Source of the DNA: Candidatus Omnitrophota bacterium
GTDB taxonomy: Bacteria; Omnitrophota; Gorgyraeia; Gorgyraeales; Gorgyraeaceae
Assembly (NCBI GenBank): GCA_030691625.1
Contig: JAUYDX010000084.1
Location: 1-42,707 of the forward strand
DNA length: 42,707 bases
Direction of reading: 5' to 3'
In this document: positions 1 to 42,707 of the stretch, piece by piece
Layout of the letters: every line of letters starts with the position of its first letter
Numbering within the stretch: the first letter of the stretch is position 1
The notes under the pieces: model-generated
Told to the model about the DNA's origin: nothing
The model's database searches: none
The model's input: only the letters and a program-made list of their open reading frames with translations
Program-made: the position numbers and the translations under genes

Positions 1-612
1 AGGCGGGACGCTTTCGCCCGGTTTTAATTTAAACTTATAAGCGCCGTGAGAAGTGCCTATAGAAATCGCGAGGCTGTCAACGCCGGTCTTTTTTACAAAA
101 TCTTCGACTTCTTCGGGATGAGTGTAATGACTGGCTTCATGGCTTACTTCATCTTCTATGCCTGCCAGAACTCCGAGTTCGCCTTCCACTGTAACATCAT
201 ATTTATGCGCGTATTCGACTACCTTTTTAGTAAGGACTACGTTATCTTCAAATTTATGGCTGGAGCCATCTATCATTACAGAAGAAAATCCAGATTCTAT
301 GCAGGAGACACAAAGCTCATATGTATCGCCGTGGTCCAGATGAAGCGCCACAGGGATATTAGAGCCCGCGGTCTTTATGATCTCCATGGCGCCCATTGCC
401 ATGTGCCTCAATAAAATCTGGTTAGCGTATTTTCTGGCGCCTGAGGAAACCTGCAGTATCACAGGTGATTTTGTCTCGATACAGGCGGTAATGATTGCCT
501 GGAGCTGTTCCATGTTGTTGAAATTATACGCAGGCACAGCGTATTTACCTGCCATTGCCTTTTTAAACATCTCCCTTGTGTTGACAAGCCCTAATTCTTT
601 GTAAGAATGCAT
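1..612 (-). CDS. fba: class II fructose-bisphosphate aldolase (3' end outside window)
   Basis: The product is a zinc-dependent class II aldolase of glycolysis/gluconeogenesis, which interconverts fructose 1,6-bisphosphate with DHAP and glyceraldehyde 3-phosphate. The 204 visible codons start MHSYKELGLVNTREMF. They contain the family hallmark VALHLDHG, whose Asp and His are the catalytic and first zinc positions, then MIDGSSH and VEGELGVLAG, all in the normal order. The reading frame is open to the window edge, so the C-terminal part, including the later zinc His and the phosphate-binding segment, is not visible. The ATG is preceded by AGGAGA at good spacing. A good sigma-70-type promoter lies upstream inside the end of the dus gene, and a palindromic repeat lies in the leader. 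The family assignment is secure. Whether the enzyme prefers fructose or tagatose bisphosphate cannot be told from this fragment. Confidence 0.93.
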   Translation of the reverse strand, partial: MHSYKELGLVNTREMFKKAMAGKYAVPAYNFNNMEQLQAIITACIETKSPVILQVSSGARKYANQILLRHMAMGAMEIIKTAGSNIPVALHLDHGDTYELCVSCIESGFSSVMIDGSSHKFEDNVVLTKKVVEYAHKYDVTVEGELGVLAGIEDEVSHEASHYTHPEEVEDFVKKTGVDSLAISIGTSHGAYKFKLKPGESVPP

Positions 613-633
613 GATCTCTTCTCCTGTCTTCGC

Positions 634-676
634 AACAACTTTACACTTGAAACATTGTTTGTAGTGTAAAGTTGTT
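634..676. repeat. palindromic intergenic repeat, family 1, copy 1 (5' leader of fba)
   Basis: This is an inverted repeat with two 21-base arms around a central T. The outer arms AACAACTTTACACT / AGTGTAAAGTTGTT match perfectly and the inner part has a two-base mismatch. It belongs to a family of nine copies in this window with the plan AACAACTT(T/G)ACA...GACA-N-TGTC...TGT(A/C)AAGTTGTT. Here it lies between the predicted promoter and the Shine-Dalgarno sequence of fba, so it would be transcribed as a hairpin in the leader. Confidence 0.85.
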
Positions 677-695
677 TGGTTTTTTATGTGGCGAT

Positions 696-724
696 ATTAT
701 ACCATTATCTCAAACATAGGTCAA
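696..724 (-). promoter_or_regulatory. predicted sigma-70 promoter for fba
   Basis: Read on the minus strand, TTGACC (719-724) is followed by a 17-base spacer and TATAAT (696-701). The -35 box lies beyond the dus stop codon, inside the 3' end of that gene. This gives fba its own promoter even though dus lies just upstream on the same strand. Confidence 0.7.
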
Positions 725-1681
725 TTTCCTAAAAGATTCTATGATTTCGAGCATGCCTTTTAATGTTTTAACGCGGAATGCATTTTCTCTTAAAGTCCTC
801 ACATTAGGCACGCCTTTAGTGTACCACGCGAAGAATTTATGAAACCTCTTCACGCCATGAGGCTCGTCATAAAAATCAATATAAGAACCAAGGTGCTTTA
901 CCATAATGTCAGCTATTTTACCAATACCGGGTCTTTTGATAATTTTTTTATTTTTTAAAAATGCCTCTGTCTCCTTGAATATCCAGGGGTTCCCGAGAGC
1001 GCCGCGCGCGACCAGTAACCCGTCGCAGCCTGTTTCATCCAGCATTTTTTTCGCGAGGACAGGAGAAAATACATCCCCGCTCCCTATAACAGGTATGTCC
1101 AGGGCTTTTTTAACATTTCTTATGGCTTCGTAATCCACTTCTCCTGCGTAACCCTGGTCCCTGTGCCTTCCGTGGATAAATAAAGCGCTGACGCCTGCGT
1201 CCTGGCTCGCCAGCGCAGCTTCTTTTGCATTTATGGAAGAGCTGTCCCATCCCGTCCTGATTTTTACAGTTACAGGCTTGTCGGAATTATCCACAATAAG
1301 CTTTAACAGTTTATGCAGTTTTTTAGGGTCTTTTAATAAGGCGGCGCCCTCTCCTCGCCTGGCAACTTTTTTCACAGGGCAGGCAGCGTTAAAATCCAGG
1401 ACATCGTATTCATAAGACTTCAGGATATCTATGGCCCTTAATATAAATTCTTCCTCGCACCCGATAATCTGTATACCGAGAGGCCTGTCTTGGGCACTCG
1501 TGGAAAGCATCTTTTTGGTCTTACGCATCTTATAGCTAAGAGACCTGACGTTAATCATTTCTATAAAGGCGAGCTCGCAGCCGAATCTGCGGTTTAAGGC
1601 CCTGAATGGGAAATCGCTTACCCCTGCCATAGGCGCCAGGACCAGATTTGATTTTAATTTTACCCTGCCTATCTTAAGCAT
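710..1681 (-). CDS. dus: tRNA-dihydrouridine synthase (DusB/NifR3 family)
   Basis: This FMN enzyme reduces specific uridines in the tRNA D-loop to dihydrouridine. The 323-residue protein has the FMN-binding N-terminus NLVLAPMAGVSD. The catalytic loop reads DFNAACPVKKV with the general-acid Cys at residue 101; most relatives have GCP here, so Ala before the Cys is a small variation. Further motifs are VKIRTGW, FIHGRHRDQGY (His of the flavin site) and GSGDVFSP with LLVARGALGNPWIF (phosphate-binding end of the TIM barrel). Length is normal for DusB. No Shine-Dalgarno sequence precedes the ATG; a promoter -10 box ends six bases before it, so the mRNA may be leaderless. The gene is divergent from the PAS/HD-GYP gene, with 60 bases between the two start codons. 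Confidence 0.93.
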   Translation of the reverse strand: MLKIGRVKLKSNLVLAPMAGVSDFPFRALNRRFGCELAFIEMINVRSLSYKMRKTKKMLSTSAQDRPLGIQIIGCEEEFILRAIDILKSYEYDVLDFNAACPVKKVARRGEGAALLKDPKKLHKLLKLIVDNSDKPVTVKIRTGWDSSSINAKEAALASQDAGVSALFIHGRHRDQGYAGEVDYEAIRNVKKALDIPVIGSGDVFSPVLAKKMLDETGCDGLLVARGALGNPWIFKETEAFLKNKKIIKRPGIGKIADIMVKHLGSYIDFYDEPHGVKRFHKFFAWYTKGVPNVRTLRENAFRVKTLKGMLEIIESFRKLTYV

Positions 1682-1687
1682 GCGCCT

Positions 1688-1716
1688 ATTTTACCTAAAC
1701 AATTGCTTTTTGGCAA
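1688..1716 (-). promoter_or_regulatory. predicted promoter of dus, placing the start site at the ATG
   Basis: On the minus strand TTGCCA (1711-1716), a 17-base spacer and TAAAAT (1688-1693) precede the ATG at 1681 by only six bases. A start site about seven bases after the -10 box would fall on the initiation codon. No purine-rich ribosome site exists in the six bases between. Confidence 0.6.
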
Positions 1717-1725
1717 ATTATATGG

Positions 1726-1736
1726 TATATTATAAT
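1726..1736 (+). promoter_or_regulatory. predicted -10 region of the PAS/HD-GYP gene
   Basis: Overlapping TATATT (1726-1731) and TATAAT (1731-1736) lie just before the ATG at 1742. TATATT has a weak TTGCTT at 1703-1708 with a 17-base spacer. The bases between -10 and ATG (ATTCCTT-like) contain no ribosome site, again suggesting a leaderless or nearly leaderless message. Confidence 0.45.
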
Positions 1737-1741
1737 TCCTT

Positions 1742-2794
1742 ATGAAAAGTAAAGACTCCTCAGCTAAACGCAAAAGAAAACACAGGTCTATTAAGGAGCT
1801 AAATACCACACTTTCGCTGGAAAGACAGCTTCTCCAGAACCTCCTAGACAATATCCCTGACGCCATATACTTTAAAGACGATAAGAACAGGATAATAAGG
1901 GTAAACCGTTTCTACGCTGAGGGGTTCAAACTCCCCCCTGAAGACATCATAGGTAAAACAGACTTTGACTTCTTCCCCAAGGACCAGGCCCAGAAGATGT
2001 TTGAAGATGACCTCTACGTGCTCAAGACAGGAAAACCGATTATAGGCAAGATAGAGCGGACGCTCCTTCCTAACGGGACATATAACTGCGTCACCACTAC
2101 GAAGATACCCATTAAAAATAAAAAAGGCAAGTCCATCGGCACCCTGGGCGTGACAAGAGATATCACTGCTTACGACAACAGTGAACGCACAAATCTGGAC
2201 ATGATAATAAACTCCCTGAAGGTGCTGGATAAGATACTGGAGACAAAAGATCCGTACACATTCGGCCACACAAGGCGCGTTTCTATGATAGCTGAAAGGA
2301 TAGCCAAGGAACTCAAATGGGATGAAAACAGGGTTTTGGAATTAAAAATGTCAGCTGAACTGCACGATATAGGCAAGATCCTGATACCTCTTGAAATCCT
2401 TAATAAGCCGGGCAAACTCTCTGACCTGGAATATAAAATGGTGCAGGAACACGCGAAGCAGAGTTATGATATGCTAAAGCCGTATTCATTCCCGTCTCAA
2501 CTGCCTGAAGCAATATACCAGCATCACGAAAGGCTTGACGGAAACGGATACCCCAGAGGCCTTATGGGAGACAAGATCCTGCCTGAAGCAAAGATACTCG
2601 CGATATGCGACGTATTGGAATCAATGATATCGCACAGGCCGTACAGACAAGCCCTGGGAATGGACGTGACCCTAAAGGAACTGAAAGAAAACTCCGGAAA
2701 TAAATACGACAGGGAAATCGTAGACGTAGTCCTGCGCATCATAAATGAAAATAACAATAAGCCTTTTTGGTTAAACTCAGACTCTTCTCAGTAG
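1742..2794 (+). CDS. PAS domain - HD-GYP domain protein (putative cyclic-di-GMP phosphodiesterase)
   Basis: A 350-residue cytosolic signalling protein. Residues 1-30 are basic. Residues about 32-145 form a PAS sensor (LLDNIPDAIYFKD, VTRDITA). Residues about 155-345 form an HD-GYP domain with the metal-binding HD pair at 208-209 (AELHDIGK), the HH at 261-262 and the signature GNGYPRGL at 268-274. HD-GYP proteins hydrolyse cyclic-di-GMP (some cGAMP), and the key metal ligands and the GYP motif are intact, so activity is likely. No membrane segment or receiver domain is present, so the signal is probably sensed inside the cell by the PAS domain, whose ligand cannot be read from sequence. The gene starts without a recognisable ribosome site. 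The TtcA-like gene follows 19 bases downstream. Confidence 0.9.
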   Translation: MKSKDSSAKRKRKHRSIKELNTTLSLERQLLQNLLDNIPDAIYFKDDKNRIIRVNRFYAEGFKLPPEDIIGKTDFDFFPKDQAQKMFEDDLYVLKTGKPIIGKIERTLLPNGTYNCVTTTKIPIKNKKGKSIGTLGVTRDITAYDNSERTNLDMIINSLKVLDKILETKDPYTFGHTRRVSMIAERIAKELKWDENRVLELKMSAELHDIGKILIPLEILNKPGKLSDLEYKMVQEHAKQSYDMLKPYSFPSQLPEAIYQHHERLDGNGYPRGLMGDKILPEAKILAICDVLESMISHRPYRQALGMDVTLKELKENSGNKYDREIVDVVLRIINENNNKPFWLNSDSSQ

Positions 2795-2813
2795 CCTCCT
2801 TTTCTTTATTAAA

Positions 2814-3539
2814 ATGAAGCCCCCTGCAATAAATTATTTCCTGAATAAAAAAACCGGCAAGGCCATTCACGACTATCAGATGATAGCCCATAATGACAGG
2901 GTGCTTATCGGCGTGTCAGGCCAGGACAGCCTCGCGCTCGCGAGTATACTGAAATTCCGGCTCACCTACCTCCCTATAAAATACAAATTAGAGGCAGTCC
3001 ACATAGAAATGAGCAGGAAAAATTCCAGGGCAATACAGGGTTTCCTGAAGAAACTCGGCATAAAGTGCCGTATCATAAAAGTGGACTTCAATAAAAACAA
3101 GAAACCTTCGAATAAAACAGAATGCTTCTGGTGTTCGTGGAAAAGGCGCGAGGCGATTTTCAAGCTCGCGGTAAAACTCGGGTGTAAAAAAATAGCCTTT
3201 GGCCATCACCTGGACGACATCCTGGAAACGCTTCTATTAAACATGTTCTACCAGGGCGAGATAAGCATCATGCCTCCGAAATTAAAAATGTTCAAAGGCA
3301 AATTTCATATAATAAGGCCTTTCAGCTACGCTGAAAAAGCCCACATCAAAAAATACGCCGAGGTCAATAATATCCCTCCCATGCCTTACGAATGCCCCCT
3401 GGGAAAAACCACTAATAGAAACCTCATGCGCGAAATCATAAAAAAAGTCAAAAAAACCTCGCCAAAGGCAAAAGAAAACCTTTTTAGAAGCATGACTAAT
3501 ATCCACAAGGATTACCTGCCCATTAAAGGTATCGGATAA
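2814..3539 (+). CDS. TtcA-like tRNA thiolation protein with a shortened PP-loop
   Basis: Belongs to the PP-loop ATPases that adenylate a tRNA base before sulfur insertion. The best match is the TtcA family (2-thiocytidine), on three points: the CxxC pair in ECFWCSWKRREAIF, the GHHLDDILETLLLNMFYQG segment, and a third conserved Cys in ECPLGKTTNRN. The length of 241 residues is in the normal range for compact TtcA/TtuA-type proteins. The ATP-binding loop is odd: relatives have SGGxDS, but here it reads VSGQDSL, one residue shorter, and the DNA leaves no ambiguity. The Asp and Ser are kept, so the protein may still bind ATP, or it may have changed function. The predicted start lacks a Shine-Dalgarno sequence. 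The gene converges on the polyferredoxin gene with a degenerate palindrome between. Confidence 0.75.
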   Translation: MKPPAINYFLNKKTGKAIHDYQMIAHNDRVLIGVSGQDSLALASILKFRLTYLPIKYKLEAVHIEMSRKNSRAIQGFLKKLGIKCRIIKVDFNKNKKPSNKTECFWCSWKRREAIFKLAVKLGCKKIAFGHHLDDILETLLLNMFYQGEISIMPPKLKMFKGKFHIIRPFSYAEKAHIKKYAEVNNIPPMPYECPLGKTTNRNLMREIIKKVKKTSPKAKENLFRSMTNIHKDYLPIKGIG

Positions 3540-3544
3540 AACGC

Positions 3545-3585
3545 GACAACTTGACGCGGAGACATTGTCTCAATGTAAAGTTATT
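3545..3585. repeat. palindromic intergenic repeat, family 1, copy 2 (degenerate)
   Basis: The right arm (TGTCTCAATGTAAAGTT) is identical to copy 5 of the family, while the left arm has diverged and mismatches at several positions. It lies between two convergent genes, 5 bases after the stop of the TtcA-like gene and about 13 bases beyond the stop of the polyferredoxin gene. No T-run follows on either strand, so it is not a standard terminator. Confidence 0.65.
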
Positions 3586-3598
3586 GAAGTGGAAGAGG

Positions 3599-4978
3599 CT
3601 ATGGCTGGACCTTTATTGCCCTTAAAGGCCTGGTAGGGCATTTATTCTGGCAGATCCCGCAGCCTATACATAAAGAGCTGTCTACGTAAGGCTTCTGGAT
3701 TTTTCTGCCCTGGAAAACTTCATCGTATATCTTAACGGCCTTAGTTGGGATAGGGCAATGCTCCTGACATACAATGCACTCCTTATTCTGCGACCACGGA
3801 AGACAGATATCCTTGTCAATATTCGCGGTTCCGAGCTTCTTTTCCTTTTTTGCCTCCAGGCTCAGTTTGGGGATAGCGCCTGTAGGGCATATCCTGCCGC
3901 AAAGATTACAGTTATATTCGCAGTACCCTATTTCAGGCACCAGATGCGGCGTCCATATGCCCGCTATACTCGACTCAAATATGACAGGCTGAAGCCCGTT
4001 AGTGGGGCAAATCCTCATGCAGTTTCCGCATCTAACGCATTTATTTAAAAATTCCCGCTCGTCAGTAACCCCGGGCGGCCTGATAAGCCTTTTCTTAGCG
4101 GCGCCTTCCTTAAACCTGAACCCTGATAATAAAAATGCCGCTCCTATTAAAAATAAAAAATCAGCGCGGGATATGCCGCGTTTCGACTGAGCGTTGGTTT
4201 TTTTTCCTGGCCACGTAAATCTGGTGGCCCGGTCAGGGCAGCTGTACACGCAATCCATGCAAAGAATGCATTCCCCTTTTCTGTAATCCGAATCCTCCTT
4301 TATGGCGGACATCCTGCAGTTGACGCTGCACAGCATGCAATGCGAACATTCATCAACACGGCGTCTCAATAAAGAAAATCTCGCCGCGATAGAGTACACC
4401 GCTCCCATGGGACAGACCACGCGGCACCAGAACCTTTTTGTTATCCCCAGAAGCGCCAGGATAAAAAGAAAAAACCCGAGCGTTATTAAAGAATGCGGGA
4501 AATAATATATCTTTACGCCCAGTATGGATGATTTCAGGCCGCGATAAATATCGTAGAGGGGAGAGTAAAAATTAAGGCTTTTTAAGAGAAAAATAAATAT
4601 CTTATCCAGCGCCAATGTAACAGACGGGATAAGGTTAAGCGAAACGAACCTGGCTGTTATGACCAGCGGGTCAAAGATCCATCTGATCTGTATCCCCAAA
4701 AACGCGAATACAACTATAAGCCCGAGAATATAATATTTTATAACCCTTAAATTTACACCCCTGTTTTTAACCTTTACGCCGCATATATCGATAATAGTTC
4801 CCAGCGGACATACCCACCCGCAGAAAAACCTGCCTATTACAAAAGTCAGGATAAGTATCGCTACGAAAAACAATAGGGGTATATATACGATAGGCCGCAG
4901 GGTTAACCAGAGAAGATAAATAAACGAAAATAAAAAAAACGCCTGACTAGCCCTTCTTAGTATTACTAATTTTTTCAT
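3599..4978 (-). CDS. membrane polyferredoxin (NapH-like N-terminus, NapG/MauM-like C-terminus)
   Basis: A 459-residue membrane-bound iron-sulfur protein, likely passing electrons between a membrane donor and a soluble or exported partner. The N-terminal half has about four to five transmembrane segments and the paired NapH-type motifs GWVCPLG and CRVVCPMG. Next come Cys groups CSHCMLC...C and CILCMDCVYSCP. A basic stretch with ISRADF and a hydrophobic segment follows, resembling an internal version of the NapG export signal. The C-terminal part holds CVRCGNCMRICP, CEYNCNLCGRICP, CIVCQEHCP and CIGCGICQNKCP. I infer about six [4Fe-4S] clusters. The start is the ATG of MKKLVILRR; a TTG 15 bases earlier lies inside a repeat. 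The DUF362 and tatC genes precede it on the same strand. The redox partner is unknown. Confidence 0.82.
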   Translation of the reverse strand: MKKLVILRRASQAFFLFSFIYLLWLTLRPIVYIPLLFFVAILILTFVIGRFFCGWVCPLGTIIDICGVKVKNRGVNLRVIKYYILGLIVVFAFLGIQIRWIFDPLVITARFVSLNLIPSVTLALDKIFIFLLKSLNFYSPLYDIYRGLKSSILGVKIYYFPHSLITLGFFLFILALLGITKRFWCRVVCPMGAVYSIAARFSLLRRRVDECSHCMLCSVNCRMSAIKEDSDYRKGECILCMDCVYSCPDRATRFTWPGKKTNAQSKRGISRADFLFLIGAAFLLSGFRFKEGAAKKRLIRPPGVTDEREFLNKCVRCGNCMRICPTNGLQPVIFESSIAGIWTPHLVPEIGYCEYNCNLCGRICPTGAIPKLSLEAKKEKKLGTANIDKDICLPWSQNKECIVCQEHCPIPTKAVKIYDEVFQGRKIQKPYVDSSLCIGCGICQNKCPTRPLRAIKVQP

Positions 4979-4991
4979 TCTAACCAACCCC

Positions 4992-5026
4992 AACCTCGTA
5001 GGTTGCTGGAGGCAACCTACGAGGTT
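4992..5026. repeat. palindromic intergenic repeat, family 2, copy A
   Basis: A perfect stem of 15 pairs, AACCTCGTAGGTTGC with its complement, around a five-base loop. Seven bases separate it from the stop of the DUF362 gene. On the minus strand it is followed by the conserved tail GGGGTTGGTTA and then the ATG of the polyferredoxin gene. Four copies exist in the window with the same order: stop codon, stem, G-rich tail, next start. Confidence 0.88.
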
Positions 5027-5033
5027 TATATGG

Positions 5034-6011
5034 TCACGCGGTCAAAGTTAGTATATCCGCCTTTGAGATATCAGCATTTCCGAGATTAATCTTCACTGCC
5101 TGGCTTATATAGCCTATAGAAAGCGGATCTCTATCCATTAATTTTGCCGCGTAAGAATCACAGAGCACCGGGTCAGTCCCAGCTATTAGAGTCTTCATGT
5201 CCACAACATCAGCCAGGTTGCCTCCGGTGGGCCCGTATCTCACAAGCGCCCTGTACGCGTCTATTACAGTCAAGTCCGGCTTTATGAAATCCGTGAGATG
5301 CGCGAGTTTTGTAGCTATGTCAAAATGCATAAGCCCCCTGCTTCCGCCGCATACGCCCATGAGATTTTTCATTGAAAGCGTGAGCCCTGTAAGCCCGTGA
5401 CTTTTCAATATCGGGACATTTATAAAAGTGTCGCATTCCAGGGCGTCCCTGTAAATAGGCCATCCCTGCATAGGACTTTCATAATCAAATCCCGCCTTTA
5501 TAAAATTCCAGTCATCTGTAAAATACACATTGGCGCCTTTGTCTCTGGCTATTTTTTCTATGCCGCTATTCTGATAACAGAGCTTAGCGTCATTGCACGT
5601 TATGTCAAAGACATTAACCCTCTTCGCGCCTGACTTAAAACACATATCCACAAGGGCGCCGACAACATAAGGATTGGTATTGGCTGCCTGTTCAGGAGAG
5701 CGGTCCCATCCGATATTCGGCTTTATGACTACGATGCCTCCTTTTTTAACAAATCTTTCCATGCCGCCAATAGCCTCTATGGCTTTTACAGTCATCAGAT
5801 ACGGGTCTTCGCCTTTTGCCACCACTAAATCGTGCAGGGTCTTTACGCTTCTATGCGGCCTCCCTGAAGAAACATCCTCTTTCCCAAGCGCCAGTTTAAA
5901 AAGATAGCTGTTTAAAATCATCCCGCCCAGCCCTATACCGCAAAGCCTGACAAATGCCTTTCTGGAAATTTTTATCCCTGGCAATCTATTAAAGACAGAT
6001 TCTATCCTCAC
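5034..6011 (-). CDS. DUF362 protein with a Tat-like N-terminal signal
   Basis: A 325-residue DUF362 protein; the conserved signs are VVIKPNIGW, NVFDIT, INVPILKSH, LTLSMKNLMGVC and GTDPVLCDSYAAKLMD. DUF362 proteins are usually found with ferredoxin-type modules and their exact reaction is not established. The N-terminus carries ISRKAFVRLCGIGLGGMIL, an Arg-Lys variant of the twin-arginine signal followed by a hydrophobic stretch, so export or membrane anchoring through the Tat system is likely. That fits its four-base overlap with tatC just upstream. The polyferredoxin gene follows after a hairpin repeat. I infer that TatC exports the DUF362 protein and that the polyferredoxin is its electron partner. 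Confidence 0.82.
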   Translation of the reverse strand: MRIESVFNRLPGIKISRKAFVRLCGIGLGGMILNSYLFKLALGKEDVSSGRPHRSVKTLHDLVVAKGEDPYLMTVKAIEAIGGMERFVKKGGIVVIKPNIGWDRSPEQAANTNPYVVGALVDMCFKSGAKRVNVFDITCNDAKLCYQNSGIEKIARDKGANVYFTDDWNFIKAGFDYESPMQGWPIYRDALECDTFINVPILKSHGLTGLTLSMKNLMGVCGGSRGLMHFDIATKLAHLTDFIKPDLTVIDAYRALVRYGPTGGNLADVVDMKTLIAGTDPVLCDSYAAKLMDRDPLSIGYISQAVKINLGNADISKADILTLTA

Positions 6012-6736
6012 TTCTTCCTCCTCTTTTCTATTACAATAGACGCTGCTACGCCTGCCTCGTAAAGCGCGAGCATTGGGACAGCGAATATCAGCATATTCAC
6101 TATATCCTGGGTAGGCGTGATGATGGCTGCTGCTATAAAAATAGCCACCACAGCATATCTGCGGTTTTTCCTGAAAAATATAGAGCTCAGCAAGCCTATC
6201 TGAGACAGAAGCGCCATAATAACAGGTATCTGAAATACCAGCGCTCCTATCAGCAGGAAAGCCCCGGCAAATGAAAAATATTTGCCTATAGTTATCATGG
6301 GAAACGCGGCTTCCCTCGCGAAATTGACAAGGAACTTCAGCGCAAAAGGCAGGGCGAGAAAATAAGAAAACATGACTCCCATGATGGAAAGCGCGAAAGA
6401 AATTATAAGCCAGCTCACTATGGCCTCTCTTTTATCCGGCGATACAGCGGGTATTAAAAAACTGCCTGCCTGGAACAGGATAAACGGCAAAGATATAAAA
6501 AACCCTGCCAGAATAGATATCCTCATATAAGAAGTAAATACCTCGGTAGGCGCCACGAACACAAAACTGTCCATAATGCCCAGCGCGGGCAATCTTAAGA
6601 TATCCGAGATCTTATCAGAAAAGATAAAAGAGACAACCGAGGCTATTGTAAAAAATACAAGGCTCGCTATAATGCGCCGCCGCAATTCTTCCAGATGCTC
6701 TATCACTGTCATTTTGTTAGGGTACATATTATCCAT
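6008..6736 (-). CDS. tatC: Sec-independent protein translocase TatC
   Basis: The core receptor subunit of the twin-arginine translocase, an inner-membrane protein that recognises RR signal peptides of folded, often cofactor-bearing substrates. The 242-residue protein begins with the family signature MTVIEHLEELRRRI, followed by six hydrophobic segments. The periplasmic VFVAPTEVFTSYMRIS region and AIITPTQDIVNMLIFAVPM near the C-terminus are typical. The ATG has AGGAGAAG upstream. No tatA or tatB is present in the window. The coding end overlaps the start of the DUF362 gene by four bases, so the two are translationally coupled. Confidence 0.95.
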   Translation of the reverse strand: MDNMYPNKMTVIEHLEELRRRIIASLVFFTIASVVSFIFSDKISDILRLPALGIMDSFVFVAPTEVFTSYMRISILAGFFISLPFILFQAGSFLIPAVSPDKREAIVSWLIISFALSIMGVMFSYFLALPFALKFLVNFAREAAFPMITIGKYFSFAGAFLLIGALVFQIPVIMALLSQIGLLSSIFFRKNRRYAVVAIFIAAAIITPTQDIVNMLIFAVPMLALYEAGVAASIVIEKRRKK

Positions 6737-6769
6737 CGATCTTCTCCTTTCCCTTCATTGGCACTGGCT

Positions 6770-6798
6770 CTTATACATAAATAGGATACCACTAACAA
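6770..6798 (-). promoter_or_regulatory. predicted promoter of the tatC operon
   Basis: On the minus strand TTGTTA (6793-6798), a 17-base spacer and TATAAG (6770-6775) lie about 35 bases before the tatC ATG, which has a good ribosome site. The match is moderate. Confidence 0.5.
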
Positions 6799-6876
6799 AT
6801 TAAATGGAAAAGCAAATTTTTACGCGCGTCCGGAATTATAGATATGATATAATAAATATTAAACTAGGAGGTGGCT

Positions 6877-7002
6877 ATGGCAGTAAAAAAGGTTGGCGAA
6901 AAATACAGGTGCAATGTGTGCGGAAATGAAGTGACTGTGACAAAGGTTGGCGACGGAGAACTGGTCTGCTGCAACCAGCCGATGGAAAAGATATCCGGCT
7001 GA
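6877..7002 (+). CDS. desulforedoxin-like small iron protein
   Basis: A 41-residue protein matching the desulforedoxin domain. It has CNVCGNE near the start, VGDGELVCC with adjacent Cys residues and NQPMEK near the end, giving the expected Cys-x-x-Cys plus Cys-Cys ligands for one FeS4 centre. In other bacteria this domain is either free (desulforedoxin, a dimeric electron carrier) or the N-terminal part of desulfoferrodoxin (superoxide reductase); the catalytic C-terminal domain is absent here. The start is well supported by TAGGAGGTGGCT before the ATG, and a TATAAT (6848-6853) lies upstream without a clear -35. It converges on the phosphorylase gene, with a palindrome beginning right after its stop codon. 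Confidence 0.88.
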   Translation: MAVKKVGEKYRCNVCGNEVTVTKVGDGELVCCNQPMEKISG

Positions 7003-7039
7003 CAGCTTGACACTTTGACATTGTCAGAGTGTCAAGCTG
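7003..7039. repeat. palindromic intergenic repeat, family 1, copy 3
   Basis: Arms of 18 bases around a single T, paired throughout with one G-T wobble. The outer end has changed from AACAACTT to CAGCTT on one side and correspondingly on the other, so pairing is kept. It begins at the base after the desulforedoxin-like stop and covers the last codons and stop of the convergent phosphorylase gene, so one strand of it is coding. Confidence 0.88.
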
Positions 7040-9450
7040 ATGTCTATTAGGTTGGATGGTTTTGACGCGAGGATATGGAACTCTTCTCTTTTTATAGAAC
7101 TTCCTTTGGCCTCTTTCCCATTTATAGAGATATTTCCTATTTTATACTCTCCGAAATCAAGTTTTTCCGGATTAAAATAAGTAACCCGAATATCTTTGCC
7201 TGCAAAACTGGTGTTTACTGAAACTTTGCCTGTGCGTCCAAATTGCGCCTTTACGAGTTTAGGGTCTATTATAAGGCCGCCCATGTCCCCTCTCACTCCG
7301 AATACCTGTGTGAGCATTGTCAACACAAGCCAGCTCGCGGAGCCTGTGAGATAGCTGTACATGCCTCTTCCTTCAGAATTAAAATACTCCGGGATGCCTG
7401 GATAGATTTTGCTCACAGATGCATTAAGGCACATATTGTAGATTGAATTTATAACTTCAAACCCTTCTTTTACAAATCCTCTTTTATACAGCGCGTACGC
7501 GAACATCACGTTCATGTGGCTGAAGAACGCGCCGTTTTCCTTTTCTCCGTACACGAATCCGAAAGCCCTGCCAAGCTCTGGCTGAATTTCCTTGAAATCA
7601 GTATTAAGCCTGAAGCCTTTTAGTTTCTTATCCCAGAGAAATTTTTTAGCGCTTTTATATATTTCGATCACCTGCTCGTTAGTAGCAACCCCGCTCATTA
7701 TGGGAAACACCTGGCCTGTGAGAGTCATCCTGACGCCATTTTTATGATCGCCTTCCACCCTTCTTCCCAGGTCGTCATAATAGCCATTAAAGAAACTATA
7801 GCCTGAATTTACTTTTATCCATTCGTCTCTCCTGATACGCTCGGCCATGGCATTTGCCTTCTGGCGCAGTTCATCTATGGTTTCTTTTTTATAATTTATC
7901 TTTTCTAGCAGGCTCGCGAGTTCAAAGAGATTCCCTGTGTACGCGGCAGTAAACGCCACACTTTCGCCTTTTTCCCCGGCCATGTCAAGCCCGTCATTCC
8001 AGTCAGCGTCTTCCAAAAGAAAATTTCCATGGCTTCCAATCTTAGTAAAGGGCCTTTTGTGCTCTAAAAGCACATGTTCCAGTACAGTATCTATTTTATC
8101 GCTTTCAAAAAATGGGGCTTTTTCAAAAAGTATATCCTTATCGCCCGACTGGTTTATATATAGGTTCAGCGTCACAAACGGCCATGCGCCATGATCCATC
8201 CATGTCCTGGAGATATTATTCCTGTCAGAGATGAATTCCCCTTGTTTTTTACCGATTATGGTGGCGTTGGAGCCGTCCAACCGCACGCCTCCGAAATTAT
8301 TTATAAGCGCGGCCCGCGTTTCTTCGGGGTTCGTCAAAAGAAGCGTCAAAGAATCCTGCCACAGGTCTCTCCACCCTCTCCCGCCTTTTCCATAATCGAA
8401 ATCCGGTAAAAATGAGCACCCAAATATCTTTCTGAATACGGGTTGAACACCAACCCACTTCATCCACCTGTCAAAATTCCTGTCATCTGTGGAAAAATAC
8501 ACGCTACTTGATTTATCTGACCAGAATTTTTTATTAATAGCTAATGCGCTATCTATCTTTTCAGCGGAATTGAACTTTTTGAATACGCCTTCAGGGCTAT
8601 CCTCGCTTATGCCCATGGCTACTATGTACTTTACAGATTTTCCAGGCTCGAGAGTTACCGTCTTAAACCTGATAGCGCCTATGGCCTCTTTACCCTGTCT
8701 ATGGATATTCGTTTCTTTGGATGGCGAAGTATTTTTTAATACAGCTTCAGGGTTTGCCAGGCTTCCTCCCTCGCCTGTAAATTCCAAAAGCGTCGAAAAA
8801 CTCCCTTCTGGCAGGCTGGAATTCCCTTTGCAGCCGAGCACAAAATACGACAATTGATTAATCTTATGCCCTCTCTCGTCAAAACTCATTGCTGGGGTCA
8901 TGATCACCCCGTATTTGCTGAGTTTTATCCTGTTTAAAAGAGATGTAACGTGCCTGTGATCTCTCAGGTTATCAGCTGAACGGCCATATATAGGTATGCT
9001 AGCGGTAGGCGTAACCTTAAGTTTTTTTCTTGAGACATTGGTGACCTCTATAGACATCAGCTCAACGGATTCTCCATCCGCAGGAATAAAATTTACCGCT
9101 TCTACTTTAATGCCCGGTTTTTTATTTATCTTTATAACCTTATGCCATAAAAATCCAGCCTCCACCAGGGTCTCGTCTGACTCGCTGAAAGCAATCGACC
9201 ATGCCCCATGGCCATGTACATACAGCCAGAAATTTCTGTTGTACAGGGTATTATTCAGATCCAGAGCAGAAACAGGCACTGTCAGAAACGAGTGCTGATC
9301 TCTTTTTATATCGCCGTGCAGGTTAGGCGATACAGAAGACATAATACCGGATTCGCTCGCAAGGGGAAAATAAAGCCTGGAAACCTTATCAGGGTTTCTG
9401 GCTAAAAATGCGGCGCTATCGTCTATAAATCTCCAGAGTTCACTAGGCAT
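7024..9450 (-). CDS. GH94-type glycoside phosphorylase (cellobiose/cellodextrin phosphorylase-like)
   Basis: An 808-residue protein of glycoside hydrolase family 94 (formerly GT36), which splits a beta-glucoside with phosphate to give a sugar 1-phosphate. The N-terminal third is a beta-sandwich (NRNFWLY, VELMSIEVTNVS). The catalytic (alpha/alpha)6 barrel has GRGWRDLWQDSL (359-370), RLDGSNATIIG (390-400), SDRNNISRTWMDHGAWPF (408-425) and the hallmark EDADWNDGLD (480-489), containing the catalytic Asp region. Length equals that of known cellobiose phosphorylases. No signal peptide is seen, as expected for an intracellular enzyme saving ATP during sugar breakdown. The exact disaccharide cannot be named. 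The start overlaps the nitroreductase end by eight bases and has GGGAGAAAT upstream. Its last codons lie within a palindrome. Confidence 0.87.
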   Translation of the reverse strand: MPSELWRFIDDSAAFLARNPDKVSRLYFPLASESGIMSSVSPNLHGDIKRDQHSFLTVPVSALDLNNTLYNRNFWLYVHGHGAWSIAFSESDETLVEAGFLWHKVIKINKKPGIKVEAVNFIPADGESVELMSIEVTNVSRKKLKVTPTASIPIYGRSADNLRDHRHVTSLLNRIKLSKYGVIMTPAMSFDERGHKINQLSYFVLGCKGNSSLPEGSFSTLLEFTGEGGSLANPEAVLKNTSPSKETNIHRQGKEAIGAIRFKTVTLEPGKSVKYIVAMGISEDSPEGVFKKFNSAEKIDSALAINKKFWSDKSSSVYFSTDDRNFDRWMKWVGVQPVFRKIFGCSFLPDFDYGKGGRGWRDLWQDSLTLLLTNPEETRAALINNFGGVRLDGSNATIIGKKQGEFISDRNNISRTWMDHGAWPFVTLNLYINQSGDKDILFEKAPFFESDKIDTVLEHVLLEHKRPFTKIGSHGNFLLEDADWNDGLDMAGEKGESVAFTAAYTGNLFELASLLEKINYKKETIDELRQKANAMAERIRRDEWIKVNSGYSFFNGYYDDLGRRVEGDHKNGVRMTLTGQVFPIMSGVATNEQVIEIYKSAKKFLWDKKLKGFRLNTDFKEIQPELGRAFGFVYGEKENGAFFSHMNVMFAYALYKRGFVKEGFEVINSIYNMCLNASVSKIYPGIPEYFNSEGRGMYSYLTGSASWLVLTMLTQVFGVRGDMGGLIIDPKLVKAQFGRTGKVSVNTSFAGKDIRVTYFNPEKLDFGEYKIGNISINGKEAKGSSIKREEFHILASKPSNLIDISLTL

Positions 9451-9940
9451 ATTTCTCCCAGCGCAAAATATCCTTCAGGGCTTTTTTAGAGTGAGGCTTC
9501 TCTTCTTTTTTAGGATATCCAACGGCCACCATGCTTACAAGCTTATGCCCGTCAGGCGCGTTAAATATATTTCTGATCTCTTCAGCGTAATCCTTTTTAT
9601 CCCCTGCTATCCAGCAGCCTCCAAGGCCTAGCGCCTCGATCGCGAGCAGCATATTCTGGGTAGCTGCCGAGCAGTCTTCGATATAGTATTTGGTGTCTTT
9701 GGAAAACACCGCTATAAGGCAGGATACGTCTTTAATAAAAGGCCCGTTTGGGCACATGCCGCATATCTTTGTAAGAATTCTTTTATCCAGCGTGGCTATA
9801 AATACCCACGGCTGCTCATTCCTGGCTGTGGCTGCGAGCCTTCCAGCGTCCACTATTCTTTCAACAAGATCTTTTGAAACGCCTTTGTCGGAATATTCCC
9901 TGACGCTTTTCCTATTTTTAACCACTTCAAAAAAATCCAT
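9443..9940 (-). CDS. nitroreductase-family FMN oxidoreductase
   Basis: A 165-residue member of the nitroreductase superfamily: small, dimeric FMN enzymes reducing nitro compounds, quinones, flavins or other acceptors. MDFFEVVKNRKSVREYSDKG carries the Arg-Ser-x-Arg FMN phosphate motif. GRLAATARNEQPWVF is the second flavin-contact segment and GLGGCWIAG the third. The set of motifs is complete but the substrate is not predictable. The ATG chosen (MDFFEV) is the family start. A family 2 hairpin lies 13 bases upstream, and its G-rich tail (GGGGTGGTTA) is the only candidate ribosome site. It sits between the radical SAM gene and the phosphorylase gene in one minus-strand series. Confidence 0.88.
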   Translation of the reverse strand: MDFFEVVKNRKSVREYSDKGVSKDLVERIVDAGRLAATARNEQPWVFIATLDKRILTKICGMCPNGPFIKDVSCLIAVFSKDTKYYIEDCSAATQNMLLAIEALGLGGCWIAGDKKDYAEEIRNIFNAPDGHKLVSMVAVGYPKKEEKPHSKKALKDILRWEKYA

Positions 9941-9952
9941 ATTAACCACCCC

Positions 9953-9990
9953 AACCTCGTAGGTTGCGGCGAACCGCAACCTACGAGGTT
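9953..9990. repeat. palindromic intergenic repeat, family 2, copy B
   Basis: The longest stem of the family: 17 perfect pairs (AACCTCGTAGGTTGCGG) closed by the tetraloop CGAA. It abuts the stop codon of the upstream radical SAM gene with no intervening base. On the minus strand it runs into the tail GGGGTGGTTA directly before the nitroreductase ATG. Confidence 0.9.
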
Positions 9991-11259
9991 TTATGTTTTA
10001 TTAAGGTTCGATGTAAAACGACGTATCTCTCTTGCCTTTTGTATATAGGAAGGCACTAAAAGCTCTGAGAATATGGTCTTATTGTGCCAGATCGGGTCAA
10101 TATCCTCTTTTATTATTTTATTTCTCACAAGCACTCTGTAATCAAGGGTCCCGGGGATAGGGGAATATGACGCCAGTATAGCCTTTGCGCCGAGAGAATT
10201 TATAAAAAGTATGTCGTCCATAGTCCTTTCCATGTCAATGTAGCTGGCGCCCATTAATATATAAACGCCCAGGTCTTTTTTCGAAAAACCGGCCTCTTTT
10301 AAATTTCTGAGTGCGAGCTTCAGGTCGTTATTTGTGACCTTTCCGCCCGTGAACTGCTGGATACCCTCATCAGATGTCTCAAGGGATATGCGGAGATCCC
10401 TGAAATTCGTCTTTTTAAAAAGGTCTGCCAGTTCCTCGTCTATAAACCTGGCGTGCAAGCCATTAGGAGTGTAAAAATTAAACTGCATGCCGGAAGCGAT
10501 AACAATCCTCAGGAATCTCTTGATGCCTTCTGAATTCCTGTAGGCCAGGGCGTCATCGTAAAAAACAAAACTTTTTGTCCCAAACAGCCTGTTATAGTGC
10601 ATGGCCTCTTCAAAAAGGTTCACAGGGTCTTTCATCTCAAACCTGGGGCTGAACATCCTGGACGCGCAGTAGCTGCATCTAAAAGGACAGCCCAAGGTAA
10701 GCTGTAACGGAAGGATCTCCCTGTCTTTTAATAGGTCATAGGCAGGGTAAAAACCATTCTGATAAAAACAAGCTCTGTCCAGGAAATTACCTTTCCAAAC
10801 GGTGTCAGCGCTGCTTGTAAGGCGAGCGTGTTTATGGCATATAGTGGCGTAGATACCGCCTAAAATAACCGGGGTTTTATTAAAACGTTCCTTAAGGAGT
10901 TTTATGGCGAGGTGGACTCCGGGATACCAGTAAGTCATACCCGAGGTAATATAAATCTCGTCTATCTCTGAAAACGCGGAAATCTTTTCTGAAAACTCGT
11001 TTATGGAGATGCCGTATCTGAAATACGGCCTTTCTATATTTTTCAGGGTCTCGGGCTTATCTACTCTTTCTTTCCTGATCTTTGAAAAACCGAATTCGTC
11101 TTTATGGGTAGAGCAGCCTTCCAGGCAATCCACCAGATCCACCTTCGCGCCTTTTCTGCGAAAGAATTCAGCTATGCGCAAAAGCCCCGCTGGCTTTATA
11201 CCAAAGTCATACGCGCTGAAATCATATATCCAGGGATTGATTAAAAGTATTTTTTTCAT
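9991..11259 (-). CDS. B12-binding-domain-type radical SAM protein
   Basis: A 422-residue radical SAM enzyme. The N-terminal part (about 1-150) looks like a cobalamin-binding-type Rossmann domain (KKILLINPW, GIKPAGLLRIAEFFRRKGA, TPVILGGIYAT). The core has the cluster motif LGCPFRCSYCAS, where three Cys bind the [4Fe-4S] that cleaves SAM, followed by FVFYDDALAYRN and DLRISLETSDE. The classical B12-binding DxHxxG signature is not evident, so cobalamin use is uncertain. No specific product can be assigned. The upstream bases GGAAAG give a modest ribosome site. It is followed by a hairpin repeat and then the nitroreductase gene. Confidence 0.8.
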   Translation of the reverse strand: MKKILLINPWIYDFSAYDFGIKPAGLLRIAEFFRRKGAKVDLVDCLEGCSTHKDEFGFSKIRKERVDKPETLKNIERPYFRYGISINEFSEKISAFSEIDEIYITSGMTYWYPGVHLAIKLLKERFNKTPVILGGIYATICHKHARLTSSADTVWKGNFLDRACFYQNGFYPAYDLLKDREILPLQLTLGCPFRCSYCASRMFSPRFEMKDPVNLFEEAMHYNRLFGTKSFVFYDDALAYRNSEGIKRFLRIVIASGMQFNFYTPNGLHARFIDEELADLFKKTNFRDLRISLETSDEGIQQFTGGKVTNNDLKLALRNLKEAGFSKKDLGVYILMGASYIDMERTMDDILFINSLGAKAILASYSPIPGTLDYRVLVRNKIIKEDIDPIWHNKTIFSELLVPSYIQKAREIRRFTSNLNKT

Positions 11260-11289
11260 TTTTCAAACTTTCCATTAGAAGCCTGCGTA

Positions 11290-11871
11290 TTATAAATGGA
11301 AGATCTGGATTATGCCCTTACGGATCAGCATAACAGCTATTGCAGCTAAAAGAAGATTCGTAACCTTTGACAATGCCCTGGAGCCTGATTTACCAAGAAC
11401 CTTTATTATAGCGCCGGAAAGAGATAGTATCAGGCCTGCCAATAAGATATTGACCAGGACAGATATCAGCGTGGCCGCGAGTCCGTATTCGCCCCTCATA
11501 ATAAGCGACGAGGTAAGAACAGCCGGCCCTACAATAAGAGGCGTGCCAAGAGGCACTGCCCCGAGTTCCTGATTCGCATAACTGCTACCCTTGCCCGGCC
11601 CCCTTATATCAGCCACGGCAATATAAAATAATATAGAGCCGCCTGCCACCATGAAGTCGCCTATAGTTATGCCCATAAGGACAAATACAGCGTTGCCCAA
11701 AAATATAAATCCCACTGCCAGGCACATAGCCGTGACCATGGACTGGAATATTATCCTGGATTTTTCTTCTTTCTTAGCGCCTTCGGTGAGAGATACGAAA
11801 AGGGGGAGTATCCCTATGGCGTCCACTGCCACAAAGATAGGGATGAAAGCCAATAAGACATTCTTAATCAT
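11290..11871 (-). CDS. MarC-family inner-membrane protein (UPF0056)
   Basis: A 193-residue membrane protein with six hydrophobic segments. It has the MarC family signs FIPIFVAVDAIGILPLF near the start and GAVPLGTPLIVGPAVLTSSLI in the middle, which form an inverted repeat in this family. MarC was once linked to multiple antibiotic resistance, but that was not upheld and the function remains unknown; the fold resembles secondary transporters. A ribosome site AGAGGTAGG precedes the ATG. The radical SAM gene lies 30 bases downstream on the same strand. Confidence 0.9.
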   Translation of the reverse strand: MIKNVLLAFIPIFVAVDAIGILPLFVSLTEGAKKEEKSRIIFQSMVTAMCLAVGFIFLGNAVFVLMGITIGDFMVAGGSILFYIAVADIRGPGKGSSYANQELGAVPLGTPLIVGPAVLTSSLIMRGEYGLAATLISVLVNILLAGLILSLSGAIIKVLGKSGSRALSKVTNLLLAAIAVMLIRKGIIQIFHL

Positions 11872-11899
11872 GACCTACCTCTTTTGGTAGTTATAAAGC

Positions 11900-12019
11900 C
11901 TACTTATTTTTTCTTTTTCTTTCCTGCTGCTTTAATAGGCTTTTTATATTTTTGATTAAAAGATATGCCCTGACTTTATTAATCCTGATAAAACCGCGAG
12001 GCCTTTTACTGTCTGCCAT
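11900..12019 (-). CDS. possible small basic protein, 39 residues
   Basis: A short frame in the otherwise empty 248-base gap between the marC and GDT1-like genes. The product is strongly basic (MADSKRPRGFIRINKV at the start, QQERKRKNK at the end) and may form one amphipathic helix. A reasonable promoter lies upstream, but the ribosome site is poor (AGAAAG twelve bases before the ATG). I do not recognise the family. It could be a small nucleic-acid-binding protein or a chance frame. Confidence 0.35.
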   Translation of the reverse strand: MADSKRPRGFIRINKVRAYLLIKNIKSLLKQQERKRKNK

Positions 12020-12038
12020 TGATGCAATTCTTTCTATC

Positions 12039-12066
12039 TATATAAATACCGCGTGATTGATTTCAA
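12039..12066 (-). promoter_or_regulatory. predicted promoter upstream of the 39-residue frame and marC
   Basis: On the minus strand TTGAAA (12061-12066), a 16-base spacer and TATATA (12039-12044). It would drive the small frame and possibly marC beyond it. Confidence 0.45.
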
Positions 12067-12119
12067 TGCCAATATAATACCTGTTATTTCTATTAGAGTC
12101 AAGGATTTGTGCGTTGGAA

Positions 12120-12392
12120 TTAGAGCCTGCCTAAAAGCATCAATACGCCAAGCACAATAAATAGCGACGCCCCGCAGTATTTTATAATCTCAGGTTTTAT
12201 GTATTTCCCGAGCGTGGCGCCTATTATAACCGAAATAGCCGTGATCACCGCGTACGCGCATATAGAGCCGAAGAATACAGCTAAAGGCTTCATGGATTTC
12301 GAAGCCATGCCTATGCCTACCATTTGCGTCTTATCGGCCATCTCAGCGAAAAATACAGCTGTAAACGTCGCTACGAATATCTTCCAGTCCAT
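12120..12392 (-). CDS. half-size GDT1/UPF0016-family cation transporter
   Basis: A 90-residue membrane protein with three hydrophobic segments and one copy of the family motif, here FAEMADKTQ (usual form E-x-G-D-K/R-T/S, so Gly is replaced by Ala). Full-length members have two such halves and export Mn2+ or exchange Ca2+/Mn2+ for protons. Single-repeat forms are known in bacteria and are thought to work as dimers. No second half is encoded next door in the window. The ATG has AAGGAG at ideal spacing, and TATAAT (minus strand, 12427-12432) lies upstream. It is divergent from the helicase gene. Confidence 0.85.
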   Translation of the reverse strand: MDWKIFVATFTAVFFAEMADKTQMVGIGMASKSMKPLAVFFGSICAYAVITAISVIIGATLGKYIKPEIIKYCGASLFIVLGVLMLLGRL

Positions 12393-12445
12393 AGAATTCT
12401 CCTTTTTTAGAATACAAACAACTGTAATTATACCATAAATAAGTA

Positions 12446-12451
12446 TATAAT
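12446..12451 (+). promoter_or_regulatory. predicted -10 box of the helicase gene
   Basis: TATAAT ends six bases before the helicase ATG at 12458, with no ribosome site between. The expected start of transcription would fall on or next to the start codon. The -35 region is weak (TGTAAT at 17 bases). Confidence 0.5.
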
Positions 12452-12457
12452 ACACAT

Positions 12458-14338
12458 ATGATTTATGACCCGTTCCAGGAAAAGGCGATTAATTATATAA
12501 AAGAAGGCCATTCTGTGATAGTCTCCGCTCCCACAGGAGCGGGTAAAACAGTGATAGCTGAATATGTGATAAACGACTGCCTGACTAAGGGCACAAAGGC
12601 CATATACACAGCCCCTATAAAAGCGCTTTCCAACCAGAAATTCCGCGACTTCCAGGAAAATTTCAGGGACAAGATAGGCATATTAACCGGGGACGTGACA
12701 ATAAACCCTTCAGCGGAAATCCTTATAATGACCACGGAGATATTCAGGAATAAATGCCTTGAAGAAACAAATAACCTTTCGGATTATTCCTGGATAATAT
12801 TCGACGAGATACACTACCTGGACGACTACGAGCGCGGCTCTGTATGGGAGGAGTCCCTTATATTCCTGCCCCAGAAGATGAATATGCTCGCCCTGTCAGC
12901 CACCATACCGAACATAGACGAATTCGCGAAATGGATCGAATCAATACATAAAAAACCCCTGAAGGTGGTTAAAGAGGATAAAAGGCCGGTGCCCCTGCAT
13001 TTTTTCTACCAATGCCACAATAGCATTGTGGACGATATCAGAAAATTAAAAAATATAGCGCATCACGAGCATCTCAAGGCGAATAAACCCGTATCCCTTA
13101 TAAAATACCTGAATGAAAATAACAGGCTGCCGTGCATATATTTCTCCTTTTCCAGGCGCAGGTGCGAAACGCTCGCCGAAGAAATCCTGGGGTTTAATTT
13201 CCTTGACGCGCAGGAAAATCAAAAAATAAAAACCATGTACAGGGAACTGAGAGAAAGGTTCGGCCTTTTGAATGAAAAAAGCGCGGCGTATCTACTGCCT
13301 TTTATTGAAAAAGGCATCGCGTTCCACCACGCCGGTATGCTGCCCACTTTAAAAGAGGTCGTGGAAAGGCTTTTTACATCCAGGCTGATAAAGGTGATAT
13401 TTACCACAGAGACATTTGCCCTGGGCATAAATATGCCGGCGAGAACAGTAGTCTTTGACGAACTCAGAAAATTCTACGGGAGTTTTTTCGCAGCCATGAA
13501 GACAAGAGATTTCTATCAGATGGCTGGCAGGGCAGGAAGGCGCGGCATAGATACAGAAGGCTTTGTTTACAGCCGCGTAAACCCGAATTACACATCCGCG
13601 CAGGAACTGTATAAGATCATCTACGCCAGTCCTGAAAAAGTGGAAAGCAGGTTCAATACATCCTACGCCACTGTCTTAAACCTCTACGGTAAATATAAAG
13701 AAAAACTGTACGATATCTACCCTTATTCATTCCATTGTTTCCGGGCGAGCAGGGATTACCAGAAAAAAGCCCTGGACCTCATGTATAACAAGGTAAGGAT
13801 ATTAAAAGACCTCGGATATATAAAAAATAACTCTCTCACTAAAAAAGGTATCTTCGCCAGCAAGATCTACGGATATGAATTATCTCTCGGGGAGCTTTAC
13901 GATAAAGGCATACTTGAAAATCTTTCAGAGTCTGAGCTGGGCATTCTCTGCCTTGCGCTGGTATTCGAGCCCAGAAAGCATAGTGTACTTCCAAAATTAA
14001 ACAAGCTCGCGAAATCCCTAAAAAATATAACTGACAATACGCTTCATAATATAGAAAAATCTGAGAAAAGGCTTAAGATACGGCCTGCTAGCAAAAAATA
14101 TTACTTCCACCTTTCGAACTGCCTGGAGGCATGGATGAGAAACGAAAATTTTGACGGGATATTGAGGCTGACTGATACAGACGAAGGCGAGGTAATACGC
14201 TATTTCAGGATGGCGATACAGATATTAAGAGAACTTCTGGATACCCCCTGCTCTGAAGAATTTAAATCAAAAATATATAAACTTATGAATATCATAAACC
14301 GCGACATAATAGACGCGGAAAAACAATTAAGGATATAA
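12458..14338 (+). CDS. Ski2-like superfamily 2 helicase (DEIH box)
   Basis: A 626-residue RNA/DNA helicase resembling the Ski2/Mtr4/Hel308 group. It has a Q-like N-terminus (YDPFQEKAI), Walker A APTGAGKT (24-31), TAPIKALSNQK (motif Ia), Walker B DEIH (116-119), motif III SAT (147-149), motif IV region CIYFSFSRRRCE, motif V TTETFALGINMPART and motif VI QMAGRAGRRG (354-363). The C-terminal 230 residues form a helical extension, but the long Mtr4 arch and a DSHCT end are not clearly present. Known relatives act in RNA turnover or DNA repair; which applies here cannot be read. The gene has no Shine-Dalgarno sequence and is probably leaderless. It converges on the 902-residue protein gene with 11 bases between the stops. 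Confidence 0.88.
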   Translation: MIYDPFQEKAINYIKEGHSVIVSAPTGAGKTVIAEYVINDCLTKGTKAIYTAPIKALSNQKFRDFQENFRDKIGILTGDVTINPSAEILIMTTEIFRNKCLEETNNLSDYSWIIFDEIHYLDDYERGSVWEESLIFLPQKMNMLALSATIPNIDEFAKWIESIHKKPLKVVKEDKRPVPLHFFYQCHNSIVDDIRKLKNIAHHEHLKANKPVSLIKYLNENNRLPCIYFSFSRRRCETLAEEILGFNFLDAQENQKIKTMYRELRERFGLLNEKSAAYLLPFIEKGIAFHHAGMLPTLKEVVERLFTSRLIKVIFTTETFALGINMPARTVVFDELRKFYGSFFAAMKTRDFYQMAGRAGRRGIDTEGFVYSRVNPNYTSAQELYKIIYASPEKVESRFNTSYATVLNLYGKYKEKLYDIYPYSFHCFRASRDYQKKALDLMYNKVRILKDLGYIKNNSLTKKGIFASKIYGYELSLGELYDKGILENLSESELGILCLALVFEPRKHSVLPKLNKLAKSLKNITDNTLHNIEKSEKRLKIRPASKKYYFHLSNCLEAWMRNENFDGILRLTDTDEGEVIRYFRMAIQILRELLDTPCSEEFKSKIYKLMNIINRDIIDAEKQLRI

Positions 14339-14349
14339 ATTATACTATA

Positions 14350-17058
14350 TCAGGGACAAACCCTTGCGGGATTACGCGCTATCTCTTCAATATACGTCGC
14401 ATCAGGTCTCCAATTTAATATAATCTGCCGCAATACTTCTGTCCCTCCAGAAAAATCTACCAATCTCCAAAATTCATCCTTATCTGATAACTCCGCTCTG
14501 CTTAGACAGCTACGAAAAAGGTCTTCTCCGTGAAATTTGTATATTAAGTCACTAATCAAATTGCTTATAGCCATAGAGCGGTCTTGAAGAAAATAATTTA
14601 ATAATGCGTATCTATCCACCCCTTCTGATTCAAATTTTGCAATAAGGGGCTCCATAAATCCTATCAACCTTTCTATAAACTCTATTTTAGCATTTTGTAT
14701 TACACGGTCAATCCCCGTTTTGCCTTCTCTGCTATTATTAATCGCTCTTATTAAATCCTGCGCGCTATCAAAATCCGCAAGATAATAATATTCTTCGGAA
14801 CCCTTAACTGTCTTAGCTTGGCTTCTTAATTCTCTAAAACCGGTCTCTGCTGCACTTGGATCTACAGCAAAAATATCATATAAGTCAGATAATCTGCTTA
14901 AATCAAATCTGAGATTCCTGTAATCGGACTCCATCCTGTCTATAGCTCTTTGTTTGATAATATCAAGCGTTTCTTTTTTATTCTGCGCTAATTCCTGTTC
15001 TACGTCACGAACCACATCCAATCCAACTTCAGTAAATTTTAATTTTCCTTGATTATCTATATGTTCTATATGATAAGCTAAAGTTTCACCTGCGGCATTC
15101 TTTAGAATTAGATAACGAGCCCCTAAAAATATGCCAATTTCGGCCTCTCTTGCTATTATCTCCCTAAGCGACATCCAGTATAGGTTAAATCCTGTAGCTA
15201 AAGAAGGAACGCCGAGTAGAACCGCCTCTTTTATCATTTCTGTATTGCGTTCCATGTCTATAGCTTGATTATAATCTATAGATACTGAACGGCCTCTTGT
15301 ATCTGATAAAACAAGTCTATAGTTAAGCGTCACACCCGCTATTAACGATTGGCCTGCCTCTGATATCTTACGAAGCATTGCTTTAAATTGTTCTTCTGAC
15401 ATTAGTTGCCCTATTATACCTTTACGTAAAGCCTCAAATACCATAATATGGCCAAAAAATTCGTGATTAAAAATTTTATAGACTGAACTGTCGTTTTTAT
15501 ATCCAAAGTTATGCCAGTAATGTATAGATTGAGGAGGCCCTATGCTGATATTATATTCAGCGCTATAAGAACTTTGCTCTACAGTTATATAATCAAATCT
15601 AGCCGCCCCCAGCTTTCCAGATTCGTCGCTTCCTTCAATCAAGATGGGAGGCAAAAAGCCTAAAGACGCAAATATCTCTTTGGGTATGCTTGAAAGATAA
15701 TCGCCTAATTCATAATAGATTTTCGCTAACTCTGGCGCAGAGATTATTGAGCTGTCTGGCTGGTAATCTGAAAAGGTTAAGCGTATGGTATTACTATTAG
15801 GCACTATCAAAAAACCTGTTTCCCTATAGTATTTTTTTATCAGGCTTAAAATATCAACTTCATTGCCATTTAAATCTCTAAATCTTCTCTTTAAGGATTC
15901 TTTTGGCATAGATCTTATCTGATTAAATCCTAAATGATTCTCTGAACAATAATTGTCAACCTCTTCTATAAAATCCTCTTCATCTCCGGTTAATACGAGC
16001 TTAGTAACATCTTTCTCATATTGATCCATTTCCTTTTTAATGAGTGCTATCCTGTTATTTATCTTATTTATTCTTTCATCTTTTAACTGATTTTTATTTT
16101 CATAATTTGATACATCAAATAAATGCAAAAGATCCATATTGTCTCCTTTAACTCGAATATATTTTAGAAAGTTGCCGCTAAATGGGAGTGTCTCTGTGCA
16201 ATCGCTTTCATAGTAATGCTTCAACATATTTAAAAAATTAAAAACCTCTTTTCCATAAATAGAGTCTATCCAATGCAATTGATTAATTAAATTGCTGAAT
16301 ATATTCTCTGACGCCTGGAGTCTTTGAACTTGTTCTCTTGCTTTTATCGCACCGATCCTTTCTATAAATCTTTCCCTTCCTACTGCATCCACACAATTAT
16401 TTAGATCGGAATCTACAGAATATAGCCTTAGTATAAGTTCCGGCAACCGGTTATATTTTTCTCTTAACCTATTATATTCTGAGACAGCTCTATTTGTTTT
16501 GTCGGATAAGGGTGCTTGCCTTTGTATTAAATCATAGATTTGCAATATTAATTCTATTTCGCTCGCTTTGTTAATTTCTTTTAACATTCTATTGCCTAAA
16601 TTTATGTTTCTCTGCTGTTCCAACAAATATGCCTTCTCCTGCCTTTCTTTTTCCAACCTTCTATCTTCTTCCCTTTGTTTTCGCTCTCTTCGTATTCTTC
16701 TAATAACCTGCATAAATTGGTCATACGATAATTCAGGATACAAGTTTTTCATTTGTTCAATTTGGTTAAGTCTTTCCCATTCATTAAATTGTTTCCATTC
16801 AAAGTTATAACCTGCCCATCCTTCAACAACACGCAAATCTTCCTCGGATAAATATCTTAATCTGCTATATATTCTTTCTAATTCTTTTATCTCTTCAGGC
16901 CTTTTTGAATCCTCTGCCAAAAGTGGAACTCTAAGAGCAGGTTTATTAATATACCCCTCTCCACAAACTGTGGCATTAAAGGTAAATGCCAAAACTACAG
17001 CTACTGCTATAATCTTCAGTTTATAACCTTTTTTAATCTTTTCCATAATCTTGGACAA
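14350..17058 (-). CDS. large exported protein of unknown function with an HEFFGH motif
   Basis: A 902-residue protein. Basic residues and a hydrophobic stretch (IIAVAVVLAFTFNATVCG) form a signal peptide or lipoprotein-like signal (Cys near residue 32). Then comes NKPALRVPLL, and residues about 85-250 are rich in Arg, Glu and Lys and look like coiled coil. In the middle, at about residue 530, is FNHEFFGHIMVFEAL. HExxxH is one residue longer than the zinc-protease motif HExxH, so peptidase activity is possible but not shown. The C-terminal third is helical with no recognised domain. I recognise no family. A TTG start at 17058 has GAGG at proper spacing, whereas the first ATG (17046) has none close by. 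Codon use is richer in A+T than in the neighbours. A strong promoter lies upstream. Confidence 0.7.
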   Translation of the reverse strand: MSKIMEKIKKGYKLKIIAVAVVLAFTFNATVCGEGYINKPALRVPLLAEDSKRPEEIKELERIYSRLRYLSEEDLRVVEGWAGYNFEWKQFNEWERLNQIEQMKNLYPELSYDQFMQVIRRIRRERKQREEDRRLEKERQEKAYLLEQQRNINLGNRMLKEINKASEIELILQIYDLIQRQAPLSDKTNRAVSEYNRLREKYNRLPELILRLYSVDSDLNNCVDAVGRERFIERIGAIKAREQVQRLQASENIFSNLINQLHWIDSIYGKEVFNFLNMLKHYYESDCTETLPFSGNFLKYIRVKGDNMDLLHLFDVSNYENKNQLKDERINKINNRIALIKKEMDQYEKDVTKLVLTGDEEDFIEEVDNYCSENHLGFNQIRSMPKESLKRRFRDLNGNEVDILSLIKKYYRETGFLIVPNSNTIRLTFSDYQPDSSIISAPELAKIYYELGDYLSSIPKEIFASLGFLPPILIEGSDESGKLGAARFDYITVEQSSYSAEYNISIGPPQSIHYWHNFGYKNDSSVYKIFNHEFFGHIMVFEALRKGIIGQLMSEEQFKAMLRKISEAGQSLIAGVTLNYRLVLSDTRGRSVSIDYNQAIDMERNTEMIKEAVLLGVPSLATGFNLYWMSLREIIAREAEIGIFLGARYLILKNAAGETLAYHIEHIDNQGKLKFTEVGLDVVRDVEQELAQNKKETLDIIKQRAIDRMESDYRNLRFDLSRLSDLYDIFAVDPSAAETGFRELRSQAKTVKGSEEYYYLADFDSAQDLIRAINNSREGKTGIDRVIQNAKIEFIERLIGFMEPLIAKFESEGVDRYALLNYFLQDRSMAISNLISDLIYKFHGEDLFRSCLSRAELSDKDEFWRLVDFSGGTEVLRQIILNWRPDATYIEEIARNPARVCP

Positions 17059-17126
17059 AAAGTACCTCTTCTGCTCGTTAATGATACACCTATATGAGCT
17101 TCAGAGGGTTATTTTCCTATATATTA

Positions 17127-17155
17127 AATATACCTGATAAAAGGAGATTTTTCAA
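17127..17155 (-). promoter_or_regulatory. predicted sigma-70 promoter of the 902-residue protein gene
   Basis: On the minus strand TTGAAA (17150-17155), a 17-base spacer and TATATT (17127-17132), in the 125-base gap after the HAD gene. The leader would be about 60 bases and contain the GAGG that supports the TTG start. Confidence 0.68.
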
Positions 17156-17183
17156 GATGCAGTTGGATTTTTATATAACCTTA

Positions 17184-17822
17184 TTATTGATATATAGTAA
17201 GAATTTTATTTAGCTTTGAGATGACCTTTTTCCTGTATTTTTTAACGGATTTAAGGCTGCTGGAGCCGCCTGTCACAAAGATAGCGTCTACCCTGGCCCT
17301 TCTTGCTGTTTCCATATCAATATCCATATCTCCTATATAAACAGTATCCTGTTTTTTCACCTGGAATTTTCTCATTATCACATTTAATATCTTAGGTTTT
17401 GGCTTAAGGCTATTGATCTCATCAGCGCAGAGGACAAGATCTATATACCTCGCGAGCCCTGTCTTTTTTATTATAAGGTTAGTGAAATAGCTGGGCCTGT
17501 TGGACGCTATAGCTATTATCTTTTTTCGCCTTTTAAGCATATAGAGAAGCTCCCTGGAATATGGTTTAGGCTTTGAATATCTCAAGAGAGATTTTTTATG
17601 ATGTCGCCTGTATATCTCTATCGCCTTTTCCTCATCTTTTTCAGGGAAAAAAGACGTGATGAATCTTTTGTCCCCCTTCCCCACCTTTCTTTTTACTTCC
17701 AGGAGGCTTACAGGAGGATAGCCCAGGTTCTTAAGCGTATAATTCATGCTCCTCTGTATGGCGAGATACGCGTCCGCAAGCGTCCCGTCCAGATCAAATA
17801 TAAAAAGCCTCTTTGTCTTCAT
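17184..17822 (-). CDS. HAD-superfamily phosphatase (phosphoglycolate phosphatase-like)
   Basis: A 212-residue HAD hydrolase. Motif I is IFDLDGTLADAY with the nucleophile Asp. Motif II is IAIASNRPS. The motif III Lys is in LKPKP. Motif IV is YIGDMDIDMETARRA. A helical cap sits between motifs I and II, as in the phosphoglycolate phosphatase/beta-phosphoglucomutase subgroup. The Asp two residues after the nucleophile indicates phosphatase rather than mutase chemistry, but the substrate is unknown. The start chosen is the ATG of MKTKRLFIFD; upstream in-frame starts fall inside the palindromic repeat. It follows ygiQ on the same strand. Confidence 0.85.
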   Translation of the reverse strand: MKTKRLFIFDLDGTLADAYLAIQRSMNYTLKNLGYPPVSLLEVKRKVGKGDKRFITSFFPEKDEEKAIEIYRRHHKKSLLRYSKPKPYSRELLYMLKRRKKIIAIASNRPSYFTNLIIKKTGLARYIDLVLCADEINSLKPKPKILNVIMRKFQVKKQDTVYIGDMDIDMETARRARVDAIFVTGGSSSLKSVKKYRKKVISKLNKILTIYQ

Positions 17823-17839
17823 GCAAGTCAGCGCCCCCA

Positions 17840-17876
17840 AAGTTGACACTTCTGTCAATGACAGAAGTGTCAACTT
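17840..17876. repeat. palindromic intergenic repeat, family 1, copy 4
   Basis: A perfect palindrome with two 18-base arms (AAGTTGACACTTCTGTCA and complement) around one A. It lies five bases after the stop of ygiQ and 17 bases before the HAD gene. The inner stem CTTCTGTCA differs from CTTGTGACA in copies 6 and 9, with matching changes in the other arm. Confidence 0.92.
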
Positions 17877-17881
17877 AGCGT

Positions 17882-19582
17882 TTAGATATATTGCTGAATT
17901 AATGCCCTTTGGTGCTTTCTTTCTTTAATATCTTTTGGCACATAGATATTTTCGCCTGTGAAAGGATTTTTACCTGTCCAGTACATGGCGCTGGATACTG
18001 TCATGGGTAATGGTATGAAATCCTGTATCTGCTCAGGCCGTATTTTTCTCTGTGAAAGATACCGCGCCATTTCATGGCTCGCTTTTAAATCCGCGCCAGG
18101 ATGAGAGGTAATAAAATAATTTACGATAAACTGTTTTTTGCCGAGTTGCCTGTTTATATCCTGAAATCTTCTGACAAATTTTTCATAAACCCTTATGCCA
18201 GGCTTATTCATAAGACTTAGCACCCTGTCAACCGTATGTTCAGGCGCTACTTTCAGATAGCCACTAACATGCTCCCTGCATAAGGCCTTAAGATACCTGT
18301 CTGAATATTTATCTGTCAAAAGATCATATCTCATGCCGCTACCTACGAATACATGCTTTACACCCTTGATCTTTTTTACCCTGTCCCACAAGCTCAGGGT
18401 TTCGTCGTACCCAAGCTCAAGATTTGGGCATTTCGAAGGCATGAGGCATTTTTTATCTTTACAAGCCCCGCGCCTTTCCCATGATTTGCAGCCTGCAGCG
18501 TATAGGTTTGCGGTAGGGCCTCCTATATCAGTTATGGTGCCCTTGAAATATTTTTGTTTTACCAAACTTTCAATCTCTTTAACTATAGATTCGCGGCTAC
18601 GTGACTGTATTATGCGGCCCTGATGAACCCCAAGAGAACAAAAGTAACACTCACCGCTGCAGCCCCTATGGGATATTATTGAATTTTTTATTGTTTCAAA
18701 GCCAGGCACGCCTCCATCTTTTTCATAGCCTGGATGCGGAAGCCTTGTATAATCAAGCGAATACATGTTGTCTAATTCTCTCTGCTCGAGAGGCCTTTCA
18801 GGGGGGAACTGGACTATAAACCTGTCCCCGTGCTTCTGAGCAATGGTTTTGCCTCTAACTGGATCTGACTCCGAATAAAAAATCCTGAAAGCCTCGTTAA
18901 ATTTATCTTTATTTTTTTCAACTTCTTCAAAAGAGGGTATTTCTATGTAATTTTTCAAATTATCCAATGTCTTTTTTACAATGACTGTTCCGCGTAGAAA
19001 ATCCAATCCTTTTAGACCATCGCCTTTTTTCAGGCGCTCGGCTATTTCTACGATCTGTTTCTCTCCCATGCCGTATACAAGCAAATCCGCTTTTGCGTCT
19101 ATTAGAATTGAGCGGCGCACGCTATCTGACCAGAAATCATAATGCGCCAGCCTTCTGAGGCTCGCTTCTATCCCGCCCAATACTATAGGAGTATCAGGAA
19201 AAAGCTCTCTTACCTTATTCGCGTAAACAATAGTGGCCCTGTTTGGCCTTAGCCCGGATTTTCCTCCGGGCGAATAATCGTCCTGTTTTCTTTTAGAGCG
19301 GTTAATGGTGTAATTTGCGAGGATAGAATCCAGGTTCCCTGCGGTTATCCCGAAAAATAGCCCTGGTTTCCTAAGTTTCAAAAAATCATCCGAGGTTTTC
19401 CAGTCAGGCTGGCTGATTATTCCTACCCTGAATCCAGCTGATTCCAGGACCCTGCCTATAACAGCTGCGCCAAAAGAAGGGTGGTCCACGTATGCGTCTC
19501 CTGTCACCAGGATAATATCCAGCTCATCCCATCCTCTTTCTTCCATATCCTCTTTGCGTACAGGTAAAAATTTTGCTTTCAC
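17882..19582 (-). CDS. ygiQ: YgiQ-family radical SAM protein (UPF0313)
   Basis: A 566-residue radical SAM protein of the YgiQ family, whose reaction is unknown. The N-terminal domain has the family sequence ILVTGDAYVDHPSFG. PIVLGGIEASLRRLAHYDFW and the cluster motif SHRGCSGECYFCSLGVHQGR follow. Later come GPTANLYAAGC with additional Cys residues (CKDKKCLMPSKCPN) and QDFIPLPMTVSSAMYWTG near the end. All family blocks are present. The start is taken as GTG (VKAKFLPVRKEDM) with CAGGG upstream; the in-frame ATG at 19618 lies in the middle of a palindrome and is unlikely. Confidence 0.9.
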   Translation of the reverse strand: MKAKFLPVRKEDMEERGWDELDIILVTGDAYVDHPSFGAAVIGRVLESAGFRVGIISQPDWKTSDDFLKLRKPGLFFGITAGNLDSILANYTINRSKRKQDDYSPGGKSGLRPNRATIVYANKVRELFPDTPIVLGGIEASLRRLAHYDFWSDSVRRSILIDAKADLLVYGMGEKQIVEIAERLKKGDGLKGLDFLRGTVIVKKTLDNLKNYIEIPSFEEVEKNKDKFNEAFRIFYSESDPVRGKTIAQKHGDRFIVQFPPERPLEQRELDNMYSLDYTRLPHPGYEKDGGVPGFETIKNSIISHRGCSGECYFCSLGVHQGRIIQSRSRESIVKEIESLVKQKYFKGTITDIGGPTANLYAAGCKSWERRGACKDKKCLMPSKCPNLELGYDETLSLWDRVKKIKGVKHVFVGSGMRYDLLTDKYSDRYLKALCREHVSGYLKVAPEHTVDRVLSLMNKPGIRVYEKFVRRFQDINRQLGKKQFIVNYFITSHPGADLKASHEMARYLSQRKIRPEQIQDFIPLPMTVSSAMYWTGKNPFTGENIYVPKDIKERKHQRALIQQYI

Positions 19583-19597
19583 TGTAACCCTGCCCCA

Positions 19598-19638
19598 AAC
19601 AACTTTACATTGAGACATTGTCTCAATGTAAAGTTGTT
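19598..19638. repeat. palindromic intergenic repeat, family 1, copy 5
   Basis: A perfect palindrome with 20-base arms (AACAACTTTACATTGAGACA and complement) around one T. It sits upstream of ygiQ and downstream of the terminator of the preceding gene pair. Compared with copies 6 and 9 the inner stem differs at several positions on both arms, with pairing kept. Confidence 0.93.
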
Positions 19639-19648
19639 ATGAATAAAT

Positions 19649-19680
19649 AAATCCCCGGTAAAGACTTCTACCGGGGATTA
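19649..19680 (-). terminator. rho-independent terminator of the envelope gene pair
   Basis: On the minus strand a stem AATCCCCGGTA/TACCGGGGATT is followed by TTATTTATT. It lies about 40 bases after the stop of the exported protein gene at 19717. Confidence 0.8.
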
Positions 19681-19716
19681 TTATATTAAAAGGTAAGTTT
19701 TGCAATTAATCTTATA

Positions 19717-20364
19717 TTAATTTATTATCTGCATCTCTACGCTTGGCTCAGTAGGATACGCCACAGCAGTGCCCGCGCCTGTCTGCTGAAAAGTCGCGGC
19801 GCCTGTTACGTCAAACTTCACCCTGACCTTCTGGGTGGAACCCTTTGCCACTGTAATAGTGGAAGGCAGGTTATAGGTCTTGGTATAGGTTCCGGCTGTC
19901 GCGTCCACACCTGAAACAGTAGTCGGTATCTGGGACGTGCCTTCGGCATAATTACCTGCGACAGTAGATGTAGCAATACTTCCATCTCCATTTGCAGTTG
20001 AGGTCGTATAATAAACTGTGCCAGCCCCTCCTGCGAATGCATTACCTGTATCTGTATAGGATGTTTTTATGGTCATACCCCGGCTTAAAGTAACTTCTAT
20101 CTGGTCATATGTGCCTTCTGGTATAGCAGAACCTGATACATAACCCGCTGCGAGCTGCCCTGCGCTTACAGATGCAATATTTACTGTAAGATCGCCTTCT
20201 CCCGCGGTAACCCATTCAAGCGTGACTGAATTACGCAGCCTGACCTTCTTCATTATAATAGTATAGGGATCAGGGTCAGTGGTGGCTGTTACAGCCATAG
20301 CTAACTCGCACGCTAAAAACAGCGCTATCAAAAATAAAATGAAACTTTTTAAAATAGTCTTCAT
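19717..20364 (-). CDS. exported beta-rich protein, unknown family
   Basis: A 215-residue secreted protein with a clear signal peptide (basic MKTILKS, hydrophobic core, cleavage after ACELAMA). The mature part is rich in Thr, Ser, Gly, Val and Ala with few charges, typical of an extracellular or periplasmic beta-sandwich. IPEGTYDQIEVTLSRG resembles a segment found in DUF4382-like and other exported Ig-like domains, but I cannot place it firmly. A shared promoter and a 13-base gap join it to the barrel gene upstream, and a terminator follows. It may be a surface partner of that barrel; this is inferred only from the operon. Confidence 0.75.
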   Translation of the reverse strand: MKTILKSFILFLIALFLACELAMAVTATTDPDPYTIIMKKVRLRNSVTLEWVTAGEGDLTVNIASVSAGQLAAGYVSGSAIPEGTYDQIEVTLSRGMTIKTSYTDTGNAFAGGAGTVYYTTSTANGDGSIATSTVAGNYAEGTSQIPTTVSGVDATAGTYTKTYNLPSTITVAKGSTQKVRVKFDVTGAATFQQTGAGTAVAYPTEPSVEMQIIN

Positions 20365-20377
20365 CTGATTATCTCCT

Positions 20378-21244
20378 TTATTTTCTGCCTACTTCAACTG
20401 CCATCCCGGCTACTTCTCTCCACTTTTCAACCTGTATATTGAAATTCCTTTCCACCCTGTCAAGCGTGCGCTCTTTAAGGTCAATCGCAGGAAACGCTTC
20501 TTTATCAGCCTTAAATGCGGATAGGAGGCTTTTCGGGGTAAAATTATCAAAGGCGAGATTAAAACGCGTGTCCATGCGGTATTCGCGATCGCCTTTGGTA
20601 TCATCATAAGTCTCTAGATTACAAACTAAAAATTTTAAGGGTTTTATTTCAGCCCTGAACTTACTTCCTTTCATATCCTCAAATTTATTATAATCGTAAT
20701 AATAATACTGCGCGAATACCTTCATCCACGGGAGATGAGGCACAGGCATACCCAATTCCATGTCCATGCCATCCACCGCCTTTTCGTATGTTGTACAGCT
20801 GTTCGAGTCTTCAACAATCCTTTTTGGAGAAAGGCCTATGTAGGAATTTGTCCTGAATTCCAATGTGCTGGTAAGCGCTTCAATGCCAATCCCTGTGCGG
20901 TAATGCTTATTCAGGTCCTGGTAATCAAAAAAGCTGTTTATGCCTCCCAATAATTTTCCATCATTCATGAGTTTACGGAATCCTAATCCGCCAGAATAAG
21001 TCCCCCTCTCATCCTGTATGGTGATTCTGTCGTGGGTAAAAAAGGTGTTTACCTTATCTTCGGATTGATATAAGGGCTGAACTGTCTCAAGATAGATGCG
21101 CGGCTTCTGGTCTGTTTCTATTGCCAGGCCGTAATTTGTCCTCTTCAGCCATTCAGGGACCTCTCTATCTTCTGCCAAGGCAAGATACACGGCCCAGAAT
21201 GTTGAAACAAGTAGTATCGCAAAAAATAATATTTTTTTCATCAC
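20378..21244 (-). CDS. outer-membrane beta-barrel of the inverse-autotransporter type, no passenger
   Basis: A 288-residue protein with a signal peptide ending near YLALA. The barrel is like the intimin/invasin translocator: PRIYLETVQPLYQSED, TFFTHDRITIQDERGTYSGGLGFRKLMNDGKLLGGINSFFDYQD, then RTGIGIEALTSTLEFRTNSYIG. Known inverse autotransporters carry a long Ig-like passenger after the barrel. Here the protein stops soon after ERNFNIQVEKWREVAG, the place where a passenger would start. It is therefore either a free-standing barrel or one that works with the separately encoded exported protein just downstream. AAGGAGGTGG precedes the start, and a good promoter lies upstream. Confidence 0.78.
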   Translation of the reverse strand: MMKKILFFAILLVSTFWAVYLALAEDREVPEWLKRTNYGLAIETDQKPRIYLETVQPLYQSEDKVNTFFTHDRITIQDERGTYSGGLGFRKLMNDGKLLGGINSFFDYQDLNKHYRTGIGIEALTSTLEFRTNSYIGLSPKRIVEDSNSCTTYEKAVDGMDMELGMPVPHLPWMKVFAQYYYYDYNKFEDMKGSKFRAEIKPLKFLVCNLETYDDTKGDREYRMDTRFNLAFDNFTPKSLLSAFKADKEAFPAIDLKERTLDRVERNFNIQVEKWREVAGMAVEVGRK

Positions 21245-21280
21245 CTGCCACCTCCTTGATTTTCAATTCTGAATAAAGGT

Positions 21281-21309
21281 ATATTACTATTTTCAGGTTT
21301 TATAGTCAA
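21281..21309 (-). promoter_or_regulatory. predicted promoter of the barrel and exported-protein genes
   Basis: On the minus strand TTGACT (21304-21309), a 17-base spacer and TAATAT (21281-21286), a few bases after the yjbQ stop. It separates this pair from the upstream operon. Confidence 0.7.
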
Positions 21310-21312
21310 TGA

Positions 21313-21729
21313 TTATTCTCCTATTATCTTTACCAGCACCCTCTTCTTCCTCTGGCCGTCAAATTCGCCGTAGAAGACTTTTTCCCAGGGCCCAAAATCA
21401 AGTTCTCCCTTAGTCACGGCAATTACCACCTCCCTGCCCATTATAGTCCTTTTAAGATGGGCGTCGCCGTTATCCTCTCCCGTGAGATTGTGTTTATACT
21501 TATCGATCCCGTATGGCGCGAGTTCTTCCACCCATTTCAGGAAATCTTCATGCAAACCGCTCTCGTTATCATTTATAAACACGCTTGCGGTTATATGCAT
21601 TGCATTCACAAGGCACAGACCTTCTTTTACCCCGCTTTTTTTAACCGCTGATTCTACATGAGAAGTGATATTTACTATCTCGTATCTATCATTTGTATTC
21701 ATCCAGATGTATTCTGTAAAATGTTTCAT
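21313..21729 (-). CDS. yjbQ: YjbQ/UPF0047-family protein
   Basis: A 138-residue YjbQ-type protein. The family motif appears as [20 protein letters not shown] (with the conserved His and Thr), then [32 protein letters not shown] (Asn, Gly, His and Lys of the proposed active site), and [26 protein letters not shown] at the end. E. coli YjbQ has a weak thiamine-phosphate synthase activity; the true role is unsettled. GGAGGCAGG precedes the ATG. It is the last gene of the series that starts upstream with hypA. Confidence 0.92.
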
Positions 21730-21764
21730 AACCTGCCTCCATTTCCGTTCGCCGAACGGTATAA

Positions 21765-22874
21765 CTATAAAAATGCCGAGGAAACTGTGTCAGAGAATAA
21801 AAATCCTTTATCCGTGAGCCTGGCGCTTTTTTTATTATATTCTATCAGGCCTTGTTCCGCAAGGCCTTCAAGCGCGTCTTTTTCCAGCTCAAGAAACCCA
21901 AACCCTGTTTTATCCTTAAACCAATCGTAACTAATACCCTCTTTAGTCCTTATTTTTACGCTCGCGGTTTCCCTGGCCATCTGGATAGGAGCTAATTCTT
22001 CCCTGGATATAGCGGGATCCATGCCTTTATTAAACCTGTCTATATATTCTTTAACATCTTTTACATTCTCTGCCCTCGCGCCTCCCATATAAGAAACAGC
22101 TGACGGGCCAATACCTATATAAGGATTATTGCCCCAGTAATTCAGGTTATGCTTGCATTCAAAACCAGGCTTCGCGAAATTAGAAACCTCATAGCGCTGA
22201 AAACCTTTTTCAGGCAAATAAGCCGTCGCGTATTTATACATCTCTGCCATGACTTCGTCATCCAGGGGCGCGATAGATCCTTCCTCTTTCATCTTAAAAA
22301 TAGGCGCATCTTTTTCGTAACTCAAGGAATAAGATGATATATGCTGTACGCCGCAGGCTGCTGCTTTTTCAAGGTCAGACTGCCACGCGTATAAATTTTC
22401 GCCGCTATTGCCAAAAATCATATCAATGCTTATATTTTTAAAACCCGCGCCTTTTGAGAACTCTATGGCTTTTATTGCCTGTTCAGAATCGTGAATCCTT
22501 CCAAGCTCCTTTAATTTTTTATCATCAAATGACTGGACGCCTACACTGATCCGATTCACGCCTTTATCTATAAACAGCTTGAGCTTTTCCTTATCTACGC
22601 TTTCGGGATTTACCTCTATACTAAATTCCATATCTTTTCTTATAAATCTCTTAAGGCCTTTTAATAATTTATCCAGCGTCTCCAGGCTTAATGCGCTTGG
22701 CGTGCCTCCGCCTATATAAATGCTTGAAATATCCTGATCCAGTTTATCTATTTGTTTTAAAATCACGCGCAAGTATGAGCTGGCAAAATCTTTAGAATAC
22801 GGCAGGCTGTAAAAATCGCAATACAGGCACTTTTTAGAGCAAAAGGGTATGTGTATATATAACGCGGGCATCAT
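21765..22874 (-). CDS. hemW: HemW-type radical SAM protein (heme chaperone family)
   Basis: A 369-residue protein related to oxygen-independent coproporphyrinogen oxidase. It starts [20 protein letters not shown], with the CxxxCxxC cluster motif. The following blocks, [40 protein letters not shown] and [18 protein letters not shown], are those of HemW (formerly called HemN-like). HemW transfers heme to target proteins rather than making porphyrin. The annotation follows from the lack of the N-terminal extension and extra Cys of true HemN. The start overlaps the DUF523 stop in an ATGA arrangement. Confidence 0.9.
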
Positions 22875-23359
22875 TGGTTGGAGCTATAAATAGAGATATC
22901 TTCTATAAATTTTTTTCTTACACTTTCGTCTCTAAGCCTTTCCTCATCTTCTACAGGCAAGGCGCGAAAATACCTCATAAGCGCCATCGCGAATATACCT
23001 GTGCCTTTTTCATGCAATACATTATATAGGCCGCAGCTCGGGGAATTGGCCTTAAAAATAAATCCTGAGATCTTTTCTTTTTTAAGCTCCTTGAGCCTTT
23101 TTTCAGCCCATTTGAGCATTTTATCTGTATAGTCTATGTTTGTTAAATTTGTAACAAGCCTGGAAGACTCGAGGGCCCCTGTTAAATGCATCGCCTCTCT
23201 TGGGATGCCAAGTCCACACTCAGCCTCAGGGCACACGCTTACCCATTCTACAAGCTTATCAAAGGCACTTTTCAGGAAATGATCCAGTTTATGCCCAGCG
23301 TCATATCTGACGCTCTCGCCTAAAAGACAGCTGGATATCCCGAGTTTTATCTTATCCAT
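22871..23359 (-). CDS. DUF523 protein
   Basis: A 162-residue cytosolic DUF523 protein of unknown function. Its signature elements are LGISSCLLGESVRYDAGHK, SVCPEAECGLGIPREAMHL and GFIFKANSPSCGLYNV. The conserved Cys residues (SCLLG, CPE, ECGLG, PSCGL) suggest a bound metal or cluster. The second Met (MDKIKLGISS) is chosen because family members begin just before this motif and it leaves an eight-base overlap with cutA. An upstream Met at 23377 is possible and would add six residues. It is translationally coupled to both neighbours. Confidence 0.85.
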   Translation of the reverse strand: MDKIKLGISSCLLGESVRYDAGHKLDHFLKSAFDKLVEWVSVCPEAECGLGIPREAMHLTGALESSRLVTNLTNIDYTDKMLKWAEKRLKELKKEKISGFIFKANSPSCGLYNVLHEKGTGIFAMALMRYFRALPVEDEERLRDESVRKKFIEDISIYSSNQ

Positions 23360-23684
23360 AATCTTCTGTAGTTTCATTGGAAAGCCACTTCAAATAATCC
23401 GAGCTTCCTTCTATAATGGGAATAGCTATGATTTCAGGGATTTCATAAGGATGGATTTTTCTGATCGCATTTTCAACTTTTTTATAAAGCTCTCTTCTTG
23501 TTTTTATCACGCATGCCCATTCTAGCGTCTTCTCTATCCTGCCTTTCCACCTGTATACGCTCTTAAACGGGCCTATTATCTGCACGCAAGCGCCCAGCCT
23601 TTTATCCAGAATCTCTTTCGTCAGTTTCTCCGCGTGTTTCTTTCCTGATAATGTTGTTATCACCTGCACAAAAGACTGTCTCAT
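23352..23684 (-). CDS. cutA: CutA1-family divalent-cation tolerance protein
   Basis: A 110-residue trimeric ferredoxin-like-fold protein. The family blocks are ITTLSGKKHAEKLTKEILDKRLGACVQI, SVYRWKGRIEKTLEWACVIKTR and IRKIHPYEIPEIIAIPI (the HPYE motif). CutA was named for copper tolerance in E. coli, but its biochemical role is not settled. The ATG (MRQSFVQV) has AAAGAGG upstream. A longer in-frame start lies at the edge of a palindrome and is rejected. It follows hypA and overlaps DUF523. Confidence 0.93.
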   Translation of the reverse strand: MRQSFVQVITTLSGKKHAEKLTKEILDKRLGACVQIIGPFKSVYRWKGRIEKTLEWACVIKTRRELYKKVENAIRKIHPYEIPEIIAIPIIEGSSDYLKWLSNETTEDYG

Positions 23685-23709
23685 CGCGCCTCTTTCTTCC
23701 TGATCTACC

Positions 23710-23752
23710 AACAACTTGACACTTGTGACAATGTCACAAGTGTCAAGTTGTT
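23710..23752. repeat. palindromic intergenic repeat, family 1, copy 6
   Basis: A perfect palindrome with 21-base arms (AACAACTTGACACTTGTGACA at its left) and one central A, identical to copy 9. Its last base is the first base of the hypA stop triplet (read on the plus strand), so it directly follows that coding region. The cutA start lies 26 bases beyond. Confidence 0.94.
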
Positions 23753-24102
23753 CACGGATAGGATTCGACTTCGATGTTATCAGCGTAGAATTCTTTACCG
23801 GAATCTGTCAGGATACCCAGGCCGCTGCATTTCGGGCAGTTAAACTCTGCTTTCTCGTGTTCAAATATCTCACCGCAGTCTTTACATTTCAATTTCGACT
23901 TTACAGATTTCATTACCAGCTTAGCGCCTTCGAGTATGTTTCCTCTGGAGAGTGTGTCAAAATACACCCTGATAGATTCTTCCTTGAATCCTGAAAGTTC
24001 GCCGAGCATAAGGGTAACACCTGTTATTCTCTTAGCCTTATGGCTTCTGGCCTCTTCCAGTATCTGTTTAACCACTGCTTCTACGATATGATATTCGTGC
24101 AT
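23752..24102 (-). CDS. hypA: HypA-family nickel/zinc metallochaperone
   Basis: A 116-residue HypA/HybF-type protein. The N-terminal MHE supplies the nickel-binding His2. The body includes ITGVTLMLGELSGFKEESIRVYFD. The zinc-binding region is a four-Cys knuckle, CKDCG...CPKC. In other bacteria HypA delivers Ni2+ to [NiFe] hydrogenase with HypB. No hydrogenase or other hyp gene lies in this window, so it is either an orphan supplying a hydrogenase encoded elsewhere or has another target. The start is fixed by the MHE end, although the upstream ribosome site is weak. Confidence 0.87.
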   Translation of the reverse strand: MHEYHIVEAVVKQILEEARSHKAKRITGVTLMLGELSGFKEESIRVYFDTLSRGNILEGAKLVMKSVKSKLKCKDCGEIFEHEKAEFNCPKCSGLGILTDSGKEFYADNIEVESYP

Positions 24103-24129
24103 ATTTGCGCAATGCCCTGCTGTCCTGAT

Positions 24130-24172
24130 AACAACTTTACACTACTAACATTGTCACAAGTGTAAAGTTGTT
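24130..24172. repeat. palindromic intergenic repeat, family 1, copy 7
   Basis: Arms of 21 bases around a central T. The outer 14 pairs are intact (AACAACTTTACACT / AGTGTAAAGTTGTT), while three to four inner positions mismatch. It lies eight bases after the stop of the response regulator gene and upstream of hypA. Confidence 0.82.
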
Positions 24173-24179
24173 TAGAGCG

Positions 24180-24545
24180 TCAGGTTAGGAGTTCTTTGAT
24201 TTTGGCTAATAGGACAGGGGCTTCGAATGGTTTTGTAATATAAGCGTTTGCTCCCACTTCCATACCGGTCTTCTTGTCGTCATCCTGCGCCCTGGCGGTA
24301 AACAGAATGATGGGTATGTGCTTATATTTTTCGTCAAATTTAAGCATCCTGCATACCTTATAGCCGTCTATTTTCGGAAGCATGAGGTCAAGTATAATAA
24401 GATCGGGAGAAACTGTCTTTGCCTTATCCAAGCCATCCTGGCCGTCGCACGCAGTAACCACTTCATAGCCGTTTGCCTCAAGCCTGATTCTAAGTGTATC
24501 TAGTATATCCTTCTCGTCATCAACTACAAGTATTCTCTTCGACAT
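24180..24545 (-). CDS. single-domain response regulator (CheY-like)
   Basis: A 121-residue stand-alone receiver domain. The acidic pocket is VVDDE, the phosphoryl Asp is residue 53 (LIILDLMLPKIDG), the switch Thr is in ILFTARA, and the Lys is in YITKPFE. With no output domain it must act by protein contact, for instance on a kinase, phosphatase or phosphorelay partner. Position after phoU suggests a link to the phosphate regulon, but it has its own promoter. AGGAGAGAG precedes the ATG. Confidence 0.92.
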   Translation of the reverse strand: MSKRILVVDDEKDILDTLRIRLEANGYEVVTACDGQDGLDKAKTVSPDLIILDLMLPKIDGYKVCRMLKFDEKYKHIPIILFTARAQDDDKKTGMEVGANAYITKPFEAPVLLAKIKELLT

Positions 24546-24608
24546 CGCTCTCTCCTGAATAATTCTTCTGGAAAAATTATCTTTTTAACATCCATAGTTC
24601 ACTGATAA

Positions 24609-24636
24609 ATTATACACGCCAAAACAAAAAAAGCAA
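24609..24636 (-). promoter_or_regulatory. predicted promoter of the response regulator gene
   Basis: On the minus strand TTGCTT (24631-24636), a 16-base spacer and TATAAT (24609-24614), directly after palindrome copy 8. A leader of about 55 bases would follow. Confidence 0.55.
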
Positions 24637-24678
24637 ACAACTTTACACTCCAAACAATGTCTGAAGTGTCAAGTTGTT
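24636..24678. repeat. palindromic intergenic repeat, family 1, copy 8
   Basis: Arms of 21 bases around a central A; one arm is of the TTTACA type and the other of the TTGACA type, leaving several mismatches. It begins two bases after the phoU stop triplet on the minus strand and runs up to the -35 box of the response regulator gene. Confidence 0.8.
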
Positions 24679-24680
24679 GG

Positions 24681-25352
24681 TTATTGCTTTAGTTTATCTG
24701 GGTGGTGTTTGACAACCTCGGCTTGGACCATGTAGATCACGTCTTCGGCAATATTTGTGGTGTGGTCGCATATGCGCTCCAGGAAACGCGCTATCAATAA
24801 CAGCTGTACTGCCCTGGGCGCGCTGGAAGGGTCCTTTGCCATATAGTCTTCTGTTAATTCTTTCTGAATAATATTCCTCAAATTATTAGCTTCAGAGTCT
24901 GACAATAACACTTTTTTTGCAAGTTCTATGTCGCCTTTCACAAACGCATCTATAGACATCTTCACCATATTCTGGGCAACAGAGGTAAGCTTAGGGATAT
25001 CGACCAATGGTTTTAATAGCGGTTTATCAACCAGTTCGAGAGTGCGCTGGGCAATATCCACTGCTATATCAGCTATCCTTTCAAGCTCGGAGTTTATCTT
25101 CATGCCTGTGGTAATAAAGCGCAGGTCCTTGGCCATAGGCTGATAGCGGGCTATCAGGTCTATACATTTCTCGTCTATATCGAGTTCCAGCTGATCGACA
25201 TTATTATCATTTTCTATCACGCTTTTAGCCAATGCCTTGTCTCTATTCTTAAGCGCTTCTACGGATTTATAAATAGCCTCTTCCGCAAAAGCTCCCATTT
25301 TCAATATATCCTGATTTAAGCTTTTCAGCTCTTGATCAACATGTCTTTCCAT
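24681..25352 (-). CDS. phoU: phosphate-transport regulator PhoU
   Basis: A 223-residue helical protein of two PhoU repeats. They are marked by VIENDNNVDQLELDIDEKCIDLIARYQP with RFITTGMKINSELERIADIA in the first half and LLSDSEANNLRNII with LLLIARFLERICDHTTNIAEDVIYM in the second. PhoU represses the PhoR/PhoB response and limits phosphate uptake when phosphate is plentiful, acting with the Pst transporter at the membrane. The ATG (MERHVDQ) has AAAGGAGG at good spacing; a longer frame upstream runs through a repeat. It is the last gene of the pst operon. Confidence 0.96.
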   Translation of the reverse strand: MERHVDQELKSLNQDILKMGAFAEEAIYKSVEALKNRDKALAKSVIENDNNVDQLELDIDEKCIDLIARYQPMAKDLRFITTGMKINSELERIADIAVDIAQRTLELVDKPLLKPLVDIPKLTSVAQNMVKMSIDAFVKGDIELAKKVLLSDSEANNLRNIIQKELTEDYMAKDPSSAPRAVQLLLIARFLERICDHTTNIAEDVIYMVQAEVVKHHPDKLKQ

Positions 25353-25378
25353 ATAAAACCTCCTTTTGTAACCACCCC

Positions 25379-25413
25379 AACCGCGTAGGAGGCCTACGGC
25401 CACCTACGCGGTT
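25379..25413. repeat. palindromic intergenic repeat, family 2, copy C
   Basis: Arms of 16 bases around TAC with one mismatch. Compared with the other copies, CTCGTAGG is replaced by CGCGTAGG, with the matching change in the opposite arm (CCTACGCGG). It starts four bases after the stop of pstB and carries the same G-rich tail GGGGTGGTTAC, followed here by a proper AGGAGG before phoU. Confidence 0.88.
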
Positions 25414-25416
25414 TCT

Positions 25417-26172
25417 TTATCCGTACCTGCCTGTAATATAATCTTCTGTCCTTTTGTCTTTCGGAGCGGTAAATATCTCCTGAGTTTTTCCAAACTCCAC
25501 CAGCTCTCCCAGCAGCATAAAGCCTGTATCGTCCGAAACCCTGGCTGCCTGCTGCATATTATGGGTAACTATTATTATAGTATAACTATTTTTTAATTCA
25601 CGCATTAATTCCTCAATCCTGGCCGTAGCCTGCGGATCCAGCGTAGAGCAGGGTTCATCCATCAATAGTACATCGGACTTTACCGCGATAAGACGGGCTA
25701 TGCAGAGCCTCTGTTTCTGTTCCAGAGACAACCTCAACGCAGATTCTTTCAGCCTGTCTTTCAGCTCATCCCACAAAAGAACGCTTTTTAAACTCATCTC
25801 CACTGTTTCGTCTAATTTATCTCTTCTTATGTTTTCCGCATGCACTCTTTCCCCAAAAACTATATTCTCGTAAATAGAAAGCGGGAAAGGATTCGGCCTC
25901 TGGAAAACCATGCCTACTTCTTTACGAAGTTTTACCAAGTCCGCGTCTAAGCCGAGTATATCTATGCCGTCTACCAAAACTTTGCCGGTTGTTTTAACGT
26001 TTTCTATCAAATCGTTCATGCGGTTAAAAACGCGCAGCATAGTAGATTTGCCGCAGCCGGAAGGCCCGATAATAGCGGTAATCCTGTTGGGCTCAAAGCT
26101 TGCATTTACATCCAACAATGCTTGAAAATTACCATACCATAGATTGAGTTTTTCCGTAGATATCTTTGCCAT
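25417..26172 (-). CDS. pstB: phosphate ABC transporter ATPase PstB, copy 1 (degenerate signature motif)
   Basis: A 251-residue ATPase of the phosphate importer PstSCAB. Walker A is GPSGCGKST, the Q-loop is [12 protein letters not shown] as in normal PstB, Walker B is [12 protein letters not shown] and the switch His is in [13 protein letters not shown]. The ABC signature, however, reads [15 protein letters not shown] instead of [13 protein letters not shown]: both glycines are replaced, by Leu and Glu. The neighbouring copy has a normal signature but lacks the Q-loop Gln and the switch His. The start shares one base with the stop of that gene (TAATG), so the two are made in close proportion. 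Most likely the two proteins form a mixed dimer; a homodimer of this copy would have two defective signatures. Confidence 0.93.
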
Positions 26173-26918
26173 TAACCGAATTTCCCTCTTATGTAACCAT
26201 CTGTGCGATTATCCTGAGGCACAGTGAATATCTTTTCTGTCTTGTCTAATTCTATAAGCTCCCCGTTCAGGAAAAACGCAGTCCTGTCTCCGACTCTGGC
26301 GGCCTGTTTCACATTGTTAGTCACAAGCACTATTGTATATTTTTCTTTTAACTTCACCATGGCGTCTTCTATCTTAGCGGTAGAAATAGGGTCAAGGCCT
26401 GAACACGGTTCATCAAAAAGAATCACTTCAGGCTCCACTGCAAGAGTCCTGGCTATGCACAGGCGCTGCTGCTGGCCTCCGGATAATTTAAAAGCGGATT
26501 CACCCATCCTGTCTTTGACCTCTTCCCATAGATACGCCTGCTTCAAGGCATTTTCCACTACCTGCGCCAGGCGCTTTCTGTTATTAACACCTGCCATCTT
26601 CATGCCATAAGCCACGTTATCAAATATTGAGAGTGGCAGCGGTAACGGAAGAGCAAATACCATGCCTACTTTTCTGCGTAAAAGTTCGACATCGACTTTC
26701 CTTATGTCCTGACCGTCAAATAGGACATCTCCATTCATTTTAAAACGAGTGTTAAGATCATTCAGGCGGTTTAACATTCTTAAAAAAGTGGTTTTACCGC
26801 TATTGGACGGGCCTATGATGCTTAAAATCTCATTAGGCAAAATCTGCATAGTGACACTTTTAAGCGCCTGAGTAGAATCAAACCAGACATTGAGCTTTTT
26901 TATATCAAAGGTTACCAT
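26172..26918 (-). CDS. pstB: phosphate ABC transporter ATPase PstB, copy 2 (Q-loop and H-loop changed)
   Basis: A 248-residue PstB paralogue. Walker [10 protein letters not shown], signature [13 protein letters not shown] and Walker [13 protein letters not shown] are normal. The Q-loop reads [12 protein letters not shown], with Ala where PstB has the Gln that contacts Mg2+ and the membrane subunits. The H-loop reads [14 protein letters not shown], with Asn in place of the switch His. In an ABC dimer each ATP site is made of Walker A/B, Q and H of one subunit and the signature of the other. This copy's own site therefore pairs with the broken signature of copy 1 and is predicted to be inactive, while the other site is fully canonical. 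The start overlaps the pstA end. Confidence 0.93.
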
Positions 26919-27763
26919 TTTTTCTTCTTTCTGAATTTTGTGCGTATAATTATCGCCATCAGGTTCATGAATAAAACCAGCGCCAATAAAACAAAAGCAG
27001 TCCCGTATCTTATCTTTTCATCTACGTTAGGCACCTGGGTAGAAATAACATACAGATGATACGGCAATGCCATTGCCTGATCAAAAATAGATTTCGGAAG
27101 CTGCGGAAGATAAAAAGCAGCTACTGTAAATAGTATCGGTGCTGTCTCTCCGGCAGCTCTCCCCAAACCCAGAATAGTTCCTGTCAAAATCCCAGGTATA
27201 GCATTCGGCAGGACAATATGTCTTATAGTCTGCCACTTGCTTGCGCCTAATGACAGGCTTACCTCGCGGAATGATTGGGGCACGCTCTCTAATGCTTCCC
27301 GCGAAGTAGTAATAACTATAGGAAGAATCATTATGCCTAAAGTAAGAGATCCTGAAAGTATAGACGCCCCGAATTTAAAAAATATTACAAATAAAGCCAG
27401 GCCAAAAAGCCCATAGACTACAGACGGCACACCTGCCAGATTTACAATAGCCAGTTTTATAATGCGATTAAGCGGATTGTCCCTGGAATATTCGCTTAAA
27501 TATATCGCGGCTAAAAGGCCTATGGGCAAAGCAAAGATGATTGCCCCTGCAACTAAATATATAGTGCCAACGATTGCCGGGAATATGCCTCCGGCGCGCA
27601 TGCCTTGACGCGGCATATCAGAAAGAAATTGCCAGTTTATGGCAGGAAAGCCTTTTTGAATTATAATTACGACTATCAGGCCCACAGGTACTACTATTAA
27701 AAGCGTGGCCAGAAGTAAAAAGAAAAAAGCTATATTCTGCGTCCTGTGCGGATTTCTCTTCAT
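26912..27763 (-). CDS. pstA: phosphate ABC transporter permease PstA
   Basis: A 283-residue inner-membrane permease with six hydrophobic segments. The coupling-helix region LEALESVPQSFREVSLSLGASKWQTI contains the EAL-type loop (SREALESVP, LGASKWQT) that docks on PstB. GTILGLGRAAGETAPILF is the conserved PstA segment. It forms the phosphate channel with PstC. The start overlaps the pstC end by four bases and the stop overlaps the start of the following pstB copy, so the operon is tightly coupled. Confidence 0.95.
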   Translation of the reverse strand: MKRNPHRTQNIAFFFLLLATLLIVVPVGLIVVIIIQKGFPAINWQFLSDMPRQGMRAGGIFPAIVGTIYLVAGAIIFALPIGLLAAIYLSEYSRDNPLNRIIKLAIVNLAGVPSVVYGLFGLALFVIFFKFGASILSGSLTLGIMILPIVITTSREALESVPQSFREVSLSLGASKWQTIRHIVLPNAIPGILTGTILGLGRAAGETAPILFTVAAFYLPQLPKSIFDQAMALPYHLYVISTQVPNVDEKIRYGTAFVLLALVLFMNLMAIIIRTKFRKKKKW

Positions 27764-28623
27764 TGTTTTTTATGCAGGAACAGGTCTGCTGTTACGTTAA
27801 TTGCAAAACTTATAACAAATAAAACTATGCCTATTGCAAAAAGCGCGAAATAATGCTCGCTGCCCACAACTGCCTCTCCCATCTCAGCTGCAATAGTAGC
27901 GGTTAAAGTGCGGACCGGAGCTAAAATACTATTTGGTATAACTGCTGCGTTTCCTGTGATCATCATAACTGCCATGGTCTCTCCGATCACTCTTCCTATC
28001 CCCAGCATTATAGCAGCCAGTATACCGCTGGACGCTGCAGGAAGCATGACCCGCCATATTGTCTGCCAATGCGTAGCGCCTAACGCAAGCGCGCCTTCTT
28101 TATAAGTTTTTGGTATAGAATAAAGCGCGTCTTCCGCTATAGAAACTATCGTAGGCATAGCCATAAAAGCCAGCATTATAGAACCTGACAATGCGGTCAG
28201 GCCCGTAGGCAGGTGAAAAACATTTTTCACAATAGGCACCAGCGTTACCATGCCAATAAAACCAAGCACAACGCTCGGTATAGCAGCCAATAGCTCTATT
28301 CCTGCTTTTAGAATCTCTTTTATTTTTAAAGGCGCTACCTCTGCAATATAGATTGCGCAGCCCACTCCTATAGGAATAGAAATAATAGCTGCACCTAAAG
28401 TGACCAATAATGACCCGAGAATAAGAGGAAGTATTCCCAACTGCGGCGGATCTGAAATAGGATACCAGCTTTTACCGAACAAAAAATTAAAAGGGCCCAC
28501 GATATTAAAAACCGCGAGCCCTTCTTTTAGCAAAAATAGAAAAATTAGTACGACAAAAAATATCGAGGCAATACCGCAGACGAGTATCAGCTTCTCTATA
28601 ATAAACTCTTTAAACTTCCGCAT
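27760..28623 (-). CDS. pstC: phosphate ABC transporter permease PstC
   Basis: A 287-residue inner-membrane permease with six hydrophobic segments. The coupling region is IAEDALYSIPKTYKEGALALGATHWQTI, and the conserved LGIGRVIGETMAVMMITGN follows. The N-terminal half contains GPFNFLFGKSWYP, typical for PstC. The start is taken at MRKFKEFI; the in-frame TTG six codons earlier lies in a palindromic repeat. The ribosome site (CGGGTAG) is modest. The palindrome between pstS and pstC may tune the ratio of the abundant binding protein to the membrane subunits, as hairpins do in other binding-protein operons; this is an inference. Confidence 0.95.
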   Translation of the reverse strand: MRKFKEFIIEKLILVCGIASIFFVVLIFLFLLKEGLAVFNIVGPFNFLFGKSWYPISDPPQLGILPLILGSLLVTLGAAIISIPIGVGCAIYIAEVAPLKIKEILKAGIELLAAIPSVVLGFIGMVTLVPIVKNVFHLPTGLTALSGSIMLAFMAMPTIVSIAEDALYSIPKTYKEGALALGATHWQTIWRVMLPAASSGILAAIMLGIGRVIGETMAVMMITGNAAVIPNSILAPVRTLTATIAAEMGEAVVGSEHYFALFAIGIVLFVISFAINVTADLFLHKKQ

Positions 28624-28636
28624 GCAATCTACCCGA

Positions 28637-28679
28637 AACAACTTGACACTTGTGACAATGTCACAAGTGTCAAGTTGTT
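28637..28679. repeat. palindromic intergenic repeat, family 1, copy 9 (pstS-pstC)
   Basis: A perfect palindrome with 21-base arms and one central A, identical in sequence to copy 6, some 4.9 kb away. It overlaps the stop triplet of pstS and ends 14 bases before the pstC start. As RNA it would fold into a 21-pair hairpin at the pstS 3' end. Confidence 0.94.
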
Positions 28680-29532
28680 AGTTTTTTATAGGGACAAAAT
28701 CAGTGACTAAGACTATATCCTGACCTTCTTTGGAAAGCGCAAAATCTACAAACTTCTTTACCAGACCCTGCGGCGCGCCATTGGTATAGAGAAATAATGG
28801 CCTTGATATCGGATATTTATTATTTATAACATTCGCTATCACAGGCTCTACATATTCTGATTTTTCATCCTTGGCTATGGCGACTGGTTTTTGCTTAGCT
28901 GAAATATATCCCATACCGTAATAACCTATAGCGCTGGAGTTCCCAGCTACTTCATCAGCTATAGCCTGAGATGATGAGAGCATTAAAGCCCTTGGCACAA
29001 ATTCTTCTTTGCTATTAGGGTCATTTTTTCTCAATACATGCTCTTTAAAATAAACGTGTGTGCCTGAATTCACTTCCCTGGAAAGTAAGACTATTTTTTC
29101 ATCTTTTCCGCCAAGCTCTTTCCAATTAGTTATCTTTCCTGTAAAAATGCCCGCAAGCTGATCTAATGTAAGCTTATTCACGGAATTCGCAGGATTTACT
29201 ACCACTGCAAGGCCATCTAAGGCTGCCTTTATTTCATTTGGATTTACGCCTTTTTTATTGGCAAGGGCGATTTCTTTATCCTTTATATTCCTGGAGCTCA
29301 TGGCTATGTCGCAAGAAGCGCTTATAAGGCTGGAAAGCCCTGTGCCTGACCCGCCTCCGGTAACAGCTATAAAATCTCCCGGATATTTCTCCATATATTT
29401 CTCTGCCCATGCCTGGCCCAGATTCACCATAGTGTCAGAGCCTTTTATCTGTATAGAATTTTTTCCCTGGCCAGCAAACGCGGAAAGGCTGAACATCAAC
29501 ATTATAAAAACCATCAATCCTTTTTTAATCAT
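28678..29532 (-). CDS. pstS: phosphate-binding protein PstS
   Basis: A 284-residue exported phosphate receptor of the Pst importer. The signal peptide ends at SLSAFAG. The phosphate site is visible in KGSDTMVNLGQAWAEKY, VTGGGSGTGLSSL (the SGT loop), DIAMSSRNI, and LLSREVNSGTHVYF with the SGT/Arg pair. AIGYYGMGYIS and YPISRPLFLYT are conserved in the family. The strong ribosome site AAGGAGG fits high expression. It is the second gene after the Pho-box-like repeat, following DUF2490. Confidence 0.95.
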   Translation of the reverse strand: MIKKGLMVFIMLMFSLSAFAGQGKNSIQIKGSDTMVNLGQAWAEKYMEKYPGDFIAVTGGGSGTGLSSLISASCDIAMSSRNIKDKEIALANKKGVNPNEIKAALDGLAVVVNPANSVNKLTLDQLAGIFTGKITNWKELGGKDEKIVLLSREVNSGTHVYFKEHVLRKNDPNSKEEFVPRALMLSSSQAIADEVAGNSSAIGYYGMGYISAKQKPVAIAKDEKSEYVEPVIANVINNKYPISRPLFLYTNGAPQGLVKKFVDFALSKEGQDIVLVTDFVPIKN

Positions 29533-29541
29533 AACGCCTCC

Positions 29542-30198
29542 TTAAAATGATATTTTAAATTTTGTGCCCACTACATTAGCGTCTATCCATTTACCTGAGC
29601 TCTTCATGGTTTGGAGCATATAATAGATTTCTCCTTTTATATTCTTAGTCAGGTTCATGCCGATTCCAGCGGATGCCCTGTTTTGATTTAACTGGTTAGT
29701 GGCGCTTAGACTAAAAAGCATCTCGTCAGACATATACGGCTGAATCTCCATCTTCGTATATTTCCAGGGAAATTTCATGGAGATCTTATTGCGGTATCTC
29801 CAGGCATCAGCCTGATATTGGAAACTACGGTATTCCAAGCGGCTGCGGTCTTCGAATTTAAACCCCTTCGAATCCCAGAGTAAAGACAATGTCACATAAG
29901 GCGATCTCTCCAACCTAAACCTTCTTTTTTTAGATTCATAGATATACCTGTATCCAGCGCCAACATTCAGGTATTTCTGAAGATTATAAAAAAATCCTAT
30001 ATCATAATGCTGGTAAAAAAATTCATCCGCATTGTCCCCCCATCGGAATTCCTGCTCAAAGGCTATCTTTGATTTATCATTGATTTTCATTTCCTCTACA
30101 TCTGTGTTCCATACCTGGAAATCCCCATCATCATAGGCATACGCCACAGCTGTTACAAATAACAGCAAAGCCATAATTAAAACTATTTGTTTTTTCAT
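29542..30198 (-). CDS. DUF2490 protein, putative outer-membrane barrel
   Basis: A 218-residue protein with a signal peptide ending at TAVAYA. The repeated pattern of alternating polar and aromatic residues fits a small outer-membrane beta-barrel: DFQVWNTDVEEMKIN, KIAFEQEFRWGD, YVTLSLLWDSKGFKFEDRSRLEYR, ending in an aromatic residue (KFKISF). These are the marks of DUF2490. The function is unknown. As first gene of the pst operon with the Pho-box-like repeat upstream, it may be a phosphate-starvation outer-membrane protein, similar in position to porins such as PhoE in other bacteria. AGGAGGAAGC precedes the ATG. Confidence 0.82.
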   Translation of the reverse strand: MKKQIVLIMALLLFVTAVAYAYDDGDFQVWNTDVEEMKINDKSKIAFEQEFRWGDNADEFFYQHYDIGFFYNLQKYLNVGAGYRYIYESKKRRFRLERSPYVTLSLLWDSKGFKFEDRSRLEYRSFQYQADAWRYRNKISMKFPWKYTKMEIQPYMSDEMLFSLSATNQLNQNRASAGIGMNLTKNIKGEIYYMLQTMKSSGKWIDANVVGTKFKISF

Positions 30199-30267
30199 GC
30201 TTCCTCCTTTTTTTAGTTTTATCATGGCTTAAGTATATATGATGCCTATTAAATGCGCTTCAAGGCC

Positions 30268-30285
30268 AGGTAAAATATAGGTAAA
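30268..30285 (-). promoter_or_regulatory. Pho-box-like direct repeat upstream of the pst operon
   Basis: On the minus strand TTTACCT-ATAT-TTTACCT: two identical seven-base units with a four-base A/T spacer. This is the geometry of PhoB boxes (7+4 repeat, 11-base period), although the unit differs from the E. coli CTGTCAT. It lies 70 bases before the DUF2490 ATG. Candidate -10 boxes are TTTAAT (30248-30253) and TATACT (30232-30237). Confidence 0.6.
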
Positions 30286-30302
30286 GTTTTTTAGGCGCGT
30301 TT

Positions 30303-32084
30303 CTACTGCATAGGAAGGGTAAACCAGAATTTTGAACCAAGGCCTTCTACGCTTTCCACGCCTACATTGCCGCCATGCAGCTCAACAATATGTTTTACGA
30401 TGGAAAGCCCTAATCCTGTGCCTCCAAGTTCGCGCGAGCGCGCCTTGTCAACCCGGTAGAACCTCTCAAATATGCGGGGGATATCTTTTTCCGGAATACC
30501 TATTCCGGAATCCTCTATAGCAATCTTCATATCTTTTCCTTCTTCCCTGCCATAAACTTTAACCCCGCCTTTTTCTTTATTAAACTTTATTGCGTTATCT
30601 ATCAGGTTAGTAAATACCTGTTCCATCCTGTCTTTATCAGCTCTTATTAAAAATTCCTGCGGTATTTCATTTTTAATCTCTACGTTTTTTTTCTCTGATA
30701 GCACCTTAAAACTCGATATTATATTATCAGCCAGCTGATGGAGATTAAAAATACTCTTCTCCAGCGCTATGTCTTTTGACTCAAGGTGTGATAAGGAAAG
30801 TAGGTCTTCTACCAGTTGATTCAGCCGCTGGGCGTGTTCCTGGATTATGTTCAAAAAATGGCGGTTATTTTCTTTATCATCAATAGCGCCTTCTATAAGA
30901 GTCTCTATAAAACCTTTTATGGAAGTAAGCGGGGTTTTTAATTCATGCGATACGTTTGCTACAAAATCGCGGCGCATGGTTTCTAATTTTCTTATCTCAG
31001 TCATGTCATGGATAACCAGAAGGCATCCGCTGATAATGCCTTTTTCAAAAACAGGCGAGGCATTTATCTGAAAAATCTTCTGCACAGGCCACATAAGATT
31101 CAGTTCGCGAGAAGCGAATTCGCCTTTTTTTAAAACCCCATTTATAATGCCAAAGAGATCATTATTACGAATGGCTTCCAGGAAGACCCTGCCTTCTAAA
31201 TTATTCTTTGAGGTATTAAATATCTTCTCTACGGTGGGATTAACAGATATTATGCGGCTTGCCTTATCCACAACTACTATGCCTTCCACCATGCTTTCCA
31301 GGATCGCCATAAGATGCTGATTTTTCACTTCGATCTCGCCTATCTTATCCTCCAGGTTCTCTGCCATTTTATTTAAAACAGAGGCCAGCTCTCCTAATTC
31401 ATCTTTTGAAGTAATATGTATTTTATGGCTAAAATCGCCTTTGGAAAATTTATTAGACGCATATATCATTCTATTTATGGGCTTTGCTATCTCCCTGGTC
31501 AATATGGCTCCTAAAATAAAAGCCAGTCCCAGGGCAAAAAACAGGCTGTATAAAACTACTCTTCTGATTACAAATAACATTTCTTTAAGGTCAGAGAGCG
31601 GTAAAGCCAATCTCAACACACCTATTATCTCTCTGTCACTCTTGATAGGCAAGGCTATATAAAGCATATCTATCCTGAGAGTTTTGGAATACCGTATTTC
31701 TTCTCCTGTATAATCAGACAAGGCTTTTTTAATCTCTGGGCGGTCTGAATGATTTTCCATTTTTAGAACTTCATTTATCGTCTCTTCAGAATCGGCCAGA
31801 ACCTTCCCAGCCTTATTTATAACGGTAATGCGGCATTTTATTTTTTGACTCAAAGATTTTACCAGAGAATCCATTAAAGGCGTGTTTCCTTGCAGCAGGG
31901 CTTCTTTTGGAATCTGAGCTTCTACTAAATAGGCCTGATTGATAAGGGAAGTTTTAATATCCTGGAGAGAGTTATTTTCTAATTTTCTGTCTAAGAAAAA
32001 CGCAATAAGCCCGAATGAAACTAAAATAATAAATAAATACGAAAATGCCAGCTTGTATTTAAAACTATGGATTTTAATATTCAT
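30303..32084 (-). CDS. phoR: PhoR-type sensor histidine kinase
   Basis: A 593-residue membrane kinase. Two transmembrane segments (about 10-30 and 175-200) flank a periplasmic sensor of about 145 residues. A HAMP domain follows (EIAKPINRMIYASNKFSKGDF), then a PAS domain (LESMVEGIVVVDKASRIISVNP). The HisKA domain has the phospho-His in FVANVSHELKTPLTSIKGF, and the HATPase has N (LIDNAIKFN), G1 (DSGIGIP), F and G2 (GTGLGLSIV) boxes. The order HAMP-PAS-HisKA-HATPase and the location next to phoB and pst identify PhoR. The large periplasmic part is more like Gram-positive PhoR than the small E. coli form. The start overlaps the phoB end. Confidence 0.93.
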   Translation of the reverse strand: MNIKIHSFKYKLAFSYLFIILVSFGLIAFFLDRKLENNSLQDIKTSLINQAYLVEAQIPKEALLQGNTPLMDSLVKSLSQKIKCRITVINKAGKVLADSEETINEVLKMENHSDRPEIKKALSDYTGEEIRYSKTLRIDMLYIALPIKSDREIIGVLRLALPLSDLKEMLFVIRRVVLYSLFFALGLAFILGAILTREIAKPINRMIYASNKFSKGDFSHKIHITSKDELGELASVLNKMAENLEDKIGEIEVKNQHLMAILESMVEGIVVVDKASRIISVNPTVEKIFNTSKNNLEGRVFLEAIRNNDLFGIINGVLKKGEFASRELNLMWPVQKIFQINASPVFEKGIISGCLLVIHDMTEIRKLETMRRDFVANVSHELKTPLTSIKGFIETLIEGAIDDKENNRHFLNIIQEHAQRLNQLVEDLLSLSHLESKDIALEKSIFNLHQLADNIISSFKVLSEKKNVEIKNEIPQEFLIRADKDRMEQVFTNLIDNAIKFNKEKGGVKVYGREEGKDMKIAIEDSGIGIPEKDIPRIFERFYRVDKARSRELGGTGLGLSIVKHIVELHGGNVGVESVEGLGSKFWFTLPMQ

Positions 32085-32778
32085 CCGCATCCAGCTCGAA
32101 TCTGTAACCGTAGTTTTTTACAGTCACAATTCTGTTTGATTCATTCTTCAGCTTTTTACGAAGGGTTGTTATGTGGACGTCTACTGTGCGGGTCTGTATT
32201 TCAAGGGCCTGGTCAAAACCCCAGATAGTATCCAGAAGATAATCCCTGGAAAGCATCCTGCCTTTTGCTTTTATCAAAATCTTTAACAGTTCAAATTCTT
32301 TTGAAGTAAGCTCTATTGGTTTACCTTTTATCGATACCATAATCTTGGAAAAATCTATAGACATGTCCCCGATTTTTAATACTTCCGGCTGTTTATCCTT
32401 TTCCTTTAGCCGGCGCAGTACCGCCTTTATCCTGGCTATAAGTTCCCTGGGGCTGAATGGCTTTGTCACGTAGTCATCCGCGCCCAATTCCAGGCCCACG
32501 ATCTTATCCGCTTCCTGAGCCTTGGCTGTAAGGATAATTATAGGTATATGCGTGATTTTTGTGTCATTTTTGACAGCCTTGCAGACTTCCAGGCCGTCCA
32601 GCTCAGGAAGCATCAAATCTAAAATAATAAGGTCAGGGTGCTCTTTACGCGCCATATCCAGGCCATCTTCGCCATTATTAGCTGACAATACCCTAAAGCC
32701 TTCTTTCTTAAGATTGTAATCGAGCACTTTGACTATATCTTTTTCGTCTTCTATTATTAAAACCTTTTCTTTGGCCAT
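32074..32778 (-). CDS. phoB: phosphate regulon response regulator PhoB
   Basis: A 234-residue OmpR/PhoB-type regulator. The receiver has IIEDEKD, phospho-Asp 54 (LIILDLMLPELDG), ILTAKA and YVTKPFSPREL. The C-terminal winged helix has IELTSKEFELLKILIKAKG, YLLDTIWG, TRTVDVHITTLRKKL and VKNYGYRF. It is partner to PhoR next door and presumably binds the repeat upstream of DUF2490. The ATG follows TATAAT (32787-32792) by only eight bases with no ribosome site, so the message may be leaderless. Confidence 0.94.
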   Translation of the reverse strand: MAKEKVLIIEDEKDIVKVLDYNLKKEGFRVLSANNGEDGLDMARKEHPDLIILDLMLPELDGLEVCKAVKNDTKITHIPIIILTAKAQEADKIVGLELGADDYVTKPFSPRELIARIKAVLRRLKEKDKQPEVLKIGDMSIDFSKIMVSIKGKPIELTSKEFELLKILIKAKGRMLSRDYLLDTIWGFDQALEIQTRTVDVHITTLRKKLKNESNRIVTVKNYGYRFELDADEY

Positions 32779-32786
32779 ATAAATTA

Positions 32787-32792
32787 ATTATA
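32787..32792 (-). promoter_or_regulatory. predicted -10 box of phoB
   Basis: TATAAT on the minus strand, eight bases before the phoB ATG; the bases between (TAATTTAT) contain no ribosome site. No good -35 is seen because the terminator of mscL occupies that region, so activation by a bound regulator is possible. Confidence 0.45.
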
Positions 32793-32803
32793 CCCTTAAA
32801 AAC

Positions 32804-32838
32804 AAAAAATCCCAAGCAATTTTTGCCTGGGATTTTTT
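32804..32838 (-). terminator. rho-independent terminator after mscL
   Basis: The stem AAAAAATCCCA/TGGGATTTTTT encloses GCAA/TTGC pairs and a short loop, with a T-run on both strands. It works best for the mscL direction and separates corA-mscL from phoB. Confidence 0.85.
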
Positions 32839-32861
32839 GCCTTGCCTCTCCCTGTATAGCG

Positions 32862-33206
32862 CTATTTTGCCGCGCCTTTTTTCAAATGATTAATGCCTTT
32901 AACCACTAAGAAAATACAAAACGCCACTATCAGAAAATCAATTACCGTGTTTACAAACATGCCGTAATTAAGGGTAACCGCGGGAATTGATGGAGTCGGC
33001 GGAGTATTAATAACCGCTTCTTTAAGAACTACTTTCAGGTTTTTGAAATCAACTCCTCCGAGCAATATCCCCAGAGGCGGCATCATCACATCACCCACGA
33101 GAGAAGTGACTATTTTACCAAACGAAGCTCCGATTACAATACCTACTGCCATATCCACCGCGTCGCCTTTAACTGCGAATTCCTTAAATTCCTTGATAAT
33201 AGACAT
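32862..33206 (-). CDS. mscL: large-conductance mechanosensitive channel MscL
   Basis: A 114-residue membrane channel releasing solutes on osmotic downshock. Family signs are [44 protein letters not shown] (N-terminal helix, TM1 with the Gly/Ala-rich gate), a short periplasmic loop, then TM2 [21 protein letters not shown] and a short charged C-terminus. The length is slightly below the 130-150 usual in enteric bacteria because of the short tail. AAAGGAGAG precedes the ATG. It lies 21 bases after corA. Confidence 0.95.
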
Positions 33207-33227
33207 ACGTCTCTCCTTTTTGTGGCA

Positions 33228-34202
33228 CTACAGCCATTTCTTGCGCTTGAAATAATGAAGCATTACCACGGATAGAGCTATCATAAAGGCTATAACAGAA
33301 GGATAGCCGTACGGACTGGAAAGCTCCGGCATGTATTTGAAATTCATTCCGTAGATGCTGGCGATAAGGGTGAGCGGCATCATTATTGTAGCGATAACTG
33401 TAAGGGTCTTCATGATCTCGTTCAGGCGGTTTGACACAACAGATACGTACGCCTCCATGGCGCCTGTGATTATATCGCGGGACGTGCCCACGATATCATT
33501 AAGCCTTACCAGATTATCGTATATGTTCCTGAAGTAGATGGCGTTTTGAGGTGTTATGTATTCAAAATCTCCCTTGGTGATAAGAGCGGCCACATCTGCC
33601 TGCGGCCCTATGGTGCGCCTTAAAAGCATTATCTCGTTTTTAAGATGATATATCTTTTTCAGCGTATTCTGCGTGGGGTCTTTAAATAATTCATCGCTCA
33701 TTTCATCCACAAGATTATCAAAACTATCTATCACGGGAAAATAGCTGTCTACCACAGAATCTATTATGGAATAAAGCAGGAAATCAGCTCCGTTCATTAT
33801 AATAGGCGACTGTTTTTTCACCCTCTCCTTCGTAGCGGAAAAAGAGTTCACAGGAGCCGTGCGGACAGTAATAAGAAAATTCTTGCCAAGACAGCAATCC
33901 AGCTCTATTGTCTTTATCTTGCTGCCATTTGCCTTGTCGCGCGGCTCTATTGAAAACATCACAAGGAATATATAATCCTTAAACTTTTCAACCTTGGGCC
34001 TGGCGTTAGGAAGTATTAGGTCTTCTACGGTGAGAGGGTGCAGGTTAAAGACATTTGTCAAAAGATCCACGTCTGCGTCGTCTATCTCATCCATGTCTAT
34101 CCACAGCGTGGAAGACTGGTCATTGAGCGCTTGCTGCATCTCTTCTGTTGAAAGGACCGTCTTTAATCCTTTATCCGGATGGTATAAAAACGCTTCGTGC
34201 AT
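33228..34202 (-). CDS. corA: CorA-type Mg2+/Co2+ transporter
   Basis: A 324-residue CorA protein. A cytosolic N-terminal domain (HPLTVEDLILPNARPKVEKF) precedes a long stalk helix, and two C-terminal transmembrane segments follow. The channel signature is YGMNF at the end of TM1, followed by the loop MPELSSPYGYP, the usual position of the MPE(L) selectivity loop. It forms pentamers importing Mg2+ along the membrane potential. The promoter is excellent, yet the ATG lies seven bases after the -10 box with no ribosome site, the best example of leaderless organisation in this window. Confidence 0.95.
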   Translation of the reverse strand: MHEAFLYHPDKGLKTVLSTEEMQQALNDQSSTLWIDMDEIDDADVDLLTNVFNLHPLTVEDLILPNARPKVEKFKDYIFLVMFSIEPRDKANGSKIKTIELDCCLGKNFLITVRTAPVNSFSATKERVKKQSPIIMNGADFLLYSIIDSVVDSYFPVIDSFDNLVDEMSDELFKDPTQNTLKKIYHLKNEIMLLRRTIGPQADVAALITKGDFEYITPQNAIYFRNIYDNLVRLNDIVGTSRDIITGAMEAYVSVVSNRLNEIMKTLTVIATIMMPLTLIASIYGMNFKYMPELSSPYGYPSVIAFMIALSVVMLHYFKRKKWL

Positions 34203-34209
34203 ATAAAAG

Positions 34210-34238
34210 ATTTTACCTTAAATAAACTTTTCTTGCAA
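34210..34238 (-). promoter_or_regulatory. predicted promoter of corA, start site at the ATG
   Basis: On the minus strand TTGCAA (34233-34238), a 17-base spacer and TAAAAT (34210-34215), followed by CTTTTAT and the corA ATG. The expected start falls on or next to the initiation codon. Confidence 0.68.
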
Positions 34239-34285
34239 ACAAATTCTGGGATTTTATCCAGGCTGGGAAATGGAGATTATGCCTG

Positions 34286-34322
34286 AAAAAAAGCCCTCTG
34301 CGAGCGCTTTGCTCGCAGAGGG
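34286..34322 (-). terminator. rho-independent terminator after the zinc-ribbon protein gene
   Basis: A 12-pair G+C-rich stem (CCCTCTGCGAGC and complement) with a five-base loop, followed on the minus strand by CTTTTTTT. It closes the one-gene unit of the zinc-ribbon protein and isolates it from corA. Confidence 0.9.
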
Positions 34323-34347
34323 ATAATAACTAAATTTGGCCCGCTTT

Positions 34348-34512
34348 TTAGCGGCTGCCACCCTTACGCTTTGAGAAACATTCCTTGCAGTATACCGGAC
34401 GATCTCCGCTAGGCTTGAAAGGAACTTCACATTCTTTCTTGCACTCTTCGCAAACCGCCTTATGCATTTCTCTGGGACGCCCGCCAAATCCACCACCATC
34501 TTGAAACCCCAT
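34348..34512 (-). CDS. small CxxC zinc-ribbon protein, 54 residues
   Basis: A 54-residue protein: a Gly-rich N-terminus (MGFQDGGGFGG), then MHKAVCEECKKECEVPFKPSGD and RPVYCKECFSKRK. The two CxxC pairs (VCEECK, YCKECF) about 20 residues apart form a zinc ribbon, and the MHKAxC...C core with VPFKPxGDxPVYC is a form I associate with uncultured bacterial groups. Likely roles are nucleic-acid or protein binding; none is proven. The gene is a complete transcription unit with GGAGGAAGC ribosome site, a near-consensus promoter, a leader hairpin and a strong terminator, which suggests high expression. Confidence 0.85.
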   Translation of the reverse strand: MGFQDGGGFGGRPREMHKAVCEECKKECEVPFKPSGDRPVYCKECFSKRKGGSR

Positions 34513-34524
34513 GCTTCCTCCTTT

Positions 34525-34550
34525 ATTGTTCAGTTAAATTGCTGAACAAT
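34525..34550 (-). other. hairpin in the leader of the zinc-ribbon protein gene
   Basis: ATTGTTCAGCAATTTAACTGAACAAT on the minus strand, written as arms ATTGTTCAG and CTGAACAAT with an eight-base loop, lies between the promoter and the ribosome site. It could stabilise the message or regulate translation. Confidence 0.6.
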
Positions 34551-34553
34551 AGT

Positions 34554-34582
34554 AGTATACTACAAATAAACGCCCGTTGCAA
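34554..34582 (-). promoter_or_regulatory. predicted sigma-70 promoter of the zinc-ribbon protein gene
   Basis: On the minus strand TTGCAA (34577-34582), a 17-base spacer and TATACT (34554-34559). The match to consensus is good, and a conventional leader with Shine-Dalgarno follows. Confidence 0.75.
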
Positions 34583-34600
34583 CTTATTTTGTCCAGAAAT

Positions 34601-35032
34601 TTAATCTTTATTCTTTTTCTCTTTTTCAGCCTCCGCTTTGTTTTTGACGGATTCCATGTCCTGCATCACGGCCTTTTTCGCTTCTTCTGCCGTTTTTATG
34701 GCCGTATTTTTTTCCTCTGTGGCTTTCTGCATAGCCGCAGCTCTTTCCTCGCCTTTTAATTCTTTTGCGGCTTCTTTGGCCTCTTTGAATTTTTTCATGG
34801 CCTCGTCTTTAGACTTTTTAAAGGCTTCTTGCGCTTTTTTTCTTTCGTTATCCGCTTTTTCTTTTGCCTGCTTCGAGGTTTTCCTGGATTCATTTTTCAT
34901 CTCTTCCGATTGCTTCTTAGACTGCTCTAATCCGCTTTTGCCCTTACCCTCTTTCTTTCCTGCAAAGGCATTGGGTAAAATCAGCCCTGTCACAAGCAGC
35001 GCAAAAACAAACATTTTTACTATTTTCCCCAT
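34601..35032 (-). CDS. exported Lys/Glu/Ala-rich coiled-coil protein
   Basis: A 143-residue protein with a signal peptide (MGKIVKMFVFALLVTGL, cleavage after NAFA). The mature part is highly charged, built almost only of Lys, Glu, Ala, Gln, Met and Ser, such as KEAKEAAKELKGEERAAAMQ. This predicts one long alpha-helical coiled coil in the periplasm. No family is recognised, and low complexity makes homology claims unsafe. The ATG has AAAGGAGAG and lies only 19 bases after the 3' end of the tRNA-Asn gene, so it is probably read from the same transcript. Confidence 0.75.
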   Translation of the reverse strand: MGKIVKMFVFALLVTGLILPNAFAGKKEGKGKSGLEQSKKQSEEMKNESRKTSKQAKEKADNERKKAQEAFKKSKDEAMKKFKEAKEAAKELKGEERAAAMQKATEEKNTAIKTAEEAKKAVMQDMESVKNKAEAEKEKKNKD

Positions 35033-35051
35033 ACTAACTCTCCTTTCTATT

Positions 35052-35324
35052 TGGCTCCCCGGGCAGGACTCGAACCTGCGACATACTGGTTACAAGTGAC
35101 CCGAAATTACTTTCGGACTTGGACTATATCATCTCCATAGCTATTGCCGTAGGAGGCGGGTATATAGTCTCTGCACGTTTATCCGCTGATAATACTGGCG
35201 GAATTTAGCTCAGGATTGCCCTTTTTGAGGGTTTCCCTGAATTAGCCCGCTTTTTCAATCCCGATTTCTCGGGAAAGCTGCCATTATTGACAGCCAGTCG
35301 CTCTACCAACTGAGCTACCGGGGA
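35052..35324 (-). tRNA. tRNA-Asn(GUU) interrupted by a group I intron
   Basis: Exon 1 (35290-35324, 35 nt) starts TCCCCGGTAGCTCAG and ends ACTGGCTGT. Exon 2 (35052-35092, 41 nt) is TAACCAGT, the variable loop ATGTC, the T arm GCAGGTTCGAGTCCTGC, the 3' acceptor strand CCGGGGA, discriminator G and encoded CCA. Joined, they give a 76-nt tRNA with anticodon loop CTGTTAA between stems ACTGG and CCAGT, anticodon GUU. The T at position 1, G at 73 and the ATGTC variable loop agree with bacterial tRNA-Asn. The break falls between anticodon positions 35 and 36. Confidence 0.88.
35093..35289 (-). other. group I intron, 197 nt, in tRNA-Asn (IC3-like)
   Basis: The exon end GCUGU pairs with the intron guide GCAGC, giving the U-G wobble at the 5' splice site (P1). 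The intron ends in G just before TAACC. P2 is CCCGA-GAAA-UCGGG. P4 is UCAGG/CCUGA within the P element (AAUUCAGGGAAACC) and Q element (AAUCCUGAGCUAA). The R element GUGCAGAGACUAUAU pairs with the S element AUAUAGUCC (P7). P9 is CCGAAA-GUAA-UUUCGG. It contains no open frame for a homing enzyme, and its size is typical for self-splicing tRNA introns. Confidence 0.85.
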
Positions 35325-35360
35325 GTGTGTAATTTGTAAAGAACAGAAACTTCTCGACTC

Positions 35361-35377
35361 GTCCGCCTGCGGCGGAC
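35361..35377. repeat. G+C-rich hairpin between POR beta and tRNA-Asn
   Basis: Stem GTCCGCC/GGCGGAC around TGC, flanked by partly complementary CGACTC/CTCG. It lies between the porB stop and the tRNA 5' end in the direction of transcription. It may be a weak terminator (AAGTTTCTGTTCTTT follows on the minus strand) or an RNA processing signal. Confidence 0.5.
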
Positions 35378-35398
35378 TCGCTCGAAGAATATTGCTAT

Positions 35399-37351
35399 TT
35401 AAGCAATTTTGCAGGTTGAATTGCAAAGATTTTCAAGGCGGGCCCAGTTATCATCCACGCCTTTCTGGATCTCGTCTATAACGGATTTATTTTCTTCTGT
35501 GAAAAGATGGCTGAAGCGGCCCTGGGATTTTAGCCATTCGATAACAGGTTTTCTCTCTTTAGGCTTGTATGTAAAGCGCCATACCCCGTTTTCCACCTCT
35601 ATCAGGGGCCATACGCCTGTTTCAACAGCCAGTTTTGATATCTCTATGGACTTTTCCTGCGGGAATCTCCAACCTCTATGACAGGTAGCGATTACATTTA
35701 AAAACGCCGGGCCGTCTGCCGCGAACGCCTTTTCAGATTTTGTAACAAGGTCATTCCAGTTAGATGCGGATGCCTGAGCCACGTAAGGTATCCTGTGAGC
35801 AGCTACTATAGAAGTAAGGTCTTTTTTAAACTGTTCTTTTCCATGACTTTCTTTTCCATGAGGCACAGTGGTCGTTGATGCACCTTTGGGAGTAGCCCCT
35901 GAACGTTGCGCGCCCGTATTCATATAAGCCTCGTTATTGTAGCACACGTAAACCAACCTATGGCCCCTTTCCAATGTGCCCGAAAGAGATTGTAACCCTA
36001 TATCGTAAGAATTTCCGCTTAAAGAAATTTTTCCATTTCTTTTTATAATAACGGTATGATTTTTTTTCAATTGAGGACAATAAACAAAACCTTTATAGTT
36101 CTCCAGCGTTACCTGTTGCTTATCACCATACAGTTTTCTTCTGGAATATAATTTATGTTTTAAATATTCATTATCTATGCCTATTCTATAAATTCCATCC
36201 TTCTTGGACACGCTACAATTTCTACCTAATTTTAATATCAATTCTACCATGTCATTCATGAGCATAGTTGAGGCTGTTATATATCTAAGGTGATAGCTGC
36301 TGCGATTTTCCTGTTTAGTTACAGAGCCATCCCCATCCATTAATGAACCAAATATTTGCCTGAGATGACCCTTGTCAAGAGCCAATGCCCACTTTGGTAT
36401 TCTTTTGTTCTTAGATCCTTTGCCACATTCTTTTTCTAAATATTCGTAAATCTGTTTAGATTGAAAATCTACAGATCTATTACATTTAAAAGGAGACAGG
36501 CCAAGATTCTGTAATAACTTATAAATTTTCTCCTTTTTATCATTGTTTGATTGATATATGCGAATCAGATAACCAGATTTGCTCTTATATAAACACCCCT
36601 CTGAAATATACCAACCTAAAAATCTTAACCACTTATTTATCTCAAACTTGGAAAATTCCTTTTGATATGTGTATTTAGGTATTTTAGGAATATCTATATC
36701 AGATATTTTTATTCCATTTCCATACCAATAAAATTTTCTTAAAAAAGCGGTCTTATATCTTTTTATTAAGTCTATGCCCTTAATAAATTCCCATCTGCCT
36801 TTATACCAGATTGGCACATTATGATTAGGAGTTATTAAAAAATCTATAAAGCGGCTTTTACCTCTTATCATCGCGCCTTTATATGGGTATTGATGCAATT
36901 TTTCATTTTCCTGTAATTCTAATTCATTGGTCTCGGGATTTACTGACCAAATTTTTTCACCTACTTTTATGTCTTTGATATTCTTAAATCCATTTTCGGT
37001 AAATATATCTGTATCATCGGAATAACATCCGCCGTCTCCGCCAAAAGCGACAAACTTTATCTCTTTTGTGATCTTGCCTTTTTTCTTAAGCGCCCTGTAA
37101 GCTGTTTCCACGCCGCTCATCGTGGCAGCTGAATTTTCAAAGGCATTATGTATAAAAGGTATTTTCCATGCTGTAAAAGGATATATCGTAGTGGCTACTT
37201 CCAGGCAGCCTGTTGCTGAACCTGCTACAACGTAATCTTTCGTGCCCATTAAAACCTGGCGTACCACTGTTGAGGCCCCGCACCCTGCGCAAAGCCTGTG
37301 TCCGCCTGAAAGCCGTTCCGGTATTTTAGCTAATTCTTTTATGTTTGCCAT
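35399..37351 (-). CDS. porB: pyruvate/2-oxoacid:ferredoxin oxidoreductase beta subunit containing an intein
   Basis: A 650-residue precursor. The host protein (residues 1-108 plus 448-650, 311 residues after splicing) is the thiamine-diphosphate subunit of POR. It has ERLSGGHRLCAGCGAS with the cluster/TPP Cys pair, GSATGCLEVATT, FGGDGG with the Mg-TPP motif resuming at SYDIGLQSL, and VYVCYNNEAYMNTGAQRSGATP. The intein occupies residues 109-447 and splits the TPP motif exactly between GGDGG and SYDIG, so unspliced protein cannot be active. With the alpha, gamma and delta genes upstream it makes the four-subunit enzyme converting pyruvate (or a related 2-oxoacid) with CoA and ferredoxin to acetyl-CoA and CO2. 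One base separates it from the alpha gene. Confidence 0.93.
   Translation of the reverse strand: MANIKELAKIPERLSGGHRLCAGCGASTVVRQVLMGTKDYVVAGSATGCLEVATTIYPFTAWKIPFIHNAFENSAATMSGVETAYRALKKKGKITKEIKFVAFGGDGGCYSDDTDIFTENGFKNIKDIKVGEKIWSVNPETNELELQENEKLHQYPYKGAMIRGKSRFIDFLITPNHNVPIWYKGRWEFIKGIDLIKRYKTAFLRKFYWYGNGIKISDIDIPKIPKYTYQKEFSKFEINKWLRFLGWYISEGCLYKSKSGYLIRIYQSNNDKKEKIYKLLQNLGLSPFKCNRSVDFQSKQIYEYLEKECGKGSKNKRIPKWALALDKGHLRQIFGSLMDGDGSVTKQENRSSYHLRYITASTMLMNDMVELILKLGRNCSVSKKDGIYRIGIDNEYLKHKLYSRRKLYGDKQQVTLENYKGFVYCPQLKKNHTVIIKRNGKISLSGNSYDIGLQSLSGTLERGHRLVYVCYNNEAYMNTGAQRSGATPKGASTTTVPHGKESHGKEQFKKDLTSIVAAHRIPYVAQASASNWNDLVTKSEKAFAADGPAFLNVIATCHRGWRFPQEKSIEISKLAVETGVWPLIEVENGVWRFTYKPKERKPVIEWLKSQGRFSHLFTEENKSVIDEIQKGVDDNWARLENLCNSTCKIA
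36011..37027 (-). mobile_element. LAGLIDADG intein in porB (339 residues)
   Basis: Block A is CYSDDTDIFTENGFKNIKD (Cys1 nucleophile, residue 109). Block B is FLITPNHNVPI with the TxxH-like TPNH. The homing endonuclease has two LAGLIDADG-type helices, LRFLGWYISEG (242-252) and IFGSLMDGDG (333-342), with acidic Glu251 and Asp341 at their ends. Block F is VYCPQLKKNHTVIIKRNGK and block G is SLSGN followed by Ser448 of the host. The terminal Asn is present, but the penultimate His is replaced by Gly. The DNA is visibly richer in A+T than the flanking porB. All splicing residues needed for a class 1 reaction are otherwise present. Confidence 0.9.
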
Positions 37352-37352
37352 T

Positions 37353-38546
37353 TTATTCCCTTGAGCCTAGATAATTTATTGGGTTAGAAACTTTTTTGTT
37401 CTTTAATGCCGCGCCTAAATCAGAATAGACTTTCTTTATATCATCAGGAAAGATATCTCTCCCGCCCAAGCCGTATATATAATTTGCCACAAGCGGCTTT
37501 ATGCCTGAATCATAAAGCGCCGCTTTAATTTCCGTATAGAGCGGCCCGCCTTCTGCTGAAAACGACTCTGCCCTGTCCAAAACAGCTAATGCCTTTACAT
37601 TTTTAAGCGCTCCGATAATCTTTTCCTTGGGGAAAGGCCTGAAAACCCTGGGCCTCAATAGGCCTGCCTTTACGCCTCCGGCCCTTAATCCATCGACAAC
37701 GCTCCTTGCCGTGCCTGCCGTAGACGACAAAGCAACCACCGCGATCTCAGCGTCCTCTAATTTATAGGTATCTATAAAATCGTATTTTGCGCCAAAGGCC
37801 TTCTCGAATTCCTTAAACAAATCCGGCATTATCTTCAGCGCGCCTTTCATTGCCTCTGACTGCTGGCGTTTATGCTCAAAATAATAATCCTGCAGATCCA
37901 GAGGCCCATATGTCACAGGGTTATCAACATCCAGGAGCGGATGATCCGGCTTATATTCCCCTACAAATTCTTTTACTTTTTTATCTTCCAACAGCTGGAC
38001 GCCTTCCACAGCGTGGCTTGTTATAAATCCATCCTGGCAAATCATTACAGGTAAAAGTATATCTTTATGCTCCGCGATCCTCACGGCAAGTATCGTATTT
38101 TCGTACGCCTCCTGGCCGCTCTCGCAGTAAATCTGTATCCAGCCAGAGTCTCTCGCGCCCATAGTGTCAGAATGGTCGCAGTGTATATTTATAGGGCCTG
38201 AAAGCGCGCGGTTTACAACAGGCATTATTATAGGTAACCTCAAGGACGCCGCTATATAAACTATCTCCCACATAAGCGCTAAGCCGTTCGCGGAAGTCGC
38301 TGTCATTGTCCTGGCCCCGGCTGCTGAAGCCCCAACGCACGCGCTCATGGCGCTGTGCTCTGACTCCACAGGTATGAGTTCTGTCGAGACCTGGCCGTTT
38401 GCCACGTAGTTTGAAAAATACATCACTATTTCAGTCTGGGGGGTAATAGGGTATGCTGCCACTACATCGGGATCTATCTGCTTCATAGCGGTTGCCACTG
38501 CCTGGTCGCCTGTTAAAGGTAACTTTTTAGATTTCACCTGTGTCAT
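37353..38546 (-). CDS. porA: pyruvate/2-oxoacid:ferredoxin oxidoreductase alpha subunit
   Basis: A 397-residue subunit. The N-terminal domain has LTGDQAVATAMKQIDPDVVAAYPITPQTEIV (the pyruvate-binding YPITP motif), STELIPVESEHSAMSACVGAS and GARTMTATSANGLALMWE. The middle has ICQDGFITSH. The C-terminal domain has GGVKAGLLRPRVFRPFP and VLDRAESFSAEGGPLYTEI. This is the classical alpha subunit that forms the substrate and TPP site with beta. Preference for pyruvate over 2-oxoisovalerate or indolepyruvate is probable from YPITPQTEIV, but not certain. One-base gaps separate it from delta and beta. Confidence 0.92.
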   Translation of the reverse strand: MTQVKSKKLPLTGDQAVATAMKQIDPDVVAAYPITPQTEIVMYFSNYVANGQVSTELIPVESEHSAMSACVGASAAGARTMTATSANGLALMWEIVYIAASLRLPIIMPVVNRALSGPINIHCDHSDTMGARDSGWIQIYCESGQEAYENTILAVRIAEHKDILLPVMICQDGFITSHAVEGVQLLEDKKVKEFVGEYKPDHPLLDVDNPVTYGPLDLQDYYFEHKRQQSEAMKGALKIMPDLFKEFEKAFGAKYDFIDTYKLEDAEIAVVALSSTAGTARSVVDGLRAGGVKAGLLRPRVFRPFPKEKIIGALKNVKALAVLDRAESFSAEGGPLYTEIKAALYDSGIKPLVANYIYGLGGRDIFPDDIKKVYSDLGAALKNKKVSNPINYLGSRE

Positions 38547-38547
38547 A

Positions 38548-38829
38548 TTATTCCTTTTTCATATCAATGCATTTTACAGGACACACCTGCGCGCAAATGC
38601 CGCAGCCCTTACAATGATCATAGTCAAAACCTGCCATCTTCCCGTCTTCAACCTTTATAGAAGAATCAGGGCAATACATCCAGCAGAAAAGGCAATTGAT
38701 GCATTTTTTGTCGTTTTTTTCAGGCCTGAACGTGCGCCACCCGCCTGTTTTGTATTCCATGGCGTTTCCGGCTTTCAGGATTAATCCGCCTATCGGTATC
38801 TCTTTCCAGGTTTTTTTCTTCTCTGCCAT
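38548..38829 (-). CDS. porD: pyruvate/2-oxoacid:ferredoxin oxidoreductase delta subunit (2x[4Fe-4S] ferredoxin)
   Basis: A 93-residue ferredoxin subunit. The N-terminal stretch TWKEIPIGGLILKAGNAMEYKTGGWRTFRP is typical of PorD/VorD. Two cluster motifs follow: CINCLFCWMYCPDSSI and CKGCGICAQVCPVKCI. It carries electrons from the TPP centre to external ferredoxin. The ATG of MAEKKKTW is preferred over an in-frame start 15 bases upstream that lies at the edge of a hairpin repeat. Confidence 0.93.
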   Translation of the reverse strand: MAEKKKTWKEIPIGGLILKAGNAMEYKTGGWRTFRPEKNDKKCINCLFCWMYCPDSSIKVEDGKMAGFDYDHCKGCGICAQVCPVKCIDMKKE

Positions 38830-38842
38830 ACGTAACCATCCC

Positions 38843-38877
38843 AACCTCGTAGGTTGCCTGCGGCAACCTACGAGGTT
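38843..38877. repeat. palindromic intergenic repeat, family 2, copy D
   Basis: A perfect 16-pair stem (AACCTCGTAGGTTGCC and complement) with loop TGC, two bases after the stop triplet of the gamma gene. On the minus strand the tail GGGATGGTTACG leads into the delta ATG 14 bases on, with no other ribosome site. Confidence 0.9.
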
Positions 38878-38879
38878 TA

Positions 38880-39449
38880 TTACCCTATTTTCAGTTCGTT
38901 ATACGCACGCTTTATGCCTTCTATATTGGCGTTTGTTTTTTCCTCGCCTATCTTTTTAATAAATTTCGCTTTTACAATAGCGCTTACCTCATCTATTGAC
39001 ACTATATTATTCACCTTTAAAAAAGCGCCCAGCATAGGCATATTGGGCATGGGGATTTTCAGGGTTTCCAGCGCTATCCTGGTAGCGTCCACTGTGCCTA
39101 CCTTGCCGTGTTTAAGGCCGACCGCTTTTCTTATATCCGCGGGGGATTTTCCAGTATTTACCAAAAGAATCCCTTCGTCTTCCAGGCCCTCCGTAACGTC
39201 TACTGTGCCAAGAAGCGTGGGGTCAATGACTATAACCACATCAGGGCTGGTAACAGAGCTGTGCACGTAAATAGGCTCATCGCTAATACGCGTAAACGCC
39301 TTCATAGGCGCTCCTGCCCTTTCTGGCCCGTATTCAGGAAACGCCTGGATATATTTACCTATATCAAGCGCCGCCTCTCCCAGAAACTGGCTGGCTGTCT
39401 TCGCGCCCTGTCCGCCCCTTCCATGCCAGCAAACCTCCACCATTGACAT
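38880..39449 (-). CDS. porC: pyruvate/2-oxoacid:ferredoxin oxidoreductase gamma subunit
   Basis: A 189-residue subunit. Family signs are CWHGRGGQGAKTASQFLGEAALD near the N-terminus (glycine-rich CoA-region loop), FPEYGPERAGAPMKAFTRIS and the segment DVVIVIDPTLLGTVDVTEGL. The start chosen is the ATG of MSMVEVCWHG, which has GAGGGG at good spacing; the earlier in-frame start lacks one and lies close to the leader hairpin. First gene of the POR operon. Confidence 0.92.
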   Translation of the reverse strand: MSMVEVCWHGRGGQGAKTASQFLGEAALDIGKYIQAFPEYGPERAGAPMKAFTRISDEPIYVHSSVTSPDVVIVIDPTLLGTVDVTEGLEDEGILLVNTGKSPADIRKAVGLKHGKVGTVDATRIALETLKIPMPNMPMLGAFLKVNNIVSIDEVSAIVKAKFIKKIGEEKTNANIEGIKRAYNELKIG

Positions 39450-39463
39450 AATTCCCCTCACCC

Positions 39464-39491
39464 TACCTTCTCCCATAAATGGGAGAAGGTA
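39464..39491 (-). other. hairpin in the leader of the POR operon
   Basis: A perfect 13-pair palindrome, TACCTTCTCCCAT and complement with two central bases, lies between the promoter and the Shine-Dalgarno sequence of the gamma gene, ending about five bases before it. It might control translation or mRNA stability. No copy is seen elsewhere in the window. Confidence 0.65.
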
Positions 39492-39513
39492 TTATTTTAA
39501 AAAACGTTTTTTT

Positions 39514-39542
39514 ATTATATAACCTTGTTATTAACTTGTCAA
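39514..39542 (-). promoter_or_regulatory. consensus sigma-70 promoter of the POR operon
   Basis: On the minus strand TTGACA (39537-39542), a 17-base spacer and TATAAT (39514-39519): both hexamers match the consensus perfectly. The -35 box overlaps the recR stop codon. It predicts strong constitutive expression of central carbon metabolism. Confidence 0.85.
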
Positions 39543-40150
39543 GTTTGATTAGATACAGGAAGCCTTCCTTCAAGGGCCCTTATCAGGGTGGCCTGATCTA
39601 TGTAATCAAGGTTTCCGCCTACGGGAATGCCATAAGCGATGCGGCTTATTTTAACCTTTAAAGGCTTGATGTTTTCTGAAAGATACAATGCCGTGGTCTC
39701 GCCTTCAGCGTTCGAGTCCATAGCAAGTATCACTTCCCTAACCCTGTCTTCCTTTATGCGCTTAATAAGTTCTTTTATCCTCAATTCTTCAGGCCCTATC
39801 CCGTCAAGCGGGGATATGACCCCGAAAAGAACGTGGTATGTCCCTTTGTACCTGCCTGATTTTTCTATTAAAATCAGGTCCCTGGGCTCTTCCACAACGC
39901 ACACTATTGTCTTATCTCTTCTCTGGTCGCTGCATATAGAGCATACCTCTGACTCGCTCAAATTCCCGCAGATCCCGCAGAACCTCACATCCTCTTTTAC
40001 CTTCCTTATAACAGAAGAAAATTTTATCATTTCATCGCTGGACGACTTAAGCACGTGAAAAGCCATCCTCTCCGCGGTCTTCGCGCCTATACCCGGCATC
40101 TTCTTAAAACATTCGATTAATTCCTGCATTGATTTTGTGTAAGCGCCCAT
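39539..40150 (-). CDS. recR: recombination protein RecR
   Basis: A 203-residue RecR protein, which helps RecF/RecO load RecA at gaps. Visible parts are the helix-hairpin-helix FKKMPGIGAKTAERMAFHVL, the C4 zinc finger CGICGNLSESEVCSIC, the Toprim domain (VVEEPRDLILIEKSG, ILAMDSNAEGETTALYL) and the C-terminal GIPVGGNLDYIDQATLIRALEGR. All are at the usual positions. It follows dnaX by two bases; the ybaB gene that often sits between these two in other bacteria is absent. Confidence 0.97.
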   Translation of the reverse strand: MGAYTKSMQELIECFKKMPGIGAKTAERMAFHVLKSSSDEMIKFSSVIRKVKEDVRFCGICGNLSESEVCSICSDQRRDKTIVCVVEEPRDLILIEKSGRYKGTYHVLFGVISPLDGIGPEELRIKELIKRIKEDRVREVILAMDSNAEGETTALYLSENIKPLKVKISRIAYGIPVGGNLDYIDQATLIRALEGRLPVSNQT

Positions 40151-40152
40151 GT

Positions 40153-41847
40153 TTAATTATTCTTTGTAGATTTAAAAATCCTGCCGCCGAATATATTCAG
40201 GGCTGAGTCTATGATAGGCTCTTTGGATTTTACCTCTTCTTTTATCTGAGCGGACTCGGAGGCCACTTCCCTTACCTTCCTGTCAGTGGCAGCAAAACTC
40301 ATTTTAACAGGCGCGTCCATTATTTGAGAAAGGGCCTGCTCTATCGCGTCCTTATTCTGTTTCTCTTCAAGCACCTCCCTGTGAAAATTCAGTTCTCTCG
40401 GGAATCCTATAATCACTGTATCGCCTTTTACAGAATCAGGCTCGCCTTCAGCCAGATACGTGGATATGGACATCTTTTTAACAGCCATGGCCTTTACAAG
40501 TATGGGCCAGGCATCCTTTACCCTGTTCAAATCCACCGGGGCATGGTTAGAGCTGGCCTGGACAGGGCCCTGGGTTTCCTGTTTTTTAACTGCTTCATTG
40601 GCATTCAGGATTTTTTTAAAAAATGCCTTTTCCTGATGAGGGGGTTTTGTTTCTGATCTATGCGCGTCAGGCTGGACAGCCTGGCTTTTCTGGGGCTCGC
40701 CTGTATTTTTAACGCTTGTGTCACGCAGTCTGGACAAGATCTCTTCTATTGAAGCGATAGAATCCCTGGAGGCGAGCTTTACCATGGTCAGTTCAAAAAC
40801 TATCCTCTCAGGCAGAAGCTGTTTTATCATCTTAAGGCCGTTAGAAATGACATTTATGATATAAAAAATATCGCCCTGCGAAAATCCTAGAGCGTCTTTT
40901 TTAATCCTGTCTATGGAATCCTTCTGCAGGCTGATTATCTCGTCACTATCTATGCCTGATTTAATTATCATTATATTCCTGAAATGCTCCAGGAGCTCTG
41001 TCAGGAACTGCCTGGTATCCTTTCCGGAATTCAAAACCTCCCCAGCCAGGCGTATGCCGGATTTGGTATCTTTATTTAAAATATATTCCGTGGCGCTGAA
41101 AAGGGTTTCCTGGTCTATCATGCCAAGAGATTCTATCACGTCTTTCAGGCGCACCTTGTCTTTACTGAAAGACGCTATCTGGTCGAGTATGCTCTCCGCG
41201 TCGCGCATACTCCCGTCAGACGCCTTTGCGATATACAGGAAGGCGTCTTCGTCTATATTTATTTTCTCTTCCCTGCTCACCTGGTGAAGCTTGACGATTA
41301 TATCTTTAATCTGTATGCGCCTGAAATCAAACCTCTGGCACCTGGAGAGTATCGTGGCAGGCACCTTGTGCGGTTCTGTGGTGGCAAATATGAATTTCAC
41401 GTGCATGGGCGGCTCTTCCAGCGTCTTTAGGAGCGCGTTAAACGCCTCTGTGGTAAGCATGTGAACTTCATCTATGATATATATCTTGAAACGGCCTTTC
41501 GAGGGGGAAAATTTCACAGTCTCCCTAAGACTCCTGATCTCATCTATGCCGCGGTTAGAAGCCCCGTCTATCTCTATCACGTCCATGCTGGAGCCGGCGG
41601 TGATTTCCTTGCAGGTGGAGCACGCGTTGCACGGCTTGACAGAAGCCCCTTTTTCGCAGTTAAGCGCCTTGGAGAATATCCTGGCAGTAGAGGTCTTTCC
41701 TATGCCCCTGGGGCCTGTGAACAAATAGGCGTGATGAAGCCTCTCCATCGAAATAGCGTTCTTAAGAGTAGTGGTGATATGCTCCTGTCCCACTATCTCG
41801 TCAAAGTCCTGAGGCCGCCATTTACGCGCAAAAGGTAGATATGTCAT
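40153..41847 (-). CDS. dnaX: DNA polymerase III subunit gamma/tau
   Basis: A 564-residue clamp-loader ATPase. The N-terminal AAA+ module has RKWRPQDFDEIVGQEHI, Walker A GPRGIGKTS, four zinc-binding Cys (NCEKGASVKPCNACSTCKE), Walker B IIDEVHML and sensor FIFATTEPHKVPATILSRCQRFDFRR. The collar domain follows (residues about 230-370). A linker and a C-terminal extension (to NNFGGRIFKSTKNN-like end) suggest a tau-like protein. No frameshift site making a short gamma form was noticed, though one cannot be excluded. GGGA precedes the ATG. Confidence 0.96.
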   Translation of the reverse strand: MTYLPFARKWRPQDFDEIVGQEHITTTLKNAISMERLHHAYLFTGPRGIGKTSTARIFSKALNCEKGASVKPCNACSTCKEITAGSSMDVIEIDGASNRGIDEIRSLRETVKFSPSKGRFKIYIIDEVHMLTTEAFNALLKTLEEPPMHVKFIFATTEPHKVPATILSRCQRFDFRRIQIKDIIVKLHQVSREEKINIDEDAFLYIAKASDGSMRDAESILDQIASFSKDKVRLKDVIESLGMIDQETLFSATEYILNKDTKSGIRLAGEVLNSGKDTRQFLTELLEHFRNIMIIKSGIDSDEIISLQKDSIDRIKKDALGFSQGDIFYIINVISNGLKMIKQLLPERIVFELTMVKLASRDSIASIEEILSRLRDTSVKNTGEPQKSQAVQPDAHRSETKPPHQEKAFFKKILNANEAVKKQETQGPVQASSNHAPVDLNRVKDAWPILVKAMAVKKMSISTYLAEGEPDSVKGDTVIIGFPRELNFHREVLEEKQNKDAIEQALSQIMDAPVKMSFAATDRKVREVASESAQIKEEVKSKEPIIDSALNIFGGRIFKSTKNN

Positions 41848-41848
41848 T

Positions 41849-42034
41849 TTATTTCCCGCTTAAAAAAAGGATAAGTTTTCCCAACAGCCATATGAAAAAT
41901 ACAATGATAACCGCGCTTAACACCAGGCGCAGGATAAAAGCTATTAATAGAAGCGCTGGGAAAATCAGGAACCCAAGGCTTGCGAATACGCCTACAAGTA
42001 TTAAAAACACGAGGCCTATAAAAAATTCTTTCAT
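41849..42034 (-). CDS. small membrane protein, about 61 residues
   Basis: A very hydrophobic protein (MKEFFIGLVFLILVGVFASLG...) with two predicted transmembrane helices and a basic end (LSGK). No family is recognised. An earlier in-frame start at 42061 would add nine residues and overlap the methyltransferase end by 26 bases; neither start has a clear ribosome site, so the start is uncertain. It lies one base before dnaX and directly after the methyltransferase, so all three are likely one operon. Confidence 0.6.
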   Translation of the reverse strand: MKEFFIGLVFLILVGVFASLGFLIFPALLLIAFILRLVLSAVIIVFFIWLLGKLILFLSGK

Positions 42035-42035
42035 A

Positions 42036-42590
42036 TTATTTATGCCATAATAGTCTGGCATACTCCCAGGTTTCTATCATCAGGACAACTGATATAGTGG
42101 TTACCAGCGGTATTATCTCTTTTTTTATCCAAAAAGGCTTTAATGATATATATTTATTAATCCGTAATAAATAGTCAGGCCTCGGAAGATATTTAGGCGT
42201 TGATCTGCAATATTCTTTGTACTCCCGGCCAAATCTCTCTAAAAGGATCTTCTCTTCTTTTTTTATCTGCGGTATATAGATCATAAAAAATACAGCCGCG
42301 AATAAGAAAAAAAACCAAAGCTCTAATAACATCACCACAACCCCTGTGCCTATTATAAATGTCCCGAAATACATAGGATTCCTTATGATAGCGTACGGCC
42401 CGGTCTTTACCAGGGCATTGCCATTCAATGTGTTTTCCTCTTTATATCCCCTGGCTGAAATGCGGAATAGAAAACCGAATAATACCAGCCCCATTCCTAC
42501 CGCGCTCAATACCCCATCCAGAGCAGGCTGTCTCTCGTGAGGGAATACAGAATTAGACAGTAGGACAATCGCCCCCAGGCCCAAAAACAT
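42036..42590 (-). CDS. membrane methyltransferase of the ICMT/PEMT superfamily
   Basis: A 184-residue membrane protein with four to five hydrophobic segments. The SAM-binding signature of isoprenylcysteine carboxyl methyltransferase-type enzymes is visible: LVKTGPYAIIRNPMYFGTFI (RNPxY motif) and KKEEKILLERFGREYKEYCRSTPKYLP (EE...FG.EY..Y motif). Bacterial members methylate lipids or small substrates and their targets are mostly unknown. An extra hydrophobic segment at the C-terminus (IIPLVTTISVVLMIETW) follows the core. The start could be the ATG at 42590 or a TTG one codon earlier; the ribosome site is weak. Confidence 0.82.
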   Translation of the reverse strand: MFLGLGAIVLLSNSVFPHERQPALDGVLSAVGMGLVLFGFLFRISARGYKEENTLNGNALVKTGPYAIIRNPMYFGTFIIGTGVVVMLLELWFFFLFAAVFFMIYIPQIKKEEKILLERFGREYKEYCRSTPKYLPRPDYLLRINKYISLKPFWIKKEIIPLVTTISVVLMIETWEYARLLWHK

Positions 42591-42628
42591 CAACGCGCCA
42601 TGTATCTTTATGCGGATTTACATATCTA

Positions 42629-42707
42629 TGGCGGAGAGGCAGGGATTCGAACCCTGGATACAGCTTTTCAACCGTATGGCGGTTTAGCAAACCGCTACCT
42701 TAAACCA
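42629..42707 (-). tRNA. tRNA-Ser(GCU), 5' end outside window
   Basis: Minus strand: part of the D arm (TGGTTTAAGGTAGC), anticodon stem GCGGT/ACCGC with loop TTGCTAA (anticodon GCU), a long variable arm (CATACGGTTGAAAAGCTGTATC, class II), T arm CAGGGTTCGAATCCCTG and 3' acceptor with encoded CCA. About 14 nucleotides of the 5' end lie beyond the window. Confidence 0.93.

Follow-up and report, generated by a model that had tools for sequence, protein, structure and literature searches.

Group I introns within the anticodon of tRNA-Asn(GUU) in an Omnitrophota bacterium and its relatives

Group I introns have long been known from tRNA genes. The closest described systems are the introns of tRNA-Leu(UAA) in cyanobacteria and plastids and of tRNA-fMet in cyanobacteria (Paquin 1997 and Biniszkiewicz 1994, as cited in PMC8450103 and PMC4033280). 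They resemble the intron described here in being small group I introns that interrupt a bacterial tRNA in its anticodon loop, with the same core, a U-G pair in P1, and a terminal G. Some tRNA-fMet copies hold a reading frame (PMC5733544). Bacterial tRNA introns have been reported for tRNA-Leu, -fMet, -Ile, and -Arg (PMC8450103, PMC4033280, PMC5733544), and most bacterial and plastid tRNA introns sit at position 37/38 (PMC4033280). The introns described here differ in host (tRNA-Asn, and also tRNA-Tyr), in the position of the break (between positions 35 and 36), and in the guide, in which GCAGC reads CUGU. Asparagine is outside the documented host isotypes, which are an attribute of the described members rather than a strict requirement. 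Other compact tRNA-hosted group I introns are about 200 nt long, with a core that lacks P5abc and no endonuclease; compared by description, the present intron is like them in size, compact core, tRNA host, and absence of an endonuclease, whereas isotypes and guides differ.

Other systems are comparable in some respects. First, tmRNA group I introns are likewise widespread in bacterial phyla, follow the same boundary rules, and mostly lack an endonuclease, but they lie in the T-loop, and their endonucleases, present in 4.1%, are of the LAGLIDADG type (PMC11915505); about 31% of the resolved Asn introns have an HNH frame. Second, Ca. Velamenicoccus archaeovorus, also a bacterium of the OP3/Omnitrophota type, has a group I intron, but this one lies in the 23S rRNA and was detected as RNA in vivo (PMC13153191). 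Third, the anticodon loops of cyanobacterial tRNA-Arg, -Gly, and -Lys hold introns that their authors call group I, but the reported lengths are 22-49 nt (PMC5733544). They are probably something other than group I introns, because they are too short for a group I core. In the open literature searched, mostly without subscription journals and preprints, neither tRNA-Asn nor tRNA-Tyr appears as the bacterial host of a group I intron, and neither the 35/36 position nor the HNH-bearing form was found. Because the scope of this search was limited, and because many matches of this kind will already be present in automatically annotated databases, we do not claim priority.

The DNA analysed here is a 42,707-nt stretch (the window) of contig JAUYDX010000084.1 from Candidatus Omnitrophota assembly GCA_030691625.1 (G000). 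Two other genomes of its class contain an exact OP3-565 probe target, a hint of Omnitrophota membership. A split tRNA-Asn(GUU) gene occupies window positions 35052-35324 on the minus strand, in exact agreement with the first-pass annotation, which had been made from the letters alone. All pairs of sites with a 5' exon ending in U and an intron ending in G were scored with ARAGORN. The best-scoring tRNA-Asn(GUU) has a 5' exon ending ...GACTGGCTGT, an intron running from CAATAATGGCAGC to TCACTTG, and a 3' exon beginning TAACCAGT. This confirms the proposed 197-nt intron and the break between positions 35 and 36, inside the anticodon; the joined halves form a clean 76-base tRNA-Asn(GUU) with an encoded CCA, so that splicing would rebuild the tRNA exactly. 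Run without introns, ARAGORN reports no tRNA in the window; run with introns, it miscalls the split gene as tRNA-Pro. Standard callers miss split tRNA genes of this type, and the genomes appear to be without tRNA-Asn. The features of the locus are collected in Table 1.

Table 1. Parts of the split tRNA-Asn(GUU) gene and its group I intron, in window coordinates
Feature	Coordinates	Strand	Evidence
5' half of tRNA-Asn(GUU), positions 1-35, ending CUGU (C32 U33 G34 U35)	35290..35324	-	ARAGORN splice scan, exact coordinates
Group I intron, 197 nt, no notable open reading frame	35093..35289	-	RF00028; tRNA reconstruction, P1 U-G wobble, terminal G
3' half of tRNA-Asn, with positions 36-73 and an encoded CCA	35052..35092	-	Splice scan, exact coordinates
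Internal guide sequence GGCAGCU, P1 partner of 5' exon GGCUGU (35290-35295), U-G at splice site	35276..35282	-	Sequence
P2 hairpin UCCCGA/UCGGGA	35259..35274	-	Double changes in 6/6 pairs; 97.3% of cells paired
P3 5' strand GCGGG, partner 35156-35160	35246..35250	-	Double changes in 4/5 pairs
P3 3' strand CCCGC	35156..35160	-	Alignment of homologues
P4 (UCAGG 35236-35240 / CCUGA 35210-35214) around P5	35210..35240	-	P4 double changes in 4/5 pairs
P5 (CCC 35229-35231 / GGG 35219-35221), inside P4		-	Double changes in 2/3 pairs
P6 (GC/GU) and P6a (UCCGC/GCGGA)	35175..35209	-	P6 does not vary; P6a aligns poorly, with 47-74% of cells paired
P7 5' strand GACUA, partner 35122-35126	35165..35169	-	Alignment of homologues
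P7 3' strand UAGUC	35122..35126	-	Alignment of homologues
P8 (CUCC/GGAG)	35133..35155	-	Double changes in 3/4 pairs
P9 hairpin CCGAAA-GUAA-UUUCGG	35101..35116	-	Double changes in 5/6 pairs; 99.7% of cells paired
Intron terminal guanosine	35093..35093	-	Sequence; 3' splice site rebuilds tRNA

What is the evidence that the intervening sequence is a group I intron? A covariance-model search (Rfam cmscan) found the group I core, with a match to RF00028 at 35100-35300(-) that covers the whole model (1-253 of 253) and scores 82.4 bits (E 1.3e-19), above the gathering score of 50. The P1 helix with its U-G wobble at the 5' splice site, P2, P4, P7, P9, and the terminal G, whose boundary is set by the tRNA reconstruction, are all as the first-pass annotation had described them. 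P3, P5, P6, P6a, and P8 can be drawn as well, with P3 and P7 in a pseudoknot relation. The annotation was also right in giving the intron a guide sequence of its own. GGCAGCU reads the 5' exon, and its GCAGC is invariant in 56/56 homologues. Across these 56 homologues, standard pairs fill 93.8% of the structure cells, versus 31.6-51.1% when the partner strand is slid, and cells with changes on both sides number 425, versus a shuffled mean of 123. Compensatory changes are extensive in P2, P3, P4, P5, P8, and P9, with several double-change pairs in each; for example, the P4 core switches from CAG/CUG to GCU/AGC in one branch. P7, the guanosine-binding site of group I introns, is conserved yet yields no covariation, because four of its five pairs are constant and the remaining one is broken in a single sequence. 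The intron has a short P5 and no P5abc-like extension. Given this and its short length, the label IC3 is plausible.

The intron has many relatives, and their distribution is known from phylum genomes and viral contigs. At least 35 of the 147 genomes of the class carry tRNA-Asn introns at the 35/36 site. A stricter pattern that requires a P7 strand matched 36/147, including one false tRNA-Ala match, and among the standard tRNAs of these 147 genomes it gave only Asn besides that false match. The pattern GTAAYCAS... matched mostly intact tRNA-Thr on genome contigs and again in a first viral scan, after which stricter patterns were used for the viral contigs. An asparagine host, which the first-pass annotation called at least uncommon, did not turn up in the literature searched but is common in this bacterial class. 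The proposed separate transfer into a new tRNA thus concerns one copy of a widespread family rather than a unique transfer. All 68 Asn introns with both halves resolved break between CUGU and UAA, and their lengths range from 189 to 689 nt. An HNH-type frame is found in 21 of the 68 (about 31%). It lies in the P1 loop, after the 5' splice site and before the guide, which the 3' end of the frame overlaps in several introns; it matches an HNH endonuclease in PHROGs (E 2.8e-29) and scores at or slightly below the cut-off against Pfam HNH. The window copy has no endonuclease frame, as first described, and no HNH relative was found elsewhere in G000, a weak negative obtained with no positive control. 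Several introns without an HNH frame have a P1 loop filled by GC-rich palindromes (GCGAGCGAAGCGAGTGC). In four genomes, the equivalent site of tRNA-Tyr(GUA) carries a like intron, and CUGU is common to both tRNAs. The tRNAs that have GUN anticodons, those for Asn, Tyr, His, and Asp, share U33-G34-U35; no His or Asp hosts were seen. Other group I introns also occur in these bacteria. G000 itself has a second one, in tRNA-fMet(CAU) (L002, contig C100, 420-598 (-), 61.7 bits), and introns in this host are present in many relatives. Further group I introns in relatives (L066, L074, L075, L076, L077, and L083) apparently interrupt rRNA genes, judging by their flanks.

How did the intron reach this locus? 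Within the genus of the window, it is present in G000, G006, and G008, and the survey of relatives for intron-free alleles found that in G001, G007, and G010 the gene following the same coding sequence at this locus is an intact tRNA-Asn. Of the two hallmarks of homing, intron-free alleles in close relatives are therefore present, and an intron-encoded endonuclease is absent from the window copy. A tree of 82 introns places the window copy inside a clade of 31 introns from other bacterial families (99/99), separate from the clade of its own genus (G006, G008, G017, and G018; 100/99); a third group holds the copies of G012, G013, and G015. The site appears to have been entered repeatedly, because congeners are empty at the locus and the introns of the bacterial family belong to separate lineages. 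At least two separate entries within the bacterial family are well supported by these sequence comparisons, and three are likely. A purely vertical history, in which the intron descends from the ancestor of the bacterial family with some losses and no horizontal entry, would fit the identical insertion site in all copies; losses would likewise make presence patchy, and the test does not reject a clade uniting the window intron with those of G006, G008, G017, and G018 (p-AU 0.22). However, the position of the window copy among other families, apart from its own genus, argues against such a history, as does the rejection of a single clade for all eight introns of the bacterial family (p-AU 1e-41), and we regard it as improbable. 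Recombination may also have acted on the gene. Although the introns of G006 and G008 are of one lineage, a comparison of the tRNA-Asn exons (L534-L538) pairs G006 with the window copy (its 5' half is 100% identical) and G008 with the intron-free congeners G001, G007, and G010, including an odd D-arm (GCTCAATGGTAGTAGC). This mismatch of exon and intron suggests recombination at the tRNA-Asn gene. One genus offers a natural series of empty, HNH-less, and second-lineage alleles, extended by the series across isotypes, that allows tests of intron homing, endonuclease loss, and guide retargeting.

Is the split gene the only tRNA-Asn of the cell? The G000 assembly (1.44 Mb, 101 contigs, 91% complete) gave 30 tRNA matches, none of them tRNA-Asn; several other tRNAs are also missing from this list, which does not cover all isotypes. 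No intact tRNA-Asn was found in the roughly 91% complete assembly by pattern, tRNA model, or DNA search, so the second copy that might have undermined the first reading did not turn up there. The DNA search with the spliced tRNA returned the two halves and partial matches of 75-83% identity, the best of which is a tRNA-Lys(CUU) by location. In a relative assembled as a single contig (G041), the sole tRNA-Asn matches are the two split halves. Of 384 genomes from the phylum, 77 have the split-type junction pattern (a count that takes in some tRNA-Thr genes), 57 have an intact tRNA-Asn, and only one (G390) has both. Since no second tRNA-Asn was found, splicing is probably needed for asparagine decoding and essential to the cell, with the proviso that a second gene could lie in the missing ~9% of the assembly. 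The same evidence bears on the idea that the window intron is a dead relic and that an intact tRNA-Asn elsewhere does the work. The incomplete assembly and its partial set of isotypes leave some room for this, but the near-complete mutual exclusion of the two gene forms, the core without a broken helix, and the exons that still form a perfect tRNA make it very unlikely.

Two other readings concern the identity of the gene and of its splicing agent. In the first, the gene is a tRNA-Thr(UGU), with the halves ...ACTGG and CTTGTAACCAGT forming the anticodon stem-loop; it draws on the last bases of the intron, CTTG, and on the string GTAACCA, which is common to intact tRNA-Thr(UGU) genes. However, the 5' exon would then end in G and there would be no P1, the introns of relatives end in ACTG, TTCG, or AGTG and make the loop impossible, the orthologous empty alleles at the locus read CTGTTAACC, that is, Asn, and the first pair, U-A, and G73 are asparagine-like. 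We therefore reject the tRNA-Thr identity. In the second, protein enzymes would splice the sequence as in archaeal tRNA introns, an idea that its location in the anticodon loop might prompt and that the complete, covarying group I core leaves with almost no chance; moreover, bulge-helix-bulge introns depend for their removal on an archaeal or eukaryotic endonuclease, which is not known from bacteria.

The reading that we prefer, and hold with high confidence as a whole, is a self-splicing group I intron of a homing family. In the precursor, the guide GGCAGC would pair with the 5' exon GGCUGU to form P1, and a guanosine bound in P7 would attack after U35. The freed U35 would then attack after the last G of the intron, joining G34-U35 to U36. 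This ligation would restore the 7-base anticodon loop, with an expected mature junction of CUGUUAACC. By recognizing C32-U33-G34-U35, introns of this family would enter tRNA-Asn and, in some relatives, tRNA-Tyr, and homing of HNH-bearing copies may have spread them between lineages. HNH-less copies such as the window intron could derive from HNH-bearing ones or have moved by recombination or reverse splicing. Mobile ribozymes thus seem to have settled repeatedly in an essential tRNA, and the locus is more interesting as part of a family that is widespread and has been transferred repeatedly than on its own.

In contigs classed as viral, this site of tRNA-Asn is likewise occupied by group I introns, and so is that of tRNA-Lys(UUU), there with the guide altered (GAAG against CUUU). 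Nine of the 12 viral contigs scanned reach the Rfam gathering score (L402, L409, L410, L414, L421, L429, L443, L466, and L485), and the viral contigs with tRNA-Asn or tRNA-Lys introns also include L458 and L479. Most of the twelve contigs have their introns within dense tRNA arrays. The viral status of these metagenomic contigs is the label of the collection, spot-checked: three contigs sampled for phage genes gave endolysin, methyltransferase, and phosphoesterase matches. It has been stated that phage introns occur only in protein genes (PMC3984707), a statement that the presence of such introns in phage-like tRNA islands would correct. In Aeromonas phage 4_4572 (L505, 1333-1743), an HNH gene of the intron endonuclease family lies right behind an intact tRNA-Asn, placed as a free-standing homing enzyme would be. 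We put forward, tentatively and with more doubt than conviction, a broader possibility: that a lineage specialized for the 35/36 site changes a few guide bases to move among Asn, Tyr, and Lys tRNAs, that phage tRNA islands serve as its reservoir and vehicle, and that an essential single-copy tRNA has become ribozyme-dependent in much of the class. Viral contigs L423, L432, and L440 also hold candidate introns in tRNA-Met(CAU).

The surroundings of the split gene have features of their own. It adjoins a 650-aa frame at window positions 35399-37351 (-) that resembles the beta subunit of 2-oxoacid:ferredoxin oxidoreductase (TPP_enzyme_C). Within this frame is an inserted, intein-like LAGLIDADG_3 domain, with FGGDGG before the insert, CYSDDTDIF...SLSGN spanning it, and SYDIG after it. 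Between the upstream gene and the tRNA, at 35340-35400, is a stretch of about 70 bases that contains a GC-rich palindrome (cgactcgtccgcctgcggcggactcgctcg) and is absent in congeners; the palindromes in the P1 loops of introns without an HNH frame are similar. Finally, at 42632-42707 (-), the end of the window cuts a tRNA whose anticodon loop reads like that of tRNA-Ser(GCU).
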